The notes beneath the pieces are model-generated. The model did no database searches. It was given only the letters and a program-made list of their open reading frames with translations, and was not told the origin of the DNA. The position numbers and the translations under genes were made by a program. Shown here piece after piece: positions 1-64,000 of a DNA stretch of 64,000 bases (positions are counted from its first letter, which is position 1; each line of letters begins with the position of its first letter). This DNA is from Anaerolinea sp. (GTDB taxonomy: Bacteria; Chloroflexota; Anaerolineae; Anaerolineales; Villigracilaceae), in contig DYID01000019.1 of the NCBI GenBank assembly GCA_020723805.1, forward strand, positions 1 to 64,000. The letters run 5' to 3'.

Positions 1-611
1 ACCAGTTGCTCTGCGATGCGGCGCGGGAATCCCATGTGAACGCCGGCGTCAATCAGCGCTTCGGTGAAAAGGAACACGTAGGCGGGTCCGGTTCCCGAAA
101 GCGCCGTCGCCATGTCGAGATAACCTTCATCCTCCACAAAGACCTCTTCCCCCAGCGCCCCAAGGATGCCGCGCGTCATCTCCCGCTGTTCCTCGGTCAC
201 CTCTTTGGAACACGTCCAGACCGTGATGCCCTGCCCAATCTGCCCGGGCGTATTCGGCATGGAACGCACCACCGCCTTATGCTTCAGCCCGCTTCCAATC
301 TTTTTCATGCTTGCGCCCGCCACAATGGACAGAACCAGCGCATCGGTGCGAATACCCTTCAGTCCCTTCATCACCTCGCTCAGCCTCTGTGGCTTCACCG
401 ACAAAACCACCACATCCGCGCCTGCGGCGGCGGCTGAATTATCGGTCGTATGCCGGACGCCGTACTTCTTCTGAAGTTCCAGTCCCCGCTCCTCGCGCGG
501 ACCCGCCGCCGTAATATTCTGCGGCTGTGCCAGTTTCTTGTGCAGCAGCCCGGCGATCATGGCTTCTGCCATCACGCCGGAACCGATGAAAGCAATTTTC
601 TTTTTGAGCAT
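1..611 (-). CDS. proC: pyrroline-5-carboxylate reductase, C-terminus cut off by window edge
   Basis: Reduces pyrroline-5-carboxylate to proline with NAD(P)H, the last step of proline synthesis, in the cytoplasm. Reading leftward from an ATG at 611, the protein opens with MLKKKIAFIGSGVMAEAMI, a Rossmann GxGxMA nucleotide-binding motif. It continues through VVVLSVKPQ, the NTPGQIGQG region and SGTGPAYVF, the conserved core and dimer signature of the ProC family. About 203 of the usual 265-275 residues are present; the C-terminal helices lie off the left edge. No neighbour on its own strand is visible, so operon membership is unknown. The family assignment is secure from the motifs. Confidence 0.93.
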   Translation of the reverse strand, partial: MLKKKIAFIGSGVMAEAMIAGLLHKKLAQPQNITAAGPREERGLELQKKYGVRHTTDNSAAAAGADVVVLSVKPQRLSEVMKGLKGIRTDALVLSIVAGASMKKIGSGLKHKAVVRSMPNTPGQIGQGITVWTCSKEVTEEQREMTRGILGALGEEVFVEDEGYLDMATALSGTGPAYVFLFTEALIDAGVHMGFPRRIAEQL

Positions 612-663
612 GAACGCCTCCGTGAATGTGTTGAATTATACAGGCGCATCCCAAAATCTTTGG

Positions 664-669
664 TAACAT
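664..669 (+). promoter_or_regulatory. -10 element for a predicted leaderless transcript
   Basis: TAACAT lies seven bases before the ATG at 677 and no SD is visible. Transcription would start at or next to the A of the ATG. The same arrangement recurs at several other genes in the window. Confidence 0.4.
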
Positions 670-676
670 TCCTTCC

Positions 677-1684
677 ATGCGCATCAAATTCACCTCCCTT
701 TCCCTGCTTCTCCTTTTCCTCCTCGCCTGTCAGACCTCCGTTCTCGCCACGCCGACGGCTGTTCCTCCCACCTCCACATTGACGGAGACCGCCGTCTCGA
801 CTCCCACCTCATCGCCGACGGAGACTCCCACCCCTGCACCAACCCTCACCCCGACGCCTGCGCCTCACGCTTCCCGTGTCCTGATCCTCTCCATTGACGG
901 ACTCCGCCCCGACGCCATTTTCGCCGCGCCCATGCCCAACTTGCTCAACCTGATGCAAACCGGCGCCTACACCCTCTCCGCACAGACGGTCTTCCCCAGC
1001 GTCACATTGATTTCCCACGCCTCCATGCTGACCGGCGCCTGTCCATCCAAACACGGCGTATATTGGAACGACTACCAGCCCCTGCTCGGCTACGCAAAAG
1101 GGACCGACCTCTTCGACCTCGCCCACGCCGCCGGCTTGCAAACCGTGATGTACGTGGGCAAGGAAAAACTCCGCCAGCTCACCGAACCCGCAAGCGTGGA
1201 CATCTTCGCCTACATCAACGACCGCGACCTCGTCATTGCCAACGAACTCATCGCAAACTTCCCGCAGGATTTCGGCGTGCTCTTCGTCCACTTTCCCCTT
1301 GTGGACGGCATGGGACACGAACACGGCTGGATGTCGTGGGAGCAGTTGAGTGTGGCATCCCGCGCCGATGAGGCGCTGGGAAATCTCCTCGCCGAACTCG
1401 ATGCGCGCGGCTTGCGCGATGAAACGCTCATCATCGTCACCGCTGACCATGGCGGTCACGATACCACGCACGGCTCACGCCTGCCCGAAGACATGACCAT
1501 CCCCTGGGTCGTTTCAGGACCGGGCGTACAGCCCAAAGCGCTGACCACCCAAGTCCACACCATGGATACCGCCGCCACCGCCGCTTTCATGCTCGGTCTC
1601 CCCATTCCGCCCGAATGGGATGGCGTTCCGGTCTACGAAGCCTTCGGTTTGCCGGTCGAGCGCCAGTCCGTACCGTGTGAGTGA
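677..1684 (+). CDS. exported type I phosphodiesterase / nucleotide pyrophosphatase family lipoprotein
   Basis: A 335-residue member of the alkaline phosphatase superfamily (phosphodiesterase/nucleotide pyrophosphatase, ENPP-like). The N-terminus is a lipoprotein signal (LLLFLLACQ, Cys about residue 18), then a Thr/Pro-rich linker to about residue 62. The catalytic domain starts at VLILSIDGLRPD, which supplies the first metal-binding Asp. It continues with FPSVTLISHASMLTG (Thr nucleophile region), VDGMGHEHG (metal ligands) and TADHGGHDTTHG (metal ligands). All metal and nucleophile motifs look intact, so an active extracytoplasmic phosphodi- or monoesterase is likely. The substrate cannot be read from sequence. 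It appears to be a single-gene unit. Confidence 0.85.
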   Translation: MRIKFTSLSLLLLFLLACQTSVLATPTAVPPTSTLTETAVSTPTSSPTETPTPAPTLTPTPAPHASRVLILSIDGLRPDAIFAAPMPNLLNLMQTGAYTLSAQTVFPSVTLISHASMLTGACPSKHGVYWNDYQPLLGYAKGTDLFDLAHAAGLQTVMYVGKEKLRQLTEPASVDIFAYINDRDLVIANELIANFPQDFGVLFVHFPLVDGMGHEHGWMSWEQLSVASRADEALGNLLAELDARGLRDETLIIVTADHGGHDTTHGSRLPEDMTIPWVVSGPGVQPKALTTQVHTMDTAATAAFMLGLPIPPEWDGVPVYEAFGLPVERQSVPCE

Positions 1685-1779
1685 GCCTGGGGTTCTTATA
1701 CCCGAAGCTTCTTTCATGTTCGTGACAATAAATTGCGCTTGTGCGGCATTGTACGCCTCGTTGAACAGGAGCGGCTGCG

Positions 1780-2730
1780 GTGAAAAAAGAAACGACCTTG
1801 ATTTTCTTGGTGACGCTGGCGCTGATTTCCACGTGGTACGTCAGCCGCACCGTGATTCTTCCTCACGTTGAAACACGGCTCGAACATGTGGAGAAGATAT
1901 TTTCGAATCAGCAAACGCCTCCCTACCAATACCGAATACTCAAACCCTTGTTGGGAAGATTTTTGGAAACAATCATTTCACCTTTGATTGGAGACCGCAT
2001 CTGGCAGCATGTCCTTTCCTATGGACTGCTTTCTCTCATAACCTTCCTGGGCATCTTCTTTTCCTTTCACGCCTACCTGAAGATGAATTTTTCCGGCGTC
2101 ACTCCGCTGATGGGCGTGCTGGCACTGCAAGCGGTCATACCCTTAACCGTGAGTGGGTACTACATGGAGGGAGATTTCATCAATCTGTTGTTGTATATCC
2201 TGGGATTATTGCTCATTCGGCAGGAAAAAGATGGCTGGCTGCCTGTGCTTATGGGCATCGGCACTCTTAATCGAGAACAGATTGTGTTCCTGCTGGTATG
2301 GTACCTTCTCTATCACTTGGGGCGGCGAACGCTCACAAAGCGGCGTCTCTGGCTGACATTTGCAACGTTTCTGGTTTGGCTGATGGTCTTTGCCGGCGTT
2401 CGCTGGTATTTTGGCTTAAGACCAAGCCCCTATTCGCCGGCATTGCATCTGGCTGCCAATACAAACTTGAATATCCTATTCACTTCCATACTCCCCTTGT
2501 GGATTTCGAATGTGGCAGGATTCGTCATCCTCTCCGTGTTTGCTTATCGAAGGAGCGATGCCTTTCACCGCCTGGCTTTCCCGAGTTTACTGATTTATAC
2601 CGCCCTCTTCTTCGTCAATGGCAACCTTTGGGAACTGGCGAAATTTCTGCCCGCCTACCTGATTCTGATACCCATGAGTCTTCAAGTTTTGACCGGCGAT
2701 GAGACCAGTATGCCACCACCCGTTCAATAA
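1780..2730 (+). CDS. uncharacterised multi-pass membrane protein
   Basis: A 316-residue protein with roughly eight hydrophobic segments and a short, positively charged N-terminus. The start is a GTG preceded by AGGAG at 1767-1771. I do not recognise the family. The TLNREQIVFLLVWYLL segment, in which a charged pair precedes a membrane helix, and the alternation of short loops resemble integral-membrane GT-C glycosyltransferases or DUF2029-like proteins, but no catalytic Asp motif is convincing. It follows the phosphodiesterase on the same strand after about 95 bases and precedes phosphofructokinase, with no evident functional link. Confidence 0.6.
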   Translation: MKKETTLIFLVTLALISTWYVSRTVILPHVETRLEHVEKIFSNQQTPPYQYRILKPLLGRFLETIISPLIGDRIWQHVLSYGLLSLITFLGIFFSFHAYLKMNFSGVTPLMGVLALQAVIPLTVSGYYMEGDFINLLLYILGLLLIRQEKDGWLPVLMGIGTLNREQIVFLLVWYLLYHLGRRTLTKRRLWLTFATFLVWLMVFAGVRWYFGLRPSPYSPALHLAANTNLNILFTSILPLWISNVAGFVILSVFAYRRSDAFHRLAFPSLLIYTALFFVNGNLWELAKFLPAYLILIPMSLQVLTGDETSMPPPVQ

Positions 2731-2816
2731 GCGCCCTAAATGTCGTCTCTCCATTCCGTGTTTTGCTTTTGCAGTAGAATGTATCTGCACAATATCTCGA
2801 TGACAGGAACGCAGCA

Positions 2817-5042
2817 ATGAAACGAATAGGAATACTCACCAGCGGCGGCGACGCGCAGGGGATGAACGCCGCCGTCCGCTCGGTGGTGCGAACCGCCCTG
2901 GATAAAGGGCTCGAAGTCTACGCCATCTACGAAGGCTTCCAAGGTATGGTGGACGATGGCGACTACATCCGCAAGATGGACTGGGATTCGGTGGGGGGCA
3001 TCCTGCAATTGGGCGGCACCATGATCGGGTCGGCGCGATGCGAACGCTTCTACACCCGCGACGGACGCCGCCTGGCGGCAAAAAACCTCGTCAAGGCAGG
3101 CATCAACGGCTTGATCATCATCGGCGGCGACGGCTCACTGACCGGCGCCAACATCTTCTGGCAGGAATGGTCTGAACTCCTCGCTGAATTGATTGCCGCC
3201 GGCGAAATCACCCCCGAAGAAGCCGCCGCCTGCCCCACCCTGTCCATTGTCGGGTTGGTCGGTTCCATAGATAACGACTTCAGCGGCACCGACATGACCA
3301 TCGGCACCGACACCGCCCTGCATCGCATCACCGAAGCGGTGGACGCCATCACCAGCACAGCCGCCAGCCACCAGCGCACCTTCGTTGTCAAAGTGATGGG
3401 ACGCAACTGCGGCTACCTCGCCCTGATGGGCGCATTGGCAACCGGCGCAGACTGGGTGCTCATCCCCGAATCCCCGCCGGACGTGGAAAACTGGCAGGAC
3501 GTGCTCGCCGAACGCCTCAAAGCCGGACGAAAGGCGGGGCGCCGCGACAGCATCGTCATCCTCGCTGAAGGCGCCCGCGACAGAAACGGCAACTACATCG
3601 GCTCCAGCGACGTACAGCGCGCCCTCGAGGAACGGCTGGGCGAGGAAGTGCGCGTCACCGTGCTGGGGCATGTCCAGCGCGGCGGAAGCCCGAGCGCCTA
3701 CGACCGCATTTTAGGAACAATGATGGGCAACGAAGCAGTCAACGCGCTGCTCTCTCTGCACCCGGGCGATGAGCCGGTGGTCATCGGCATCCGCAACAAC
3801 CGCCTGACGCGCATGCCGCTGATGGAAAGCGTGCGCCGCACCCAAGCCGTCGCCGAAGCGGTGGATGCAAAAGATTTCGAGCGCGCCATCTCCCTGCGCA
3901 GCGGCTCTTTCAAAGACGCCTTCCTTACCTTCAAAACGATGGTGCGCGCCCTGCCTCATCCCATTGACCCGACCAAGAAACGTTTCCGCATTGCCGTCAT
4001 GCACGCCGGCGCACCGGCGCCCGGCATGAACACCGCCGCCCGCGCTGCCATTCGCCTCGGGCTGGACCGCGGTCACATCATGCTGGGTGTGCGCAACGGT
4101 TTCGAGGGCTTGATTGAAGGTGAAATCGAAACAATGGACTGGATGAGCGTGAGCGGATGGGCGATACGCGGCGGCTCGATGTTAGGCACCACCCGCCGCG
4201 TCCCCAAGGGGCGCGATCTCTACAGCATCGCCCGCGTCATCGAAGACCACCACATAGATGCGCTCCTCATCATCGGCGGCTGGACCGCCTACGAAAGCGC
4301 CTTTCACCTGATGAAGGAGCGTCCCAACTTCCCCTCCTTCAACATCCCCATGATCTGCCTGCCCGCATCCATCAATAACAACTTGCCGGGCTCCGAATTC
4401 AGCATTGGCGCCGATACCGCCCTCAACAGCATCGTGGATGCAGTGGACAAGATCAAGCAGTCGGCAGTGGCAACGCGGCGGGTATTTGTGGTGGAGGTGA
4501 TGGGTCACTATTGCGGGTATCTTGCCCTGCTGGGAGGCATCGCCACCGGCGCCGAGCGCGTGTACCTGCATGAGGAGGGAGTCAAACTGCGCGATCTACA
4601 GGCAGACGTGGAAAAACTGCTCAACGGATTTCACTCCGGCAAGCGGCTGGGATTGATGATCCGCAGCGAATACGCCAACCCTGTGTACACCACCGATTTC
4701 ATGTGTTCGTTGTTTACCGAAGAGGGCAGGGGGGTGTTCGACGTGCGCCCCGCCATTCTGGGGCATCTCCAGCAGGGCGGCGATCCCTCCCCCTTCGACC
4801 GCATCCAGGCGACGCGGCTGGCAGGCATGTGCCTCAATTATCTGGTCGGGCAGTGCGAAAAAGGCGACCACAACAGCGCCTTCATCGGCATTCAGAACGG
4901 GCAGATTCTTTTTCACGACATGCGCGACTTCGACCGCATGGTTGACCTTGAGTTCCAGCGCCCGAAAGATCAGTGGTGGCTGGGGTTGAAACACCTCGCC
5001 GACCTGCTCTCCAAAACGGGACCGAGCGACGAGGTGGGATAA
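2817..5042 (+). CDS. pfkA: tandem-duplicated ATP-dependent 6-phosphofructokinase, eukaryotic type
   Basis: Phosphorylates fructose 6-phosphate to the 1,6-bisphosphate in glycolysis. At 741 residues it is about twice a bacterial PfkA and contains two PFK domains (about 1-380 and 390-741). The N-terminal half keeps the catalytic set: GILTSGGDAQGMN, GGDGS at 103-107 (Gly in the position typical of ATP users), SIDND at 150-154 with both Asp, and MGRNCGY. In the C-terminal half these become GGWTA (487-491) and SINNN (518-522), so it cannot be catalytic. Its sequence around SINNNLPGSEFSIGADTALN resembles the allosteric half of animal PFK (VSNNVPGSDFSIGADTALN). A regulatory role for the C half is therefore inferred. 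Confidence 0.93.
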   Translation: MKRIGILTSGGDAQGMNAAVRSVVRTALDKGLEVYAIYEGFQGMVDDGDYIRKMDWDSVGGILQLGGTMIGSARCERFYTRDGRRLAAKNLVKAGINGLIIIGGDGSLTGANIFWQEWSELLAELIAAGEITPEEAAACPTLSIVGLVGSIDNDFSGTDMTIGTDTALHRITEAVDAITSTAASHQRTFVVKVMGRNCGYLALMGALATGADWVLIPESPPDVENWQDVLAERLKAGRKAGRRDSIVILAEGARDRNGNYIGSSDVQRALEERLGEEVRVTVLGHVQRGGSPSAYDRILGTMMGNEAVNALLSLHPGDEPVVIGIRNNRLTRMPLMESVRRTQAVAEAVDAKDFERAISLRSGSFKDAFLTFKTMVRALPHPIDPTKKRFRIAVMHAGAPAPGMNTAARAAIRLGLDRGHIMLGVRNGFEGLIEGEIETMDWMSVSGWAIRGGSMLGTTRRVPKGRDLYSIARVIEDHHIDALLIIGGWTAYESAFHLMKERPNFPSFNIPMICLPASINNNLPGSEFSIGADTALNSIVDAVDKIKQSAVATRRVFVVEVMGHYCGYLALLGGIATGAERVYLHEEGVKLRDLQADVEKLLNGFHSGKRLGLMIRSEYANPVYTTDFMCSLFTEEGRGVFDVRPAILGHLQQGGDPSPFDRIQATRLAGMCLNYLVGQCEKGDHNSAFIGIQNGQILFHDMRDFDRMVDLEFQRPKDQWWLGLKHLADLLSKTGPSDEVG

Positions 5043-5059
5043 AAATTGTCCTTCGCGGC

Positions 5060-5809
5060 TTAACCTGCCGTCAAGCCTCCATCCACAGCCAGCGCCGCGC
5101 CGGTGATGAAACTCGCCGCGTCGCTGGCTAAAAACAAAATAGTCCGAGCCACTTCTTCGGGCTGGGCAATACGTCCCAGCGGATGTTTTTCCGCCCATAA
5201 ACGCCGCGCTGTTTCCACATCGCCAAACTGTTCCCACGCCGCATGGATCATCTCCGTATCCACACTGCCCGGGCAAACGGCGTTGATGCGAATCCCCTCC
5301 CGGGCATGATCGAGCGCCATCGAGCGCGTCAGGTTCACGATGGCGGCTTTCGATGCCGCATACGCGGATGCGCCGCGAAACCCCACCAGCCCCACATACG
5401 ACGACAGGTTTACGATACAGCCCTTCCGCGCGCGCAAATGCGGCAGGGCATATTTGCACATCAGGAACGTACCGCGCACATTCACGTTGAACGTGGCGTC
5501 CCATTCCTCCTCTGTGGTTTGCTCCACTGTGCGGCTGCGGTAGATGATGCCGGCGCAGTTGACCAGGATGTCCAGTCCGCCGAATGCCTGCACGGCTGCT
5601 TCGACGGCGCGCCGGCAATCCTCCGCCTGTGTGACATCAGCCGGCGTGAATTTTGCATTCGGAATAGACGCCGCTTCGGACTCACCCTTTGCCTGATCCC
5701 GCGCAACCAGCATGACCTTCGCCCCTTCCTCCGCGAAGAGACGCGCCGTTGCCAGCCCAATGCCTCGATTCCCGCCCGTAATCAACGCAACCCGGTCTTT
5801 TAATTGCAT
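5060..5809 (-). CDS. SDR-family NAD(P)-dependent oxidoreductase (FabG-like)
   Basis: A 249-residue classical short-chain dehydrogenase. It shows the cofactor motif TGGNRGIG near the N-terminus, the NCAG structural motif, the catalytic Ser in NLSSYVG and the YAASKAA Tyr-Lys pair, with PEEVARTILFLASDAA and GAALAVDGG near the end. An upstream in-frame ATG at 5830 exists, but the ATG at 5809 is preferred because GGAGG lies four bases before it and the family alignment begins there. That SD is inside an 11-bp hairpin (separate entry). Substrate unknown. It converges on the phosphofructokinase gene with only 17 bases between stops. Confidence 0.88.
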   Translation of the reverse strand: MQLKDRVALITGGNRGIGLATARLFAEEGAKVMLVARDQAKGESEAASIPNAKFTPADVTQAEDCRRAVEAAVQAFGGLDILVNCAGIIYRSRTVEQTTEEEWDATFNVNVRGTFLMCKYALPHLRARKGCIVNLSSYVGLVGFRGASAYAASKAAIVNLTRSMALDHAREGIRINAVCPGSVDTEMIHAAWEQFGDVETARRLWAEKHPLGRIAQPEEVARTILFLASDAASFITGAALAVDGGLTAG

Positions 5810-5833
5810 AATGCCTCCTTGAGGAGGCATTAT
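5808..5833 (-). promoter_or_regulatory. perfect hairpin covering the SD and start codon of the SDR gene
   Basis: On the minus strand, ATAATGCCTCC (5833-5823), loop TCAA and GGAGGCATTAT (5818-5808) form an 11-bp perfect stem. It contains the SD GGAGG and the first two bases of the ATG at 5809-5807. In RNA the ribosome site would be base-paired with an anti-SD CCUCC. This could give translational control, for example by temperature or a binding protein, or it may be a palindrome that landed there and supplied the SD. Confidence 0.6.
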
Positions 5834-6210
5834 ACATGGGGCGCAATGATTGACGTTCTCCCCTGGCAGCGGTGCCAGGGAAGAACGTCAACTACGCTTT
5901 TTGGGTTTGCGTAGAATGCGTTCTCTGGCGCATTTGGGGATGCTATACGTGGCACGGGTATAAATTGCGATTTTGTTCAACGTGATATGGCGGATTGAAA
6001 TCCTGCCTCAGCACATGAAAGTCGGTTCAATCTGACTTTGTTACTCCGGTCCGAAGGACTTTTAAGAACTCACCTTACGCGGTGGCGCGAGATTCATCTC
6101 GCGTTTTCAGGCGACATGAATGTCGCGCTACGAGAAAACTGCATAACATCGGTTAAGAACTGAGCAGGCGTCAAAAAACTGCAATTTGCATTCGTGCTGT
6201 GTTTAGAAAA
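5834..6210. other. intergenic stretch between two minus-strand genes
   Basis: About 375 bases with no credible gene. It holds one copy of the TIR-type palindromic repeat (6067-6155) and an imperfect inverted repeat, GACGTTCTCCCCTGGC with GCCAGGGAAGAACGTC, around 5852-5890, that could terminate transcription arriving from the pullulanase gene. Nothing else was recognised. Confidence 0.5.
6067..6155 (+). repeat. TIR-type palindromic repeat element, copy 1
   Basis: An element of about 88 bases starting AACTCACCTTACGCGGT, with two internal hairpins: CGCGAGATTCATCTCGCG and GCGACATGAATGTCGC. Near-identical or diverged copies lie at 18200 (inverted), 41427, 53660 and 53749. The 53749 copy shows that the ends are inverted repeats (ACTCACCTTACGC and GCGTAAGGTGAGT). 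It has no coding capacity, so it resembles a MITE or REP-like sequence. Confidence 0.75.
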
Positions 6211-9200
6211 CTACGCCTTGGCGGCTTTCTTTCGCCGCAGGAAGGCTCCCAATCCCAGCAGGGCGAGGAGCGCGGCAAGGACGCCGGCGATGGTCAGGGT
6301 GTTGTTCGAGGCGGGGAGCGGCGTCTCAGCGGGCGCAGTTTCGGTGGGACTTCCGGGGGCGGGCTTGGCTTTTTCGATGACGAAAACCGCTGTAGTTCGT
6401 GCTGGAACGTTGAACGCGCCGCCGGCGTAGGATGCCTGTTTCACCGTCTCATCCACCGAGTCCTGCTGAACGGGATGCAGGACGTAGCCGCCTGCAAGCG
6501 AAGCGTCGCTGAAGGTCACCGCTTCGGGGCGGGCGTTGAAGAGGACGACGATTTCGCTGAAGTTCGGGTCGAGGTTCGAGACATCCTGCAGACGCATCAC
6601 AATCAAGCCGGGCGTTTGCTGAGGTCCTGTGTTGAGGAAGGTGAGGGACTGCTTGATTTGGTCCGCCGTTTGCAAGCGGAAGAGCGGGGAACTCCTGCGG
6701 ATTTGCAGGAATTCGCGGAAAACGGCTGAGGCGAAGGTGATGTCGGTTTTGGCGGGAGCCAGTTTCGGGTCGGCGAGAAGCGGTTTGTAGATGTCCCATT
6801 GACCGGTGCCTTCGATGGGCAGTCCCACGCCGAAGTTGTTCGACTCGTAGGTCCAATCCAGTTTGTTGTACCAGTCGCCGGAGTTGTAGGAGTTGGGGTC
6901 GAAGGATTTGGAGCGCAGGATGTCGTCGCCCGCGTGGAAGAAGGGCACGCCCTGGCTGAACATGACAATGCTGAGGGCGAGGTTGTTCATGCGCACGCGG
7001 TCTTGCAAGGTTGCCTGGGCGGGCGCTTTGACTTGAATCGCGTCGAAGAGGGTGTGGTTGTCGTGCGCCGAAACGTAGATGATGTTCTCCTGCGGGTCGG
7101 CGGTGTAGCCTGCGGGCGAGCCGTTGTAGGAGACGAGGCGCCCTGGCACTTTGTTGCCGTCGGCGCGGACGATTTCGTAGCCGGCGAGGTTACCCGCCAA
7201 GCCGAGACGGATCCAGTCGGTGTAGTTGTTGAGGGTGATTTGCTGGTCTTCGGCGTTACGCTTTTCGCTGGCGTTGTTGGTGAGGACGAGTCCGGTGGCG
7301 AAGCCCTGCAGGCGCACGTCGTCGAAGGGGTTGCCGCCGCGCACGGCATCGCGCAGACGGTCGTTGAACACGCCGATGCCGCTTCCTGCGATGTTGAGTT
7401 GCGTGGCGTTTTTGCCGCGCGCATTGTTGGCGACTTCGCCGAAGTTCCAGCCTTCGCCGTAGATGTAAATCGCCTTGCCGTCCACGCCGTCCTTTTCGAG
7501 GGTGAGGGAATCGAGCGCGGCGCGCACGGCGAGCATGTCTTCGAGCATGTGGTGACCCATGAGGTCGAAGCGGAAGCCGTCCACTTTGTATTGCTTCGCC
7601 CACGTCACGACGGAGTCGATCATGAGCTTACGCATCATGTCGTGTTCGGTGGCGGTGTTTTCACAGCAGGTGGATTTTTCCACGTTGCCGTCGGCGTTGA
7701 GACGGTGATAGTAGCCCGGCACCACGCGGTCGAGCACGGAGTTGGGACTCTGCCCGCTGGCGTTGGTGTGGTTATAGACCACGTCCATGACCACGCGCAG
7801 TCCGCTTTGGTTGAGCGCCTGCACCATTTCGCGGAATTCGAGGATGCGCGGCGTGCCGTTCGGGTCGGTGGCGTAACTGCCTTCGGGGGTCGTGTAATGC
7901 AATGGGTCGTAGCCCCAATTGAAACCGTCTGCGCCGGCGATGGCGCTGACCGCGATGGACTGCTTGTCGGAGTCGGGCGGATAGGATTTGAGCTGTTCTT
8001 CATCCACCGTCTGCCAGGTGGATTTGTCTTCGTTGACGCTGGCGATGTCGAAGGCGGGGAGCAGGTGGATGTGGGTGAGCCCTGCTTCTGCCAGACTTGC
8101 GAGATGTTTCATCCCATTGGAGTCTTTTACGGTGAAGGCTTTGTACGTGCCGCGCCATTCTTCGGGGACGGTGGCGTCGCTGATGCTGAAGTCGCGGATG
8201 TGCAGTTCGTAAATGACGATGTCTTCGGGGGCGGCGAGCGGCGGTTTGACGAGCGTGTCCCAGCCTTGCGGTTTGAGGGAGGCGTCGTTCAAGTCCACGA
8301 TTTGACTGCGCTGGCTGTTCATCGAGAGGCTGAGGGAATAGGGGTCGGTGACGAGGTTGGTCTCGATTTTGCCGCTGGAGGGCGCGAAGACCTTGACCTC
8401 ATAGAGGTAATATTTGCCCTTCCAATCTGCTTCGCCTGTGACGCTCCAAACGCCGGTGGACGCATCCCATTGCATCGGGATTTTGTTTGCGTAGGAGGCT
8501 TTTTCGGAATCATAAAGGAAAAGCGTGACCGACTGTGCGGTGGGCGCCCAAAGACGCAGGGTGGGGGCGCCGCCCTCGAAGGTCACGCCGAGGGGACCGT
8601 CGTATTTGTACAAGTCATCCAGCACGCCGGGGATTTGAACGCCGGTTGCGTCCACGTCTTTGCCGGCTTGTGTGCGCGCCGCCACAGCGACCTGCCCTTT
8701 GAGGATTTCTCCAACGCTGGAGGTATCGGTGAGTTGGAACACGGCGTAGTCGCGCAGGTGCGGGTACTTGCGCAGAATGTCCACGCCGGGCTTGTCGGAG
8801 ACGAAGGTCAGCGGAATTTCGGTGCCGTTCAAGATTCCTTCCGGGCTGAGTTCGAGCGCCGCTTCGGGAGAATAGACGAGCGCGTATTTCAATCCGCTCC
8901 CGCCGCTGATGTGCCACAGGAGGGTATCTTTGCTGATCCAGATGGCGCGCTGTTTGTTCAAATTCCCGACCGGCGCGCCGGTGGTGCTGATGGTGAATTG
9001 ATTTTTCACGGTGTCATATCCAAAATACACGGCGTCGCCGTCTTTGGCGACGGTGAACTGTTGAGGCTCGCCGATGACGTTGGCGGGGTCCTCATTGAGC
9101 GTGAAGGTGACGGTGTAAGTGCCGGTCTTGATTCCCCGCACGGTGACATCGTACAGCCCGTCGCCGTCTGGGTCTTGCAGCCACGCCCGCAGACAGGTGG

Positions 9201-9681
9201 CGTCGTTATCGTTGAAGCAACCAATTTGCTTCTGAAAATCGCCCATCGCCACAATGATTTGTTTGTTGAAGTTGTCGGCGATCCAGTGCGTCTTGTGGTC
9301 GTAATAGAACTTGACGAGTGTCGGTTGGCTGACCACCAGCGGGATGTCGGGTCCGTTTTGCGTGGCGTTTAGTCCGTAGTTTTCGCCCCAGCCGCCGTTG
9401 AGCGCCACTTTGTAGCGTGGTCCCTTTTTGTCGTCGTCGTTGGCGGGCTGGATTTCATAAGTTCCCTGCCACACATCGTCTTCGATGTCGTAGGTCAGCA
9501 GGGTGGCTTCGCAGGCGGGCTGCCATTCGCCGGGGCATCCCAATTCGTCCTGATGGGTGCCGGGGATGTTGACCATTTCCGGGTTGGATCCCTGCGCCTC
9601 GACCGCGGGAACAGCCGCAGGGGAGAAAGAGGCGAGGAAAAGTCCCAGGATGGTTAAGAAGTTGAGGATGATGTTTCGCAT
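6211..9681 (-). CDS. pulA: type I pullulanase (GH13 alpha-1,6-glucosidase), secreted and membrane-anchored
   Basis: Debranches pullulan, amylopectin or glycogen outside the cytoplasm. The ATG at 9681 gives a 1156-residue protein with a signal peptide ([21 protein letters not shown]). Two X25/starch-binding-like modules with paired Cys follow (about residues 35-190), then beta-sandwich domains. The GH13 barrel has the pullulanase signature YNHTNASGQ, nucleophile Asp706 in VDGFRFDLM, acid/base Glu743 in [10 protein letters not shown] and transition-state Asp874 in [10 protein letters not shown]. The C-terminus has a Pro/Thr linker, one hydrophobic helix and RRKKAAKA, which should tether it to the membrane. 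The open frame extends upstream to 10302, but that part overlaps the divergent gene at 9739 and is not expected to be translated. Confidence 0.92.
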
Positions 9682-9725
9682 GGGGGAAGTCTCCGCTTGG
9701 TTTGTGTCGCAGATGAATTGTACAG

Positions 9726-9731
9726 TAAAAT
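9726..9731 (+). promoter_or_regulatory. -10 element for a predicted leaderless transcript
   Basis: TAAAAT lies seven bases before the ATG at 9739 and no SD is visible. It sits in the 57-base gap between divergent genes. Confidence 0.4.
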
Positions 9732-9738
9732 CCTCCCC

Positions 9739-10185
9739 ATGACCGACTGGCTCCTCGTTCACGGACGAATCGCCCAGGGCTACCGCGTCGCTTCGGGACC
9801 TTCGGCAGATTACCCCTACGGCGCTCTCGACCGTCAGCGTCCGCTCTTTGCTGCGTGCGGACTCGACTTGAGCGGCTATTTCAACGGCACGCTCAACGTG
9901 GACATTCATCCGCGCACCTTCAGGATGGTAAAGCCGCAATACACCTTTTACCATGTGGAGTGGACCGACCTCCACCCGCCGGAGCATTTTTCGTTTTCCC
10001 GTTGTGTGGTACGGTATGCAGGCAGGGACTATGACGGCTGGGTCTATTACCCGCATCCCGAAACGAAAATCCGCAACTTCCAAAACCCTTCCCTGCTCGA
10101 AGTGATTGCCCTGCCCATCTCCGGGTTGACATACGGCGACGAGGTGGATGTGCTGGTCAACCCCGCCGAAATCGAAATCGCATGA
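9739..10185 (+). CDS. DUF120-like protein related to CTP-dependent (archaeal-type) riboflavin kinase
   Basis: A 148-residue soluble protein. The order of motifs follows the archaeal RibK/DUF120 family: a GRIAQGYRVASG beta-hairpin at the start, FNGTLNVDI in the middle (family core GTLN), a VEWTDLHPPEHFSF segment, then the DGWVYYPHPETK region and LEVIALPISGLTYGDEVDV at the end (family: EIIAP..LR..LKDGDEV). That family transfers phosphate from CTP to riboflavin to give FMN. The glycine-rich loop is altered, so activity is uncertain. It starts a three-gene unit with the genes at 10193 and 10795. An in-frame ATG at 9697 was rejected because the alignment begins at 9739. The assignment is from motif memory and needs a profile search. 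Confidence 0.5.
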   Translation: MTDWLLVHGRIAQGYRVASGPSADYPYGALDRQRPLFAACGLDLSGYFNGTLNVDIHPRTFRMVKPQYTFYHVEWTDLHPPEHFSFSRCVVRYAGRDYDGWVYYPHPETKIRNFQNPSLLEVIALPISGLTYGDEVDVLVNPAEIEIA

Positions 10186-10192
10186 GGTGCTT

Positions 10193-10798
10193 GTGAATCG
10201 AAAACAATGGATGATTGCCGGCATCGTTCTCGTTCTGACGGTCATCGCGTTTCTGCTTTTCCCGAAGGCAGAGTCCAACGTCCCGCCGGCGGCCTCCACC
10301 ACGCCGCCCGCCGAACTGGTCTATTGCTCGAATGAAGGGAGCAAACCCTGCGTTGTTTCCTTTAGTTTAGACGCCTGGGACAACATGTTCGTCAACCTTC
10401 TGCTCCCCGACCTGACCTTCCCCGCCTTTTCCCTCGTCATCTCGCGCGGAGGTGAGGAAGCCTTTTATGAATGCCAGCGCGTCAGTTATGCGCTCAACGC
10501 CGCCTACTGCGCCGGTCCCAAACAGCCGCCGGGCGAACCCCTCACCCTGCGTCTCATCGCCAACAAAGACCAGAGGCTCCTCGCAGAAGGAAGCCTTTCC
10601 ATCATCGGGCTGGCGTTTCCCACGCTGGGCGTTGCCGCCGTCACACCGCAGGAAACGCCCACTGTTTCTGCGATGGAAACCGTCGCCGCATCCCCCACGC
10701 CCTTTTCGGCGTTTGCAACCGAGACACCTCCGCCGTTTATCCTGCCCACCCGCACCAAGCCCGTGCCAACGTTCTACCCCGGTCCCTCCTACCCATGA
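10193..10798 (+). CDS. membrane-anchored protein with Pro/Thr-rich C-terminus, function unknown
   Basis: A 201-residue protein with one N-terminal hydrophobic helix (WMIAGIVLVLTVIAFLLF), no lipobox Cys, an extracytoplasmic domain with four Cys that could form two disulfides, and a Thr/Pro-rich tail. The start is a GTG at 10193 with GAGG six bases upstream; the frame is open further 5' but overlaps the preceding gene. It ends in an ATGA overlap with the next gene, which implies translational coupling. I do not recognise the family. Its position suggests it works with the multi-pass protein at 10795. Confidence 0.65.
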   Translation: MNRKQWMIAGIVLVLTVIAFLLFPKAESNVPPAASTTPPAELVYCSNEGSKPCVVSFSLDAWDNMFVNLLLPDLTFPAFSLVISRGGEEAFYECQRVSYALNAAYCAGPKQPPGEPLTLRLIANKDQRLLAEGSLSIIGLAFPTLGVAAVTPQETPTVSAMETVAASPTPFSAFATETPPPFILPTRTKPVPTFYPGPSYP

Positions 10799-12552
10799 AT
10801 CCCTGGCTGGACGGCTCGACCGTTCTCGCAAACGAATGGCGGCTTACAGTTCCCATTCTGCTCTGTGCGTTTGCTTCTCAAGCCCTGATTGGTCTTTTCC
10901 TCCAAACCATCTTCGGCGACCGCCTCACCACATCTGAACGCTTTGCCCTCGCCTTGGGAGGCTGGACCATTCCGCTCCTGCTCCTTTCCCTCCTGTGGTA
11001 CTTTAGCGGATGGGATGGACTCTTCGGGGTTCTTCCCGCCGTCCTGCTTCTTCTCATCCTCTTCCGCCTCCGCACGGACCTCAAACCTGCTCTGCACATC
11101 CCCAGCCTGTTCCTCATCCTGTTCTTTTTCCTCTCCCTGCTCCTGCGCCTGGCATACGCCTCCCAAACCGACCTGCCCCTCTATTTCGACTCGGCGCAGC
11201 ATTACCTCATCATCAAGACCCTCCTTCTGAAAAGCCAAACCCTGTTGTGGGGCTGGTTGAGCGCCAGTTACTACCACTTCGGGTTTCATTTTCTTGCCGC
11301 CTTCTTTGCCGAAGCGGCGGACGCCGAGATTGCCCGCGTCATGCTCATCTTCGGTCAGGTCATTTTGTTGTTGATTCCGTTTCCTGTTTTTTTCATCGTC
11401 CGCCATGAGACAAACTCCGACGCGGCAGGCGGCTTTGCCCTGCTCCTTGCCGCCTTTGGCTGGTTCATGCCCGCCCACGCCGTGAACTGGGGGAAATATC
11501 CCGCCCTGATGAGTGTGGGCATGCTTGCCTGGCTGTGGGGGATGGCGCTGGTCATCTTTCGGCGGCAAAACGAATTTTCCTCTACAAAGCGCAGGGCTTT
11601 GTATGTCCTGTGGGCAGGATGCGCCGCACTTACCGTTCTGACCCACAGCCGCTCGCTGATCCTGCTGGGCATCGTTCTCCTTGCCTCGGCAATCGCGGCA
11701 TGGCTGGATAGGCGCTCCCGCAAGTGGATGCACGCCGCCCTGTTCGCGGCGGCGGTTGCGGTTGCTTTGCTCGGCTGGCTGGCATCCCGTCAAAGTTTGC
11801 TTGCGATGACGTTCGAATCGTATCTTGACCAGGACCTCCCGCCGACCCTCCTTGTTTTTCTGCTCTGCATTCCGGCAGGGATGGTTTACCCCCGCCTTAC
11901 GCTCGTCTCTGTGCTGACAACTGCCGGGCTGTTGGCGTCTCTGTTCCTCCCCGTGACCTTCGTGCCCGGCTACGAGTATTCGACCCTGCTCGACCGTCCG
12001 TTTGTGGAGATGATTCTCTTCCTGCCGCTCTCTGTGCTCGGCGGGCTGGGCTTGGCAGGCTTGGAGCAGCGGCTGCAGGGACGGCTCCTGTGGCGCCGGG
12101 TGCTTGTTCTGCTGGCGGCGGGGCTGGTCATGGTTCGCGCGGTGTTCGGGTATGACTTGTATCCATCCCAGTGCTGCATGATTGTGGGCAGAGACGATTT
12201 GGCGGCAATGGATTGGATGGCGAAGCGGTTGCCGCTCGATGCCCGCATTACCATCGCAGCTGGGGAGTTAAAGGTCACAGTGTCTGAAAATTCCGCAGGG
12301 TATGCCGGTACAGACGCGGGCGTTTGGATTACGCCTCTGACCGGGCGCGAAACGCTCCTGTATCCACTCCACTGGAATTTCGACCATGCGCAATTGTTTG
12401 ATTTCCTGTGCCGCGAAAAGGTGCGTTACATCTTTGTCGGCGAAACGGGACTCTCGTTCGACAGAGATGGGTTCAACGCGCGCCCGCAATGGTACCGCCC
12501 CCTGCTCTCGATGCCGAAAACGGCGGTCTATGAGGTGACGGGGTGTGAGTAG
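10795..12552 (+). CDS. multi-pass membrane protein, GT-C glycosyltransferase-like
   Basis: A 585-residue protein with about 12 or more hydrophobic helices and a C-terminal soluble domain of about 130 residues. After the first helices comes a loop DLPLYFDSAQHYL, whose Asp lies where GT-C enzymes carry the catalytic acidic residue. The C-terminal part, with AAMDWMAKRLPLDARITIAAG, is typical of large membrane glycosyltransferase-like proteins of Chloroflexota. The start ATG overlaps the previous stop (ATGA). The lipid-linked sugar donor and the acceptor cannot be inferred. It could instead be a non-enzymatic O-antigen-type membrane protein. Confidence 0.65.
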   Translation: MNPWLDGSTVLANEWRLTVPILLCAFASQALIGLFLQTIFGDRLTTSERFALALGGWTIPLLLLSLLWYFSGWDGLFGVLPAVLLLLILFRLRTDLKPALHIPSLFLILFFFLSLLLRLAYASQTDLPLYFDSAQHYLIIKTLLLKSQTLLWGWLSASYYHFGFHFLAAFFAEAADAEIARVMLIFGQVILLLIPFPVFFIVRHETNSDAAGGFALLLAAFGWFMPAHAVNWGKYPALMSVGMLAWLWGMALVIFRRQNEFSSTKRRALYVLWAGCAALTVLTHSRSLILLGIVLLASAIAAWLDRRSRKWMHAALFAAAVAVALLGWLASRQSLLAMTFESYLDQDLPPTLLVFLLCIPAGMVYPRLTLVSVLTTAGLLASLFLPVTFVPGYEYSTLLDRPFVEMILFLPLSVLGGLGLAGLEQRLQGRLLWRRVLVLLAAGLVMVRAVFGYDLYPSQCCMIVGRDDLAAMDWMAKRLPLDARITIAAGELKVTVSENSAGYAGTDAGVWITPLTGRETLLYPLHWNFDHAQLFDFLCREKVRYIFVGETGLSFDRDGFNARPQWYRPLLSMPKTAVYEVTGCE

Positions 12553-12614
12553 AAAGGCGGTTCTTCCATGTTTCGAGAAAGATCACCACTTGAATGTGTA
12601 CAAAACAGTGTCTG

Positions 12615-12623
12615 TGCTATAAT
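12615..12623 (+). promoter_or_regulatory. extended -10 promoter of the PIN toxin pair
   Basis: TGCTATAAT, an extended -10, lies nine bases before the ATG at 12633. The leader would be a few bases at most, or absent. Confidence 0.45.
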
Positions 12624-12632
12624 TTTTCAAAG

Positions 12633-13073
12633 ATGATAATAACAATCTATCTCGATACTTGCAGTATTCAGCGTCCATTGGATACGAAATCTCAGATACG
12701 CATTGCACTCGAGGCGGAAGCGGTTTTGGGAATTTTGTCGTTGGTTGAAATGAATCAAATCAAGTTGATTGCCTCCGAGATGCTATTATTGGAAATCAAC
12801 AGGAATCCGAACCAGATTCGCAGAGAGTATGCACTTGAGGTTATTTCGAAGGCAAAGAGTTTTGTGAAAGTGAATTCAAGAATTGAAAAGCGGTCTAAAG
12901 AGTTTACCGCTCTTGGCATTCGGTTTTTCGATGCGGTTCATCTGGCATCTGCCGAGGAATCCCGTGCAGACTATTTTTGTACATGTGATGACGTTTTATT
13001 GAAAAGGGCGCAAAATCTACCTGGCTTGAAAGTAAAGGTCGTTTCGCCCACCGAGTTAGTTAAGGAGCTCTAA
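12633..13073 (+). CDS. PIN-domain protein, probable toxin ribonuclease
   Basis: A 146-residue PIN fold. The first acidic residue is in IYLDTCSIQRPL. Another acid lies in the central helix (SEMLLLEINRN), and FFDAVHLASAEESRADYFCTCDD gives the C-terminal acidic pair that binds the metal. PIN toxins cleave RNA with Mg or Mn. It is followed one base after its stop by a 73-residue gene, an order (toxin first) opposite to most vapBC pairs. The two genes are visibly AT-richer than their surroundings, which suggests acquisition by transfer. Confidence 0.75.
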   Translation: MIITIYLDTCSIQRPLDTKSQIRIALEAEAVLGILSLVEMNQIKLIASEMLLLEINRNPNQIRREYALEVISKAKSFVKVNSRIEKRSKEFTALGIRFFDAVHLASAEESRADYFCTCDDVLLKRAQNLPGLKVKVVSPTELVKEL

Positions 13074-13074
13074 T

Positions 13075-13296
13075 ATGATAGCGGATACACTTCCCCTGGC
13101 TGAAGTAACTCATGAGGCTTTACGCGTTCTCTATAAAGAAATCGGCGTTGTCAATACGATTCGATTTGTCAATCAGTTCACAGCCGGTTATGGTGATTAC
13201 ACCAAGGAACGAGAAGCCCTATTCGAGGGGATGACGTTGGATGATTTGTTCGCTGAAATTTCAAAAATGAGGCGGAAGTCCCCCAAAAGGAAATAG
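13075..13296 (+). CDS. probable antitoxin partner of the PIN protein
   Basis: A 73-residue protein starting one base after the toxin stop. The SD is AAGGAG, inside the last toxin codons. It has a helical N-terminal half (LAEVTHEALRVLYKEIG), an acidic stretch GMTLDDLFAEI and a basic tail RRKSPKRK. It matches no antitoxin DNA-binding family I recognise (not an obvious AbrB, RHH or Phd fold). The role is inferred only from size, charge and coupling. Confidence 0.6.
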   Translation: MIADTLPLAEVTHEALRVLYKEIGVVNTIRFVNQFTAGYGDYTKEREALFEGMTLDDLFAEISKMRRKSPKRK

Positions 13297-13312
13297 CAAG
13301 TTGGTATGATGA

Positions 13313-13344
13313 AAAGAGCGTTGAGAAATCTCTCAACGCTCTTT
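13313..13344. terminator. bidirectional Rho-independent terminator
   Basis: A 14-bp perfect stem, AAAGAGCGTTGAGA / TCTCAACGCTCTTT, with loop AATC and T-runs on both strands. It separates the convergent toxin pair and msrA. Confidence 0.9.
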
Positions 13345-13357
13345 TTGTTTATGCCGA

Positions 13358-13903
13358 TTACTTCTTCAGCATCTCCAGAAAATGCTTGCGGAATTTCGCC
13401 ACCTTCGGCGCGACGACCGCCATGCAGTAGGGCTGGTAGGGATTGCGCGCGAAGTATTCCTGATGGTAATCCTCCGCCATGTAGAATTTGTCGAACTTTG
13501 TGACTTCGGTGACGATGGGATTGTCCCAAATCTTTTGCGCATTCAGTTCGCGGATGAGTTCCTCGGCGATGCGCTTCTGCTCTTCATCGTGGTAGAAGAC
13601 GGCGGAGCGGTATTGAGTCCCCACGTCCGCGCCCTGACGGTTGAGGGTGGTGGGATCATGAATGGCGAAGAAGACGTTCAACAGGTCCCGATAGGAAACG
13701 ACGTTCGGGTCGAAGTGAACCTGCACCACCTCGGCGTGTCCCGTGTCGCCGTTACAAACCTGACGGTAGGTGGGGTTGGGCGTATGCCCGCCGCTATAAC
13801 CGGATTCCACCGAATGCACGCCCTTGATTTCATCGAAAACCGCTTCGAGACACCAGAAGCATCCTCCAGCCAGCGTTGCGGTTTGCAGAGTGTCGTTCAT
13901 CAT
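13358..13903 (-). CDS. msrA: peptide-methionine (S)-S-oxide reductase
   Basis: Reduces the S epimer of methionine sulfoxide in oxidised proteins. Its 181 residues fit the family length. The active-site motif GCFWCLE lies near the N-terminus, followed by [50 protein letters not shown] and AEDYHQEYF, all MsrA signatures. Two consecutive ATGs (13903 and 13900) follow an AAGGA sequence; the first is used here. It stands alone between a terminator and clpC on the same strand. No msrB domain is fused to it. Confidence 0.96.
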
Positions 13904-14002
13904 TCATTCCTTTTTCGATAAACTGTATTGAAAACCACTGGCGTCGAATAACGTGAATGTATCGAAAGGTATTCGGAAATTCGATGCCACAAAGATAAAA
14001 AC

Positions 14003-14030
14003 GCAGGGACACAGTCTCCTGTGTCCCTGC
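14003..14030 (-). terminator. terminator after clpC
   Basis: A 12-bp stem GCAGGGACACAG / CTGTGTCCCTGC with a four-base loop, followed on the minus strand by GTTTTTATCTTT. Confidence 0.85.
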
Positions 14031-14047
14031 CGCTTCTCTGATGCCGG

Positions 14048-16537
14048 TTATACCGCCGGCGCTTCTTCCTTCTCGCTTTCGCCTTCGTTCACCCGTTCGA
14101 GGACGATTTCCTGTTCGGCGTCGAGCGTGACGAGGATGGTGTCGCCGTGTTGGAACTCGCCGCTCAGCAGTTTGTCGGAGAGCGGATCCTCCACCTTCTG
14201 CTGAATGATGCGCCGCAGGGGACGTGCGCCGAACTCCGCATCGTAGCCCAGGTCTGCCAGGGTGGCGAGGGCTTCGGGCGTGGCGGTCAGCGTCAGGTCG
14301 TGTTCTTTGAGGCGCTCGGCGACCTTTGCCAGTTCGAGCGAAACGATTTTCTGGATGTCTTCCTTGTTGAGGGCGCGGAAGATGACTGTCGCATCGAGGC
14401 GGTTGATGAACTCCGGTCGGAAGGCGCGCTTGAGCGATTCGTTCAACTTCTTGCGCATGTCCTCATAAGAGAGGCGTTCCTCCGTCGCTTCGTCGCGTTT
14501 GAGCGCAAAGCCCAGCGACGACTGCCGCTTGATGACATCCGCGCCGATGTTGGAGGTCATGACGATGATGGCGTTGCGGAAGTCCACCTTGCGCCCTTTG
14601 GCGTCGGAGAGGTGACCCTCTTCCATGATTTGCAGGAGCATGTTGTGGACTTCGGGATGCGCCTTTTCGACCTCATCGAAGACCACGATGGAATACGGGC
14701 GGCGGCGCAGCGCTTCGGTCAATTGACCGGCTTCTTCGTAACCGACGTATCCGGGCGGCGCGCCAACTAAACGCGAAGCGGTGTGACGCTCCATGAACTC
14801 AGACATATCCAACTGGATCGCCGCGTCCTCGCTGCCGAACATGAACTTGGCGAGCGCCTTGGTCAACTCGGTCTTGCCGACGCCGGTGGGACCCAGGAAC
14901 ATGAACGAACCAATCGGGCGGCGCGGGTCTTTCAAGCCGGCGCGCGCGCGGCGCACGGCGCGGCTGATTGCCACGATGGCGTCGTCCTGCCCGATGATGC
15001 TCTTGCGCAACTCGTCTTCCATCTTGAGCAGGCGCTGTGATTCTTCCTCCGCCAACTGCATCAGCGGCACGCCTGTCCACATGGAGACGACCTCGGCGAT
15101 GTCCTCAGCCGAGACCACCGGGCTGTTGGCGCGGTCCCAGCCGGTGCGGATGCGCTCGATCTGCTCGCTCAATTCGATTTCGCGTTCCTCCCACTCGCGC
15201 ACATCTTCGAGGTTCCCTTCCTCCTGCGCCAGCGCGCGGTTCTGACGCGCCTGCCGCAACTGGCTGAAGAGGTCCTTTGCCTGCTTGGCGGCAGGACTCT
15301 TGTACATGCGCACGCGCGAGGCGGATTCGTCAATCAGGTCAATGGCTTTATCGGGGAGGAAGCGCTCGGTGACATACCGCGACGAAAGATGGGCGGCGGC
15401 TTCGAGCGCCTCATCGGAGATGATGAGGTGATGATGTTCCTCATAAGCGGGGCGGATGCCCTTGAGAATCTCGATGGTCTCGTCTTCCGAGGGTTCGTCC
15501 ACTTGAATGGGCTGGAAGCGGCGTTCGAGCGCCGCATCGGATTCGATGTACTTGCGGTACTCGTCCATGGTGGTTGCGCCGATGACCTGCAATTCGCCGC
15601 GCGAGAGGGCGGGCTTGAGGATGTTCGCCGCATCCACCGAGGACCCGGCGGCTCCCGCCCCGACGAGCATGTGCACCTCGTCAATGAACAGAATCGCGCC
15701 CGACTGCTTCAACTCGTCAATGACGCGCTTGAGGCGTTCCTCGAACTGACCGCGGTACATCGTGCCAGCCACCAGCGAACCCACGTCCAATTGCAGCAGA
15801 CGTTTGTTCATCAGCGGCGCCGGCACATCGCCCTCCACAATGCGCTGGGCGAGACCTTCCACGATGGCGGTCTTGCCGACGCCCGGTTCGCCGATCAGGG
15901 CGGGGTTGTTCTTGGTGCGGCGCGCCAAAATCTGGATGACGCGTTCGATTTCCATCTGGCGCCCGATGACCGGGTCGAGTTTCTTTTCTTCGGCTTTGGC
16001 GGTCAGGTCGGTGGCGAGTTGATCCACCAGCGGGGTTTTCGGTCCGGGCTGGCTGCCGCGCTGCGGTCCCGAGCCGGCCGGCGCCGGGACGGAAGAGGCG
16101 GATTCGTTCAACACGCGGCGGGTCTGCCGGCGGATTTGTTCAGCGGTTACGCCGAGGCGGCGCAACACTTCCATCGCTGTGCCTTCCACGCGCACCAGAC
16201 CGAGCAGTATGTGTTCGGTACCGATATAGTGATGCCCAAGCCGGCGCGCTTCTTCGACGGCGTGTTCGAGCACCTGCTGAGTCTCCACCGAGAGTTCGAC
16301 GCGGTTGGGGTCGAACCCGCTGGAAGCAACCGACACACGCCGGATGACTTCGCGGACGCGTTCGGGCGTCATGCCGAGTTCGCGCAAAACGCGCCCCGCC
16401 ACACCGCCTTCTTCCTCCATCAGCCCGAGCAGAATATGCTCCGTGCCGATGTTGTTGTTGCGGGAGCGTTCGGCTTCCTGATGCGCGATGCTCAGCACGC
16501 GTCTTGCCCGCTGTGTAAAACGTTCCATTCCTGCCAT
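14048..16537 (-). CDS. clpC: ATP-dependent Clp protease ATP-binding subunit ClpC
   Basis: HSP100-family unfoldase that feeds proteins to ClpP or disaggregates them. At 829 residues it carries two Clp-N repeats (about 1-145, each with [10 protein letters not shown]), a first AAA+ domain with Walker A GEPGVGKT at 216-223, a middle coiled coil (about residues 405-465) and a second AAA+ domain with GPTGVGKT near residue 555. The C-terminal D2-small domain ends in an acidic tail. The start ATG at 16537 has AGGAGA eight bases upstream. It is monocistronic, and no mcsA/mcsB/ctsR neighbours are present, so the Firmicutes-type regulation is absent here. Confidence 0.95.
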
Positions 16538-16622
16538 AATTTTCTCCTGAATACTTGCGGCGATTCTACCAAAAAGGGGGGAAACTCCCCGTAGGAAATT
16601 GATTAGAGTTTGTTTACAAGGC

Positions 16623-16631
16623 TGTTACAAT
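16623..16631 (+). promoter_or_regulatory. extended -10 promoter of the LOG-family gene
   Basis: TGTTACAAT fits an extended -10 and would start transcription near 16638. This leaves a leader of about 27 bases containing AAGGACGG before the ATG at 16665. Confidence 0.5.
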
Positions 16632-16664
16632 ATTCACATGACTTTTCACTTCAAGGACGGACCT

Positions 16665-17246
16665 ATGCGCTCGATTTGCGTTTTTTGCGGCTCTTCCGAT
16701 GCGGTTCATGCGGACTATTTGTCTGCCGCGCGGACGATGGGCAGAATCCTCGCTGAAAGAGGGATTCAACTCATCTACGGCGGCGGGAAGACCGGTCTCA
16801 TGGGCGCTGTGGCAGATGGCGTGCTCGAGGCGGGCGGCAGTGCCATCGGTGTCATCATCCCCTCCATGAACACTCAATCTCTTGCACATGACGGTCTCAC
16901 CCGAATGGATGTTACCCCCGATATGCACGCCCGTAAAGCCCGCATGCACGAACTTGCCGATGCCTACATCGCTCTGCCCGGCGGATTTGGCACCTTCGAT
17001 GAATTGTTCGAAACCGTCACCTGGTCGCAGACCGGGGCGCATGAGAAGCCGGTCGGTTTGTTGAACGTGCGAAACTATTACGCGCCTTTGCTCGCGGCGA
17101 TTGACCATGCCGTGGAGGAAGGCTTCATTTTCAAGGAGCATCGCAACATCCTGTTCTGCGATTCCGACCCGAACAAATTGCTGGATGCGATGGCGGGATA
17201 CGAACACCCGCATGAGGCGGTAAAGCGCTGGCTGCGGGAGGAATGA
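16665..17246 (+). CDS. LOG-family protein (TIGR00730), nucleoside 5'-monophosphate phosphoribohydrolase-like
   Basis: A 193-residue Rossmann-like protein of the lysine-decarboxylase-like/LOG family, which in characterised members splits cytokinin riboside or other nucleoside monophosphates into base and ribose 5-phosphate. SICVFCGSSDA at the start, YGGGKTGLMGAVADG and the diagnostic PGGFGTFDELFE with its catalytic Glu are present. The ATG at 16665 is chosen because AAGGACGG precedes it at the right distance and the family begins there; the upstream ATG at 16638 lies at the predicted transcription start. Divergent from clpC. The physiological substrate is unknown. Confidence 0.88.
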   Translation: MRSICVFCGSSDAVHADYLSAARTMGRILAERGIQLIYGGGKTGLMGAVADGVLEAGGSAIGVIIPSMNTQSLAHDGLTRMDVTPDMHARKARMHELADAYIALPGGFGTFDELFETVTWSQTGAHEKPVGLLNVRNYYAPLLAAIDHAVEEGFIFKEHRNILFCDSDPNKLLDAMAGYEHPHEAVKRWLREE

Positions 17247-17278
17247 CGCAGGCAGGCCGCTGGCGGCTTATGCAGAAC

Positions 17279-17330
17279 GTCCCGAAGGTTTTCTGAAAAG
17301 AGCCTTGTTAAGCACTAAAACCTTCGGGAC
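17279..17330. repeat. GTCCCGAAGGTT hairpin repeat, copy 1
   Basis: Fourteen-base inverted arms (GTCCCGAAGGTTTT and its complement) with a 24-base centre. It lies between the convergent LOG-family and lipoprotein genes. Related copies are at 27674 and 44325, also at gene 3' ends. It may act as a terminator or mRNA-end hairpin, or be a mobile palindrome. Confidence 0.7.
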
Positions 17331-17341
17331 GGTGTGTAACA

Positions 17342-18136
17342 TCATTTAATAAGGTCAGCCAGGGGACCGTGGGGGGCAAGGAGGGCGTGGAGTTCCGTGT
17401 ATGGCACGATGACGGTCTGCGGTCCTGCCGCGTAGGGCGCAACCTGGTATTCGTCGAAGGTGATCATCAAGCCCTGAGGGGTGATGTTCCAGTTGCGGTA
17501 GTTTTCGGTCGTTGGCTGTGCGCCCTCGGTGAAGGGTCCCTCGAAGAAGGGTTGTTTGCTCAGTTCGGCAATGCAGTAGGCGGAGATGGCTTCGAGATAG
17601 GCGGAGTTGGGCAGGAAGAGGTCGCCGAGGGTGAGTTCGCGGTTTTGAGCGAGGTCGTAGTTCAGAGTCAGGCTGTAGAGTCCGGGGTGAGCCGCGCCGT
17701 CGGAGTAGAAGGAGAAGTCGAATTTCAGGCTCCAGATTTCGCCGAATTGATGGACGAGGGTATAGGTCACTTCGAGGCTGCTGCCGCCGCTCAAGGGCGG
17801 GTCGGGGTTTTGCAGGAAACTGGTGCGGAAGGTTTCCACTTCCTTCTGGACAATTTCCCCCATCCGTTGATTGAACGCCTGCACGCGCGGGTCGTTGCTG
17901 CCGGTCAGTTGCGGGGTTTGGGCGGTGATGGTGAAGGGTGGGCTTTGGTTGGTCTCGATGAACGGCACAGAGACCAGCGTTACCTGGGCGCTGAGAGGCA
18001 GGGGCGTGGCGGTGGGGAGGACAGCGGTCGGCGGCGGGGCGGCAGGCGTGGGGACGCCAAAGGTGAAGGTCACGTTGCAGGCGAGGGCGAGCAGGAGGAG
18101 GAGGTTGACAAACAGGAGGGAAGGTTTTCGATTCAT
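17342..18136 (-). CDS. lipoprotein with DUF4163/DUF3298 (RsiV-like) domain
   Basis: A 264-residue exported lipoprotein. The signal ends in LLLALAC (Cys about residue 20), followed by a short Pro/Thr linker. The rest matches the DUF4163-DUF3298 architecture: an N-terminal strand region with TAQTPQLTGSNDPRVQAFN and a C-terminal part with YSLTLNYDLAQNRELTLGDLF and LMITFDEYQVAPYAAGPQTVIVPY, the characteristic end of DUF3298. This domain occurs in the lysozyme-binding anti-sigma factor RsiV and in many uncharacterised lipoproteins. No sigma gene is adjacent, so a signalling role is not supported here. Confidence 0.8.
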   Translation of the reverse strand: MNRKPSLLFVNLLLLLALACNVTFTFGVPTPAAPPPTAVLPTATPLPLSAQVTLVSVPFIETNQSPPFTITAQTPQLTGSNDPRVQAFNQRMGEIVQKEVETFRTSFLQNPDPPLSGGSSLEVTYTLVHQFGEIWSLKFDFSFYSDGAAHPGLYSLTLNYDLAQNRELTLGDLFLPNSAYLEAISAYCIAELSKQPFFEGPFTEGAQPTTENYRNWNITPQGLMITFDEYQVAPYAAGPQTVIVPYTELHALLAPHGPLADLIK

Positions 18137-18199
18137 GGTGGATATATTCTCTCGGAAGTTTTGGCGAATAGAACGTAAGACGAAGGCGTATTGTTTCAG

Positions 18200-18285
18200 T
18201 AACTCACCTTACGTAGTTTTCTCGTAGCGCGACACATTGTCCCCGAATGGGGGTTCATGTCGCTTGAAAAGGCGAGATACCCTTC
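18200..18285 (-). repeat. TIR-type palindromic repeat element, diverged inverted copy
   Basis: Begins AACTCACCTTACGTAGTTTTCTC and continues through a TAGCGCGACA segment and ATGTCGCTTGAAAA. This is the reverse orientation of the element at 6067, with a centre of different sequence and a damaged far end. Confidence 0.6.
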
Positions 18286-18361
18286 GGCAGGGTTTCGACA
18301 GGCTCAACCTGCCATCTCAGGGCAAGAATCTCACGCTGCCGTGTATGGTGAGTCCAGTCAA

Positions 18362-20989
18362 CTATTTTCCGCCAAGGATCTCCAAGATCGCCAGCGCTTC
18401 CTGTTTGCCGCCATAGCCGTTCTCGCCGCCGGGACCCACGCAGGAGGGACAGCCGTCGGCGCAGGGGCAGGCGCTCACGAGTTCGAATGCGCGGGCGATG
18501 AGTTCCTCGTGCAGTTCAAAGAGTTTTTCGCTGAAGCCGATGCCCGCCGGAACCGCGTCATAGAGGACGACGGTCGGTCCGCCGAAGGTCTGGTTTTCGA
18601 CGGGTTCGATGTGTGTGCCGAGGTCGGAGGGGTCGCACATGAGGAAGAGCGGCGCAAGGTTGCCCAGCACATACGCCAGTCCCGCCAGCCCGCTCCTCAT
18701 GCGGACGTTTGCCTCCGCTTTTTTGTGGCAGGAGGGACAGAGGGTAACGAGGTTCTCAAGGCGGTTCGCCTCCTCGCGCGAGGCGAAGGCGCGGAACGGG
18801 ACTTTGTGATGCACGTCGTGCTGGCGGGTCGTCTCGGGCGCGCCGCACACCTGGCATTTGTAGCCGTCGCGCGCGCGGACCCGCTCGCGGATTTTGCCCC
18901 AGGCGGGTCCGTAGTCGTTCGGGTCGTTGGACCAGGCTCCGGCGTCGCGCAGACGCGTCACGGTCTCTTCGGAGAGGGAAAGCCAGTAGCCGGTGGTCTG
19001 CAGTTCGGAGGGCGGCAGGTCGAGGGGTTCCTGTCCGATGGTTTCGTGGGTGTACCAGCGGAGTTTGCGGAAGGCGGTCACTTGCGTGGTGACCTGTAAT
19101 TCGCCCCAAGCCTTCTTACCGACCTCACCCCCGTCCCCTCTCCTGCCAGGAGAGGGGTGCAAGGCGGCTTGAGCGGTTTCAGATAATACTTGGACGGTTG
19201 TGCCACGCAATGGCTCGGTGTAGTAGTCGCTGGCGATGGGTTTGAGGCGGGCGATGCGGTCTTCGAGATTCAACTCTTCCACCAGATATTGCTGCGCCTC
19301 GTGCAGGTAGATGGCGCCGGGGTGAACCATCCATGTTGCGCTTTCGCCGTCCACGATGCCGATGGTTTGCGGCTGGTCTTCGATGACGGTTTGCAGTACG
19401 ACGCTTTGCGGCGAGGCGGAACGCAGGGAGATGTTCGCGGCGGGGTATTGGTCTGCCATCCAGAAGAATTTTTCGTTGGAGAGATGGGCTTCACCATTGG
19501 AAAGTAGAAAGTGGAGGTATTCTTCGATGGTTTCGGCGGACAATGCTCCGAAGCCCTCGCCTTTTTGGAAGGGCAGTTCGAAGAGGGCGCAGCGCAGATG
19601 TTCGAGCAGGATGAGGAGATGGTTGGGATTGATGAGCGCCTGTTCGGGCGAGCGCTCGAAGAAGTATTCGGGATGATGAGCGAGGAACTGATCGAGGGGA
19701 TTTGCCGACGCTACCAGCACGCTGACGGCGGATTCAAGTCCGCGTCCGGCGCGACCCGCCTGCTGTCTCGCTGAAGCGACGCTGCCCGGATAGCCGACGA
19801 GGATTGCCGCGCCCAGCCCGCCGATGTCTATGCCGAGTTCGAGGGCGTTGGTGGCGACGACGGTTTTGACTGTGCCGTCGCGCAGTCCCCTTTCGATGTC
19901 GCGGCGCTGGGAGGGGAGGTAGCCGGAGCGGTAGCCGCGAATTTGTGATTGGTAATTGGTAATTGGTGATTCGATGCCTGGATTCGATGGTTGATTCTGT
20001 TGCAGGTATGTGAGAACGATTTCCACGCTTCTTCTCGAACGGGCAAAGACGACGGTCTGCACGTCGCTGCGGAGCAGGTCTTGCGCCAGCCGCACGCTTT
20101 CGAGCAGGGACGATTTTCGCAAGCCGAGGGATTCGTCCACGAGGGGCGGGTTGTAGAGGAGGAAGTGACGCGGTCCGCGCGCCGAGCCGTCGTTGTCAAT
20201 CAAGTGCGCGGGTTCTTCGATGAGTTTTTCGGCGAGTTCCTTTGGGTTGCCGATGGTGGCGGATGCAAGGATGAACTGCGGTTGTGCGCCGTAGAACTTT
20301 GCCACGCGCTTAAGCCGGCGGAGAACGTTGGCGACATGCGAGCCGAAGACTCCGCGGTAGGTGTGCGCTTCGTCTATGACGATGAATTTCAGGTTCGAGA
20401 AGAAGTCGAGCCAATTGGTGTGATGCGGCAGGATGCCGGTGTGGAGCATGTCGGGGTTGGTGAGGACGATGCGGGCGTTTTTGCGGATGGCGGGTCGTGC
20501 CGAGGTGGGGGTGTCGCCGTCGTAGATGGAAGTGATCAGTGACCAGTGATCAGTGATCAGTGACCAGTGATCAGTAATCAGTGACCAGTGATCAGTGACC
20601 AGTGACTGCAAGACTGATAACTGACTACTGATAACTGATAACTGATCCTGCGCGAGGGCTTTGGTGGGGAAGAGGTAGAGCGCGCGGGCGTTGGGGTTGA
20701 CGAGGAGTTCGGCAAAGACCGGCAGGTTGTAGGCAAGCGTCTTGCCGGATGCGGTGCCTGTGGAGAGGATGACGTTTTCGCCGGCGCGGGTGTGGGTCCA
20801 GGCTTCGAGTTGGTGGGAGTAGAGGGAGTGAATCCCGGCGGCGATCAAGGCTTGGGAGAGAGGAGCAGGCAGATCGGTCGGGAAGGGATGCGTCTGTGCG
20901 GGACGCGGAGGCAGAGTCCGCCAGGCGGCGATGTTAGGGGCGGTGTCGGGGTCGCGTTTCCAGAAGTCAAGCAGAGGGGCGAGGGGCAT
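18362..20989 (-). CDS. MrfA/YprA-like DEAD/DEAH helicase with inserted HNH domain and DUF1998
   Basis: An 875-residue superfamily 2 helicase; B. subtilis MrfA of this family acts in repair of mitomycin damage. It shows Walker A TGTASGKT, FPTKALAQDQL (Ia), YDGDTP, VIDEAHTYRGVFGSHV (II), SATIGNP (III), and the QQAGRAGRG motif VI. DUF1998 with the zinc-type cluster CPCADGCPSCV forms the C-terminus. Unusually, an HNH nuclease module (RDGYKCQVCG, HDVHHKVPFRAF, LVTLCPSCHK; about residues 705-765) sits just before DUF1998. Three repeat tracts are in frame: heptapeptide TDHWSLI repeats between motif Ia and YDGDTP, a short ITNYQSQI tract, and a CCCCTCTCC palindrome. All keep the frame open. Confidence 0.88.
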   Translation of the reverse strand: MPLAPLLDFWKRDPDTAPNIAAWRTLPPRPAQTHPFPTDLPAPLSQALIAAGIHSLYSHQLEAWTHTRAGENVILSTGTASGKTLAYNLPVFAELLVNPNARALYLFPTKALAQDQLSVISSQLSVLQSLVTDHWSLITDHWSLITDHWSLITSIYDGDTPTSARPAIRKNARIVLTNPDMLHTGILPHHTNWLDFFSNLKFIVIDEAHTYRGVFGSHVANVLRRLKRVAKFYGAQPQFILASATIGNPKELAEKLIEEPAHLIDNDGSARGPRHFLLYNPPLVDESLGLRKSSLLESVRLAQDLLRSDVQTVVFARSRRSVEIVLTYLQQNQPSNPGIESPITNYQSQIRGYRSGYLPSQRRDIERGLRDGTVKTVVATNALELGIDIGGLGAAILVGYPGSVASARQQAGRAGRGLESAVSVLVASANPLDQFLAHHPEYFFERSPEQALINPNHLLILLEHLRCALFELPFQKGEGFGALSAETIEEYLHFLLSNGEAHLSNEKFFWMADQYPAANISLRSASPQSVVLQTVIEDQPQTIGIVDGESATWMVHPGAIYLHEAQQYLVEELNLEDRIARLKPIASDYYTEPLRGTTVQVLSETAQAALHPSPGRRGDGGEVGKKAWGELQVTTQVTAFRKLRWYTHETIGQEPLDLPPSELQTTGYWLSLSEETVTRLRDAGAWSNDPNDYGPAWGKIRERVRARDGYKCQVCGAPETTRQHDVHHKVPFRAFASREEANRLENLVTLCPSCHKKAEANVRMRSGLAGLAYVLGNLAPLFLMCDPSDLGTHIEPVENQTFGGPTVVLYDAVPAGIGFSEKLFELHEELIARAFELVSACPCADGCPSCVGPGGENGYGGKQEALAILEILGGK
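19135..19157. repeat. CCCCTCTCC palindrome inside the helicase gene
   Basis: CCCCTCTCCT, loop GCC, AGGAGAGGGG, preceded by CTCACCCCCGT. The same sequence type occurs at 51950-51971 before a methyltransferase gene. Here it is read through and encodes a Pro/Arg/Gly-rich loop (LHPSPGRRGDGGE). Confidence 0.75.
19945..19972. repeat. period-7 array inside the helicase gene
   Basis: GTGATTG GTAATTG GTAATTG GTGATTC, in frame, encoding part of SPITNYQSQI on the minus strand. Confidence 0.75.
20531..20646. repeat. large period-7 array inside the helicase gene
   Basis: About 16 heptamers of the CAGTGAT/CAGTGAC type, then ACTGATA-type units. Three heptamers equal seven codons, giving tandem TDHWSLI in the protein. 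It replaces and lengthens the loop between helicase motif Ia and the YDGDTP motif. Confidence 0.9.
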
Positions 20990-21028
20990 GTTCTTACAAA
21001 AAGGGTTGCGCTGAGTTTGTCGAAGCGG

Positions 21029-22027
21029 TTATTTCGATGAGCGGTTCAGGATGCGAAGGGCGAGGGCGCCCACACCCAGAGGAAACCAGAAGGTAATGCC
21101 GCGATAGGCAAAGGTGATGACAACCGCCTGACTCCACGGTACGCGCAGGGAGGAGAGGGCAAGAGGCATGACGCCCTCGACAATGCCGATGCCGGAAGGC
21201 GTGGGGGAGACGATGAGGAAAAGGTAGGAGATGGCAAAGCCGCCGATGATGGTGCCGGTGGAAAAGGGAACTTGGAACGCCAGAAAAGACGCCGCCAGGA
21301 CGCCCATCAGGAGCGTTTTGTTGAGAAGAGCCAGCGCCATCGGTTTGATCAATCCGTGCAGCCGGCCAGGCAGAGATTGGAGGTCTGCCGCCATTTCGCC
21401 GGCGAAGTGGTGGGCGCGTTCTTCGCTGAGGTAGGGACGATGCAGGAAGGGAGGTACCAGGCGGTTGACAAGACGCGCCATCCAAGCCAGGGCTTTGCCA
21501 AGCGCTTTGGCAGAGCGCGATCCCAGGTAGAGCAAAGCGCCCAGGGCGGCGGCGACGGCAAACATGATGGCGGATGCGGCGATTTCGCTTGGGTTGAGGT
21601 CGTTGCGGCGAATGAGGACAAGCAAGCCGAGGGTGAGGACAACGAGGAAGGCGAGGTAATCGAGGAAGAGAGAGACCATACCGGCGACGGTTGCTTTGCC
21701 GGGCGACAAATTGTTGCGGTTGGCGCTGCTGATAAAGACCGCCATGCCGCCCATGCCGGCGCTGGGGGCAACGGTGTTGACAAAATTGGCGGCGGTGGAC
21801 ATGAGGGAAAGCTCATACAAACTGCCTTCCATGCCCAGCAGGCGGTAGAGCGAGAGGTACGTCATGCCCGATACCAGAAACCAGCCGCACTGGAGAAGTA
21901 CCGCTGAAAGGATGAACCAGAAGTTTCCCCGTTTGAGGGTTTGTAAGATGGTTTCAAGTTCTCCGAAACTCGAATAAAGGAATACCGCACCCAGGAATAC
22001 GACGAGGATGAAAAGAAAATTTCGCAT
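21029..22027 (-). CDS. lysylphosphatidylglycerol synthase TM region / UPF0104 flippase-like membrane protein
   Basis: A 332-residue membrane protein with about eight helices. The APSAGMGGMAVF segment, with NFVNTVAP before it, and SPTPSGIGIVEGVM near the C-terminus are hallmarks of the UPF0104/LPG-synthase TM family, some members of which move lipids across the membrane. The soluble acyl- or lysyl-transferase domain of MprF is absent, so only a flippase-like role is suggested. The ATG at 22027 is preferred over an open extension to 22117, because the extension runs through the terminator of the upstream gene and a TATAAT lies nine bases before this ATG. Confidence 0.8.
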   Translation of the reverse strand: MRNFLFILVVFLGAVFLYSSFGELETILQTLKRGNFWFILSAVLLQCGWFLVSGMTYLSLYRLLGMEGSLYELSLMSTAANFVNTVAPSAGMGGMAVFISSANRNNLSPGKATVAGMVSLFLDYLAFLVVLTLGLLVLIRRNDLNPSEIAASAIMFAVAAALGALLYLGSRSAKALGKALAWMARLVNRLVPPFLHRPYLSEERAHHFAGEMAADLQSLPGRLHGLIKPMALALLNKTLLMGVLAASFLAFQVPFSTGTIIGGFAISYLFLIVSPTPSGIGIVEGVMPLALSSLRVPWSQAVVITFAYRGITFWFPLGVGALALRILNRSSK

Positions 22028-22036
22028 GTTGGGAAA

Positions 22037-22042
22037 ATTATA
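22037..22042 (-). promoter_or_regulatory. -10 element of the flippase-like gene
   Basis: TATAAT on the minus strand, nine bases before the ATG at 22027, with no SD between them. Predicted very short leader or leaderless. Confidence 0.4.
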
Positions 22043-22074
22043 CACGCCCCCGCCCAGACCCCCTGAACGGCGCG

Positions 22075-22113
22075 AAAAAAAGACTTCGGAAGCCGCTGTG
22101 ACTTCCGAAGTCT
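22075..22113 (-). terminator. terminator after the zinc metallopeptidase gene
   Basis: A 12-bp stem AGACTTCGGAAG / CTTCCGAAGTCT with a nine-base loop, followed on the minus strand by seven T. It lies 11 bases after the stop at 22124. It resembles the hairpins at 27754 and 44281. Confidence 0.88.
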
Positions 22114-22123
22114 GCATTTCATT

Positions 22124-22849
22124 TCAGTCCCTGCGCCGTCCGAGACCGCCGAGCAGGAAGACGTAGTAAAGCACTTGCAGTACGGCGGTGACCAGCGCGG
22201 CGACGTAGGTGAGGGCGGCGGCGTTCAGCACCTGGTTGACGCCGTGCGCTTCCTCCTCCGTGCGGATGATGCCGCTTTGTGCGAGCATGGCTTTGGCGCG
22301 GGCGGAGGCGTTGAATTCGACGGGCAGGGTCGCCAGCGCAAAGACCGCGCCGCCGGCAAAGAACAGAACGCCCAGCCAGGCGAGGTCGAGCCAGCGCAGG
22401 AACAAGCCTGCCAGGATGAGGATCCAGCCGAGGTTGGAGCCGATGTTCACCATGGGGACCAGCGCCGAGCGGAAGCGGAGGGGAAGGTAGCCTTCCGCGT
22501 CCTGCATGGCGTGACCGAGTTCATGGGCGGCAACAGCGACAGCCGCTACGGAGGGGGTGTTTGCCACCGTGGGCGAGAGGTAGAGGGTTTTGTCGCGCGG
22601 GTCGTAGTGGTCGGTGAGCTGACCGCCCACGCCGAGCACGCGGACATTTTGCAGTTGTGCGCCTCCTTCAAAGCCGGAATACACGGCGCGCGAGACGAGC
22701 TGCTGGGCGGCTTGAGCGCCGGTCAGCCCGCTGGAGGCGCGGACTTGACTCCATTTCTCATAAGCATGTCTCACATACCAGGATGTGATGCTCATCAAAA
22801 TGAAGGCGGGAAGCATGAAGAGCAGATAGGTTGGGTCGAAGAAGAACAT
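22124..22849 (-). CDS. membrane zinc metallopeptidase, YugP/PF04298 family
   Basis: A 241-residue protein with an N-terminal helix, a cytoplasmic or luminal catalytic segment and three or more C-terminal helices. The catalytic motif AAHELGHAMQ (HExxH with Glu) and the preceding VRVLGVGGQLTDHYDPRDKTLYLS are typical of the YugP zinc metallopeptidase family. The SD AGGAGA lies seven bases before the ATG. Its cellular role is not established. It is followed by its own terminator and preceded by the S41 peptidase gene 45 bases upstream, so the two may be cotranscribed as a proteolysis pair. Confidence 0.88.
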   Translation of the reverse strand: MFFFDPTYLLFMLPAFILMSITSWYVRHAYEKWSQVRASSGLTGAQAAQQLVSRAVYSGFEGGAQLQNVRVLGVGGQLTDHYDPRDKTLYLSPTVANTPSVAAVAVAAHELGHAMQDAEGYLPLRFRSALVPMVNIGSNLGWILILAGLFLRWLDLAWLGVLFFAGGAVFALATLPVEFNASARAKAMLAQSGIIRTEEEAHGVNQVLNAAALTYVAALVTAVLQVLYYVFLLGGLGRRRD

Positions 22850-22894
22850 GGTTATCTCCTTTCCCGGCTCCCGCGCGGGCGGGAAGCCGATGGG

Positions 22895-24172
22895 TTACTT
22901 TTGTGCAATCATTTCCATCAATACTTCTACGGCTTTATCCAATTGCGGGTCGCGCTTGTTTTCGTAGTCGGCGTCGGTCATTTCGACGATGTAATCAGGA
23001 GTGAGACCCACACCTTGAATCAGCCGTTCTTTGGGGGTCAGCCATTTGGCGATGGTGATGCGCGCCGCACCCTGATCGTTGGAGAGCGGCTGGATGGTCT
23101 GCACGGAGCCTTTGCCAAAGGTCTGCACGCCGACGAGTTTGGCGCGTCCGTAGTCTTGCAGGGCGCCCGCCACGATTTCGGAAGCGGAGGCGGAGCCCTC
23201 ATTGACCAGCACCACCATGGGGATGTCGGTGGCTTTGCCGTTGCCGAGAGCGTTGTAGGTGTCGCGTGTGCCGTCGCCGTATTGTTCGATCAGCACCACG
23301 CCTTCGTCAATGAATTCGGACATGACCTCGACGGAGGTGATGAGGTAGCCGCCGGGGTTGAAGCGCAGGTCGAGGATGATGCCCTTGGGGTTTTGCGCCA
23401 GAAGTTCGTCCAGTTTGGCGCGCAGTTCGTCAGTGGTGCGGTCGCCGAAGAAGTTGATGTCAATGTAGGCGATGCCGTCTTCACGCATTTCGCCGGTCAC
23501 ACTGGGAACGGTGATGCGGGCGCGGACGATGGTGAACTCCAGCGGTTCGGGTTCGCCCTCGCGCAGGACCGTCAAAACAACGGTCGTGCCAGCCGGTCCC
23601 AACACCTTTTGGCGGGCTTCCTCGGGGGTGACACCAGTCATGTCTTCGCCGTCAATGGCGATGATCTGGTCGCCGGGGCGCAGACCGGCGGCTTCGGCTG
23701 GCGAGCCTTCGATGGGACTCACGATGGTCAGATATTCGCCCTGGGTATCCACATAAGCGCCGATGCCCTCATATTGACCGGAGAGGGAGGTGGATTCGAT
23801 TTCATAGACCTTTGGGTCCATGTAATAGGTGTAATCGTCGCCGACCGCTTCCATCATGCCGCGAATGGCGCCTTGCATGAGCAGGGTATCATCTACGGGC
23901 TGGTTGACGTATTGCGTATGAACGAGATTCCACGCTTCCCAGAAGGGGACGAAGAGGTTTTGCAATTCCTGCGGGGTGACGTTCGCCTGCCCTTCCTGGG
24001 TGGGGGCGGCGGTGGGCGGCAGGAGAATGTTGGTGGGCGGGTTGGGGTTGAACCCCGGGAAGAGATTCGTTTCTCCCAAAACGTGGCGGGTGACAAAGCC
24101 GCCGGCAAACGAACCGCTCAGCAGGATGAGCGCCGCAAAGATGCCAAGAATGGTTTTGGTTGTTTTGTTCAC
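22895..24172 (-). CDS. ctpA: S41-family C-terminal processing peptidase
   Basis: A 425-residue exported serine protease that cuts unstructured C-termini. One N-terminal helix (TILGIFAALILLSGSFAGGF) serves as signal anchor. A PDZ domain follows (SLSGQYEGIGAYV through GLRPGDQIIAIDGEDM), then the catalytic core with YIDINFFGDRT, GIILDLRFNPGG, VNEGSASASEIVAG and the nucleophile region FGKGSVQTIQPL with Ser and a downstream Lys/Gln. The start is a GTG at 24172 with GGAGG at the correct distance; an ATG at 24199 lies upstream of that SD. Proposed to act at the cell surface. Confidence 0.93.
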   Translation of the reverse strand: MNKTTKTILGIFAALILLSGSFAGGFVTRHVLGETNLFPGFNPNPPTNILLPPTAAPTQEGQANVTPQELQNLFVPFWEAWNLVHTQYVNQPVDDTLLMQGAIRGMMEAVGDDYTYYMDPKVYEIESTSLSGQYEGIGAYVDTQGEYLTIVSPIEGSPAEAAGLRPGDQIIAIDGEDMTGVTPEEARQKVLGPAGTTVVLTVLREGEPEPLEFTIVRARITVPSVTGEMREDGIAYIDINFFGDRTTDELRAKLDELLAQNPKGIILDLRFNPGGYLITSVEVMSEFIDEGVVLIEQYGDGTRDTYNALGNGKATDIPMVVLVNEGSASASEIVAGALQDYGRAKLVGVQTFGKGSVQTIQPLSNDQGAARITIAKWLTPKERLIQGVGLTPDYIVEMTDADYENKRDPQLDKAVEVLMEMIAQK

Positions 24173-24279
24173 AAAAGCCTCCGGTAAGGTGTTGGTCACA
24201 GCAGTAACCGTGAATGAACGATACTATGGCGTGATTAGAGAATGATGAAATCCGTCGTATGAGGAGCGTTAGAACGACG

Positions 24280-24516
24280 CTACTCCACGTTTTTCTCGCC
24301 GTTTCCCCGCAATTCATCCACTTTTTGGCGCAGTTCGTCCATGGATTTGTCGGCGTGACCCTGCCGTGTTTGATTGAAGGAGTTGCGCAGGGTGTTCATC
24401 CAGTTGGTTTTGCCGCCGCGCACGAATCCGCGCACGATGCCATACATGATGAGATTCGCGCCGACGACGAGCAGAAGGAAAATCAAAGCGGCAAGCATCA
24501 CACGGTCGTTGTCCAT
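24280..24516 (-). CDS. small single-pass membrane protein
   Basis: A 78-residue protein with one N-terminal transmembrane helix (VMLAALIFLLLVVGANLIMYGIV), a basic patch and a charged amphipathic C-terminal half (MDELRQKVDELRGNGEKN) that may form a coiled coil. No known domain was recognised. It lies between the S41 peptidase and the HAD gene on the same strand with gaps of about 60-110 bases. The consistent codon pattern and a GGAGA-like SD sequence support it as a real gene. Confidence 0.6.
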   Translation of the reverse strand: MDNDRVMLAALIFLLLVVGANLIMYGIVRGFVRGGKTNWMNTLRNSFNQTRQGHADKSMDELRQKVDELRGNGEKNVE

Positions 24517-24579
24517 GAGGTTCTCCAGAAGAGGGCATTTCGCGCAGCAGACGTGCTCTAACGTCCGTTCAATCCAGTG

Positions 24580-25212
24580 TTAATCGCCCAGCAGAATGGG
24601 CAGGTGATTCCAATCCACAAAGACGCCGCTGGCATTGGGGGTGGGTTCTTCGGTGCCGTAGAGGATGCTCGCCATGCCCACGCTCAAGGCGGCGCGGGTG
24701 GTGCGCGGCAGATCGTCTATCACCACGCATTTGCGCGGGTCGGGTTCGTCGGCGAGGTCCTGGGCGATGGCGAAGGATTCGGGCATCGGCTTGCAGTAGG
24801 GGGCGACGGCGTTCACGTCAATGATGGTCTCGAATAAATCGTCCAATTGAAGGACGGCGAGGACGCGGCGGGCGTGGTGAACGTCGGCGTTGGTGAAGAT
24901 CAGGTTGCGGGTCGGAAGCGAAGCGATGATTTCGCGCTGACGAGGATTGGGAGTCAGGTACTCTTCCAGCGGCAGGTCATGCACATAAGCCAGGTAGTCC
25001 TGTGTATCCACGTTGTGATGCGCCTGCAAGCCGCGCAGGGTGGTGCCGTAGGTTTTGTAGTATTGCTCGCGCAGGGCAGGCACTTGGTCGGCGGGCAGCC
25101 CCATGCGCTCGGTCATGTAGCGGGTCATGCGCTCCTTGATGGCTTGCCACAGCCCGCTGGAAGCGGGATAGAGCGTGTCGTCGAGGTCGAAGAAGATGGT
25201 TGTAAATCGCAT
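24580..25212 (-). CDS. HAD-superfamily hydrolase, pyrimidine 5'-nucleotidase (SDT1) type
   Basis: A 210-residue HAD phosphatase. Motif I FFDLDDTLYPASSGLW, motif II LIFTNADVHHARRVL, motif III Lys in APYCKPMPESF and motif IV VVIDDLPRTT are all present. The FDLDDTLYP and YYKTYGTTLRGL combination is characteristic of the yeast SDT1/PHM8-like pyrimidine 5'-nucleotidase family. It would dephosphorylate a nucleotide or other small phosphate ester in the cytoplasm. It is divergent from mutL with only 20 bases between starts, so the two promoters overlap each other's coding ends. Confidence 0.87.
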   Translation of the reverse strand: MRFTTIFFDLDDTLYPASSGLWQAIKERMTRYMTERMGLPADQVPALREQYYKTYGTTLRGLQAHHNVDTQDYLAYVHDLPLEEYLTPNPRQREIIASLPTRNLIFTNADVHHARRVLAVLQLDDLFETIIDVNAVAPYCKPMPESFAIAQDLADEPDPRKCVVIDDLPRTTRAALSVGMASILYGTEEPTPNASGVFVDWNHLPILLGD

Positions 25213-25220
25213 GGGGAGAT

Positions 25221-25226
25221 TATAAT
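25221..25226 (+). promoter_or_regulatory. -10 element of mutL, predicted leaderless
   Basis: A consensus TATAAT lies six bases before the mutL ATG at 25233, leaving no room for an SD. Confidence 0.55.
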
Positions 25227-25232
25227 CGTCCC

Positions 25233-27026
25233 ATGCCCATCCGTTTGCTCGCCCCCGAGGTTGCCTCGCAAATCGCCGCCGGCGAGGTCATCGAGCGTCC
25301 CGCCTCGGTGGTGAAGGAGCTCGTGGAAAATGCGCTGGATGCCGGCGCGCGGACGATTGCGATTACCGTAGAGGAAGCGGGGAGGAAGTTGATTGAAGTG
25401 GCAGACGACGGCTGCGGCATCCCCTCGAACGAACTGGAACTTGCCGTCTCGCGTCATGCGACCTCGAAACTGGTCCGCTCCGAGGACCTTTTTTTCATCT
25501 CTACGCTGGGTTTCCGCGGGGAGGCGCTGGCTTCCATCGGTTCCGTCTCGCGGATGACGATCACCTCGCGGGTGAAGGATGCAAAGGAAGGCGCGCGCAT
25601 TCGCGTGGAAGGGGGAATGGCGGGGAAGCCGGCGAAAGTCGGCGCGACCGTTGGCACGATCGTTCGCGTGGAGGATTTGTTCTACAACGTGCCGGCGCGT
25701 TTGAAATTTTTGAAGACCGACGTAACCGAGCGGCGGGCAATTGACTCGCTGGTGACGCGTTATGCGCTGGCATACCCTGAGAAACGATTCAAACTCTCCG
25801 AAGGGAAAAACGTCATCCTGCAAACGGCGGGCGACGGCGACCGGCGCTCCATCCTTGCCGCGCTCTACGGCGTGGATGTGGCGAAGCAGATGCTCGAAGT
25901 GATGGCGGAGGAAGACGGTTACCGCCTGACAGGGTTTATCAGCCCCGCTTCGTTGACGCGCTCGAACCGCAAGGAAATCACCTTTTTTATCAACGGACGC
26001 TGGGTGCAGGAGGTTGCGCTCAACACGGCGCTGTTGCAGGCGTATCACACCCTGCTCATGGTGGGACGTTACCCGCTGACTGCCTTGTTCCTCGAAATGA
26101 ATCCGCGCGATGTGGATGTAAACGTACATCCTGCCAAAGCCGAAGTGCGCTTTCGAGACCAGGACCGCGTCTTCAGTTTTGTGCAAAGGTCGGTGCGGAA
26201 GGCGCTGCTGGCGTATTCGCCGGTGCCGAACGTGGCGCCCAGCCTGTGGGGGACGGTGAGGACGACGCCATCGGAGGAAAAGTCCTCCTCCGTTGGGCTG
26301 GATTGGGCGATTGGGCATGACGAGGGAGTGGGTGGCGGACGGTTGGGAGTTGGCAGTGATCAGTTATCAGTAAACAGTGATCAGTTATCAGTAAACAGTG
26401 AACAGGTCATCGTAAATCGTCAATCCGAAATCGTAAATCGCATTCCGTTGATGCGGCTCATCGGTCAGGTCGGCGGGACGTATCTGGTGGCGGAGGGACC
26501 CGACGGCTTGTATCTGATTGATCAGCACGCCGCGCACGAACGGGTTTTGTTCGAGAAGTTGATGGCGCAGCATGAGAGGCAGAACATCCCCTCGCAGGCG
26601 CTGTTGAACCCTGAAGTGGTGACCCTCCCGCCGGGTGCGGCGCAATTACTGCTTAACCAATTGCCCATTCTCAGCCGCTTTGGCTTCGACGTGGAAGAAT
26701 TTGGTCCAAATACTTTTCGAGTGAGGGCGATTCCGATTTTGTTTGCGGGCAGCGATCCCGCCTCGGCGCTGAGGGCGGTGGTGGAGGATTTCGAGGAGGA
26801 TGAAACGCCGCTGCAGAACGAGGTCGAGGCGAGACTCGCAGCGCGGGTCTGCAAGCGGATGGCGGTCAAGGGCGGGCAGACGCTTTCCAGCGAGGAGCAG
26901 CGCGCGCTGCTCAACGACCTCGAAACCTGCGAGTCGCCGCGAACCTGTCCGCATGGGCGTCCGACGATGATTCACCTTTCGGTGGATCTGTTGGAACGTC
27001 AGTTTGGGAGGCGCGGTGCACGCTGA
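25233..27026 (+). CDS. mutL: DNA mismatch repair protein MutL
   Basis: Couples mismatch recognition by MutS to strand incision. At 597 residues, the N-terminal GHKL ATPase shows the ELVENALDAGA, DDGCGI and TLGFRGEALASI motifs. The C-terminal domain starts near residue 405 (LMRLIGQVGGTYLVAEG) and holds the endonuclease metal motif DQHAAHERVLFE, with AARVCKRMA and CPHGRP later. It is thus a MutL with intrinsic nicking activity, as expected in bacteria without MutH. The inter-domain linker (about residues 345-405) contains a period-7 array (GSDQLSVNSDQLSVNSEQ). The downstream GGDEF gene overlaps its 3' end. Confidence 0.96.
   Translation: MPIRLLAPEVASQIAAGEVIERPASVVKELVENALDAGARTIAITVEEAGRKLIEVADDGCGIPSNELELAVSRHATSKLVRSEDLFFISTLGFRGEALASIGSVSRMTITSRVKDAKEGARIRVEGGMAGKPAKVGATVGTIVRVEDLFYNVPARLKFLKTDVTERRAIDSLVTRYALAYPEKRFKLSEGKNVILQTAGDGDRRSILAALYGVDVAKQMLEVMAEEDGYRLTGFISPASLTRSNRKEITFFINGRWVQEVALNTALLQAYHTLLMVGRYPLTALFLEMNPRDVDVNVHPAKAEVRFRDQDRVFSFVQRSVRKALLAYSPVPNVAPSLWGTVRTTPSEEKSSSVGLDWAIGHDEGVGGGRLGVGSDQLSVNSDQLSVNSEQVIVNRQSEIVNRIPLMRLIGQVGGTYLVAEGPDGLYLIDQHAAHERVLFEKLMAQHERQNIPSQALLNPEVVTLPPGAAQLLLNQLPILSRFGFDVEEFGPNTFRVRAIPILFAGSDPASALRAVVEDFEEDETPLQNEVEARLAARVCKRMAVKGGQTLSSEEQRALLNDLETCESPRTCPHGRPTMIHLSVDLLERQFGRRGAR
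26353..26442. repeat. period-7 array in the mutL linker
   Basis: Units of the CAGTGAT/CAGTTAT/CAGTAAA type followed by AATCGTA/AATCCGA units, in frame. Seven-residue periodicity (SDQLSVN) is visible in the protein. Confidence 0.85.
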
Positions 27027-27654
27027 AATGTCTCTATCTGGAAAGTATCGAAAACTTCTGGCGGATTTCCAGAAGTTGGAGAGCGAATACGAAAAGACCA
27101 AACGCACCCTGGAGATTCGGGAAATCGAGGTGCGGGCAATTCTGGCGCAGGCGCATGAACTCGCCAACACCGACGTGCTGACCTTCCTGCCGAACCGCCG
27201 CAAAATCATTTCCACTCTGCAGGAAGAGGTCATCCGCTCGAACCGTTACGACACGCCGCTGGCGGTGTCCATTCTCGATATTGATCATTTCAAGAAGGTA
27301 AACGACACCTACGGTCACACCGCCGGGGATCAGGTGCTGCGCAGCGTTGCCGCACGGCTGCGGACGCAAATCCGCCACCCCGATACCATCGGGCGTTACG
27401 GCGGGGAGGAGTTTTTGATCGTCCTGCCGAACAGCGAGTTGCAAGCCGCGGCGGAACAAGCCTCGCGCCTATGTCAGCAGGTTCGTACCCTCCGCATTGA
27501 TGTGAATGAACATATTGCGTCTGTGACCATCAGCATTGGAATTGCGCAATTTCGAGTCGGGCAGGAAACTTGGGAGGAACTGCTCCACCGCGCCGACTCG
27601 GCGCTCTATCAGGCAAAGGACAAGGGACGAGACCGCTGGGTGGCGGCGGAATAA
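27016..27654 (+). CDS. diguanylate cyclase (GGDEF domain) with coiled-coil N-terminus
   Basis: Makes cyclic di-GMP from two GTP. About 212 residues: an N-terminal coiled coil (LLADFQKLESEYEKTKRTLE) and then a complete GGDEF domain starting at NTDVLTFLPNRRK, with DIDHFKKVNDTYGH (metal and GTP binding) and active-site RYGGEEFLIVLP. No RxxD inhibitory-site motif precedes GGEEF. There is no membrane or sensory domain, so the coiled coil probably provides dimerisation or partner contact. The GTG at 27016 sits four bases after GGGAGG and overlaps the end of mutL; ATG 27028 is the alternative start. Confidence 0.9.
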   Translation: MHAEMSLSGKYRKLLADFQKLESEYEKTKRTLEIREIEVRAILAQAHELANTDVLTFLPNRRKIISTLQEEVIRSNRYDTPLAVSILDIDHFKKVNDTYGHTAGDQVLRSVAARLRTQIRHPDTIGRYGGEEFLIVLPNSELQAAAEQASRLCQQVRTLRIDVNEHIASVTISIGIAQFRVGQETWEELLHRADSALYQAKDKGRDRWVAAE

Positions 27655-27673
27655 GAGACTGATGTTACGCACC

Positions 27674-27725
27674 GTCCCGAAGGTTTGGCTGGAAAATAGG
27701 CGCAATTTGCGAGAACCTTCGGGAC
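27674..27725. repeat. GTCCCGAAGGTT hairpin repeat, copy 2
   Basis: Twelve-base arms GTCCCGAAGGTT / AACCTTCGGGAC with a 28-base centre, directly after the diguanylate cyclase gene. A GCGTAAGGTGAGT fragment, identical to one end of the TIR-type element, follows at 27731. Confidence 0.7.
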
Positions 27726-27745
27726 GTTTCGCGTAAGGTGAGTAA

Positions 27746-27786
27746 GAAAAAAAAGACTTCCGAAGTCGTTGCGGCTTCGGAAGTCT
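27746..27786 (-). terminator. terminator after dnaK
   Basis: A 12-bp stem AGACTTCCGAAG / CTTCGGAAGTCT with loop TCGTTGCGG, followed on the minus strand by eight T. It lies seven bases after the dnaK stop. Confidence 0.9.
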
Positions 27787-27792
27787 GCTTTT

Positions 27793-29676
27793 TCACTCTT
27801 TTACTTCACCGTCAATCACATCGCCGTCGCTCGGCGGCGGGGTGGAGGGACCACCAGCCGCTTGAGGCTGTCCTTGCGCGTAGAGTTGCTGGCTCAGCGC
27901 ATGGAACGCCTGCTGGACTTCCTCCGTCGCCTTGCGGATGCGGTTGATGTCGTCGCTTTGCGCGGCGGATTTCAAATCGTTGATCTTGGTTTCGATTGCG
28001 CCGCGTTCCGCCGAGGGGACTTTATCGCCCAACTCACGCAGAGTCTTTTCGGTCTGGTAGATCAGGCTGTCGGCAGTGTTGCGGGCGTCAATCAGTTCGC
28101 GGCGTTTGCGGTCTTCCGCTTCGTGCTGGCGGGCTTCATTGACCATGCGCTCGATGTCGCTCTTGCTCAGGTTGGTCGAAGCGGTGATGGTCACCTTCTG
28201 CTCTTTGCCGGTGGCTTTGTCCCTGGCGGTGACGTGCAGGATGCCGTTGGCGTCAATGTCGAACGTCACCTCGATTTGCGGGACGCCGCGCGGCGCCGGC
28301 GGGATGCCATCCAGGCGGAAGCGCCCAAGCGACATGTTGTCCGCCGCCATCGGGCGTTCGCCCTGCAGGACGTGGATGTCCACAGCGGTTTGGTTGTCGG
28401 CGGCGGTGGAATAAATCTCGGTCTTGCGGACCGGGATGGTGGTGTTGCGTTCGATCATCTTGGTCATCACACCGCCGAGGGTTTCGACGCCCAGCGAGAG
28501 CGGGGTCACGTCGAGCAGGAGGATGTCTTTGACCTCGCCGCCCAACACACCGCCCTGAATCGCTGCGCCAATCGCCACGACCTCATCGGGGTTGACGCCT
28601 TTGTTCGGTTCTTTGCCGCCCGTCAGTTTGCGGACGAGTTCCTGCACCATCGGCATGCGGGTCGAGCCGCCCACCAGCACCACTTCATCGAGTTGATCCG
28701 CCGTCAAGCCGGCGTCGCGCAGAGCGTTTTCGAACGGCTTGCGGCAGCGCTCCAGCAGGTCTTCGGTCATCTGCTCGAATTTAGCGCGGGTCAGTTTCAA
28801 TTGCAGGTGTTTGGGTCCACTGGCGTCGGCAGTGATGTAGGGCAGGTTGATTTCGGTCTCCATCACCGAGGAGAGTTCGATCTTGGCTTTTTCCGCCGCC
28901 TCGCGCAGGCGCTGTAACGCCTGACGGTCCTGGCGCAGGTCAATGCCCTGTTCCTTCTTGAATTCATCCGCTGCCCAGTTGACGATGCGCTGATCCCAGT
29001 CGTCGCCGCCGAGGTGCGTGTCGCCGTTGGTGGCTTTGACTTCGATGACGCCTTCGCCGACTTCCAGAATCGAAACGTCGAACGTACCGCCGCCCAGGTC
29101 GAAGACCAGAATGGTCTCGTCCTTCTTTTTATCGAGTCCGTAGGCAAGCGCGGAAGCCGTCGGCTCGTTGATGATGCGCATCACTTCGAGACCGGCGATC
29201 TTGCCCGCGTCCTTCGTCGCCTGACGCTGGCTGTCATTGAAATACGCCGGCACGGTGATGACCGCCTGCGTGACGGGCTGACCGAGATACGCCTCGGCAT
29301 CTGCCTTCAACTTTGCCAGCACCATGGCGCTGATTTCCTGCGGCGAATATTCGCGGTTGGTCACCGGAATGCGAACGCGCACATCGTCGGCAGGTCCCTT
29401 CACGACTTGATAAGGAACCATCTTGCGTTCCTGTTCGGTCTCCTCATAGCGGCGTCCGATAAAACGCTTGATGGAGTAAATGGTGTTTTCGGAATTGATC
29501 ACCGCCTGCCGCTTCGCCGTCTGACCGACAAGCCGTTCGCCGTTTTTATTGAATGCCACCACCGAGGGGCAGAGTCTGCCGCCCTCCGCCGTGGGAATGA
29601 CGGTCGGCTGTCCGCCTTCCATGACGGCGACCACGGAGTTGGTGGTGCCCAGGTCAATACCAATGATTTTTCCCAT
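27793..29676 (-). CDS. dnaK: molecular chaperone DnaK (Hsp70)
   Basis: ATP-driven folding chaperone, 627 residues. The ATG at 29676 is chosen because AAGGAG precedes it and the protein then opens with [18 protein letters not shown]; an in-frame ATG at 29709 would add 11 unrelated residues. Further signatures are [30 protein letters not shown] and [17 protein letters not shown]. The substrate-binding domain and helical lid follow, with a Pro/Gly-rich end that lacks the usual EEVD-like Gram-negative tail but ends acidic (VIDGEVKE). grpE and dnaJ are not adjacent, and no CIRCE operator was seen upstream. Confidence 0.97.
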
Positions 29677-29780
29677 AGTTTCTTCTCCTTGCATGATTTC
29701 AGTGTCCACATCTTACCCAGCCAGTGCAAGAAAACTATTAACGGTGTGTAGAAGTTGAATCGAAATTATTCCCCCCTTCT

Positions 29781-29856
29781 GTAACGCGACATTAATGTCG
29801 CGTTACTTAGGCGATTAATGTCGCGTTACTCATGCGGTTAATGCCGCGCTACTCAT
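29781..29856. repeat. three tandem palindromic units upstream of dnaK
   Basis: A perfect 26-base palindrome (13-base arms GTAACGCGACATT and complement) at 29781-29806, followed by two diverged repeats of the form GCGATTAATGTCGCGTTACT. The gene after it (29868) converges from the left in transcription terms. It may be a 3' hairpin array or relics of the same palindrome as the inner part of the TIR element (GCGACAT..ATGTCGC). Confidence 0.75.
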
Positions 29857-29867
29857 GCAGAGGAATG

Positions 29868-30614
29868 CTAGGGTTCGCGCACGGTAAGCCGGTTGAACAC
29901 TGCGATGACCGGCGCGTTTTCGAATGACGAAGCCGTGACACCAACTTTGCCTGCCGAAAGGTTGTAACTTTCCACGTTGACGCTGCGGATGACGTTTCCG
30001 TTGAGATGAAGATACAACGTCGTCCCGCTGCAGGTGAGGGCGATTTGTTGGACATCGCCGCTTTGCCTGATGCCCGGCGCTGTGCCATCGAGAATGGGGA
30101 GGTAGTCGGCGATGCCGGTTTCCAGCCATTTGCCGTAGAGGACGTTGTACGTCCCGTCGGTGAGGACGTTGTATTCCAGCCAGCCCTCCGTTTCGCTGTA
30201 ACGGCAGACCAGCCCGGCTGCGGCTGGCGTGAGGGCGCTGTTGACGTATTCGGCTTCGATGTACACATCGGCATACTCCTCTGCGCCGTAGAGGGCGTAG
30301 AGCCAGGCGTAAGGGACGTCCATTTGCAGGCGGAGAGCGCCGCCCTCCACGTTGACATTCGGGGATGTTTCACTGCCTGCCTGCAGGATGAGCCAGCCTT
30401 CGAGAGGCGAGTCGAATTCCTGCGTGAAGAAGCGCGGGAAGGGGGTTGGAGAAGGCGCCGGCGTAGGAGTCGGTTGGGGGGTCGAGGTGGCAGGTATCGG
30501 CGTAGGGGGAAGCGTTGCGGTTGGCGCGGGGGGAGTGGCGGGCGCAGGGGTGGAAGTCGCTGTTTGGCAGGCGGAGGTCAGGAGGATGAGTCCGATGAAG
30601 AGTAGTTTTTTCAT
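29868..30614 (-). CDS. lipoprotein with Thr/Pro linker and concanavalin-like sandwich domain
   Basis: A 248-residue protein. The lipoprotein signal ends in LILLTSAC (Cys about residue 16). A long Pro/Thr/Ala linker reaches about residue 60, and the globular part FTQEFDSPLEGWLIL...GGALRLQMD...DVYIEAEYVNS...LVCRYSETEGWLEY...IALTCSGTTLYLHLNG looks like the LamG/DUF1080-type jelly-roll common in Chloroflexota surface proteins. Such domains bind or display carbohydrate, but no catalytic residues are evident. The ATG at 30614 is preferred over 30632 because the signal peptide starts there and GGAC precedes it. Confidence 0.72.
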   Translation of the reverse strand: MKKLLFIGLILLTSACQTATSTPAPATPPAPTATLPPTPIPATSTPQPTPTPAPSPTPFPRFFTQEFDSPLEGWLILQAGSETSPNVNVEGGALRLQMDVPYAWLYALYGAEEYADVYIEAEYVNSALTPAAAGLVCRYSETEGWLEYNVLTDGTYNVLYGKWLETGIADYLPILDGTAPGIRQSGDVQQIALTCSGTTLYLHLNGNVIRSVNVESYNLSAGKVGVTASSFENAPVIAVFNRLTVREP

Positions 30615-30660
30615 GGCGTCCTTTGGTAGCAAAACGTACTGCCTTGCGGCAGTACGTGAG

Positions 30661-31045
30661 TGGAGATGGCGGGAATCGAACCCGCGTCCGAAAGATTCGA
30701 CCCTCGGAACTCTACGAGCGTAGCCGGATGAGGCTCGTCATCGCAGGGGTCTCACCCGGCAGGAACACCCTGCGACCAGCCGCTGGTCTTTCGCGCATGT
30801 AGCGGCGTCGTGCGCGGCACCCCGCCTTTGTTTCGCCCGACCCGTCACCCGGCGGGGATGGGTGCCGGCGGACGCAACATCATCTAGGGATGTTGACTGT
30901 CATGTTCCCGTCGCATTAAGCGGCGAGGGGCATGGCAGCGTAAGCAGTGCGGTTGGCACTTGATTTTTTGCGCTGAGTTTACGAGTTCGGCGCCTCTCGG
31001 CTCGCATTCCGGGACCAGCCTCTCCCGTCGAAGCCTGTCATCCCC
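30661..31045 (-). ncRNA. ssrA: transfer-messenger RNA (tmRNA)
   Basis: Rescues stalled ribosomes and tags the nascent protein. Read on the minus strand, the 5' end is GGGGATGACAGGCTTCGACG, the near-invariant tmRNA start. The 3' end is a T-arm and acceptor (GGGTTCGATTCCCGCC, then ATCTCCA). GGGGATG pairs with CATCTCC to form the tRNA-like acceptor. The CCA is not encoded. The tag frame at 30957-30916 reads ANRTAYAAMPLAA then TAA, which fits the usual start (AN or AK) and the LAA end. One-piece molecule of about 385 bases. Confidence 0.95.
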
Positions 31046-31075
31046 AAAAAGTGGGAGTTCCCTTCGTGCAAAAAC

Positions 31076-31084
31076 ATTATAGCA
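31076..31084 (-). promoter_or_regulatory. extended -10 promoter of tmRNA
   Basis: TGCTATAAT on the minus strand, about 30 bases upstream of the mature tmRNA 5' end. The 5' leader would be removed by RNase P. Confidence 0.6.
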
Positions 31085-31099
31085 TACTTGCAATGCGCT

Positions 31100-31128
31100 T
31101 TGTCTTGCCCTGATAGCGGCTTTATGCT
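31100..31128 (+). promoter_or_regulatory. sigma-70-like promoter of the receiver-ParA/Sir2/kinase operon
   Basis: TTGTCT (31100-31105) and TATGCT (31123-31128) are separated by 17 bases. The leader then carries AAGGA before the ATG at 31163. Divergent from the tmRNA promoter. Confidence 0.5.
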
Positions 31129-31162
31129 AGACTGTTGAGAGAATTGGCAAGGATGACACTTT

Positions 31163-32338
31163 ATGGCTGACAAGATCCTCATTGTGGACGACGACCTCGA
31201 CACCCTGCGCCTGGTGGGGTTGATGCTTCAACGCCAGGGATACCAAATTAGCGCAGCGACCAACGGTCAGCAGGGCTTGGAAAAGGCGTTCGAAGAGGAC
31301 CCGGACCTGATTCTGCTCGATGTGATGATGCCCGACATAGACGGCTATGAAGTCACGCGCCGCCTGCGGCAGAACCCTGCCACAGCCGAGACGCCCATTC
31401 TGATGTTTACCGCCAAATCCCAATTGGACGATAAGGTTATTGGTTTTGAAGCCGGCGTGAACGATTACCTGACCAAACCCACCCATCCCTCCGAGTTGCA
31501 GGCGCGTGTGAAGACCCTGCTTGCCCGCGCCGGCGAGAAAAAGAAAAAAGCCGCCGCAGAAACCGCCGAAGCCGAAGAGGGACGCGGTTATGTGATTGGC
31601 GTGCTGGGCGCGCGCGGCGGACTGGGCATTACTACGCTCGCCGTCAACCTGGCGGCAGGACTGTTGACCAAGACGAAGAGCGAAGTCATCGTTGCCGAGA
31701 TGCTGCCCGGACAGGGGTCGCTGGCGCTGGAACTGGGCATCACCGCCACAAAGGGACTGGTGGACCTGCTCAGCCTGAGCCGCGTGAGCGACATCACCCG
31801 CGACAGAATCCGCGAGGCGCTCGTCCATCACGGTTCGGGGCTGGACCTGTTGCTTGCCTCTGACCGTCCAAGGGATATGCACCTCATCAGCCAGGTGGCG
31901 AATTACGAAGCGCTGGTGGCTGGTTTGAGCGGACTTGCCCGCTTTGTCGTGCTCGATTTAGGGGTGGGGATTCAGCCGTTTGCCACCAAGGTCCTGCCGA
32001 AGTGCAATGAAGTCCTCATCCTGCTCGAAGGCGTGCCCAACACCATTATCCACACCAAGGCGCTGATCGAAGACATCGCCGCGCTGGGCGTCAACAAGCG
32101 GAATATCAACGTGGTGCTGAACAACCGCATCCGTTCGGATACGCAATTGCCCTCCAGCATCGTGCAGAACAAACTCGACTACGAACTCATCGGCACGCTG
32201 ACGCCCGCGCCGGAAGTGTTCACGCAAGCCACACGGATGCAGACACCGGCAGTGCTTTGCCAGCCCGAGAGCCTGACGGCGCGTCAGATTGGCAAACTGG
32301 TGGATTTCATCGCAGAGAGAGAAGCACTGCCTCGATGA
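31163..32338 (+). CDS. response-regulator receiver fused to a CpaE/ParA-like ATPase domain
   Basis: A 391-residue protein. Residues 1-120 are a complete receiver: acidic pair VDDD at 9-11, phospho-acceptor Asp53 in LILLDVMMP, Thr83 and Lys105 in YLTKP. An Ala/Lys/Glu linker follows. From about residue 143 comes a ParA/MinD-like (CpaE/TadZ) domain with YVIGVLGARGGLGITTLAVNLA. The deviant Walker A lacks both usual Lys residues (RGGLGITT instead of KGGxGKT), so ATP hydrolysis is doubtful. This is the TadZ-like architecture that positions machinery at a cell site. The gene is joined by ATGA to sir2, and the downstream kinase may phosphorylate it. Confidence 0.85.
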   Translation: MADKILIVDDDLDTLRLVGLMLQRQGYQISAATNGQQGLEKAFEEDPDLILLDVMMPDIDGYEVTRRLRQNPATAETPILMFTAKSQLDDKVIGFEAGVNDYLTKPTHPSELQARVKTLLARAGEKKKKAAAETAEAEEGRGYVIGVLGARGGLGITTLAVNLAAGLLTKTKSEVIVAEMLPGQGSLALELGITATKGLVDLLSLSRVSDITRDRIREALVHHGSGLDLLLASDRPRDMHLISQVANYEALVAGLSGLARFVVLDLGVGIQPFATKVLPKCNEVLILLEGVPNTIIHTKALIEDIAALGVNKRNINVVLNNRIRSDTQLPSSIVQNKLDYELIGTLTPAPEVFTQATRMQTPAVLCQPESLTARQIGKLVDFIAEREALPR

Positions 32339-33111
32339 AGCCTGCCCCCCGCCTCACCGGAACTGCGCTTGAAGACGCGGCGGCATTGTTCCGCGGCGCC
32401 CGGCACGCAGTCGTGTTGACCGGGGCGGGCATCTCCACACCATCGGGCATTCCCGACTTCCGTTCGGAGGGGACAGGTTTATGGTCACGCGATGAACCGA
32501 TGGAGGTCGCATCGCTCAGCACCTTCCGCACGCATCCCGAACGTTTCTTTCAATGGTTTCGTCCGCTGGCGGGGCAAATCTTCAACGCCCAGCCGAACGC
32601 CGCACACCTGGCGCTTGCCCAACTAGAACAGGCAGGCATGACTCATGCAATCATCACCCAAAACATTGACATGCTGCATCAAAAGGCTGGCTCGCGGCAT
32701 GTCATCGAAATGCACGGCACGTTGCAAACCCTGTCCTGCACCAGTTGTTACCGCAAGTTCGAGTCCGCCAGCTTTTTGAGTCAGTTTATCGAAGCAGGAA
32801 CGCTTCCCATCTGCACGCAGTGCGGCGGCATCCTCAAACCAGATGTGATTTTGTTCGGGGAGCAGTTGCCGCAGTCGGCATGGTTCGAAGCGCAAAAAGA
32901 AGCGCGCCGCTGTGACCTGATGGTGGTCGCCGGCTCGTCGCTGGAGGTCCTGCCGGTGGCGGGACTTCCCATGCAGGCGGTGGACCGCGGCGCGCATCTG
33001 GTGGTCATCAATAACTCGCCCACCTACATCAACGTCCGAGCCGATGTCGTCATCATGGACGATGTCGCCTCGATCATTCCTGAGATTGCAAAGCGAGCGC
33101 TCCATGGCTGA
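32335..33111 (+). CDS. NAD-dependent protein deacylase, Sir2 family
   Basis: Removes acyl groups from lysine using NAD. A 258-residue sirtuin with LTGAGISTPSGIPDFRS (NAD binding), TQNIDMLHQKAGS, catalytic His127 in EMHGTLQTLSC, a zinc ribbon CTSC...CTQCGG, then LKPDVILFGEQLP and VAGSSLEVLPVAGLP. All key residues are present. The ATG at 32335 overlaps the preceding stop (ATGA), and the start of the kinase gene overlaps its 3' end by eight bases, so the three are one translationally coupled operon. A regulatory link between deacylation and the two-component pair is inferred from this arrangement only. Confidence 0.93.
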   Translation: MKPAPRLTGTALEDAAALFRGARHAVVLTGAGISTPSGIPDFRSEGTGLWSRDEPMEVASLSTFRTHPERFFQWFRPLAGQIFNAQPNAAHLALAQLEQAGMTHAIITQNIDMLHQKAGSRHVIEMHGTLQTLSCTSCYRKFESASFLSQFIEAGTLPICTQCGGILKPDVILFGEQLPQSAWFEAQKEARRCDLMVVAGSSLEVLPVAGLPMQAVDRGAHLVVINNSPTYINVRADVVIMDDVASIIPEIAKRALHG

Positions 33112-34306
33112 GATTAAAACCCGAACCCTCGATAGTTACCTGCGTCTGATCGAAATCGCCCGCGACCTCGCCTCGACCCTCGATCTGGACACACTGCTCA
33201 ACGACATTGTCCGCGCTTCCGCCGACATTACCCACGCCGAAGCCGCCTCCATCCTGCTCTATGACGACACGGCGCGTCAACTCTACTTTCAGGTTGCCAC
33301 CAACATTGACGAACCTACCATGCGCGGGCTCATCGTCCCGCTCGACAAGAGCATCGCCGGCTGGATCGTCACCAACCGCCAGCCCGTGCGCATTGACGAC
33401 GTACACAAGGACAAACGCTTCTTCAGCGACATCGAGCAAACGGTGGGCTACGCCACCCGTTCCCTGCTGGGCATCCCGCTGATTACCAAGAACAAAGTGG
33501 TGGGCGTGCTGGAAGTCATCAACAAAAAGCGCGGGCGCTTCACCGACCCGGATGAATCCATGCTCACCGTGTTGGGAGCGCAGGCGGCGGTTGCCATCGA
33601 GAACGCGCGTCTGTTCCAGCAATCCGACCTGATTGCCGAATTCGTCCATGAACTGCGCACGCCGCTGGCATCGCTCAGTACCGCCACTTACCTGCTGCTC
33701 CGCCCCGAAATGTCGCGCGAACAGCGCGACCAGATCGTCAATAACATTCACAACGAGACCCTGCGGCTGAACGCCCTGGCATCCTCCTTCCTCGACCTGG
33801 CGCGGCTCGAATCGGGGCGCGTACAGTTCCGCAAGACGCGCTTCAGTTCGGCGGACCTGATCTACGAAGTGCGCGATGTGATGATGACCAAGGCGCAGGA
33901 GATGAACATCCAAATCCGCGTGGATGTGCCTTCCGACATGCCGCTGATGGAAGCCGACCGCGACAAAATCAAGCAAGTGCTCCTCAACCTGTTGAGCAAC
34001 GCCATCAAATACAACCGTCCGAACGGTTCCGTCATCATCACCGGCAACTTCACCGATACGGAAATTTCCGTCACCGTGCAAGATACCGGCATGGGCATCC
34101 CGGAAGATTCGCTCCCGCACCTCTTCCAAAAGTTCTACCGCGTACGCGAACACGAAGGCAAAGCCTCCGGCACCGGGCTGGGTCTTTCCATCTGCAAGCA
34201 AATCATTCAGGGACACAACGGGCGCATCGAGGTCAAGAGCAAAGTGGGGGTTGGCACTGCCTTCACCGTTTACCTGCCGCGCGCGCCCCGTCTTCCGCGC
34301 AGTTAG
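33104..34306 (+). CDS. soluble GAF-domain sensor histidine kinase
   Basis: A 400-residue cytoplasmic kinase without membrane segments. A GAF domain (about 10-165) is followed directly by the H-box FVHELRTPLASLS (His about residue 182). The HATPase domain has LNLLSNAIKYNRPNG (N box), VQDTGMGIPEDSLPHLFQKFYRV (G1/F) and GTGLGLSICKQI (G2). It lacks its own receiver, so its natural partner is probably the receiver-ParA protein two genes upstream. The ATG at 33104 overlaps the sir2 stop. The GAF ligand cannot be predicted. Confidence 0.92.
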   Translation: MAEIKTRTLDSYLRLIEIARDLASTLDLDTLLNDIVRASADITHAEAASILLYDDTARQLYFQVATNIDEPTMRGLIVPLDKSIAGWIVTNRQPVRIDDVHKDKRFFSDIEQTVGYATRSLLGIPLITKNKVVGVLEVINKKRGRFTDPDESMLTVLGAQAAVAIENARLFQQSDLIAEFVHELRTPLASLSTATYLLLRPEMSREQRDQIVNNIHNETLRLNALASSFLDLARLESGRVQFRKTRFSSADLIYEVRDVMMTKAQEMNIQIRVDVPSDMPLMEADRDKIKQVLLNLLSNAIKYNRPNGSVIITGNFTDTEISVTVQDTGMGIPEDSLPHLFQKFYRVREHEGKASGTGLGLSICKQIIQGHNGRIEVKSKVGVGTAFTVYLPRAPRLPRS

Positions 34307-34356
34307 GCTTTCCCCGCACGCTCACCTGCTTTTCATTTTGGCGCGGCGCAAGCAAG

Positions 34357-34362
34357 TATAAT
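34357..34362 (+). promoter_or_regulatory. -10 element for a predicted leaderless transcript
   Basis: A consensus TATAAT seven bases before the ATG at 34370, with no SD. Confidence 0.55.
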
Positions 34363-34369
34363 CCCCCGC

Positions 34370-35698
34370 ATGAACCGCCGTTTTAACCGTGTTTGGATTC
34401 TTCCGCTTGCCCTCGTGCTGGGCGTCATACTCTTCTATCTGCCGCCCGTCTATTCGCGCGTCATGCCGCGCATCGAAGCCCTGCAATCCGGCATCAAATA
34501 TTGGATCAAACCGCCCGAGGAGGCGGTCTTTCAACCCTCGGGTCAAGCCGAACCTGCCGCAGACTCTGCGACTCAAACGCCTCTTCCCACCCTCACAGCG
34601 ACTCTCACCCCCACAGCGGGTCCCACGCCCTCGCCGACGGTCACCCCTACGCCTCTGCCTGCTTCAGTTAACCTGACCGGCTTCCGCTACGAAGACCAAA
34701 GGAATCGCTGGAACTATTGCGGTCCCGCCAACCTGAGCATGGCGCTCAACTACCTCGGCTGGGATGGCAACCGCGATACCGTTGCCAAAGCCATCAAGCC
34801 CGGCGTGCAGGACCCCAAACTGGACTTCATTCAACAGGGGCGCAGTGACGTCAACGTCATGCCGTATGAGATGGTGGACTTCGTCAACGACCAGACCGAA
34901 TTCCGCGCTCTCTACCGCCTGGGCGGCGATATCGAACTGGCAAAGCGGCTGCTTGCCGCCGGCTTTCCCTTCATTGCTGAAAAGGGCTATTACGAGAAAG
35001 ACTACACCGGCAAAGTCGCCTGGCTGGGACATTATCAGTTCGTGACCGGCTACGATGACGCCCGCGGCGAATTGATCGTTCAAGACACTTGGAACGACGG
35101 TCCCAACTTCCGTATCAAATACGAAGCGTTCATGGCGCCGGAAGCCTGGCTCTCCTTCGACAACCTGTTCATCGTGGTCTATAAGCCCGAGCGCGAGAGC
35201 GAGTTGATGCAGGTCCTCGGTCCGTATGCCGACCCGATGCAGGCGGCGCAAACCGCGCTCACCCACGCGGAAGAATATATCCTCACCACCAGCGGCATCG
35301 AACAATTCTTCGCTTGGTTCGCCAAAGGGACCAGTCATGTCGCCCTCCAGCAATACGCCGACGCCGCCGCTGCCTACGACCGCGCATTTGCCATCTACAA
35401 CGACCTCGGCAAGGACGATGTCCAGCGTCCCTACCGCATGATGTGGTATCAGACCGGTCCCTACTGGGCGTACTTTTACAGCGGGCGATACCAGGATGTC
35501 ATCAGCCTTGCGGATGTGACCCTCACGGAGACCATCGCCAAGCCCACCATCGAAGAGAGCATCTACTGGCGCGGACGCGCCAAGTACATGATTGGCGACA
35601 CGCCCGGCGCCATCGCCGACTACCGCGAAGCGCTTCGCCTGCACCCCAACTGGGCGCCCGCCATTCAGGCATTGCAGGACTTGGGCATACAACCGTAA
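34370..35698 (+). CDS. membrane-anchored C39-like cysteine peptidase with TPR repeats
   Basis: A 442-residue protein. One N-terminal helix (WILPLALVLGVILFYLP) anchors it outside. A Thr/Pro-rich linker covers about residues 60-100. Then a papain-like C39 domain follows: catalytic Cys in RWNYCGPANLSMALNYLG, His in WLGHYQFVTGYDD and a following Asp/Asn in IVQDTWND. The C-terminal third (about 310-442) contains helical repeats ending in AIADYREALRLHPNWAPA, a TPR motif. C39-like domains of this kind cleave peptides or act as inactive binders; the catalytic pair is present. No transporter domain is fused. Confidence 0.8.
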   Translation: MNRRFNRVWILPLALVLGVILFYLPPVYSRVMPRIEALQSGIKYWIKPPEEAVFQPSGQAEPAADSATQTPLPTLTATLTPTAGPTPSPTVTPTPLPASVNLTGFRYEDQRNRWNYCGPANLSMALNYLGWDGNRDTVAKAIKPGVQDPKLDFIQQGRSDVNVMPYEMVDFVNDQTEFRALYRLGGDIELAKRLLAAGFPFIAEKGYYEKDYTGKVAWLGHYQFVTGYDDARGELIVQDTWNDGPNFRIKYEAFMAPEAWLSFDNLFIVVYKPERESELMQVLGPYADPMQAAQTALTHAEEYILTTSGIEQFFAWFAKGTSHVALQQYADAAAAYDRAFAIYNDLGKDDVQRPYRMMWYQTGPYWAYFYSGRYQDVISLADVTLTETIAKPTIEESIYWRGRAKYMIGDTPGAIADYREALRLHPNWAPAIQALQDLGIQP

Positions 35699-35760
35699 AT
35701 TCGTCTGTCAGTCACTGATCTCATCGTCCGAACTTTCTGAGTACCACTGCCAAACGAGCG

Positions 35761-35820
35761 ACCATCAGTCCATGCGACCATCAGACTATGAGACTATGAG
35801 ACTATAAGACCATGAGACTC
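35761..35820. repeat. period-8 array running into the sbcD start codon
   Basis: AGACTATG AGACTATG AGACTATA AGACCATG AGACTCTT: the start ATG at 35812 and the first codons are themselves part of the repeat, and decoy ATGs occur 8-24 bases upstream in other frames. Confidence 0.85.
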
Positions 35821-37035
35821 TTACACTTCGCCGACGCCCACATAGACATGGCGAACTACGGACGCCACGATCCCGAAACGGGACTGCCCCTGCGCGTCCT
35901 CGATTTCCTCAAATCGCTCGATACGATTGTGGACGCGGCGATTGCCGAACGGGTGGACATGGTCATCTTTGCGGGCGACGCCTACAAAGATCGTTCTCCT
36001 GCGCCAACCTACCAGCGTGAGTGGGGGAAACGCATCGTCCGCCTTTCGCAGGCGAAAATTCCCACCCTGTTGTTGGTTGGCAACCATGACCTTTCACCCG
36101 CCATTGGGCGGGCGCACGCCATTCAGGAATTCGACACCCTGCAAGTACCGTTTGTCAAAGTGCTGGACAAGCCGCAATTTTTGAAACCTGCCGATTTGTG
36201 GGATATGCCTGTCCAGGTGATTGCCATGCCGTGGATCACGCGCTCGGCGTTGATGGCAAACCTTGAGATGAGCGCGGCGGATACCGGCGAAATCTTTTCG
36301 AGTTTGGAATCTCGAATCTCGAATCTCATAGAGGAGTGGTTCGAAGAAGCCGACCCGACTTTGCCCCTCGTCCTCACTGCCCATGCCTCTGTGGAGGGCG
36401 CGACGTTCGGTGCAGAGCGGACGATCATGCTGGGCAGTGACCTTGTCCTGCCTGCCGCGCTCGTGAAGGACAGGCGGCTCGATTATGTGGCGATGGGTCA
36501 CATCCACAAGCCGCAGGATGTGAACGAGGGACATCATCCGCCGGTCATTTACCCCGGCTCCATCGAGCGCGTGGATTTCGGCGAGGCAAAAGACGACAAG
36601 TTTTACATCATCGCGGAGGTGGAGCGCGGCTCTGCGAAGGTTAGGTGGGAAAAAATCGAAGGGACGCGTCCGTTTCGGGAGGGGCGGGCAGTGCTCAGGT
36701 CCAGCGAGAACGTGACCGAGGTGTTGAAATCTGCGCTGCCGAAGAAAATGTCCGGGGCGATTGTCCGCCTGATTGTCGAATATCCCAGAGAATTGGATAC
36801 GCTGATTGACGAAGCCGCCCTGCGCAAGTATGCGAGCGAAGCGTTCGAGTTTCATCTGGTCAAACGTCCGCAAAGCGAGGCGCGCGTGCGCATCCCTGAG
36901 GGACAGGTGGTCAGCAGTATGAGTCCGCTCGACCTGCTGGCGCAGTATTTGGATTCAGTCAAAGCCGAAAACGCCGACGAACTGCTCAAACTCGCCCAGG
37001 AAATCATCTCGGAAGACGCGGACGAAGCAGTATAA
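35812..37035 (+). CDS. sbcD: DNA repair exonuclease, SbcD/Mre11-like
   Basis: A 407-residue calcineurin-like nuclease, the Mre11-type subunit that processes DNA ends and hairpins with SbcC. Metal motifs are HFADAHID (I), IFAGDAYKDR (II), LVGNHD (III), LTAHASVEG and YVAMGHIHKPQ (IV-V). YPGSIERVDFGEAKDDK follows, as in SbcD. No sbcC gene is adjacent. The start codon lies in a period-8 array and has no SD, so translation initiation is unusual. A short GAATCTC array inside the gene encodes SLESRISNL. Confidence 0.9.
   Translation: MRLLHFADAHIDMANYGRHDPETGLPLRVLDFLKSLDTIVDAAIAERVDMVIFAGDAYKDRSPAPTYQREWGKRIVRLSQAKIPTLLLVGNHDLSPAIGRAHAIQEFDTLQVPFVKVLDKPQFLKPADLWDMPVQVIAMPWITRSALMANLEMSAADTGEIFSSLESRISNLIEEWFEEADPTLPLVLTAHASVEGATFGAERTIMLGSDLVLPAALVKDRRLDYVAMGHIHKPQDVNEGHHPPVIYPGSIERVDFGEAKDDKFYIIAEVERGSAKVRWEKIEGTRPFREGRAVLRSSENVTEVLKSALPKKMSGAIVRLIVEYPRELDTLIDEAALRKYASEAFEFHLVKRPQSEARVRIPEGQVVSSMSPLDLLAQYLDSVKAENADELLKLAQEIISEDADEAV
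36305..36330. repeat. short period-7 array inside sbcD
   Basis: GAATCTC repeated three times in frame, encoding LESRISN. Confidence 0.75.
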
Positions 37036-37052
37036 TCGGGCAAATCGTTCCT

Positions 37053-37107
37053 CAATCTAAAATCGTAAATCGTAAATCGCAAATCGCAAATCGTAAATCG
37101 TAAATCG
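37053..37107. repeat. period-7 array between sbcD and the MFS gene
   Basis: AATCGTA / AATCGCA heptamers in about seven tandem copies, ending eight bases before the ATG at 37115. Similar units occur at 26410, 58363 and 59811. Confidence 0.88.
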
Positions 37108-37114
37108 AGGCGCC

Positions 37115-38398
37115 ATGTCCAGGGAACATTCACGCTACCGCTGGTTCGTCGTTGTTGTGTTCTTTTTCTTCATGCTCCTGCATCAAACCGACAAGTTGAT
37201 GATTGGCTCTTTGCAGGTGCAAATCACCGATGATTTTGGCATCAGCAACACACAATGGGGGCTGGTCAATTCCGGCGCGCTGATTGTCGCCACGATTTTG
37301 TATCCGATTTGGGGCTATCTCTATGACCGCTTCGCGCGCGCCAAACTGCTCTCACTGGCTTCGTTTGTTTGGGGTGCGACCACCTGGCTGAACGCGCTCG
37401 CCCGCAACTTTGGCGTTTTCCTCGTCACCCGCGCCTCGACCGGCATTGACGACTCATCCTACCCCGGCTTGTACACGCTGGTGGCGGACTACTTCGGTCC
37501 CACCCTGCGCGGCAAGGTGTATGGGGTGTTGCAGCTGGCGCAGCCCATCGGCTACCTGATTGGCATGATCCTGGCGCTCATGGTCGCGCCGATGATCGGC
37601 GGCTGGCGTTCGGTGTTCTTCATCACGGGGTCGCTTGGCTTGGTCATTGCCCTGTTCATCTTCTTCGGCGTGAAGGAAATGCCGCGCGGCAAAGCCGAAC
37701 CCGAATTCGAAAACATGGCGGAAATGCAGACCTTCAAGTTCTCGTGGGAGGAAGCGAAGCAGATTTTCCGCAAGCGCACCATGTGGTTCATCTTTTTGCA
37801 GGGCTTTGCGGGCGTGTTCCCGTGGAATGTCATCACCTATTTCTTCTTCGCCTACCTCGAACGGGAGCGCGGTTACGACGCCAACAGCATCCTCTTTACC
37901 ATGGCGCCCGTCATCCTCATCCTCGCCAGCGGATACTTCCTCGGCGGCGCACTCGGTGACTTTGCCTTCAAGCGCACCAAAAAGGGACGTATCCTTGTTT
38001 CCAGCACGGGGGTTTTGCTCGGCTCAATCTTCATCTATCTGGCGCTCAACACCCCTGTCGAGGCGCGCACACAGTTCTTTATCTTCATGTGCCTGACCGC
38101 CATCTTCATGCCGCTTTCCTCCGCCAATGTCATTGCCACCGTGTACGACGTGACCGTGCCCGAGGTTCGCTCGACGGCGCAGGCGGTGGAATACTTCATC
38201 GAGAACGGCGGCGCGGCGTTCGCGCCCATCCTCACCGGTCTCATCGCCGACGCGATTGACCTCAAGACTGCCATCCTGCTCATTTGTATGGTGGCGTGGG
38301 GATTGTGCTTCGTCTTCTACCTCGGCGCGCTCTTCACGATTGACAAGGACACGGCAGACCTGCGCCGTCAGATGGCGCAGCGCGCAGAGGCGATGTAA
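37115..38398 (+). CDS. major facilitator superfamily transporter
   Basis: A 427-residue, 12-helix secondary transporter. The first loop has YLYDRFARAKLLS, the MFS motif A form (G-x-x-x-D-R-x-x-R). TRASTGIDDSSYPGLYTLVADYF and LRGKVYGVLQLAQPIGYLIG are typical of the organic-acid/spinster-like branch. A central cytoplasmic loop separates the two six-helix halves. GAGGCG seven bases upstream serves as a weak SD after the repeat array. The substrate is not predictable. Confidence 0.88.
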   Translation: MSREHSRYRWFVVVVFFFFMLLHQTDKLMIGSLQVQITDDFGISNTQWGLVNSGALIVATILYPIWGYLYDRFARAKLLSLASFVWGATTWLNALARNFGVFLVTRASTGIDDSSYPGLYTLVADYFGPTLRGKVYGVLQLAQPIGYLIGMILALMVAPMIGGWRSVFFITGSLGLVIALFIFFGVKEMPRGKAEPEFENMAEMQTFKFSWEEAKQIFRKRTMWFIFLQGFAGVFPWNVITYFFFAYLERERGYDANSILFTMAPVILILASGYFLGGALGDFAFKRTKKGRILVSSTGVLLGSIFIYLALNTPVEARTQFFIFMCLTAIFMPLSSANVIATVYDVTVPEVRSTAQAVEYFIENGGAAFAPILTGLIADAIDLKTAILLICMVAWGLCFVFYLGALFTIDKDTADLRRQMAQRAEAM

Positions 38399-38425
38399 GG
38401 CGGCGTATTCACAGGATTCGACAAA

Positions 38426-38974
38426 ATGGACGACTCAACCGGTTTGATCTTGAAGGCGCTTCGGTTCTCCGCGCGCAAGCACAACGACCAGCGCCGCAAG
38501 GATTCCAGGTCGTCGCCGTATGTGAATCATCCCATTCAGGTCGCTGAAACGTTATGGAGGGTGGGCGGGGTGCGCGATGTCACCCTGCTCATTGCTGCCA
38601 TTTTGCACGACACCATCGAGGACACGGGAACGACGCCGGAGGAAATTCGGGCGGAGTTCGGCGGGGATGTCCTTGCGCTGGTGCTTGAGGTGACGGACGA
38701 CAAAAGCCTGCCCAAGCAAACGCGGAAACAATTGCAGATCCAGACCGCGCCGCATAAATCCCATAACGCCAAACTGCTGAAACTGGCGGATAAAATCTGC
38801 AACGTGGACGATATCGTCCATTCCCCTCCCGCCGATTGGACGCTCGAACGGAAAAGGGAATATCTGCTATGGACGGAGAAAGTCGTGGCTGGTTTACGCG
38901 GGGTGAATGTCAAATTAGAAATGGCTTATGACGAATTGCTGGCGGAGGGCAAACGCGCGTTGGGGCTGGAATAA
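38426..38974 (+). CDS. HD-domain protein, MESH1-like (p)ppGpp hydrolase
   Basis: A 182-residue stand-alone HD domain similar to the hydrolase half of RelA/SpoT and to metazoan MESH1 small alarmone hydrolases. [24 protein letters not shown] (substrate and metal region), [12 protein letters not shown] (HD plus ED motif) and [16 protein letters not shown] (second Asp) are present. No synthetase domain follows. It would break down (p)ppGpp in the cytoplasm. It lies 27 bases after the MFS gene and may be cotranscribed with it. Confidence 0.88.
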
Positions 38975-39019
38975 TTCCATTGGTGGTCGTCAATAGAAAT
39001 CGAGTCTTTTGCTGTACCG

Positions 39020-39460
39020 TTAGGGGTCGTCATAGAAATTTACCGAAACCAGCCAGGAGGCGGTTGTCCATTGGATGATTTCCAATTGTGCAACGGTTCC
39101 CTCTTTCGAGAAAAGCAGCACGAAACCTTTTCTGTTCCCAATTTTTGGCGTTTCTCCTTCGTTGAATAATTCCCAGCCATTGGGCGGCATGTTCTCTTTA
39201 TAGAATTTTATCAACGTTTTTGGATCATCTATCCTCACAATGTAAGAATAAGCCTCATATCCCTTCGGCAGGTCAACGCCTGGAATACCCTTCTCCCAGC
39301 CTTTTACATCCGTATATACAGGGATGTTCTGTAATTCAGGATGAACTTCACCTTCCTCGACAGGAGTTGAAGTGACGTGAGGAGGAATGGATGTGGCTTG
39401 AGGGCGGCATGCAGAGACTGAGAACAGGATCAATAGATATGCGATGACTTTGTGTTTCAT
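39020..39460 (-). CDS. small lipoprotein of unknown function
   Basis: A 146-residue protein with a lipoprotein signal ending in LILFSVSAC (Cys about residue 18) and a short Pro/Thr segment. The globular part has IPVYTDVKGWEKG, SYIVRIDDPKTLIKFYKENMPPNGWEL and ends IIQWTTASWLVSVNFYDDP. This layout, with a pair of Trp-rich strands, resembles small DUF-type lipoproteins found in Anaerolineae, but I cannot name the family. Its gene is AT-richer than its neighbours. It faces the DegV gene across about 275 bases. Confidence 0.7.
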   Translation of the reverse strand: MKHKVIAYLLILFSVSACRPQATSIPPHVTSTPVEEGEVHPELQNIPVYTDVKGWEKGIPGVDLPKGYEAYSYIVRIDDPKTLIKFYKENMPPNGWELFNEGETPKIGNRKGFVLLFSKEGTVAQLEIIQWTTASWLVSVNFYDDP

Positions 39461-39737
39461 TGTTGTATATCCTTTACCTCAAGAACGTTTGCCCTTGTTT
39501 TTACTTTACCTCTGTGTGCGATTAATTTCAACTGGAAAAAATACCAGTCATCATGTCGGGATTTCACCCTCAATTTCTTCAAGATGCTGTATTGCAGAGA
39601 TCAACCTCTCGCCCCTTTCTGTTTTCGAGAGAAACCCCGATGCGCCTGTTCCCGAATTTTGTAACTCGATTTTGAGTTCTTTCGGCAGTTTGTTTTCGAA
39701 GAGGGGCAGGCTACAATTCGGTCACAAGGAGGCACTT
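39461..39737. other. divergent intergenic region
   Basis: No gene seen. TTGTTT (39690) and TACAAT (39712-39717), with 16 bases between them, are a plausible promoter for the DegV gene, which then has a strong AAGGAGG SD. A TGTATA sequence just left of 39480 could serve the lipoprotein gene. Confidence 0.4.
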
Positions 39738-40574
39738 ATGACCATCATTGTCGCGGATACCACCTGCGGATTGCCGAAACAGCTGCTCGCAGAACGCGGA
39801 ATTCCATGCGTTCCGCAGATTGTCATTTTTGGGGATGAGACCTATCACGACGATTCGGAACTGGATACGCCCGCCTTCCTGCAAAAATTGAAAGCATCTT
39901 CCGCCCTGCCCAAAACCTCCGCGCCCGAGCCGCATCTGTATTACCCGATCTTTGAGGGTGCGAAGAAACGCGGCGAGAGCGTGGTCGTCGTCGCGCCGAC
40001 GGGCAAAGCCAGCGGAACGGTCCGCTCGGCGCAGACCGCCGCACTGGAGTTCCCCGATCTGGATGTGCGCGTGGTGGACACGCTGACCATCTCGAGCAAC
40101 CTCGGCTCGCTGGTGCTGATGGCAGATGATATGGCAAAGGCAGGCGCCTCGGCGGATGAGATCGTCGCCAAACTCAACGCGATGATTCCCCGCGGCAGGC
40201 TCTACTTCGTGGTGGATACGCTCGAATACCTCGCCAAAGGCGGGCGCATCGGCGGGGCAAAGAGACTGCTGGCAGAGTTGCTGGAAATCAAGCCAATTTT
40301 GCAGGTCAAGGACGGGCAGGTCGAGCCGTTCGAGCAGCAGCGAACGAAGAAGCGGGCGCTGGCGCGTCTCGTGGAGGTGGCGGCAGAGCAAAGCAAAGGC
40401 GGAGACGAGGCTCATTTGTGCGTGATTCAGGTCGAGGCGGAGCAGGAAGCGGAGGCGCTGGTCCAGGAATTGAAGTCCAGAATCCCCGTTTCCGTCATCC
40501 CCATCTATGAATTGCCTCCCGCCATCGTCGTCCATGCGGGACCGCGGGCGATGGGCGTGGGCTTTTTTGTGTGA
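39738..40574 (+). CDS. DegV family fatty-acid-binding protein
   Basis: A 278-residue DegV fold, which in characterised members (FakB) binds a fatty acid and presents it to the kinase FakA. It shows IIVADTTCGLPKQLLAERGI, VPQIVIFGDETYHD, PKTSAPEPHLYY (the TS-Q/P loop), TISSNLGSLVLMA and LEYLAKGGRIGGAKRLLAELLEIKPIL (the RIGGA lipid-head motif). The ATG at 39738 has AAGGAGG six bases upstream; the frame is open further 5', but without family similarity. fakA is not in the window. Confidence 0.93.
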   Translation: MTIIVADTTCGLPKQLLAERGIPCVPQIVIFGDETYHDDSELDTPAFLQKLKASSALPKTSAPEPHLYYPIFEGAKKRGESVVVVAPTGKASGTVRSAQTAALEFPDLDVRVVDTLTISSNLGSLVLMADDMAKAGASADEIVAKLNAMIPRGRLYFVVDTLEYLAKGGRIGGAKRLLAELLEIKPILQVKDGQVEPFEQQRTKKRALARLVEVAAEQSKGGDEAHLCVIQVEAEQEAEALVQELKSRIPVSVIPIYELPPAIVVHAGPRAMGVGFFV

Positions 40575-40583
40575 TGGTATAAT
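40575..40583 (+). promoter_or_regulatory. extended -10 promoter of yebC
   Basis: TGGTATAAT, an extended -10, overlaps the end of the DegV gene. A leader of about 50 bases carries AAGGAG before the ATG at 40640. Confidence 0.55.
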
Positions 40584-40639
40584 CTGCGCACTCGCATCGA
40601 GAAATTTCCCACGTTCGTGGTTTAAAGTAAGGAGTTCCC

Positions 40640-41392
40640 ATGTCTGGTCATTCAAAATGGTCCACCATCAAGCGCAAGAAAGGCGCGGCGGACGCCAAAC
40701 GCGGCGCGTTGTTTACACGCCTTGCCCGCGAAATCACCATTGCCGCGCGCGAAGGCGGCGACCCCGAAACCAACTTCCGCCTGCGTCTGGCGGTGGACAA
40801 AGCCCGCGCCGAAAACATGCCCAAGGACAACATCGAGCGCGCCATCAAACGCGGCACGGGCGAAGATAAGGACGGCGCAGCGTTCGAGTCCATCACCTAT
40901 GAAGGATATGTCGGTCATGGCGTGGCGGTGATGATCGAAGCCGTCACCGACAACCGCAATCGCACTGTTTCGGATTTGCGTCACGCGCTCACCAAGGCGG
41001 GCGGCAACATGGGCGAACTCGGCTCGGTTGCCTGGCAGTTCGACCGCATCGCCTATTTCTCCTTCCCTTCCAGCGCAATGAGTTACGACAAGGCGTTCGA
41101 ACTCGGCATCGAAGCAGGCGCCAACGATGTGCTGGAAGACGACGGCACGATTGAGATCCTCGCGCCCGTCGAATCATTCAAAGTGATTGCCGATGCCCTG
41201 CACAAGGCGGGCGTCCAGCCCAGCGAGGCGGAACTGCGCTACACCCCCAAACAGGAAATCGAACTCGGTCCCGAAGAAACGGTCAGCGTGCTGAAGGCGC
41301 TCGAAGCCATCGAAGAACTCGACGACGTGCAGAACGTTTACTCGAACCTCAAGGTGACAGACGAAGCCCTCGCCGCGCTTGAAGCGGCTTAA
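40640..41392 (+). CDS. yebC: YebC/PmpR family regulatory or translation factor
   Basis: A 250-residue cytoplasmic protein starting SGHSKWSTIKRKKGAADAKRG, the family hallmark. KARAENMPKDNIERAIKRG and YEGYGHG-like YEGYVGHGVAVMIEAVTDNRNRT follow, then the three-domain fold with LGSVAWQFD. Members act as transcription regulators or, for some, help ribosomes translate proline-rich stretches. It lies just upstream of ruvC-ruvA, its usual genomic context, though a terminator and a repeat element intervene here. Confidence 0.95.
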   Translation: MSGHSKWSTIKRKKGAADAKRGALFTRLAREITIAAREGGDPETNFRLRLAVDKARAENMPKDNIERAIKRGTGEDKDGAAFESITYEGYVGHGVAVMIEAVTDNRNRTVSDLRHALTKAGGNMGELGSVAWQFDRIAYFSFPSSAMSYDKAFELGIEAGANDVLEDDGTIEILAPVESFKVIADALHKAGVQPSEAELRYTPKQEIELGPEETVSVLKALEAIEELDDVQNVYSNLKVTDEALAALEAA

Positions 41393-41397
41393 TGCAT

Positions 41398-41419
41398 AGT
41401 GCCGACCTAAGTCGGCACT
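41398..41419 (+). terminator. terminator-like hairpin after yebC
   Basis: AGTGCCGAC, loop CTAA, GTCGGCACT, then TTCATTT. The same palindrome occurs at 61161-61186, so it may also be a repeat family. Confidence 0.6.
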
Positions 41420-41426
41420 TTCATTT

Positions 41427-41515
41427 AACTCACCTTACGCGGTGGCGCGAGATTCATCTCGCGTTTTCAAGCGACATGAATGTCGCGCTACGGGAAAACT
41501 GCGTAACATCAGTTA
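41427..41515 (+). repeat. TIR-type palindromic repeat element, copy 2
   Basis: Nearly identical to the copy at 6067, including both internal hairpins and the GTAACATC end. It finishes five bases before the ruvC start codon and so supplies the whole ruvC leader. Confidence 0.8.
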
Positions 41516-41520
41516 TTTAA

Positions 41521-42003
41521 ATGACCCTCGCACTTGGAATTGACCCCGGCACCGCCACGACAGGATTCGGACTCGTGCGCCTCACACCCGACGGGGACCT
41601 GGTTGCCGTCCGCTATGGCGTCATCTCCACTCCAAAAGATACCCCCGCTCCCGCGCGGCTGGAAATGCTCTACGACCAGATGCGCCATCTCCTCGCCGAA
41701 TACAAGCCCGACACCGCCGCCGTCGAAAAATTATTCTTCCAGCGCAACGTCACCACCGCCCTCGCGGTGGGACAGGCGCGCGGCGTGATCATGCTGGCGT
41801 TGCAGCAGGCGGGAATCGAAGCGTTCGAATACACGCCCAACGAAATCAAACAAGCCGTGGCGGGATACGGAAGCGCCCAAAAGCGGCAGGTGCAGGAAAT
41901 GGTACGCGCCCTGCTCCAACTCGACTCCATCCCCAAACCCGACGACGCCGCCGACGCGCTGGCGGTCGCCATCACACATTTGAATACGAAAAGATACGAT
42001 TGA
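41521..42003 (+). CDS. ruvC: crossover junction endodeoxyribonuclease RuvC
   Basis: Resolves Holliday junctions by paired nicks. A 160-residue RNase H fold with catalytic acids Asp7 (ALGIDPGTATTGFG), Glu in AAVEKLFFQRNVTTAL, and the C-terminal pair in KPDDAADALAVAITH. No SD is visible. The start codon lies just after a repeat element, so initiation may be leaderless or depend on unannotated leader sequence. ruvA follows after 80 bases; ruvB is not next to them. Confidence 0.95.
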   Translation: MTLALGIDPGTATTGFGLVRLTPDGDLVAVRYGVISTPKDTPAPARLEMLYDQMRHLLAEYKPDTAAVEKLFFQRNVTTALAVGQARGVIMLALQQAGIEAFEYTPNEIKQAVAGYGSAQKRQVQEMVRALLQLDSIPKPDDAADALAVAITHLNTKRYD

Positions 42004-42066
42004 CCACGAAGGACACAAAAAGCACGAAGAAATAGGTCTTCAACCTTCGTGCCCTTTGTGGTTAAA
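42004..42066. repeat. inverted repeat between ruvC and ruvA
   Basis: GACCACGAAGGACACAAAAAGCACGAAG on the left and CTTCGTGCCCTTTGTGGTT on the right. GCACGAAG/CTTCGTGC and ACCAC/GTGGT pair, so the gap can fold as a hairpin. A related sequence type separates the genes at 50257. Confidence 0.7.
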
Positions 42067-42071
42067 AGAGT

Positions 42072-42077
42072 TAAAAT
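42072..42077 (+). promoter_or_regulatory. -10 element of ruvA, predicted leaderless
   Basis: TAAAAT lies six bases before the ATG at 42084, with no SD. Confidence 0.45.
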
Positions 42078-42083
42078 AACTCC

Positions 42084-42659
42084 ATGATTGCAACCCTGCG
42101 CGGCGAAGTGACCCAAATCGAAGACAACGCCCTCATCCTCGAAGTGGGCGGGGTGGGGCTGAGAGTCTTCGTCCCTGCGCCTCTGCGGACCAAACTCAAG
42201 GCGGGCGAAGCGGCGTTTCTGTTCACTCACCTCATCGTCCGCGAAGACGCGCTGACGCTCTACGGCTTCGAATCGCAAGCCGACCGCGAACTCTTCACCA
42301 TCCTGCTCGGCGTGGACGGGGTCGGTCCCAAAGTGGCGCTCAACGTGCTTTCCACCATGACCCTCGACGCCGTGCAGCGCGCCGTCTTTGCCGATGAAGC
42401 GGACTTGTTGAGCCGCGTCCCCGGCGTGGGGAAGAAGACCGCGCAAAAGATGGCGCTTCATCTCAAAGACAAACTCAAGCCGACCGATGCACTGGCGCGC
42501 GTTGCTGCGATGTCCGACAAAGACAGCGAAGTCCTTGCCGCCCTCACTGCGTTGGGCTATTCGGTGGTCGAGGCGCAGGCGGCGATTCAATCCATCCCCA
42601 AAGACGCGCCCGACGACGTGGAGGAACGTCTGAGGCTGGCGCTGGGGTATTTTCAATAA
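42084..42659 (+). CDS. ruvA: Holliday junction branch migration protein RuvA
   Basis: Binds Holliday junctions and loads the RuvB motor. A 191-residue protein: OB-fold MIATLRGEVTQIEDNALILEVGGVGLRVFVP, the helix-hairpin-helix pair LLGVDGVGPKVALNVLS and LLSRVPGVGKKTAQKMALHLKDKL, and the C-terminal domain III ALTALGYSVVEAQAAIQSIP that contacts RuvB. Complete. The next gene is an unrelated flavoprotein, so ruvB must be elsewhere. Confidence 0.96.
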   Translation: MIATLRGEVTQIEDNALILEVGGVGLRVFVPAPLRTKLKAGEAAFLFTHLIVREDALTLYGFESQADRELFTILLGVDGVGPKVALNVLSTMTLDAVQRAVFADEADLLSRVPGVGKKTAQKMALHLKDKLKPTDALARVAAMSDKDSEVLAALTALGYSVVEAQAAIQSIPKDAPDDVEERLRLALGYFQ

Positions 42660-42761
42660 GACCTTGCTCCGCGAAATCGGAGCATTTTTTATCCCTCCTC
42701 TCATATTCCATGCCGCCTTTGCGTAAAAGACGCTCTCTAGCGTCGGGCAAAGAACTCGCGT

Positions 42762-42767
42762 TAAAAT
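42762..42767 (+). promoter_or_regulatory. -10 element for a predicted leaderless transcript
   Basis: TAAAAT seven bases before the ATG at 42775, with no SD. Confidence 0.45.
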
Positions 42768-42774
42768 ACCTCCC

Positions 42775-44277
42775 ATGAACCCAAACCGCTACGACGCAAT
42801 CATCATCGGCGCGGGGCATAACGGTCTCGTCGCCGCCGCCTACCTTGCCAAACGAGGCAGGAAAGTTCTCGTCCTCGAACGCCGCGGCATCGTCGGCGGC
42901 TCGGTCGTGACCGAAACCTTCGAGGACGGCTCTCCTTACGACCCCGTCTGGACAGGCGGGATGCTCCGCCCGGACATCGTCAAAGACCTCCGCCTCGCCT
43001 CACACGGACTTCAGCCTGATCCTGTCCGAAAACCTTTTATCTCCCTCCAGGCAGATTCCCACCACCTCGTCCTCGACGCGGACCCGCTCAAAGCCGCCGA
43101 AGCCATCAAGCCCTTCTCCGAAAAGGACGCGTCGCGCTGGGGCGAGTTTGTCCGCTTTATGAACAAGGCGGCGTACATTTTGGATGTCGCTTACGACACC
43201 CTCATGCCGCGCCTGCCGAAGGACTTCAGCCTGCGCGAAGGCTACGGCTTGCTCGAACTGGGACTCGAACTGCGCCTTGCCGGGCGCAAGGACATGCTCA
43301 ACTTCATCCGCGCCCTGCCGATGACCGCGCAGGAACTGTCGGAGGAATACTTCGAGTCTGAAATCGTCAAAGCGGCGGTTGCCTCGCTTGCCATTCATAC
43401 CCACACCCTGGGACCCATGGAAGCCGGCAGCGGTTACACCCTCATCCACAACTGGCTGAATCGCGGCGGACTTTCTCATGTAAATGTTGGGAAAGCAGGT
43501 GGGATCACCCAGGCGTTGGCAAACGCGGTGAAATCCTTCGGCGGCGAAATCCGCACGGAAGCGGAAGTGGAACGTATTCAAGTAGATACATATACTTGTA
43601 AAGGGGTGGTGCTGAAGAACGGCGAAGAAATTTTTGCAGACACGGTCATCTCTGCTGTTGACCCGAAACGAACCTTCCTCGACCTCGTTGGCGCGCCGAA
43701 CCTGCCGCCGGAATTCGTCTGGAAAGTGCAATCCATCAAAATGCGCGGGTCGGTGGCGAAGGTGCATTTGTTGACGGACGGCAATCACGGCATCCCCGAA
43801 GGGACGCTGGTCGTTGCCCCCTCGATCAAGTATCTGGAGAAAGCCTATGACGCGGCAAAATACGGAGAGATTTCCGAGAAGCCGTATTTGGAAGTGACTA
43901 CTTCGGGCAATGTGGTGAGCATTCATTTCCAGTTCGCACCATACAAATTAAAGAATGGCGAGTGGAAAGTGGAAAGTGGAAATATTTATAAATTGGCAAT
44001 TGCCGCCCTCTCCGATTACTTCCCCAATCTCCAATCACGAATTACCAATTACCATGTCATCACGCCTCTCGACCTCGAAACCACCTACGCTCTCACCGAA
44101 GGCGACCTCAACCACGGTCAACTCATGCTCGACCAGTTCCTGTTCATGCGCCCCATTCCCGGCTGGTCGAATCACAAAACGCCGATTGATAACCTCTATC
44201 TCTGCGGCAGCGGAGTCCACGGCGGAGGGGGAGTCAGCGGCGCGGCGGGGCGGAATGTGGTGAAGGTTTTGAAGTAA
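42775..44277 (+). CDS. FAD-dependent phytoene-desaturase-like oxidoreductase (PYROXD2 type)
   Basis: A 500-residue flavoprotein. The N-terminal dinucleotide motif YDAIIIGAGHNGLVAAAYLAKRG continues to VLERRGIVGGSVVTE. The C-terminal FAD motif LYLCGSGVHGGGGVSGAAGRNVV closes the fold. The architecture matches the PYROXD2/CrtI-like family rather than true carotenoid desaturases, and no carotenoid genes are adjacent. A period-7 tract (AGTGGAA units, 43959; ATTACCA units, 44042) is inserted in frame around residues 395-428. The substrate is unknown. Confidence 0.82.
   Translation: MNPNRYDAIIIGAGHNGLVAAAYLAKRGRKVLVLERRGIVGGSVVTETFEDGSPYDPVWTGGMLRPDIVKDLRLASHGLQPDPVRKPFISLQADSHHLVLDADPLKAAEAIKPFSEKDASRWGEFVRFMNKAAYILDVAYDTLMPRLPKDFSLREGYGLLELGLELRLAGRKDMLNFIRALPMTAQELSEEYFESEIVKAAVASLAIHTHTLGPMEAGSGYTLIHNWLNRGGLSHVNVGKAGGITQALANAVKSFGGEIRTEAEVERIQVDTYTCKGVVLKNGEEIFADTVISAVDPKRTFLDLVGAPNLPPEFVWKVQSIKMRGSVAKVHLLTDGNHGIPEGTLVVAPSIKYLEKAYDAAKYGEISEKPYLEVTTSGNVVSIHFQFAPYKLKNGEWKVESGNIYKLAIAALSDYFPNLQSRITNYHVITPLDLETTYALTEGDLNHGQLMLDQFLFMRPIPGWSNHKTPIDNLYLCGSGVHGGGGVSGAAGRNVVKVLK
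43959..44056. repeat. period-7 tracts inside the flavoprotein gene
   Basis: AGTGGAA x3 (43961-43981) and, after a unique stretch, CAATCTC/CAATCAC/GAATTAC/CAATTAC units (44026-44053). Both are in frame. Confidence 0.75.
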
Positions 44278-44280
44278 ACA

Positions 44281-44317
44281 AAAAACATCCGAAGTCAACG
44301 CGGCTTCGGATGTTTTT
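44281..44317. terminator. bidirectional terminator
   Basis: AAAAACATCCGAAG, loop TCAACGCGG, CTTCGGATGTTTTT. A/T runs flank both arms. It lies between the convergent flavoprotein and VOC genes, and its stem-loop sequence is related to the terminators at 22081 and 27754. Confidence 0.88.
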
Positions 44318-44324
44318 CAACATT

Positions 44325-44377
44325 GTCCCGAAGGTTTGATGTGGGCAACAAACGATGCCCTGTTGAACCTTCGGGAC
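44325..44377. repeat. GTCCCGAAGGTT hairpin repeat, copy 3
   Basis: Twelve-base arms GTCCCGAAGGTT / AACCTTCGGGAC with a 29-base centre, five bases before the VOC gene stop codon. Confidence 0.72.
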
Positions 44378-44381
44378 GTTT

Positions 44382-45299
44382 CTACTGTGCCACGCGCAGA
44401 ATGACGCCGTTCTGCGAGGGATCGTGCAGCAGTAGCCCCGCCTCGGTCATGTTCGACGGGATGCCTGCCGCATCCACCCGCGCCACGACCTCCTCGTACG
44501 CCTTTTGATTCGGCAGGTCAATGGTGAAATAACGGAGTCCAGCCGCGTCGGGCGGGGGAGGCGGAGCGCCGCGTCCCTGCCAGGTGTTGAGTCCAAGGTG
44601 ATGGTGGTAGCCGCCCGCGGAGACGAACGCCATGCCGATCCCCTTTGAGATGCCCATGATGTCGAAGCCGATCACGCCGTGATAAAAATCCACCGCCTCT
44701 TGAATATCGCGCACGTGCAAATGGACGTGTCCGATGCGAGTTTCAGGTGAGACGGGGGCGTCGAGTTTGTCGTCCTCCTTCAAGTGGCTGAAGAGTTCGT
44801 CCAGGTCGAGCGGCTCGCGTCCGTTGCTCCACGAGCCGTCCTTGCGGCGTGCATCGAAGTTGCCGTCGCGGATTGTCCATGTGCCGTCTTCGGGCGACTC
44901 GGCATAGAGTTCGATGCCGTTCCCTTCCAAGTCGTCGAGGTAGGTGGTCTTGGTCAGGATGTGGTCGGTGGGGGAGTTGGGATACTTCAGCGCGAACAGA
45001 CGCGCCACGGCAATCGCCAGTTCGCGCCGGTTTGGGAAGAGATATGCCACATGGTACAGCCCCGTCACGCCGCGATATTTTTTCAAATTGGGTTCTTCGG
45101 AGAGCAGAAGGAAATCGTTGCCGCCCGCACCAAGCCCAGCCTTCTTCCCCTCGCGCCAGTGGAGTTTGAACCCCAGCGCCTTTTGGTAAAACTCAAGTTG
45201 GTTGTCGAGGTTCGCCACTCTAAGGGAAATGGCTCCCATGCGGGTTTTTGGGTGGATCGAAAATTTGGTTCTCGCTTCGGGTTCGCTTGGTATGTTCAT
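44382..45299 (-). CDS. VOC-family protein with two glyoxalase/dioxygenase modules (CatE-like)
   Basis: A 305-residue two-module protein, the size of B. subtilis CatE-type catechol-2,3-dioxygenases. Module 1 (about 18-140) holds ISLRVANLDNQLEFYQKALGF, the TGLYHVAYLFP His and a Glu in DDLEGNGIELYAE. Module 2 (about 180-305) holds IGHVHLHVRDIQEAVDFYHGVIGF and GGYHHHLGLNTW. The His/His/Glu metal ligands appear to be available. The ATG at 45299 has no SD; an internal Met about residue 21 is an alternative start. The ring-cleavage function is inferred from architecture only. Confidence 0.83.
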   Translation of the reverse strand: MNIPSEPEARTKFSIHPKTRMGAISLRVANLDNQLEFYQKALGFKLHWREGKKAGLGAGGNDFLLLSEEPNLKKYRGVTGLYHVAYLFPNRRELAIAVARLFALKYPNSPTDHILTKTTYLDDLEGNGIELYAESPEDGTWTIRDGNFDARRKDGSWSNGREPLDLDELFSHLKEDDKLDAPVSPETRIGHVHLHVRDIQEAVDFYHGVIGFDIMGISKGIGMAFVSAGGYHHHLGLNTWQGRGAPPPPPDAAGLRYFTIDLPNQKAYEEVVARVDAAGIPSNMTEAGLLLHDPSQNGVILRVAQ

Positions 45300-45361
45300 A
45301 CCTAGTTAGACAACCAGCCCGTCTCTTGTCTTTCCTTGTTTGACAGGGGAGTTTTCTCGGT

Positions 45362-45381
45362 TATAATTCAGCCGCTGAATT
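45362..45381 (+). promoter_or_regulatory. promoter with overlapping palindrome before the polysaccharide locus regulator
   Basis: TATAAT (45362-45367) overlaps AATTCAG CCG CTGAATT (45365-45381), a perfect inverted repeat with 7-base arms that covers the predicted transcription start. The placement suits an operator for autoregulation by the winged-helix protein encoded at 45399. Confidence 0.5.
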
Positions 45382-45398
45382 TTGAACCGTGAAATGAT

Positions 45399-45869
45399 AT
45401 GGAAACCGCAAACGAAGAACTCCGCGAACTGACCCTGCTCGAACAAATCGAAAACAACCCCGATGTCAATCAATCCGCATTAGCCCGCCAGCTCGGCGTG
45501 GCAGTGGGGACGGTCAACTGGCATCTCAAGCGCCTCATCGCCAAGGGGTACGTCAAAGCCATGCGCGCCGAGCGCAAGAAACTACGTTACCTCATCACGC
45601 CCGAAGGCATCGCCCTGCGCGCCCGCCTGGCGGTGGATTACGTCGAGCGTTCCCTTTCGCTTTACCGCAAGACCCGTCAACGTGTGAAGGAGCATCTCGC
45701 CAAGGTGCGCGAGGCGGGGTATGACCGTGTGCGCATCCTGGGCAGGGGCGATGTGGTGGACATTTGCCGCCTGACCTGCCTCGAACAGGGCATTCAGGTC
45801 GTCACCGACAAGGACGCTCCTGCGCTGCTTGTGGACGGTTTCAAAGTACAACTGCAATTGGAGGAATAA
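45399..45869 (+). CDS. winged-helix regulator, MarR-type EPS-associated
   Basis: A 156-residue protein. The N-terminal winged helix reads LLEQIENNPDVNQSALARQLGVAVGTVNWHLKRLIAKGYV, followed by the wing KLRYLITPEGIALRARL. The middle is a long helix (YVERSLSLYRKTRQRVKEHL). The C-terminal part VRILGRGDVVDICRLTCLEQGI looks like a small Rossmann or sugar-isomerase-like sensor. This layout fits the MarR-family EPS-associated regulators found at the head of polysaccharide loci. It is the first gene of the locus and is followed one base later by an epimerase gene. Confidence 0.82.
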   Translation: METANEELRELTLLEQIENNPDVNQSALARQLGVAVGTVNWHLKRLIAKGYVKAMRAERKKLRYLITPEGIALRARLAVDYVERSLSLYRKTRQRVKEHLAKVREAGYDRVRILGRGDVVDICRLTCLEQGIQVVTDKDAPALLVDGFKVQLQLEE

Positions 45870-45870
45870 C

Positions 45871-46881
45871 ATGACCGACCGCCACATTCTCATCACGGGA
45901 GGCGCGGGCTACATCGGCTCTCTCCTGACCTCGGAACTGCTCCGCCTTAATTACCGTGTCACCGTCCTCGATTCTCTCCTCTTCGGCGGCGAGTCGCTCG
46001 TGCCTTTCCTCCATCACCCCAACTTCCATTTCGTCAAATCAGACGTGACCGAACCCCGCGCCATCAAGGACGCGGTCAAGGACGGCTGGCAGAAGCCGAA
46101 CGCCCTCGTTCACCTGGCGGCGATTGTCGGCTTTCCAGCCTGTCAGGCGGTGGGAAGGCAGGTCGCGTGGAAGTACAACGTCGAGGCGACGAAAATGGTC
46201 TTCGAGCAAGCGGCAGAATTGGGCGTGGAGCGATTCGTGTTCTCATCCACCTACAGCAACTACGGCTTGAGTCCCGATGGCAAGCCGGTGACCGAAGAGT
46301 CGCCCTTGAATCCCCAATCGTTATATGCCGAAACGAAGATCGCCGCGGAGGAGTATCTGCTCTCCCAAAAGGATGCGCCGACCGCGCCGCTGCTGTTTCG
46401 CTTTGCGACGTTGTACGGCATCTCGCCGCGCACCCGCTTCGACCTCATCGTCAACCAGTTTGTGCTGGAGGCGTTCACCAAACGGCAGTTGATCATCTAC
46501 CAGCGCGGTTATTCGCGTTCGTTTGTGCATGTCCGCGATGCGGTGCGCGGCGTCATCATGGGACTCGAAGCCGAGCAGTCCAAAATTCGCGGGCAGGTCT
46601 TCAACCTTGGCACCGAGAAGGGCAACTACTCGAAAGATGACATCGTGCGGCTTGTGCTAAAGCGGATGCCTGAAACGACGGTCGAATACAAAGACCTGAC
46701 CTTCGGCGGCGACATGCGCGACATCACCGTTTCGTTTGCCAAAATCAAAAAGGTGCTTGGCTTTGAAACCACCCTCACGGTGGACGACGGTATTCGTGAA
46801 TTGTTGTTTGCCCTGAAGACCGGCTTGATCCAAAACCCGACCGATGCCCGTTATAGAAATGCACAATTCATCGTGCAGTGA
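45871..46881 (+). CDS. NAD-dependent nucleotide-sugar epimerase/dehydratase
   Basis: A 336-residue extended SDR that acts on a nucleotide-linked sugar. ILITGGAGYIGSLLTSELL binds NAD. The catalytic set is FSSTYSNYG (Ser/Thr) and SLYAETKIAAE (YxxxK). FNLGTEKGNYSKDDIV lies in the sugar domain. The SD GGAGG lies in the last codons of the regulator gene, so the two are translationally coupled. The precise substrate (GlcNAc, Glc or dTDP-sugar) is not clear. Confidence 0.88.
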   Translation: MTDRHILITGGAGYIGSLLTSELLRLNYRVTVLDSLLFGGESLVPFLHHPNFHFVKSDVTEPRAIKDAVKDGWQKPNALVHLAAIVGFPACQAVGRQVAWKYNVEATKMVFEQAAELGVERFVFSSTYSNYGLSPDGKPVTEESPLNPQSLYAETKIAAEEYLLSQKDAPTAPLLFRFATLYGISPRTRFDLIVNQFVLEAFTKRQLIIYQRGYSRSFVHVRDAVRGVIMGLEAEQSKIRGQVFNLGTEKGNYSKDDIVRLVLKRMPETTVEYKDLTFGGDMRDITVSFAKIKKVLGFETTLTVDDGIRELLFALKTGLIQNPTDARYRNAQFIVQ

Positions 46882-46889
46882 TGTGTGAA

Positions 46890-47970
<1,081 letters not shown>

Positions 47971-47972
<2 letters not shown>

Positions 47973-48024
47973 GTCGAAGGTCAAAAGTCGAAAGTCGACA
48001 GACCTTTGACCTTTGACTTTTGAC
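47971..48024. repeat. period-7 array with inverted arms before the ABC permease gene
   Basis: AAGTCGA/AGGTCAA/AAGTCGA units, then GACCTTT/GACTTTT units in opposite orientation. GTCAAAAGTC can pair with GACTTTTGAC to form a hairpin just upstream of the ATG at 48034. Confidence 0.85.
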
Positions 48025-48033
48025 AGATGAAAA

Positions 48034-48891
48034 ATGACTCAAATTACTAAAGTTCCTTCTCACGAACCCACCACCATCTATATCAAGCCTTCCACCGGTC
48101 TCGCGGCGTTGAACCTCAAAGACCTGTGGGCATACCGCGAACTGATTTATTTCATGATCTGGCGCGACGTGAAGGTGCGCTACAAACAGACCATGCTCGG
48201 CGCGGCGTGGGCAATCATCCAGCCGGTGCTGACGATGATCGTCTTCACCTTCCTCTTCGGGCGCATCGCCAAACTGCCCACTGACAACGACATCCCCTAC
48301 CCGATTTTTTCGTATGCCGCCCTTCTGCCCTGGGGTATGTTCGTCGGCGCGCTCAATCAGGCTTCGCGCTCTCTCACCTCCAACCAGAACATGGTGACGA
48401 AAATCTACTTTCCGCGCCTCGTCCTGCCGCTGGCTTCCATCCTTTCGGGCTTGGTGGATTTTGTCATCGCTTTCGTCATCCTCATCGGGTTGATGATTTA
48501 CTACGGCGTGACGCCCTCCCCCAACGCGCTTTGGGCATTGCCCCTCTTCCTGTTGCTGACCGTCGTCACGGCGCTGGGGGTGGCGTTGTGGCTTTCTGCC
48601 ATCAACGTGCAGTACCGCGACGTGAACTACGCGCTTCCCTTCCTGACCCAATTCTGGCTCTTCATCACGCCCGTCGCCTACTCCTCCAACCTCATCTCCG
48701 AAAAGTGGCAGTTGATCTATTCTCTCAACCCGATGGCGGGTGTGATCAACGGATTCCGCTGGGCGCTGCTTGGCACGGACACGGGACCCGGTCCCGAAAT
48801 GGCGGTCTCGGTGTTGATTTCACTGCTCGTCCTCATCGGCGGGCTGTTCTACTTCCGCAACATGGAGAAGACCTTCGCGGATACGATCTAA
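48034..48891 (+). CDS. wzm: polysaccharide ABC transporter permease, Wzm type
   Basis: A 285-residue ABC-2 type permease with six helices that exports an undecaprenyl-linked glycan across the inner membrane. LKDLWAYRELIYFMIWRDVKVRYKQTMLGAAWAIIQPVLTM is the typical N-terminal amphipathic and first-helix region of O-antigen/teichoic-acid exporters (split here for reading: RDVKVRYKQTMLG is the core motif). SLNPMAGVINGFRWALLG near the end is also diagnostic. The ATP-binding subunit follows 60 bases later. Confidence 0.93.
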   Translation: MTQITKVPSHEPTTIYIKPSTGLAALNLKDLWAYRELIYFMIWRDVKVRYKQTMLGAAWAIIQPVLTMIVFTFLFGRIAKLPTDNDIPYPIFSYAALLPWGMFVGALNQASRSLTSNQNMVTKIYFPRLVLPLASILSGLVDFVIAFVILIGLMIYYGVTPSPNALWALPLFLLLTVVTALGVALWLSAINVQYRDVNYALPFLTQFWLFITPVAYSSNLISEKWQLIYSLNPMAGVINGFRWALLGTDTGPGPEMAVSVLISLLVLIGGLFYFRNMEKTFADTI

Positions 48892-48951
48892 CGTGCAGCA
48901 CACTCTCTCGTACCTACGGTATAAGAGAATGCCGCTGCACAGGAAATATCA

Positions 48952-50244
48952 ATGACCATTGCAATCAGCGTAAACAACATTAGTAAACAATACAAAATCG
49001 GTGCGGCGCAGCAGAAGTTCCAATACGGAATGTTCCGCGACGTGCTGATGGATACTTTAATGACCCCGGTGCGCGTCTATCGCGCCCTGCGCGGACAGGG
49101 CATGCGCGGCACAGCCGCCACCTCCACCATTTGGGCGCTCAAGGACGTTTCCTTCGACCTCGAAGAAGGCAAGGTGCTGGGCATCGTCGGGCGCAACGGC
49201 GCGGGGAAAAGCACCCTGCTCAAGATTCTCTCGCGCGTCACCGAACCCACCAAAGGGACCGTCACCGTGCGCGGACGTGTCGGCTCGCTGCTCGAAGTGG
49301 GTACCGGCTTTCACCCCGAACTGACGGGACGCGAGAACATCTACATGAACGGCGCCATCCTCGGCATGAAGCGCACCGAAATTGACAGCAAATTCGACGA
49401 AATCGTCGAGTTCTCCGAGGTCGGTCAATTCATTGACACGCCTGTCAAACGCTACTCCTCCGGCATGTACCTGCGGCTTGCCTTTGCCGTCGCCGCGCAC
49501 CTCGAACCCGAAATCCTCGTCGTGGATGAAGTCCTCGCGGTGGGCGACGCCGAATTTCAGCGCAAGTGTCTCGGCAAAATGAGCGACGTGGCGCAGCAGG
49601 GGCGCACGGTTCTCTTCGTCAGCCACAACATGTCTGCCATCCTGCGCCTCACGCAGGAGGCAATCGTCCTCAAAAAGGGACAACTCATCAAACGCGCCCC
49701 CACCGCCGAAGCCGTGGACTTCTATCTCTCCTCGGGGCAGGCGGAATCGGGTCAGCGGGTTTGGGAGGCAGATGAGGTTCCGGCGGCGAGCCAGCCATTT
49801 CGACCGGTGGCAATCCGAATTAAAGACCGAAGCGGGAACATCGTGGATACCGTCCGCTCCACCGAGCCGCTCACTGTCGAATGGGAATATCAACTCGATG
49901 CGCCCATCACCGCCCTGCGTGTGGGCATCTATCTCAGCACCATGCGCGGCGAATACGTCTTCACCTCTTTCGACACCGACGACGCGCGGCAATACGAACA
50001 ATTCGGCGCGCGTCAGGCGGGACGCTATATCAGCCGCTGTGAAATCCCTGCCGATTTTTTCAACGAGGGGCGTTACTCGCTGGGCGTCAATGCCAGTTCG
50101 TTCGGCGTGAAGCGTTACTTCATGGATGAGAACGCGCTCTCGTTCAACGTGGATATTTCCGGCGCGCCCGGCACCCAATGGCCCGAAGTGCGCCAGGGTC
50201 CCATCCGCCCGCGCTTGAATTGGAAGATCGAGAAACTCGATTAA
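48952..50244 (+). CDS. wzt: polysaccharide ABC transporter ATP-binding protein, Wzt type with C-terminal glycan-recognition domain
   Basis: A 430-residue protein. The nucleotide-binding domain (about 1-250) has Walker A IVGRNGAGKSTLLK, signature RYSSGMYLRLAFAVA, Walker B EILVVDEVLAVGD and the switch VLFVSHNMSAI. From about residue 275 on there is a beta-rich domain (VRSTEPLTVEWEYQ...GVNASSFGVKRYFMDENALSF) as in Wzt proteins that recognise a terminal cap on the glycan before export. This implies that the exported chain carries a specific non-reducing-end modification, perhaps made by one of the methyltransferases downstream. Confidence 0.93.
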   Translation: MTIAISVNNISKQYKIGAAQQKFQYGMFRDVLMDTLMTPVRVYRALRGQGMRGTAATSTIWALKDVSFDLEEGKVLGIVGRNGAGKSTLLKILSRVTEPTKGTVTVRGRVGSLLEVGTGFHPELTGRENIYMNGAILGMKRTEIDSKFDEIVEFSEVGQFIDTPVKRYSSGMYLRLAFAVAAHLEPEILVVDEVLAVGDAEFQRKCLGKMSDVAQQGRTVLFVSHNMSAILRLTQEAIVLKKGQLIKRAPTAEAVDFYLSSGQAESGQRVWEADEVPAASQPFRPVAIRIKDRSGNIVDTVRSTEPLTVEWEYQLDAPITALRVGIYLSTMRGEYVFTSFDTDDARQYEQFGARQAGRYISRCEIPADFFNEGRYSLGVNASSFGVKRYFMDENALSFNVDISGAPGTQWPEVRQGPIRPRLNWKIEKLD

Positions 50245-50256
50245 CTCAAAGCCCTT

Positions 50257-50326
50257 GCCACAGAGACCACAAAGTTCTCTGAGATTTAAAAAAAGAATCT
50301 CTGCGCTTCTCTGTGAACTCTGTGGC
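50257..50326. repeat. inverted repeat between wzt and the capsule-type gene
   Basis: GCCACAGAG (50257) pairs with CTCTGTGGC (50318); inner AGTTCTCTGAGA and TCTCTGCGCTTCTCTGTGAACT segments are also related inversely. Hairpin or relic of a repeat array. Confidence 0.65.
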
Positions 50327-50333
50327 TAAAATT

Positions 50334-51935
50334 ATGTTGAACAAAACCTCCCTCCGCAACTTTCTGGGCGAACTGCCCCTCGCCGCCGAATTGGATTACA
50401 CCCTTCGGCAAAAGAACCGTGCCCGCAAGGATCACTACAACCTTGCGCGTCTGCAAAAGTCGCTGCCTCAGGCGGCGGCGCAGGCAAAGCCGTTCATCGA
50501 AAAAGCGCCCGCCGGCAAAAACATTCTTTTCTTCGCCACGCTTCATTATTGGATTGAACAAGCCGCCTACATCTCTCTCGTGCTTGCGGGACTTGGTCAC
50601 AAGGTCACGCTGTTGACTCTGCCTTATTCTGAATGGCACAAGGAAAAGGATAAACTGACTCAAAAACAGCGCGGACTTCACACCCGCGACGCCCTCTTTC
50701 CTCTTTCCCCTTTCATTCATCACGCTTCGCTCCTCGACCTCAAGCCTGCTTCTGACTTACCCGCCTCCCTCCACGCCGACATCGCCGAGGTCTCCTTGTG
50801 GGACGCGCAATACACGCTCATGCGCGAAGAAGTGGACATGCACAATCCGGGCGATAAAGCCCTCTACGACCTGCGCCTCAAGCGCAACACCTTCGCCGCC
50901 CGCGCCGCCCTCGCATGGATGCAGGCGCACAAACCCGATGTCGTCCTCGTTCCCAACGGGCTCATCCTCGAAATGGGCATCGTCTTCCGCGTGGCGCGTT
51001 ACCTCAATATCCCCGCCGTCACCTTCGAGTTCAACGACCAGCGCGAGCAAATCTGGCTTGCCCATAACACCTCCATCATGCAGCAGGACACGGACTACCT
51101 CGTCGAAGCGCGCTGTCATCTGCCGATGACCGACGACATGTACGAGCGTCTCGCCGATTTGGAAAACGCCCGCCGCGGCGCGCGCGTGTGGGGCAAGTCG
51201 AAGCGGCTGTGGCAGTACGTCTCGGCGCAGGGGGCTGAAGCGACGAAAAAGGCTCTGGGGCTGGATGACCGTCCCGTCGTCCTGCTTGCCGCGAACGTGC
51301 TGGGCGACAGCCTCACGCTGGGGCGCAACCTCTTTGCCGCGTCCATGTCCGAATGGATTACGAAGACCGTCCAATACTTTGCAAAGCGAACCGATGTGCA
51401 GTTGGTCATCCGCGTGCATCCCGGCGAGAAACTTGTCCCGCAGGCGAAATCCATGGGGACGGTGGTGCGCGAGGCGCTGCCTGAACTGCCGGGTCACATT
51501 CACGTCATCGGCGCGCTCGACCCGGTCAACACCTATGACCTGATCGAAATCGCCGATTTGGGCTTGGCATACACCACCACCGTCGGCGTCGAGACCGCCA
51601 TGAACGGCGTCCCTGTGATTGTGTGCGGCAAGACCCACTACCGCGGGCGCGGCTTCACCCTCGACCCGGACACGTGGGACGAATATTTCTCCACGCTCGA
51701 AAAGGTGCTCTCTGACCTGCCCGCGCATCGTTTGACGGAAGAACAGACCGCCAAAGCCTGGAATTATGCCTACCGCTTCTTCTTCGAATACCCGCGTCCG
51801 TTTCCGTGGCGGTTGATGAATTTCTGGGATGACCTTGAAGTGTGGTCTGTTGAAAAAGTGTTGAGCGAGGAAGGCATGGCGCAGTTTGGCGATACGTTCA
51901 AATTCCTCGTCGGCGAACCGTTTACGTGGAAATAG
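50334..51935 (+). CDS. capsule polysaccharide biosynthesis-type glycosyltransferase
   Basis: A 533-residue GT-B-like protein. The N-terminal half contains KNILFFATLHYWIEQAAYISLVLAGLGHKVTLL (core: HYWIEQAAYISL), typical of proteins that search a donor/acceptor cleft. The C-terminal half has VQLVIRVHPGEKLVP, HIHVIGALDPVNTYDLIEIADLGL and TVGVETAMNGVPVIVCG, the pattern of the capsule synthesis (PF05159) and related GT-B families. Probably adds or polymerises a sugar. The ATG at 50334 follows a repeat; the GTG at 50313 inside the repeat is less likely. Confidence 0.75.
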   Translation: MLNKTSLRNFLGELPLAAELDYTLRQKNRARKDHYNLARLQKSLPQAAAQAKPFIEKAPAGKNILFFATLHYWIEQAAYISLVLAGLGHKVTLLTLPYSEWHKEKDKLTQKQRGLHTRDALFPLSPFIHHASLLDLKPASDLPASLHADIAEVSLWDAQYTLMREEVDMHNPGDKALYDLRLKRNTFAARAALAWMQAHKPDVVLVPNGLILEMGIVFRVARYLNIPAVTFEFNDQREQIWLAHNTSIMQQDTDYLVEARCHLPMTDDMYERLADLENARRGARVWGKSKRLWQYVSAQGAEATKKALGLDDRPVVLLAANVLGDSLTLGRNLFAASMSEWITKTVQYFAKRTDVQLVIRVHPGEKLVPQAKSMGTVVREALPELPGHIHVIGALDPVNTYDLIEIADLGLAYTTTVGVETAMNGVPVIVCGKTHYRGRGFTLDPDTWDEYFSTLEKVLSDLPAHRLTEEQTAKAWNYAYRFFFEYPRPFPWRLMNFWDDLEVWSVEKVLSEEGMAQFGDTFKFLVGEPFTWK

Positions 51936-51949
51936 ACCTCACCCCCCCG

Positions 51950-51971
51950 CCCCTCTCCTAAAGGAGAGGGG
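51950..51971. repeat. CCCCTCTCC palindrome containing the SD of the methyltransferase gene
   Basis: CCCCTCTCCT with AGGAGAGGGG, preceded by CCTCACCCCCCCG. The right arm is the GGAGAGGGGAG SD region for the ATG at 51981, so the SD can pair with the left arm. Same palindrome type as at 19135. Confidence 0.75.
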
Positions 51972-51980
51972 AGCAACACT

Positions 51981-52805
51981 ATGGAAAATACCAAACAACA
52001 AGTACGCGAGTTTTATGACCAAATCGGCTGGTCGCAGATTGGCGACGGGTTGTATCAGAACGCCCGCTACGAAGACCTGCGTCCTGTTTCGCGCGAGTAC
52101 ATCCACAACTGTCACATGCGCGTCAAGCGGCATCTCGCGCCGCACGGTGACATTCTGCTCGATGCGGGGTCGGGTCCCGTGCAGTGGCCCGAATACCTGA
52201 CCTACTCCGAAGGGTACAAATACCGCCTGTGCGCCGACATTTCCATCACAGCGCTGAAGGAAGCTCGCGCCCGTCTCGGCGAAAAAGGATTGTTCGTCGT
52301 TGCCGATATTGCCAACCTGCCCTTCAAACCCGATGCCTTCGATGGGGTTGTTTCGATGCACGCCATCCATCATCTGCCGCTCACCGAACACAAGCGCGCC
52401 TACCTGGAACTGACCCGCGTACTGAAACCGGGCAGGAGCGGTGTGGTGGTCAACGGCTGGCATAACCCATTGCTCATGCGTCTGGCAGAACCGTTCATTG
52501 CGCTGGGACGTTTGTTCAGCGGGCGTTCCGCCAAAAAGAAGAAAAAGGACTGGGCTGCCTCTGAAGAGCAGGCAGGCACGTTCGTGGAAAAGATGACGCC
52601 GCGCTGGCTGAAGAGCGAATTGAACGGCGCAGTCAGGTTCGAGATTTACCCGTGGCGCAGTTTGAGTCCGCGTTTTATGCGCTGGTTCGTGCGTCCGCAA
52701 ATGGGCGGCAAAGTCTTTTTGCGTTTTGTCTTTTGGCTCGAAGAAACGTTCCCGCGCTTTTTTGGTGAGAATGGGCAGTATCCGTTGATTGTGATTAGAA
52801 AGTAG
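51981..52805 (+). CDS. class I SAM-dependent methyltransferase
   Basis: A 274-residue methyltransferase. ILLDAGSGPVQWPEYL gives motif I (SAM binding), YRLCADISITALKEAR and VVADIANLPFKPDAFDGVVSMHAIHHLP are motifs II-IV of the UbiE/methyltransf_11 type. The C-terminal 100 residues (basic, with RWLKSELNGAVRFEIYPWRSLSPRFMRWFV) are not part of the core fold and could bind a membrane or glycan. In this locus, methylation of a sugar or a lipid-linked intermediate is plausible, and it could provide the chain-terminating cap seen by Wzt. Confidence 0.85.
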   Translation: MENTKQQVREFYDQIGWSQIGDGLYQNARYEDLRPVSREYIHNCHMRVKRHLAPHGDILLDAGSGPVQWPEYLTYSEGYKYRLCADISITALKEARARLGEKGLFVVADIANLPFKPDAFDGVVSMHAIHHLPLTEHKRAYLELTRVLKPGRSGVVVNGWHNPLLMRLAEPFIALGRLFSGRSAKKKKKDWAASEEQAGTFVEKMTPRWLKSELNGAVRFEIYPWRSLSPRFMRWFVRPQMGGKVFLRFVFWLEETFPRFFGENGQYPLIVIRK

Positions 52806-52841
52806 AAAGTGGAAAGAAGTTGAGATGGTTTATTACGGCGA

Positions 52842-53657
52842 ATGCAGATAATGGAAATGTCTCGATTTACCGACCCTAATTTTCTCAAAGCCGATCAATA
52901 CAAGGACTCGTCCAACCTCGATGCACGGGTGGAACTCCACAAACGCTTCAGCACGAACCCCTATGGCTGGCTGACGTGGGTCTTCGACCATCTCCTCGTC
53001 CTGCCTGCCAACGCAAAGATTTTGGAACTTGGCTGCGGTCTCGCCTACTTGTGGAAGGAAAACGCGGCGCGCATCCCCCCAGGCTGGAACATCACCCTCA
53101 GCGATCTTTCGCCGGGGATGCTCGATGCGGCATGGCGAAACCTCGTCGTCACCGGGCGCAATTATCGGTTCAAGGAAATTGACGCGCAAGAGATCCCGTT
53201 CGAGGATGAAACCTTCGACGCGGTCATCGCCAATCACATGCTGTATCACGTCCCCGACAGAGCAAAGGCAATTGCTGAGATCAAACGAGTCTTGAAAACA
53301 GGCGGTCGCTTCTTCGCAACGACGGTCGGCGCGAAGCACATGCAAGAGATGAATGCCTGGCTGGATGAGGCGAGCGGCGGTCATTATGTCAGCCAGGTGG
53401 TTCGCTCCTTCCTGCTCGAAAATGGCATGGAGCAGTTGAAGCCGTTCTTTTCCCAAGTGACCATGACGCGGTATGCCGACACGCTGCGCGTCACCGAAGT
53501 GGATCCGTTGGTTGCCTATGTTCGTTCGGCGATTGCGGTTTCTGATTTGCAAAAGGAACGGCTCGAAGCATTGAAACTGGAATGGCAAAACATGTTGAAG
53601 CAAAAAGGCGAAATTTTCATCTCGAAGGATTCTGGTTTGTTCGAGGCGATAAAGTAA
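52842..53657 (+). CDS. class I SAM-dependent methyltransferase
   Basis: A 271-residue methyltransferase of the Methyltransf_11 type: ILELGCGLAYLWKENA (motif I), ITLSDLSPGMLDAAWRNL, FKEIDAQEIPFEDETFDAVIANHMLYHVPD and RVLKTGGRFFATTVG. It starts 37 bases after the previous methyltransferase, beyond a short AGTGGAAAG-type repeat. ATG 52851 is an alternative start. It differs enough from its neighbour not to be a simple duplication. Substrate unknown. Confidence 0.85.
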   Translation: MQIMEMSRFTDPNFLKADQYKDSSNLDARVELHKRFSTNPYGWLTWVFDHLLVLPANAKILELGCGLAYLWKENAARIPPGWNITLSDLSPGMLDAAWRNLVVTGRNYRFKEIDAQEIPFEDETFDAVIANHMLYHVPDRAKAIAEIKRVLKTGGRFFATTVGAKHMQEMNAWLDEASGGHYVSQVVRSFLLENGMEQLKPFFSQVTMTRYADTLRVTEVDPLVAYVRSAIAVSDLQKERLEALKLEWQNMLKQKGEIFISKDSGLFEAIK

Positions 53658-53659
53658 TT

Positions 53660-53748
53660 AACTCATGTTGCGCGGTAGCGCGAGATTTACCTCGCGTTTT
53701 CAGGCGACATGACCCGCGCTACGAAGAAACTGCGTAGGGTGAGTAATT
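53660..53748 (+). repeat. TIR-type palindromic repeat element, copy 3
   Basis: Starts AACTCATGTTGCGCGGTAGC and ends CTGCGTAGGGTGAGTAATT. Internal hairpin CGCGAGATTTACCTCGCG. The second internal palindrome is diverged. It is directly followed by another copy. Confidence 0.78.
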
Positions 53749-53834
53749 AACTCACCTTACGCGGTAGCGCGAGATTTATCTCGCGTTTTCAGGCGACATA
53801 ACCCGCCCTACGAAGGAACTGCGTAAGGTGAGTA
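53749..53834 (+). repeat. TIR-type palindromic repeat element, copy 4 (best ends)
   Basis: Ends are ACTCACCTTACGC and GCGTAAGGTGAGT, a perfect 13-base terminal inverted repeat, flanked on both sides by TAATTA-like sequence. With copy 3 it forms a tandem pair, AATTA being the shared junction. Confidence 0.82.
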
Positions 53835-53927
53835 ATTAAGTCATTGCGAGCAGAGCGGCGACGAAGTAATCCTCTCGTAACAGGAGATTGCTTTGGACTT
53901 TGTTCTCGCATGACATGAGGAGAATAT

Positions 53928-54938
53928 ATGAACTGGAAAAACAAAGTCGTACTAATTACCGGCGGGACGGGGTCGTTTGGCAAGAAGTTTACACAGACCC
54001 TGCTGGAGGAAAAACAGCCGAAGAAGATCATCATCTTCAGCCGCGACGAGTTGAAACAGCACGAAATGCGGGTGCAGGGATTCGACCACCCCTCGCTGCG
54101 TTATTTCATCGGCGACGTGCGCGACCGCGAGCGGCTGGTGCGCGCCATGCACGGCGTGGATATTGTCGTCCATGCCGCGGCGCTCAAACAGGTGCCTGCC
54201 TGTGAATATAACCCGATGGAAGCCATCAAGACCAACATTATCGGCACGGCAAACGTGCTGGAGGCAGCGCTGGATGCGGGCGTGAAGAAGGTGATGACCA
54301 TCAGCACCGATAAAGCCGTGAGTCCCGCCAACCTCTACGGGGCGACCAAACTCGCAGCGGAGAAATTGACCGTTCAAAGCAACGCCTACGCCGCAGGAAC
54401 GGCAACCCGTTACTCGTGCGTCCGATACGGGAATGTGGTCGGGTCGCGCGGCTCGGTCGTGCCGTTGTTCCTCAAACAGCGCGCAAACGGCACGGTCACC
54501 ATCACGGACGAGCGCATGACGCGCTTCTGGCTTTCGCTGGAGCAGGGTGTCCGCTTCGTTATCGAGTGCATCGAGCAGATGGAAGGCGGGGAGGTGTTCG
54601 TGCCAAAGATTCCCAGCACCAGGGTCATTGATCTGGCGCGCGCCATTGTGCCGAACGCGAAAATCGAAATCATCGGCATCCGCCCCGGCGAAAAACTGCA
54701 CGAGGACTTGATTTCGGAAGACGAAGCCCGTCACACGGTGGAACTGGAACACATGTACGTCATCCAGCCGGCGGAGGCATCGTGGTTCGGCTGCTCGTGG
54801 AAGGATAAGGGCAAGCCGCTCCCCGAGGGGTTCACCTACACCAGCGACAACAACACCGAATGGCTCGACATCGAGGGCATCAAGAAGTTTGTGGAGCCGT
54901 TCGAGGAGTTGTTCCGGCAGGGGAAGTTGGAAGGATAA
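53928..54938 (+). CDS. pseB: UDP-GlcNAc 4,6-dehydratase (inverting), PseB/FlaA1-like
   Basis: Converts UDP-GlcNAc to the 4-keto-6-deoxy sugar, the first step toward pseudaminic-type or other 2-acetamido-2,6-dideoxy sugars. A 336-residue short-form SDR: VLITGGTGSFGKKFTQTLL, FSRDELKQHEM, VHAAALKQVPACEYNPMEAIKTN, STDKAVSPANLYGATKLAAEK with the Tyr/Lys pair, CVRYGNVVGSRGSVVPLF. These match PseB and not the 600-residue membrane form. SD AGGAGAA precedes the ATG. The expected next enzyme, a PLP aminotransferase (PseC), is not in the window. Confidence 0.92.
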   Translation: MNWKNKVVLITGGTGSFGKKFTQTLLEEKQPKKIIIFSRDELKQHEMRVQGFDHPSLRYFIGDVRDRERLVRAMHGVDIVVHAAALKQVPACEYNPMEAIKTNIIGTANVLEAALDAGVKKVMTISTDKAVSPANLYGATKLAAEKLTVQSNAYAAGTATRYSCVRYGNVVGSRGSVVPLFLKQRANGTVTITDERMTRFWLSLEQGVRFVIECIEQMEGGEVFVPKIPSTRVIDLARAIVPNAKIEIIGIRPGEKLHEDLISEDEARHTVELEHMYVIQPAEASWFGCSWKDKGKPLPEGFTYTSDNNTEWLDIEGIKKFVEPFEELFRQGKLEG

Positions 54939-54941
54939 GCG

Positions 54942-55020
54942 AACGAGTACACAGGTACACAAGTACACAGGTACACACGGAAACGCGTTTCTACTTTTGT
55001 ACTTGTTTACGTGTGTACTG
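54942..55020. repeat. period-8 array with inverted arms
   Basis: GTACACAG/GTACACAA units x4 on the left, then GTACTTGTTTACGTGTGTAC on the right, in opposite orientation. It ends one base before the ATG at 55022. Confidence 0.85.
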
Positions 55021-55021
55021 C

Positions 55022-55948
55022 ATGAATATGACGCGCATACTCATAACTGGTGCAAGCGGACTCCTCGGCATCAATCTCGCGCTCGAAGCCATGCGCGGGT
55101 ATGAGGTCATCGGGGTTGACCGGGGGCGGCTCAAGTCGGCTCCGTTTCGGGTGATTCGGGCGGATTTTTTGCACGATACCGAAATGAAATCCATCCTAGA
55201 TTCCACGCGTCCCGACTGGCTCATCCACTGCGCCGCCATGGCGAATCTCGAGGAGTGTGAAAGGCATCCCGAACAGGCAAAGAAACTCAATGCTGATGTC
55301 CCTGCCGAGTTGGCAGCTGCGTGCGCGAAGCAAAGCATCAAGTTTGTGCATCTTTCCACCGACGCAGTCTTTGACGGCACGAAGCAAGGCGCGTACACGG
55401 AAGAGGACGAACCGAATCCGCAAAATGTGTATTCGCAGACCAAACTCGACGGCGAGCGGGCGGTTCAACAAGCCAATCCCCAAGCCATCATCGCGAGGGT
55501 CAATTTCTACGGCTGGTCGTTGGCGGGGCAGCGCAGTCTCGGCGAGTTTTTTGTCAACAACCTGAGCGAAGGGAGGCGCGTCTATGGCTTTACCGATGTG
55601 GTCTTCTGTCCGATGTGGGTCAATCACCTCGCGCAGACGCTCCTTGCCATGCTCGAAAAGGATTTACACGGCTTGTATCACGTGGTAGGCGCACAGCCGA
55701 TGAACAAGTATCAATTTGGGGTGGAGGTGGCGCGCAGGTTCGGGTTGAGAGAAAGCCTTATCGAGCCGCAGTCCGTTGAACGGTCAGGGTTGACCGCGAA
55801 ACGTTCCCACAATTTATGGCTGTCCGTCCACAAACTGTCCACAGATTTGGGGCGTCCTCTCCCCGCTTTCTCCACTGGTTTGGACGGGTTTTATACACAA
55901 TTCCAGCAGGGTTATCCACAGAAAATCAGGAGTTATCAACAGGCATAA
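55022..55948 (+). CDS. RmlD-like dTDP-4-dehydrorhamnose reductase family protein
   Basis: A 308-residue SDR of the RmlD_sub_bind type, which reduces a 4-keto nucleotide sugar. ILITGASGLLGINLALEA binds NADPH. DWLIHCAAMANLEECERHPEQAKKLN, VHLSTDAVFDGTKQGAYTEEDEPNPQNVYSQTKLDGER (core: STDAVFDG and YSQTKLDGE) and YHVVGAQPMNKYQFG follow. It could act on the PseB product or another keto sugar. There is no SD, because the leader is repeat DNA. The 3' end converges on the toxin gene with six bases between stops. Confidence 0.87.
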   Translation: MNMTRILITGASGLLGINLALEAMRGYEVIGVDRGRLKSAPFRVIRADFLHDTEMKSILDSTRPDWLIHCAAMANLEECERHPEQAKKLNADVPAELAAACAKQSIKFVHLSTDAVFDGTKQGAYTEEDEPNPQNVYSQTKLDGERAVQQANPQAIIARVNFYGWSLAGQRSLGEFFVNNLSEGRRVYGFTDVVFCPMWVNHLAQTLLAMLEKDLHGLYHVVGAQPMNKYQFGVEVARRFGLRESLIEPQSVERSGLTAKRSHNLWLSVHKLSTDLGRPLPAFSTGLDGFYTQFQQGYPQKIRSYQQA

Positions 55949-55954
55949 GACCGC

Positions 55955-56374
55955 TCAACCAAAGAATGGGTTCTTGATTTTCAGGGTTTCCCGAATGACC
56001 AACCCGTCCTGCATATCTTCGGTGTAAAGGATTTCGGCGTCGGCAGCTAATGCGCAGGCAACGATCATGCTGTCCCAAAACGAAAGAGCATACTCCTGCC
56101 GCAATTGGGACGCATCCAGAAGTATGCTCTCGTCCATTTCGATGATGGGATATTTTTCGTAAAATGCTTCAACAAGTTGCGAAATTTGTTCCTCGGTAAA
56201 ACCAGCCTTCTTGATGAGATTTACACAGATTTCGTTTATGACTTGTACACTTACGACGGGTTCTGTTTGTGTGATAACCTCTCTGGCGCGGGATGATTTT
56301 TCCGCCTCGCCCATGTCCAACAAGGCATAAAGCCAGATGTTCGTGTCAATAAAAGCAGAAGGCTTACCTGGCAT
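55955..56374 (-). CDS. vapC: VapC-like PIN-domain toxin
   Basis: A 139-residue PIN ribonuclease. Acidic residues: AFIDTNIWLYAL (first Asp), SVQVINEICVNL (Glu), LSFWDSMIVACALAADAEILYTEDMQDG (two or three Asp). The gene overlaps the 3' end of the antitoxin by 11 bases. It interrupts the otherwise plus-strand polysaccharide locus and is AT-richer, consistent with insertion. Toxins of this family usually cut tRNA or rRNA. Confidence 0.88.
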   Translation of the reverse strand: MPGKPSAFIDTNIWLYALLDMGEAEKSSRAREVITQTEPVVSVQVINEICVNLIKKAGFTEEQISQLVEAFYEKYPIIEMDESILLDASQLRQEYALSFWDSMIVACALAADAEILYTEDMQDGLVIRETLKIKNPFFG

Positions 56375-56576
56375 AAATTTGTTCTCTCGTCATAGGAGTG
56401 AATTTCTTCACTGTGACGGGATGAGCCAGCAAGGTATCCAGGTAATTTTTCGACCTGCTTCTGGAAGTTTCAACCTTTAATATGACATGCACATTATCAC
56501 GGAGTTTTCCCTTGTACTTTTTGGGAATCTCGATAACTCCGTCCTTGATCTTAGACTTAAACTGCACAGTGACCAT
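56364..56576 (-). CDS. antitoxin of the VapC-like pair, AbrB/SpoVT-like
   Basis: A 70-residue protein. VQFKSKIKDGVIEIPKKYKGKLRDNVHVILKVE (core: DGVIEIPKKYK) fits a swapped-hairpin AbrB-type DNA-binding domain, and the C-terminal half (YLDTLLAHPVTVKKFTPMTREQIY) is the likely toxin-binding tail. The ATG at 56576 is preferred over 56615 because GAGGTG lies seven bases upstream. It would repress its own promoter with VapC. Confidence 0.75.
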   Translation of the reverse strand: MVTVQFKSKIKDGVIEIPKKYKGKLRDNVHVILKVETSRSRSKNYLDTLLAHPVTVKKFTPMTREQIYAR

Positions 56577-56588
56577 AATGCACCTCGC

Positions 56589-56598
56589 TATAATTATA
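56589..56598. promoter_or_regulatory. palindromic bidirectional -10 element
   Basis: TATAATTATA is its own reverse complement and gives a consensus TATAAT on both strands: minus for the antitoxin (start 56576), plus for the synthase gene (start 56645). Confidence 0.5.
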
Positions 56599-56644
56599 CT
56601 GCCATCCGCCATCAATCCATAATCAATCGTTCTCGGAGGAACCC

Positions 56645-57712
56645 ATGGAATTCAAAATTCAAGACCGCTGGATTGGACCGAACCACCCGACTTATTTCAT
56701 TGCCGATATCGCCGCCAACCACGACGGGGACCTGGAACGGGCGAAACTGCTCATCCGCCTCGCCAAGGAAGCGGGCGCGGATGCGGCAAAGTTCCAGCAT
56801 TTTCAAGCGCCCAAGATTGTCTCGGAGTATGGCTTCACGCACATGAATTCCAAGGTCAGCCATCAGGCGAGTTGGAAGAAGTCCGTGACCGAGGTGTACG
56901 CGGCGGCATCGCTGCCTCAGGATTGGACGCCCATCCTCAAGGAGGAATGCGACAAGGTTGGCATTCACTTTTTTACCTCGCCCTATGACTATGACTCCAT
57001 CGAACACGTTGACCCATACATCCCTGCCTTCAAGGTGGGTTCCGGCGAGATTGACTGGATCGAAACACTCGAACACATGGCGTCGAAGGGCAAGCCGATG
57101 ATCATCGCCAGCGGCGCGGCGGACATTGCCGACGTACAGCGCGCCGTCCATGCCATTCTCAAAATCAACAAGCAGTTGTGTCTGATGCAGTGCAACACCA
57201 ATTACACCGCCAGCCCCGAAAACTTCGACCACATCCATTTGAACGTGTTGAAGACCTATGCGGTCATGTTCCCCGACGTGGTGCTGGGACTCTCCGATCA
57301 TACACACGGCAATGCGACGGTTCTCGGCGCAGTGGCGCTTGGGGCGCGCGTCATCGAGCGTCACTTCACCGACAGCAATGACCGCGAAGGTCCCGACCAC
57401 AAGTTTGCGATGAATCCCGAAGCCTGGGCGCACATGGTGGAGGAGACGCGTCAACTCGAACGGGCGCTGGGTTCCTCCGACAAATTCATCGCGGGCAACG
57501 AGCAGGAGACGAAGATCGTCCAGCGCCGTTGTCTGCGCGCGGCGCGCGACATCAAGGCAGGCGAGGTCTTCACGCGCGAGATGATTGACGTGCTGCGTCC
57601 TGCCACGCCTGGGGCAATCAAGCCGCATGAAATCCAGAACGTAATCGGCACGCGGGCGCTGGTGGATATGCCGAAGGGTAAAGAGTTGAGGTGGACGGAT
57701 CTTGGAGCCTAA
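56645..57712 (+). CDS. N-acetylneuraminate/nonulosonate synthase family protein (NeuB/PseI/SpsE-like)
   Basis: Condenses phosphoenolpyruvate with an N-acetyl sugar to make a nine-carbon acidic sugar. A 355-residue protein: TYFIADIAANHDGDLERAKLLI, ADAAKFQHF, HFFTSPYDYDSIEHVDPYIPAFKVGSGEI (metal and substrate residues), MQCNTNY, LGLSDHTHGNATVLGAVALGARVIERHFTDSNDREGPDHKFAM (core: GLSDHTHG and RHFT), and a C-terminal SAF antifreeze-like domain (ARDIKAGEVFTREMIDVLRP). SD GGAGG precedes the ATG. It may be specific for pseudaminic, legionaminic or a related acid. Sugar-specific residues cannot be resolved by eye. Confidence 0.9.
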   Translation: MEFKIQDRWIGPNHPTYFIADIAANHDGDLERAKLLIRLAKEAGADAAKFQHFQAPKIVSEYGFTHMNSKVSHQASWKKSVTEVYAAASLPQDWTPILKEECDKVGIHFFTSPYDYDSIEHVDPYIPAFKVGSGEIDWIETLEHMASKGKPMIIASGAADIADVQRAVHAILKINKQLCLMQCNTNYTASPENFDHIHLNVLKTYAVMFPDVVLGLSDHTHGNATVLGAVALGARVIERHFTDSNDREGPDHKFAMNPEAWAHMVEETRQLERALGSSDKFIAGNEQETKIVQRRCLRAARDIKAGEVFTREMIDVLRPATPGAIKPHEIQNVIGTRALVDMPKGKELRWTDLGA

Positions 57713-57715
57713 CTT

Positions 57716-57782
57716 GGTTTGAAGGTTGACAAGTTGAAAGGTTGGAATGTTCGAACTTGTAAACCTTCAAACGTTCCAACCG
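57716..57782. repeat. period-8 array with inverted arms before the glycosyltransferase gene
   Basis: GGTTTGAA/GGTTGACA/AGTTGAAA/GGTTGGAA units, then AACTTGTAAACCTTCAAACGTTCCAACC in opposite orientation. It ends eight bases before the ATG at 57791. Confidence 0.82.
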
Positions 57783-57790
57783 ATTTTTCT

Positions 57791-58954
57791 ATGAAGGTTA
57801 TCTACTTTTCCAAAACCTACACCCCTCACGATTATCGCTTTCTGGCTTCATTGGCGAAGACGGAACACGAGGTCTTCTTTTTGCAGTTGGAGGCAAATCA
57901 CCGTCAGACGGAAGACCGCCCTGTGCCTGAGAAGGTTCGACAGGTTTTGTGGGCGGGCGGCAAGCATGAGTTCCGCTGGCGTGACGTGCCGCGTCTGGTC
58001 CTTGACCTGCGGCGGGTCATTCGAGAAATCAAGCCCGACCTCATCCACGCCGGACCGATTCAGAACTGCGCGTTTCTCGTGGCGTTGAGCGGGTTTCGCC
58101 GCCTGCTGACGATGTCGTGGGGGTATGATCTGGTGATGGAGGCAGACAAAAACGCATGGATGAGATGGGTGACAAGATACACGCTGCGGCGAAGCGCTTT
58201 CTTCACCAGCGACGCCAATGTCACGCGCGAGAAGGCGGTTGCGTTTGGGATGAACCCTGAAAATACCATTGTATTTCCATGGGGTGTTGATCTAAAGTAT
58301 TTTTATCCCCAAAAAGAAGAAAGCGCCGCCCTGAGGCTCTCGAAGGGAGGAAAGAAGACAAAGACAAATCGCAAATCGAAAATCGAAAATCGCAAATCTT
58401 TTACGCTTTTTTGCAGCCGCACGTGGGAGCCGATCTACGGCGTGGATGTGCTGGCAAAGGCGTTTGTCAAAGCGGCGAGCGTGAACCCCGATGTGAATTT
58501 GATTTTGCTGGGGGGCGGTTCGCAGGGAGGGCACATCCGTCAGATTTTGATGAACGGCGGCGTGCTGGAGCGCGTGCACTTTGGAGGGCAGGTGAGTCAA
58601 CGCGACTTGCCACGCTGGTATCATATGGCGGATCTTTACATCTCGCCCTCGCATGTGGACGGAACCTCGGTCACATTGCTGGAGGCGCTGGCGAGCGGAC
58701 TGCCATGCCTCGTGTCGGATATTCCGGGCAACCGGGAATGGATCGAGGAGGGCGTCAATGGCTGGCTCTTTCCCGATGGGGATGCCGACGCACTGGCAGA
58801 GAAGATTCTCGCGGTCATCGCTCAACGGGAGAAACTGCCTGGGATTGGCGCGGCAGCCCGCAGGTCCGCAGAGATGCGTGCCGATTGGCAGAAAAATTTC
58901 AGCCAGTTGCTTTCCGCCTACGAAAGGGTCGCCAAAGTCCACAAAGCCGCTTAA
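57791..58954 (+). CDS. GT4-family glycosyltransferase
   Basis: A 387-residue GT-B enzyme. The N-terminal domain has YFSKTYTPHDYRFLASLAKTEHEVFFL and KPDLIHAGPIQ. The C-terminal donor domain has FCSRTWEPIYGVDVLAKAF, LLGGGSQGGHIRQ, VHFGGQVSQRDLPRWYHMADLYISPSHVDGTSVTLLEALASGLPCLVSDIPGNREWIEEGVNGWLF (core: SPSHVDGTSVTLLEALA, EX7E motif). An AATCGCA period-7 tract (about residues 192-203) is inserted in frame between the two domains. The open frame runs upstream to 57719, but that part is repeat DNA. Confidence 0.92.
   Translation: MKVIYFSKTYTPHDYRFLASLAKTEHEVFFLQLEANHRQTEDRPVPEKVRQVLWAGGKHEFRWRDVPRLVLDLRRVIREIKPDLIHAGPIQNCAFLVALSGFRRLLTMSWGYDLVMEADKNAWMRWVTRYTLRRSAFFTSDANVTREKAVAFGMNPENTIVFPWGVDLKYFYPQKEESAALRLSKGGKKTKTNRKSKIENRKSFTLFCSRTWEPIYGVDVLAKAFVKAASVNPDVNLILLGGGSQGGHIRQILMNGGVLERVHFGGQVSQRDLPRWYHMADLYISPSHVDGTSVTLLEALASGLPCLVSDIPGNREWIEEGVNGWLFPDGDADALAEKILAVIAQREKLPGIGAAARRSAEMRADWQKNFSQLLSAYERVAKVHKAA
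58363..58398. repeat. period-7 array inside the GT4 gene
   Basis: AATCGCA/AATCGAA heptamers x4 plus, encoding TNRKSKIENRKS in frame at the linker between the two GT-B domains. Confidence 0.85.
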
Positions 58955-59010
58955 GTCTGCATTCTCTAACGCAGCAGCGTCAGAGACATCTCCTACAACA
59001 AGAGGATACT

Positions 59011-59772
59011 ATGCTCACACACAAAGAATTGCTCGACGGTTTTCGTCAGACCAGCGTGAAGCCCGGTGAAACGATCATCGTTCACACGTCGTATAAATCG
59101 CTGGGCGGTGTGGAGGGCGGCGCGGAGACGGTCATTGATGTGATGCGCGAACTGGTGGGACCGCGCGGCACGGTGTTGTTCCCCGCCTTCAATTTTCAAT
59201 CGTGGACGGAGACGCATTACTTCGACGTCCTGGAGACGCCCTCGAAGATGGGCGTGATCACCGAACTCGCCCGCCTCAGACCGGACGCCAAGCGGACTCC
59301 ACATCCCATTTATTCCTTCTCGGTTTGGGGTGCGCGCGCCGATGAATTTGCCGCAGCGGACGATGTGGAAGCCTACGGACCGAATTCAGCCTTTGCGTTG
59401 TTCCACAAACTTAACGGTACAATCATCAGCATCGGGCTGGATTTCAACAGTACGTTTTCCATGCACCATTACATCGAGTACAACGTTGGCTGCGACTATC
59501 GCCGCGTGAAGGAATTTTCGGGAATTTACGTCGGCTATGACCGTGTGCCGAGGATCAAGACCTATTCGATGTTCGTCCGCAAGAATGACAGCGTGAAGAC
59601 CTACATCGTGCCGGGCATGAATGAACTGCTTGCCGCAGGCGTGATCAAGGAGATTCAAGTCGGCGCGGCGAAAGTCCATTTTGCAACCGCGAACGATTTC
59701 TACGATAACATGTCGGTGATTGTGCGCGAACACCCGGAGAAGCTGCATTACATCGAAGAGCCGAAATATTGA
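59011..59772 (+). CDS. AAC(3)-fold N-acetyltransferase
   Basis: A 253-residue protein of the aminoglycoside 3-N-acetyltransferase/YokD fold. LLDGFRQTSVKPGETIIVHTSYKSLGGVEGGAETVIDVMRELVGPRGTVLFPAFNFQSW (core: VHTSYKSLG, GTVLFPAF) and TPHPIYSFSVWGARADEF are the acetyl-CoA-binding signatures. AGAGGA lies upstream. In this locus it more likely acetylates an amino sugar than an antibiotic. It precedes the DUF4910 gene, a pairing I recall from other nonulosonate-type loci, but this should be checked. Confidence 0.82.
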   Translation: MLTHKELLDGFRQTSVKPGETIIVHTSYKSLGGVEGGAETVIDVMRELVGPRGTVLFPAFNFQSWTETHYFDVLETPSKMGVITELARLRPDAKRTPHPIYSFSVWGARADEFAAADDVEAYGPNSAFALFHKLNGTIISIGLDFNSTFSMHHYIEYNVGCDYRRVKEFSGIYVGYDRVPRIKTYSMFVRKNDSVKTYIVPGMNELLAAGVIKEIQVGAAKVHFATANDFYDNMSVIVREHPEKLHYIEEPKY

Positions 59773-59810
59773 ACGTTTTGACTTTGGCTGCACTGCGCGT
59801 AATGAGCCGC

Positions 59811-59838
59811 CAATCGCAAATCCAAAATCGCAAATCGC
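59811..59838. repeat. period-7 array before the DUF4910 gene
   Basis: CAATCGC AAATCCA AAATCGC AAATCGC, running directly into the ATG at 59839. No SD. Confidence 0.85.
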
Positions 59839-61164
59839 ATGAAACCCTACGCCTCCCTCAAATCCATCCTCGCCGAATTCTTCCCGCTCCATCGCACTCT
59901 CGCCTCCGCTGACCACGACAAAACGTTGGAGATTATCGGTTCGTACATGCCCGATTCGTCGAACTACACCATCGAGACCTACGCGCCGCTGACTCCCGTC
60001 TGGACGTGGAAAGTGCCTGAGCGCTATGTCGTCCATGAGGCGTATTTGGAGACCGAAGACGGCAAGCGCATTGTGGATTTCAAGGACAATCCGCTGCACA
60101 TCGTTTCGTATTCTCTGCCCGTTGATAAAGTTTTGACCTTCGATGAACTCCAGCCGCATTTGTATTTCAATGAGAAGCGTCCGCACGCCGTGCCGTGGAT
60201 TTTCAAATACTACGAACGCGACTGGGGCTTCTGCCTGCCGAAGAACACGTTCGACAAACTTCCGCGCGACAAGAAATATCATGCGGTCATAAAATCAGAA
60301 TTCATCACCGACCCCAAGCAGGGATTCAAAGTTGCCACCGCCGTTATTCACCCTCAAGGCGGACCCAATCCCGAAGCCGGCGAGTTCCTCGTGCAGGCGC
60401 ACACCTGTCATCCCATGCAAGCCAATGACGACGGCGCGGGCGTGGTCAGCGCCATCGAGTTGGCGCGGCGGCTGGCGGAAAATCCGCTCCCCGCTGGCTC
60501 GATGAGCGTCCGCTTCTGGTTTGGACCTGAAACCATCGGCACCATCGCCTGGCTGGCTCACAACGAGGCGCTCATCCCAAATCTGCGCGGCGGTATCTTC
60601 CTGGAGATGACGGGCAATCAAAATCGCATAGCGTGGCATCATACACGCCAGCATAATCACTTGCTAGATCGTATTGCGTATTACGTATTACGTAACACGG
60701 ATCACGAATCCCGCGACTTTGCCGCCGCCCCCGCCAACGACGAACGCGTCATTAACGGACCCGGCGTCAACGTGCCGTGCATCTCGCTCAACCGTTTCCC
60801 CTACGACGAGTATCACACCACCGACGACAATCTCGACATCATGCACGAAGACATGCTCGTCGGCGCGGCGGAGATTGCCGAGCAGATCATCCGCATCTAC
60901 GCCGGCAACTACATTCCGAAGCGCACGTTCCGCGGTCCCGTGTTTCTCAGCGGTCACGGTCTATGGGTGGACTGGCGCGAGAACTGGGCGCTCAACCGCG
61001 CCATCGAAAAAATCATGATGCGCTTCGAGGGCGAGCACACGGTCTTCGACATCGCCGAGCAGGTTGGTCTCGATTATTGGACGGTGCGCGAGTATGTGGA
61101 AAAATTTAGAATGAAAGGATTTGTCATCCCGCTTCCCATTCCCTCGGAGGCGCAAACTTCGTAG
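59839..61164 (+). CDS. DUF4910 aminopeptidase-like protein with C-terminal winged helix
   Basis: A 441-residue member of the DUF4910 family, whose core resembles zinc exopeptidases (M28). Likely ligands: His and Asp in VQAHTCHPMQANDDGAGVV, Glu in WFGPETIGTIAWL, Asp or His in YDEYHTTDDNLDIMH. The last 80 residues (RFEGEHTVFDIAEQVGLDYWTVREYVEKF) form a winged helix. The biochemical role is not established. In a surface-sugar locus it could de-N-acylate or otherwise trim a sugar, or act on a peptide. A GTATTAC tract (60671) encodes LDRIAYYVLRNTDHES in frame. Confidence 0.8.
   Translation: MKPYASLKSILAEFFPLHRTLASADHDKTLEIIGSYMPDSSNYTIETYAPLTPVWTWKVPERYVVHEAYLETEDGKRIVDFKDNPLHIVSYSLPVDKVLTFDELQPHLYFNEKRPHAVPWIFKYYERDWGFCLPKNTFDKLPRDKKYHAVIKSEFITDPKQGFKVATAVIHPQGGPNPEAGEFLVQAHTCHPMQANDDGAGVVSAIELARRLAENPLPAGSMSVRFWFGPETIGTIAWLAHNEALIPNLRGGIFLEMTGNQNRIAWHHTRQHNHLLDRIAYYVLRNTDHESRDFAAAPANDERVINGPGVNVPCISLNRFPYDEYHTTDDNLDIMHEDMLVGAAEIAEQIIRIYAGNYIPKRTFRGPVFLSGHGLWVDWRENWALNRAIEKIMMRFEGEHTVFDIAEQVGLDYWTVREYVEKFRMKGFVIPLPIPSEAQTS
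60671..60708. repeat. period-7 array inside the DUF4910 gene
   Basis: GTATTGC GTATTAC GTATTAC GTAACAC GGATCAC, in frame. Confidence 0.8.
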
Positions 61165-61186
61165 TGCCGACTTAAGTCGGCGCTAC
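61161..61186. repeat. GTGCCGAC palindrome between DUF4910 and SpsF genes
   Basis: GTAGTGCCGAC, loop TTAA, GTCGGCGCTAC; one G-T mismatch. The left arm overlaps the stop codon. Same palindrome as after yebC (41398). Confidence 0.75.
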
Positions 61187-61194
61187 GCCTGACT

Positions 61195-62031
61195 ATGAAA
61201 CCAAACGTTATCGCCATCATTCAGGGACGCATGTCCTCCTCGCGTTTGCCGGGGAAGATTCTTGCAGACATTGCCGGTCAACCGATGTTACAGCGCGTCT
61301 TCGTTCGGACCTCGCGGTCTGCTTCTGTTTCCCAAGCCATCTTCGCCACCACCACCGACCCCTCCGACGACCCCGTCGCCGAATACTGCGACTTCAGCGG
61401 CATCCCCTTCACGCGCGGCAGTCTCTACGACGTGCTGGATCGTTACTATCAAACCGCAAAACAGGCAAAAGCGGATGTGGTGGTGCGGATCACTGCCGAT
61501 TGCCCCGTCATTGACCCTGAACTGATTGACAAAGTAGTGAATACAGTGATCAGTCATCAGTCACCAGTGAATGGCGAACTGTTCGATTTTGCCTGTAATC
61601 GTTTGCCTCCCCCATATCGCCGCACGTACCCAATTGGTTTGGATGTTGAAGTTTGTACTTTCAAGGCTCTGGAACAAGCCTGGAAGGAAGCCAAAGAACC
61701 TCATCACCGCGAACACGTCATGCCCTACCTCTATGAAGGCGTGCAACTGATCACTGATAACCGATTACTGCACACTGGCACCTCCCCTCGCGGATTTAGA
61801 ATCGCTCTCCTTCATCATCCCACCGACTTCGGCGATTACCGCTGGACGGTGGATACCCCCGAAGATTTGGAATTCATGCGGCAGGTATACGCCCGCTTTG
61901 ACGGGCGCGATGACTTCACTTGGAAAGAAGTCTTGGATCTCGTTCACGACAACCCCGACCTGATGAAAATCAACGCAGGCGTGCAGCATAAGACATTGAA
62001 AGATATAGACGAGCGCGCCGCCGGTCACTGA
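61195..62031 (+). CDS. SpsF-like cytidylyltransferase
   Basis: Activates a sugar acid as its CMP derivative, or a similar NTP transfer. A 278-residue protein: IAIIQGRMSSSRLPGKILADIAGQPMLQRV (nucleotide-binding loop; core GRMSSSRLPGK), VRITADCPVIDPELIDKV (Asp metal), NRLPPPYRRTYPIGLDVEV, HREHVMPYLYE and RWTVDTPEDLEFM. This is the SpsF/acylneuraminate cytidylyltransferase-like family, expected next to NeuB/SpsE. Two CAGTGAT-type heptamer tracts (61541, 61745) are in frame. No SD. Confidence 0.88.
   Translation: MKPNVIAIIQGRMSSSRLPGKILADIAGQPMLQRVFVRTSRSASVSQAIFATTTDPSDDPVAEYCDFSGIPFTRGSLYDVLDRYYQTAKQAKADVVVRITADCPVIDPELIDKVVNTVISHQSPVNGELFDFACNRLPPPYRRTYPIGLDVEVCTFKALEQAWKEAKEPHHREHVMPYLYEGVQLITDNRLLHTGTSPRGFRIALLHHPTDFGDYRWTVDTPEDLEFMRQVYARFDGRDDFTWKEVLDLVHDNPDLMKINAGVQHKTLKDIDERAAGH
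61541..61570. repeat. period-7 array inside the SpsF-like gene
   Basis: ACAGTGAT CAGTCAT CAGTCAC CAGTGAA, in frame, encoding NTVISHQSPVN. A second trace of the same unit, in inverted orientation (CTGATCACTGATAACCGATTACTG), lies at 61748-61771. Confidence 0.82.
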
Positions 62032-62093
62032 TTACCGCTCACTGCTCACTGATTACTGCTCACTGATTACTGCTCACTGATTACTACTCACTG
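62028..62093. repeat. period-7 array between the SpsF-like and glycosyltransferase genes
   Basis: CTCACTG ATTACTG repeated about four times, from the SpsF stop codon to the ATG at 62094. No SD is possible. Confidence 0.9.
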
Positions 62094-63005
62094 ATGTCCC
62101 TGATTACTTTATTCTCCGCCCCCAAACCCTTCACCGACCCGCACATCGCGCTGATTCAACGCAACGCGATTCGTTCATGGACTCTCCTTCCCGATGTCGA
62201 AGTCATCCTGCTGGGCGAGGAGGCAGGTCTCGCCGAAGCCGCGCAAGAACTGGGCGTGAAGCACATCCCCAACGTGGCGCGCAGCGCAAACGGTACGCCG
62301 CTCATCTCGTCCATGTTTCAACTCGCCCGCGAAAACTCGAAGAGCGACCTGCTCTGCATCATCAACGCCGACATCATCCTCATGCCCGACTTTGTCCAGG
62401 CGGCGAAACAGGTTGCCGAACTCAAAGAGAAATTCGTCATGGTGAGCCAGCGCTGGGACTATGACATTGCCTCGCCGCTCGATTTCGCCGAAGGGTGGGA
62501 GTCGAGGCTGAGAGAAGATGTCAGGAAGCGGAACCAACTCCACCGTCCCGCCGGAAGCGATTTCTTCCTCTTTCCACTTTCCACTTTCCACGAAGTACCT
62601 CCCTTCACCATCGGGCGCGCCGGCTGGGATAACTGGATGATCTACAAAGCCCGCAGGGAAGGCTGGGCGGTGATTGACTGCACGCCGTCGGTCATGATCG
62701 TGCATCAGAACCATGATTACTCCCATTTGCCCGGCGGCAAGCCGCATTACGAACATCCCGAAACGAACGAAAACATCCGCCTCGCCGGCGGACAGGCAAA
62801 CATCCGCTACACGATTTTGGATGCCACACATCAATTATTGAATGGTACACTTGCCCGACCAGCATTGACCTCCGCCCGCCTCACGCGAAAACTGGAATTG
62901 TTCCTGCGGGCGGTCTTCTTCTTCCTGCCTGAGCCAGCGCTCGAAAGTATTGCCAGACCCAAGCGCTGGAAGAAAAGAATTCAACGGTGGTTCAAACAGC
63001 GCTGA
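62094..63005 (+). CDS. GT-A-like glycosyltransferase family protein
   Basis: A 303-residue protein. ITLFSAPKPFTDPHIALIQRNAIRSWTLL, VEVILLGEE, DLLCIINADIILMPDF (DxD-like NADI) and the FTIGRAGWDNWMIYKARREGWAVIDCTPSVMIVHQNHDYSH region (core: GWDNWMIYKA, VIHQNHD-like) resemble GT-A enzymes of the family found in polysaccharide loci. The C-terminus is basic, with a hydrophobic patch. A TCCACTT tract (62569) is in frame. It is the last gene of the locus. Confidence 0.78.
   Translation: MSLITLFSAPKPFTDPHIALIQRNAIRSWTLLPDVEVILLGEEAGLAEAAQELGVKHIPNVARSANGTPLISSMFQLARENSKSDLLCIINADIILMPDFVQAAKQVAELKEKFVMVSQRWDYDIASPLDFAEGWESRLREDVRKRNQLHRPAGSDFFLFPLSTFHEVPPFTIGRAGWDNWMIYKARREGWAVIDCTPSVMIVHQNHDYSHLPGGKPHYEHPETNENIRLAGGQANIRYTILDATHQLLNGTLARPALTSARLTRKLELFLRAVFFFLPEPALESIARPKRWKKRIQRWFKQR
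62569..62592. repeat. short period-7 array inside the last glycosyltransferase gene
   Basis: CTTTCCACTTTCCACTTTCC, encoding FLFPLSTFHEV in frame; complement of the AGTGGAA unit at 43961. Confidence 0.75.
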
Positions 63006-63101
63006 ATTTCCAATTGCCGGCTGTTATAAGCGTATCTGGCATACTCTCACGCCAGATTGCACAGGACGATTTTGTAACTTTTCCCTCATGGATTGCATCT
63101 A

Positions 63102-63707
63102 ATGGACAGACAACCTTCGAACGAGATTTCGCTGGAAGCGCTCATCGCCGGTGACCGCGCCGAATTTGCCCGCCTCGTGGATACCTACTCCAGCCCCATT
63201 TATCGGCTTGGTTTGCGCATGTTGGGTAACCCGCAGGATGCCGAAGACGTTCTGCAAAACACCTTTCTCAATGCCCTCACCCACATCCAAAACTTCGAAG
63301 GGCGTTCCAGCCTGGCGACCTGGCTTTACCGCATTGCCGCCAACGAAGCGTTGATGCTGCTCCGCAAAAAGAAGCCGGAAGTGAACATCGAAGAGATGGA
63401 GGGCGAAGAGGATGCCGAAGATGTGCGACCAACCCAATTCGTGGATTGGAGCGCGCTTCCGGAGGAAGAACTGCTTTCGGGTGAAGGGAAAAAAGCCCTC
63501 GATGCCGCCGTCCAGCAATTGCCCGAATCCCTGCGTATCGTTTTTTTACTGCGCGACGTCGAAGGTCTATCCATCAAGGAAACCGCCGACGCTCTCAACC
63601 TGACCGAGACCAACGTCAAGACCCGTTTACTGCGCGCTCGCATGGCGCTGCGCGAGCATCTCTCCGCTTATTACAGCGAGCGCCTGCCTGCGAGGAGTGA
63701 GAAATGA
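63102..63707 (+). CDS. ECF-type RNA polymerase sigma factor
   Basis: A 201-residue group 4 sigma factor. Region 2: FARLVDTYSSPIYRLGLRMLGNPQDAEDVLQNTFLNA and ATWLYRIAANEALMLLRKKK (core: DAEDVLQNTF). Region 4: LPESLRIVFLLRDVEGLSIKETADALNLTETNVKTRLLRAR. It recognises stress or envelope promoters. The ATG at 63102 is used (TTG 63093 also possible). The stop overlaps the anti-sigma start (ATGA), so the pair is coupled. Confidence 0.94.
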   Translation: MDRQPSNEISLEALIAGDRAEFARLVDTYSSPIYRLGLRMLGNPQDAEDVLQNTFLNALTHIQNFEGRSSLATWLYRIAANEALMLLRKKKPEVNIEEMEGEEDAEDVRPTQFVDWSALPEEELLSGEGKKALDAAVQQLPESLRIVFLLRDVEGLSIKETADALNLTETNVKTRLLRARMALREHLSAYYSERLPARSEK

Positions 63708-63970
63708 CCAACCATACCCACACGAAATGTGAAGAATTGCTGGGTTCGCTCTCGGCTTACATTGACGGCGACCTCAATCCCGAACTCTGCCAGGAACTCG
63801 AAAAACACCTCGCAGAATGCGATAACTGCCGCATTGTATTGAACACCACCAAGCGGACGATTGACCTTGTGCAGACTCCCCTTGAGAAGCCCGACCTGCC
63901 CGAGGACGTGCGCGAACGCCTCTTTCACCGCCTCAATCTGGACAATTATCTGACTCCCAAACCCAAATAG
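63704..63970 (+). CDS. zinc-finger anti-sigma factor (zf-HC2)
   Basis: An 88-residue protein with HTKCEELLGSLSAYIDGDLNPELCQELEKHLAECDNCRIVL; His, Cys and Cys of the ZAS/zf-HC2 motif (HLAECDNC) bind zinc. No membrane helix, so it is a soluble anti-sigma that should bind the sigma factor just upstream. It overlaps that gene by four bases. Redox or metal could release the sigma factor, as in ZAS proteins, but this is inferred. Confidence 0.9.
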   Translation: MTNHTHTKCEELLGSLSAYIDGDLNPELCQELEKHLAECDNCRIVLNTTKRTIDLVQTPLEKPDLPEDVRERLFHRLNLDNYLTPKPK

Positions 63971-64000
63971 TCTTCTCCTCTTGGGCATTCTCATACAAGG

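Follow-up and report, generated by a model that had tools for sequence, protein, structure and literature searches.

A sirtuin gene between a receiver-MinD/ParA protein and its probable kinase in Anaerolineales, perhaps the remnant of a four-gene cluster

Why should a gene for an NAD-dependent sirtuin lie between the genes of a response regulator and its probable histidine kinase? The question is raised by the window, by which we mean the whole stretch of 64,000 nucleotides analysed from an Anaerolinea sp. contig, where three same-strand genes overlap in series. We call them R (receiver protein gene), S (sirtuin gene) and H (kinase gene); E or EndoV denotes endonuclease V, a repair enzyme of DNA and RNA. 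R and S share ATGA, and S and H share 8 nt (ATGGCTGA); genes, coordinates and overlaps agree with the original prediction. The features are as follows.

30658..31045, minus strand: tmRNA gene, a divergent neighbour outside the operon (context)
31100..31128, plus strand: weak possible promoter TTGTCT-17-TATGCT (8/12 matches, by eye; below the scan threshold)
31163..32338, plus strand: R, receiver (REC) and MinD/ParA-fold protein, 391 aa, CpaE/TadZ-like
31175..31513, plus strand: REC domain of R, residues 5-117 (Pfam PF00072, 2.7e-31)
31319..31321, plus strand: Asp53 of R, phosphoacceptor position (Asp in 32/32 aligned orthologues)
31583..32335, plus strand: MinD/ParA-fold domain of R, residues 141-391 (profile and structure searches)
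31607..31636, plus strand: deviant Walker A of R, GARGGLGITT (motif alignment)
32335..33111, plus strand: S, Sir2-family NAD-dependent protein deacylase, 258 aa (Pfam SIR2, 1.5e-54)
32713..32715, plus strand: His127 of S (invariant in 22/22)
32737..32823, plus strand: C135, C138, C160 and C163 of S (invariant in 22/22)
33104..34306, plus strand: H, GAF-HisKA-HATPase_c histidine kinase, 400 aa (Pfam)
33179..33601, plus strand: GAF sensor domain of H, residues 26-166 (Pfam)
33647..33649, plus strand: phosphoacceptor His182 of H (invariant in 27/27)

Pfam, profile and fold matches confirmed the identities first assigned to the three products (a receiver-ParA protein of CpaE type, a Sir2 protein and a GAF histidine kinase). 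The single common promoter claimed at the same time was not recovered, as a sigma-70 consensus scan gave no sense-direction match upstream of R and only the weak candidate listed above was seen by eye. All three genes have dN/dS values below 0.1 against genome G014 (0.060, 0.087 and 0.022), and of 0.07-0.23 against G011 and G056. As for the surroundings, a tmRNA gene that the first description did not mention lies on the minus strand just upstream of R. Downstream, a fourth gene (C39 peptidase/TPR, 34370-35698) was considered as an operon member and rejected, since its cluster, which has three members, flanks the operon at the opposite end in both relatives that possess it. Long antisense open reading frames in the loci of relatives were discarded as artefacts of a simple gene caller.

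The receiver residues of R are canonical and invariant in the aligned orthologues, including the Asp and the conserved Lys/Thr, and the P-loop lysine position is occupied by V, T, A or I in all 32 of them. The C-terminal half of R matched no ParA model of Pfam at E 0.001; a profile built from R relatives has ParA/MinD structures among its matches, 3ea0 being the best (E 1.1e-18), and the fold predicted for R aligns with MinD/ParA structures at Z up to 28.5. Foldseek ranked fifth 3fkq, a two-domain protein of E. rectale that we take to be the TadZ structure. With regard to the C-terminal amphipathic membrane helix of TadZ/CpaE proteins, the chain of R ends in the predicted fold about where the MinD core ends; among the proteins compared, L132 extends further at the C-terminus, which is not clearly the case for L257 and L258. 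When full-length R was run against the contigs, the matches listed were mostly unrelated receivers, and three of the 80 loci retained (L149, L150 and L151) showed at least 40% identity over nearly the whole length; no interpretable pattern came from a contig scan restricted to the ParA half.

H possesses the H box, the N and G boxes and the ATPase domain, its kinase boxes being invariant in 27/27, and no membrane domain was found among its Pfam matches. It is probably the cognate kinase of R.

S passes the cut-off of the broader sirtuin subfamily NF001753 (285.9 vs 243 bits) but stays below that of the CobB equivalog NF040867 (320 bits). From knowledge of the Sir2 family we take His127 to be the catalytic residue and the four invariant cysteines to bind zinc. 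SIRT5-type desuccinylases are marked by a Tyr/Arg pair, and the matching place in S, located by eye without alignment, reads F and L (QWFRPL). S is distinct from the second sirtuin of the genome (36% identity), which stands on a very long branch of the sirtuin tree. In this tree, 31 of the 32 Anaerolineales rows cluster together (support 84/86); L140, an Anaerolineales sirtuin, is placed among the class rows, and second sirtuins of G025 and G047 fall inside the spread.

Among 121 genomes of Anaerolineales, R-S-H is contiguous in 69, and in 17/18 within the genus, so that the three-gene order, whose conservation the original prediction had proposed to check, marks a conserved operon. R and H adjoin without an interposed sirtuin in 12/121 genomes, six of which (G018, G045, G067, G073, G100 and G107) have no sirtuin match at E 1e-10, the other six having only lower-scoring sirtuins elsewhere in the genome. 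Five of the 121 relatives have the sirtuin without R or H orthologues. Mapped on the receiver tree by parsimony, the absence of an adjacent sirtuin, a state that also covers receivers standing alone, requires nine changes, five of them forced by well-supported branches; the sirtuin is thus absent beside R on several branches, and R stays, often with H. Endonuclease V was found in 12/121 relatives; in 11 it lies on another contig, and in one it shares the contig of the operon at a distance of about 89 kb.

Outside the order, the same sirtuin group occurs in 95/143 genomes of the class, 77 of the 95 without a detected kinase orthologue, and in 56/143 it occurs without R or H orthologues at the thresholds used. 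The commonest neighbour of the sirtuin among those tested is endonuclease V, whose identity was confirmed by Pfam in 5/5 cases: EndoV directly precedes S in 29 of the 65 genomes that have both. Counted in the same way, R is directly followed by EndoV in 18/35, S by H in 9/18 and R by S in 9/34, and the complete R-EndoV-S-H run was seen in two genomes. A literature search returned, in the portions of text available, no link between endonuclease V and a sirtuin in bacterial operons, the phage review found on this subject included, no work on an Anaerolineae sirtuin or deacetylase, and none joining a sirtuin, a histidine kinase and a response regulator in a Chloroflexi operon. The original prediction had suggested that the sirtuin couples NAD status or deacylation to the receiver system, and had named as evidence against this the sirtuin gene in other contexts and the kinase-receiver pair without it. 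The conserved order speaks for the coupling, but both of these arrangements were found, and the idea is weakened and only partly supported.

With modest assurance, we regard the three genes as what the Anaerolineales retain of an ancient R/EndoV/S/H cluster of the class, passed on for the most part vertically; R and H would make a two-component scaffold pair, and the sirtuin would act mainly elsewhere. The ancestral arrangement, for which two genomes show the full run and many others parts of it, with a single gene order and strand scored, would have been receiver-ParA protein, endonuclease V, sirtuin and GAF kinase, endonuclease V having presumably been lost from the cluster in the lineage of the window. 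H and R would form a cytosolic two-component pair: binding of a ligand or redox cue by the GAF domain would lead H to phosphorylate itself at His182 and to pass the phosphoryl group on to Asp53 of R. This may in turn alter the self-association of the MinD-like domain, which, because its P-loop lysine is missing, we suppose to serve as a nucleotide-dependent scaffold with weak hydrolysis or none, positioning or sequestering a partner. The sirtuin would be an active NAD-dependent deacylase, made together with the pair, probably by translational coupling, and working mainly on substrates outside it. If this is true, a response regulator with a MinD/ParA scaffold output and its own kinase, outside any detected pilus locus, would widen the roles of two-component systems.

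It is unlikely that the neighbourhood is neutral, a local order in slow decay with no common function beyond the kinase-receiver pair. Such an account would fit the housekeeping genes beside the cluster in the order (mutL in 22/40 loci, tilS in 9/40, and recurrent genes for a HAD protein and an S41 peptidase) and the apparently independent losses of its members. It fits less well with the same-strand packing, where gaps are mostly below 60 nt and genes overlap within the genus, and with the pairs of cluster genes that occur away from this context: 20 class loci included mutL in two and tilS in none, and all nine EndoV-sirtuin loci checked were without mutL and tilS in the stretch available, some of these stretches spanning only 5-13 kb. 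Moreover, in 18 class genomes where neither R nor H was detected, EndoV immediately precedes S. Were the neighbourhood only inherited, the locus would be a conserved operon of individually dispensable members and a warning against guilt by association.

A second account, decidedly unlikely, makes R a genuine CpaE/TadZ that positions the Tad-type pilus machinery of the genome from afar, the operon being a detached part of a tad system. What agrees with the proposed localisation system of TadZ type is the fold and motifs of R, namely a REC domain followed by a ParA domain with deviant Walker A. Furthermore, two CpaE-like proteins beside T2SSE ATPases in the same genome, L257 and L258, resemble R in having Asp53, no P-loop lysine and a similar C-terminal length. 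Since both features also occur in these CpaF-linked proteins, neither the canonical Asp nor the lack of the lysine separates R from CpaE-like proteins, and a canonical REC is a weak discriminator against TadZ. L257 also has next to it one gene for a GAF histidine kinase and one for a receiver, and kinase-linked CpaE-like proteins therefore recur. However, CpaF, the CpaB-position gene, T2SSF and the following open reading frames of L258, as well as CpaF of L257, matched no relative at E 1e-6, either in the window or among the loci of 60 relatives, and the genome already has its CpaF-linked CpaE-like proteins, only 24% identical to R over the chain. Literature searches found no work treating CpaE, Tad pili and histidine kinases in Chloroflexi, nor any joining TadZ, CpaE, the Walker motif and a receiver domain.

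It is very improbable that the sirtuin acts on the pair directly, deacylating lysines of H or of R (in R, at Lys105 of REC, in the lysine-rich linker or on the ParA face), so that NAD status gates the phospho-signal. The tight overlaps, the retained order and the residual co-variation of protein distances would agree with it; after MutL correction, the partial r is 0.65 for S-H, 0.33 for S-R and 0.49 for R-H (13 rows), and the S-H and S-R correlations could reflect a closer functional link or simply common descent. Together with the sirtuin's frequent retention next to R or H, they weigh against a sirtuin that works mainly outside the pair. A precedent is the acetylation of PhoP reversed by CobB, according to the available parts of two reports (PMC4778762, PMC8603916). 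Against it stand the 12 R-H pairs without interposed sirtuin and the lysines themselves, as the lysine-rich linker of the window's R is not conserved in 32 aligned relatives. We presume Lys105 to be the general receiver lysine, and its conservation thus carries no specific signal. Direct deacylation of R is possible and has no specific support.

Least credible, and highly improbable, is a class-wide module in which the kinase and a phosphorylatable MinD-like scaffold would time and place EndoV and the sirtuin, linking redox or NAD status to how nucleic acid that carries inosine after deamination is repaired; the window would hold a version that has lost EndoV. The recurrent grouping of EndoV, sirtuin and receiver in Anaerolineae is nevertheless a testable lead towards a bacterial connection of protein deacylation with the repair of nucleic acids.

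The locus can be set beside four known systems. The best solved relatives of S are 1ma3 (E 9.7e-66) and 1yc5 (4.4e-53), presumably A. fulgidus Sir2-Af2 and T. maritima Sir2, whose catalytic and zinc residues S retains; it differs from these archaeal and bacterial deacylases by its embedding in an R-S-H operon. The control of response regulators such as PhoP by CobB offers the same theme of a sirtuin and a two-component system, but there the substrate is reported from experiment, as far as the accessible text goes, whereas in the window the link is one of gene neighbourhood. With CpaE/TadZ, members of the ParA/MinD superfamily that position Tad pili, R shares a REC domain followed by a MinD/ParA fold and a deviant Walker A; TadZ is described, in the available parts of two papers, with an atypical Walker A (PMC6668835, PMC13170226) and, in E. 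rectale, with an atypical receiver (PMC13170226). R, in contrast, has canonical receiver residues and is encoded next to a sirtuin and a kinase of its own. Finally, two-component systems with GAF-HisKA kinases have the same kinase boxes, receiver residues and common operon, whereas the output is here MinD-like rather than DNA-binding or enzymatic, and a sirtuin gene is interposed.

As the original prediction stated, three same-strand genes overlap here, the receiver-ParA and sirtuin genes sharing ATGA and the sirtuin and kinase genes eight bases according to their coordinates. Each of the three is of a known kind, and the phosphoacceptor positions are as expected, with Asp53 in the receiver and His182 in the kinase.

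Genes of the operon and the gene directly upstream
30658-31045, - strand: tmRNA gene (ARAGORN), directly upstream of the operon
31163-32338, + strand: receiver-ParA gene, 391 residues, Pfam receiver domain
32335-33111, + strand: sirtuin gene, 258 residues, Pfam SIR2
33104-34306, + strand: histidine kinase gene, 400 residues, Pfam GAF, HisKA and HATPase_c

A promoter scan found no sense promoter ahead of the operon, so that the single promoter first proposed for the three genes is only assumed. Upstream, past the tmRNA gene, lie a short gene and then dnaK, and farther out mutL and a GGDEF gene (27004-27654, + strand), which follows mutL and overlaps its 3' end if a TTG start is used; in relatives too, a gene of the GGDEF cluster adjoins mutL. 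The tmRNA tag given by ARAGORN, ARKTSGWSQGVPAG, looks mis-called, and the tag read by eye at the expected place, (S)ANRTAYAAMPLAA-stop, is a normal one ending in LAA.

The window's genome and 120 relatives of the order Anaerolineales were searched with each protein, adjacency being scored by coordinates. Receiver, sirtuin and kinase genes were contiguous in 69/121 genomes (genus, 17/18; family, 56/73; other families of the order, 13/48). Conservation of the gene order thus held in these genomes, but in 12/121 the receiver gene adjoins the kinase gene with no interposed sirtuin; six of the 12 lack any sirtuin match at E 1e-10, and in the other six the only matches are lower-scoring sirtuins located elsewhere. 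Five of the 121 genomes carry the sirtuin orthologue with neither receiver nor kinase. The receiver was found alone in eight genomes, the kinase alone in three, sirtuin and kinase without receiver in two, none of the three in 10, and partial sets or sets split over several places in 12, although incomplete genomes or contig ends will account for some of the absences among the 121. On L151, a contig from Chloroflexota, the three genes are intact, with a TilS-like gene divergent ahead of them (TilS by likeness to an identified cluster); besides L149-L151, the matches listed in the contig scan with the receiver protein are mostly ordinary receivers, and relatives of the operon are under-sampled there.

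All 22 aligned relatives of the sirtuin keep its His127, its QNID motif and its four cysteines at 135, 138, 160 and 163. The sirtuin's score lies above the cut-off of the NCBIfam deacylase subfamily and under that of the CobB equivalog, and the nearest solved structure is 1ma3. A second sirtuin of the genome, on another contig (36% identity), served to root a tree of 53 sirtuins; its branch there is 3.8 changes per column long (median, 0.3), and the root is unsure. One group holds 31/32 rows of the order (support 84/86, not strong), row L140 falls among those of the class, and the extra sirtuins of two genomes (G025 and G047; L147 and L148) lie inside the spread of the tree.

The class Anaerolineae was sampled with 150 genomes, 143 outside the order and seven from the family, at thresholds of 1e-60 (sirtuin), 1e-57 (receiver protein) and 1e-80 (kinase). 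Outside the order, the sirtuin group was present in 95/143 genomes, the receiver protein in 40/143, the kinase in 23/143 and endonuclease V (EndoV) in 82/143. EndoV is the extra gene found between receiver and sirtuin in class neighborhoods (5/5 tested; PF04493). With a 400-base limit, and only the order and strand receiver-EndoV-sirtuin-kinase scored, receiver and EndoV were adjacent in 18/35 class genomes having both, EndoV and sirtuin in 29/65 having both, receiver and sirtuin directly in 9/34, sirtuin and kinase in 9/18, and receiver and kinase directly in 4/18; the complete run occurred in two (G126 and G129). EndoV stands directly ahead of the sirtuin in many Anaerolineae genomes. Loci L229-L234, L239, L241 and L248 have this arrangement, also where receiver or kinase is absent. 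In two class genomes (L244 and L247), the sirtuin has as neighbors a gene for a CDP-alcohol phosphatidyltransferase and a large one with FG-GAP/BACON domains (domains from L244 only). In a phylum sample of 161, four genomes outside the class had the sirtuin at 1e-60, and in G265 and G277, of one family outside the class, EndoV lies 58 and 76 bases ahead of it by coordinates. Within the order, EndoV was found in 12/121 genomes and beside the operon in none of these 12. The sirtuin-EndoV linkage is the more surprising part, as it also occurs apart from mutL and tilS, in every one of the nine sirtuin-EndoV loci checked. A literature search reaching few subscription journals found no publication on the operon or on this pairing.

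Most simply, receiver, EndoV, sirtuin and kinase would have formed an ancestral cluster from which different lines lost different members, the window's operon being the putative form without EndoV; the sirtuin would therefore have accompanied the kinase-receiver pair since early on while remaining separable from it. When the absence of an adjacent sirtuin is mapped on a tree of 56 receiver proteins, built by a quick method, nine changes of state are required, five of them forced by well-supported branches; because the rows were selected so as to contain such cases, lone receivers among them, nine is a count of events, not a frequency, and losses are the simplest view of these changes. Among 13 rows (the window, plus the 12 loci out of 25 in which all genes were present), distances of the three proteins correlate beyond MutL, with partial r of 0.33 for receiver-sirtuin, 0.49 for receiver-kinase and 0.65 for sirtuin-kinase (permutation p = 0.005, 0.0005 and 0.0015, respectively); inheritance of the genes as a single block can account for this. 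The sirtuin may act directly on the kinase-receiver pair, but none of the present findings points to this specifically.

At E 0.001, no Pfam ParA model matched the second half of the receiver protein. When 32 relatives were combined into a profile, it matched ParA/MinD structures, best 3ea0 (1.1e-18), and reached 0.0019 against 3fkq, an E. rectale protein with two domains according to its title, which we take to be the TadZ structure. In an AlphaFold2 model built from five sequences (mean pLDDT 86, pTM 0.64), the second half aligns with 3ea0 (Z 28.5, 2.5 A over 239 residues) and with P. furiosus MinD (Z 28.2). A full-length Foldseek search ranked 3fkq fifth (TM 0.44), but over the whole chain the fit is poor (rmsd 12 A), so the two domains are alike, although their relative placement may differ. 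All 32 aligned relatives, chosen for spread, have Asp at position 53, and none has the P-loop lysine, its place being taken by V, T, A or I. In published work, the Walker A of TadZ is atypical yet retains ATP binding (PMC6668835), and an atypical receiver in E. rectale TadZ and a C-terminal amphipathic helix in Caulobacter CpaE are described (PMC13170226).

T2SSE-family ATPase genes above the cut-off occur in three places of the genome, all on contigs other than the window's, and two of them adjoin REC-ParA genes:

L257, 7378-12493, - strand: GAF histidine kinase, OmpR-type regulator, REC-ParA (CpaE-like), T2SSE ATPase
L258, 4504-9240, + strand: REC-ParA (CpaE-like), T2SSE ATPase and T2SSF-type genes in a row

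The L258 run is a probable Tad-type locus of this genome, and L257 encodes a second kinase-linked CpaE-like protein. Both REC-ParA proteins have about 24% identity to the window's receiver protein, and a third paralogue (L132, contig C48) about 30%. Asp53 is present and the P-loop lysine missing in each of the three, and at these positions the window's protein therefore resembles the other CpaE-like proteins encoded in the genome. The TadZ-type assignment thus stood as to fold and motifs, but not as to a Tad setting, since relatives of CpaF, of the CpaB-position gene and of the T2SSF-type genes were undetected at E 1e-6 in the window and in 60 loci of relatives (40 of the order and 20 of the class, several without a receiver gene). 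What differs between the window's receiver protein and the CpaE-like proteins of L257 and L258, which have a T2SSE ATPase adjoining, is the genomic place.
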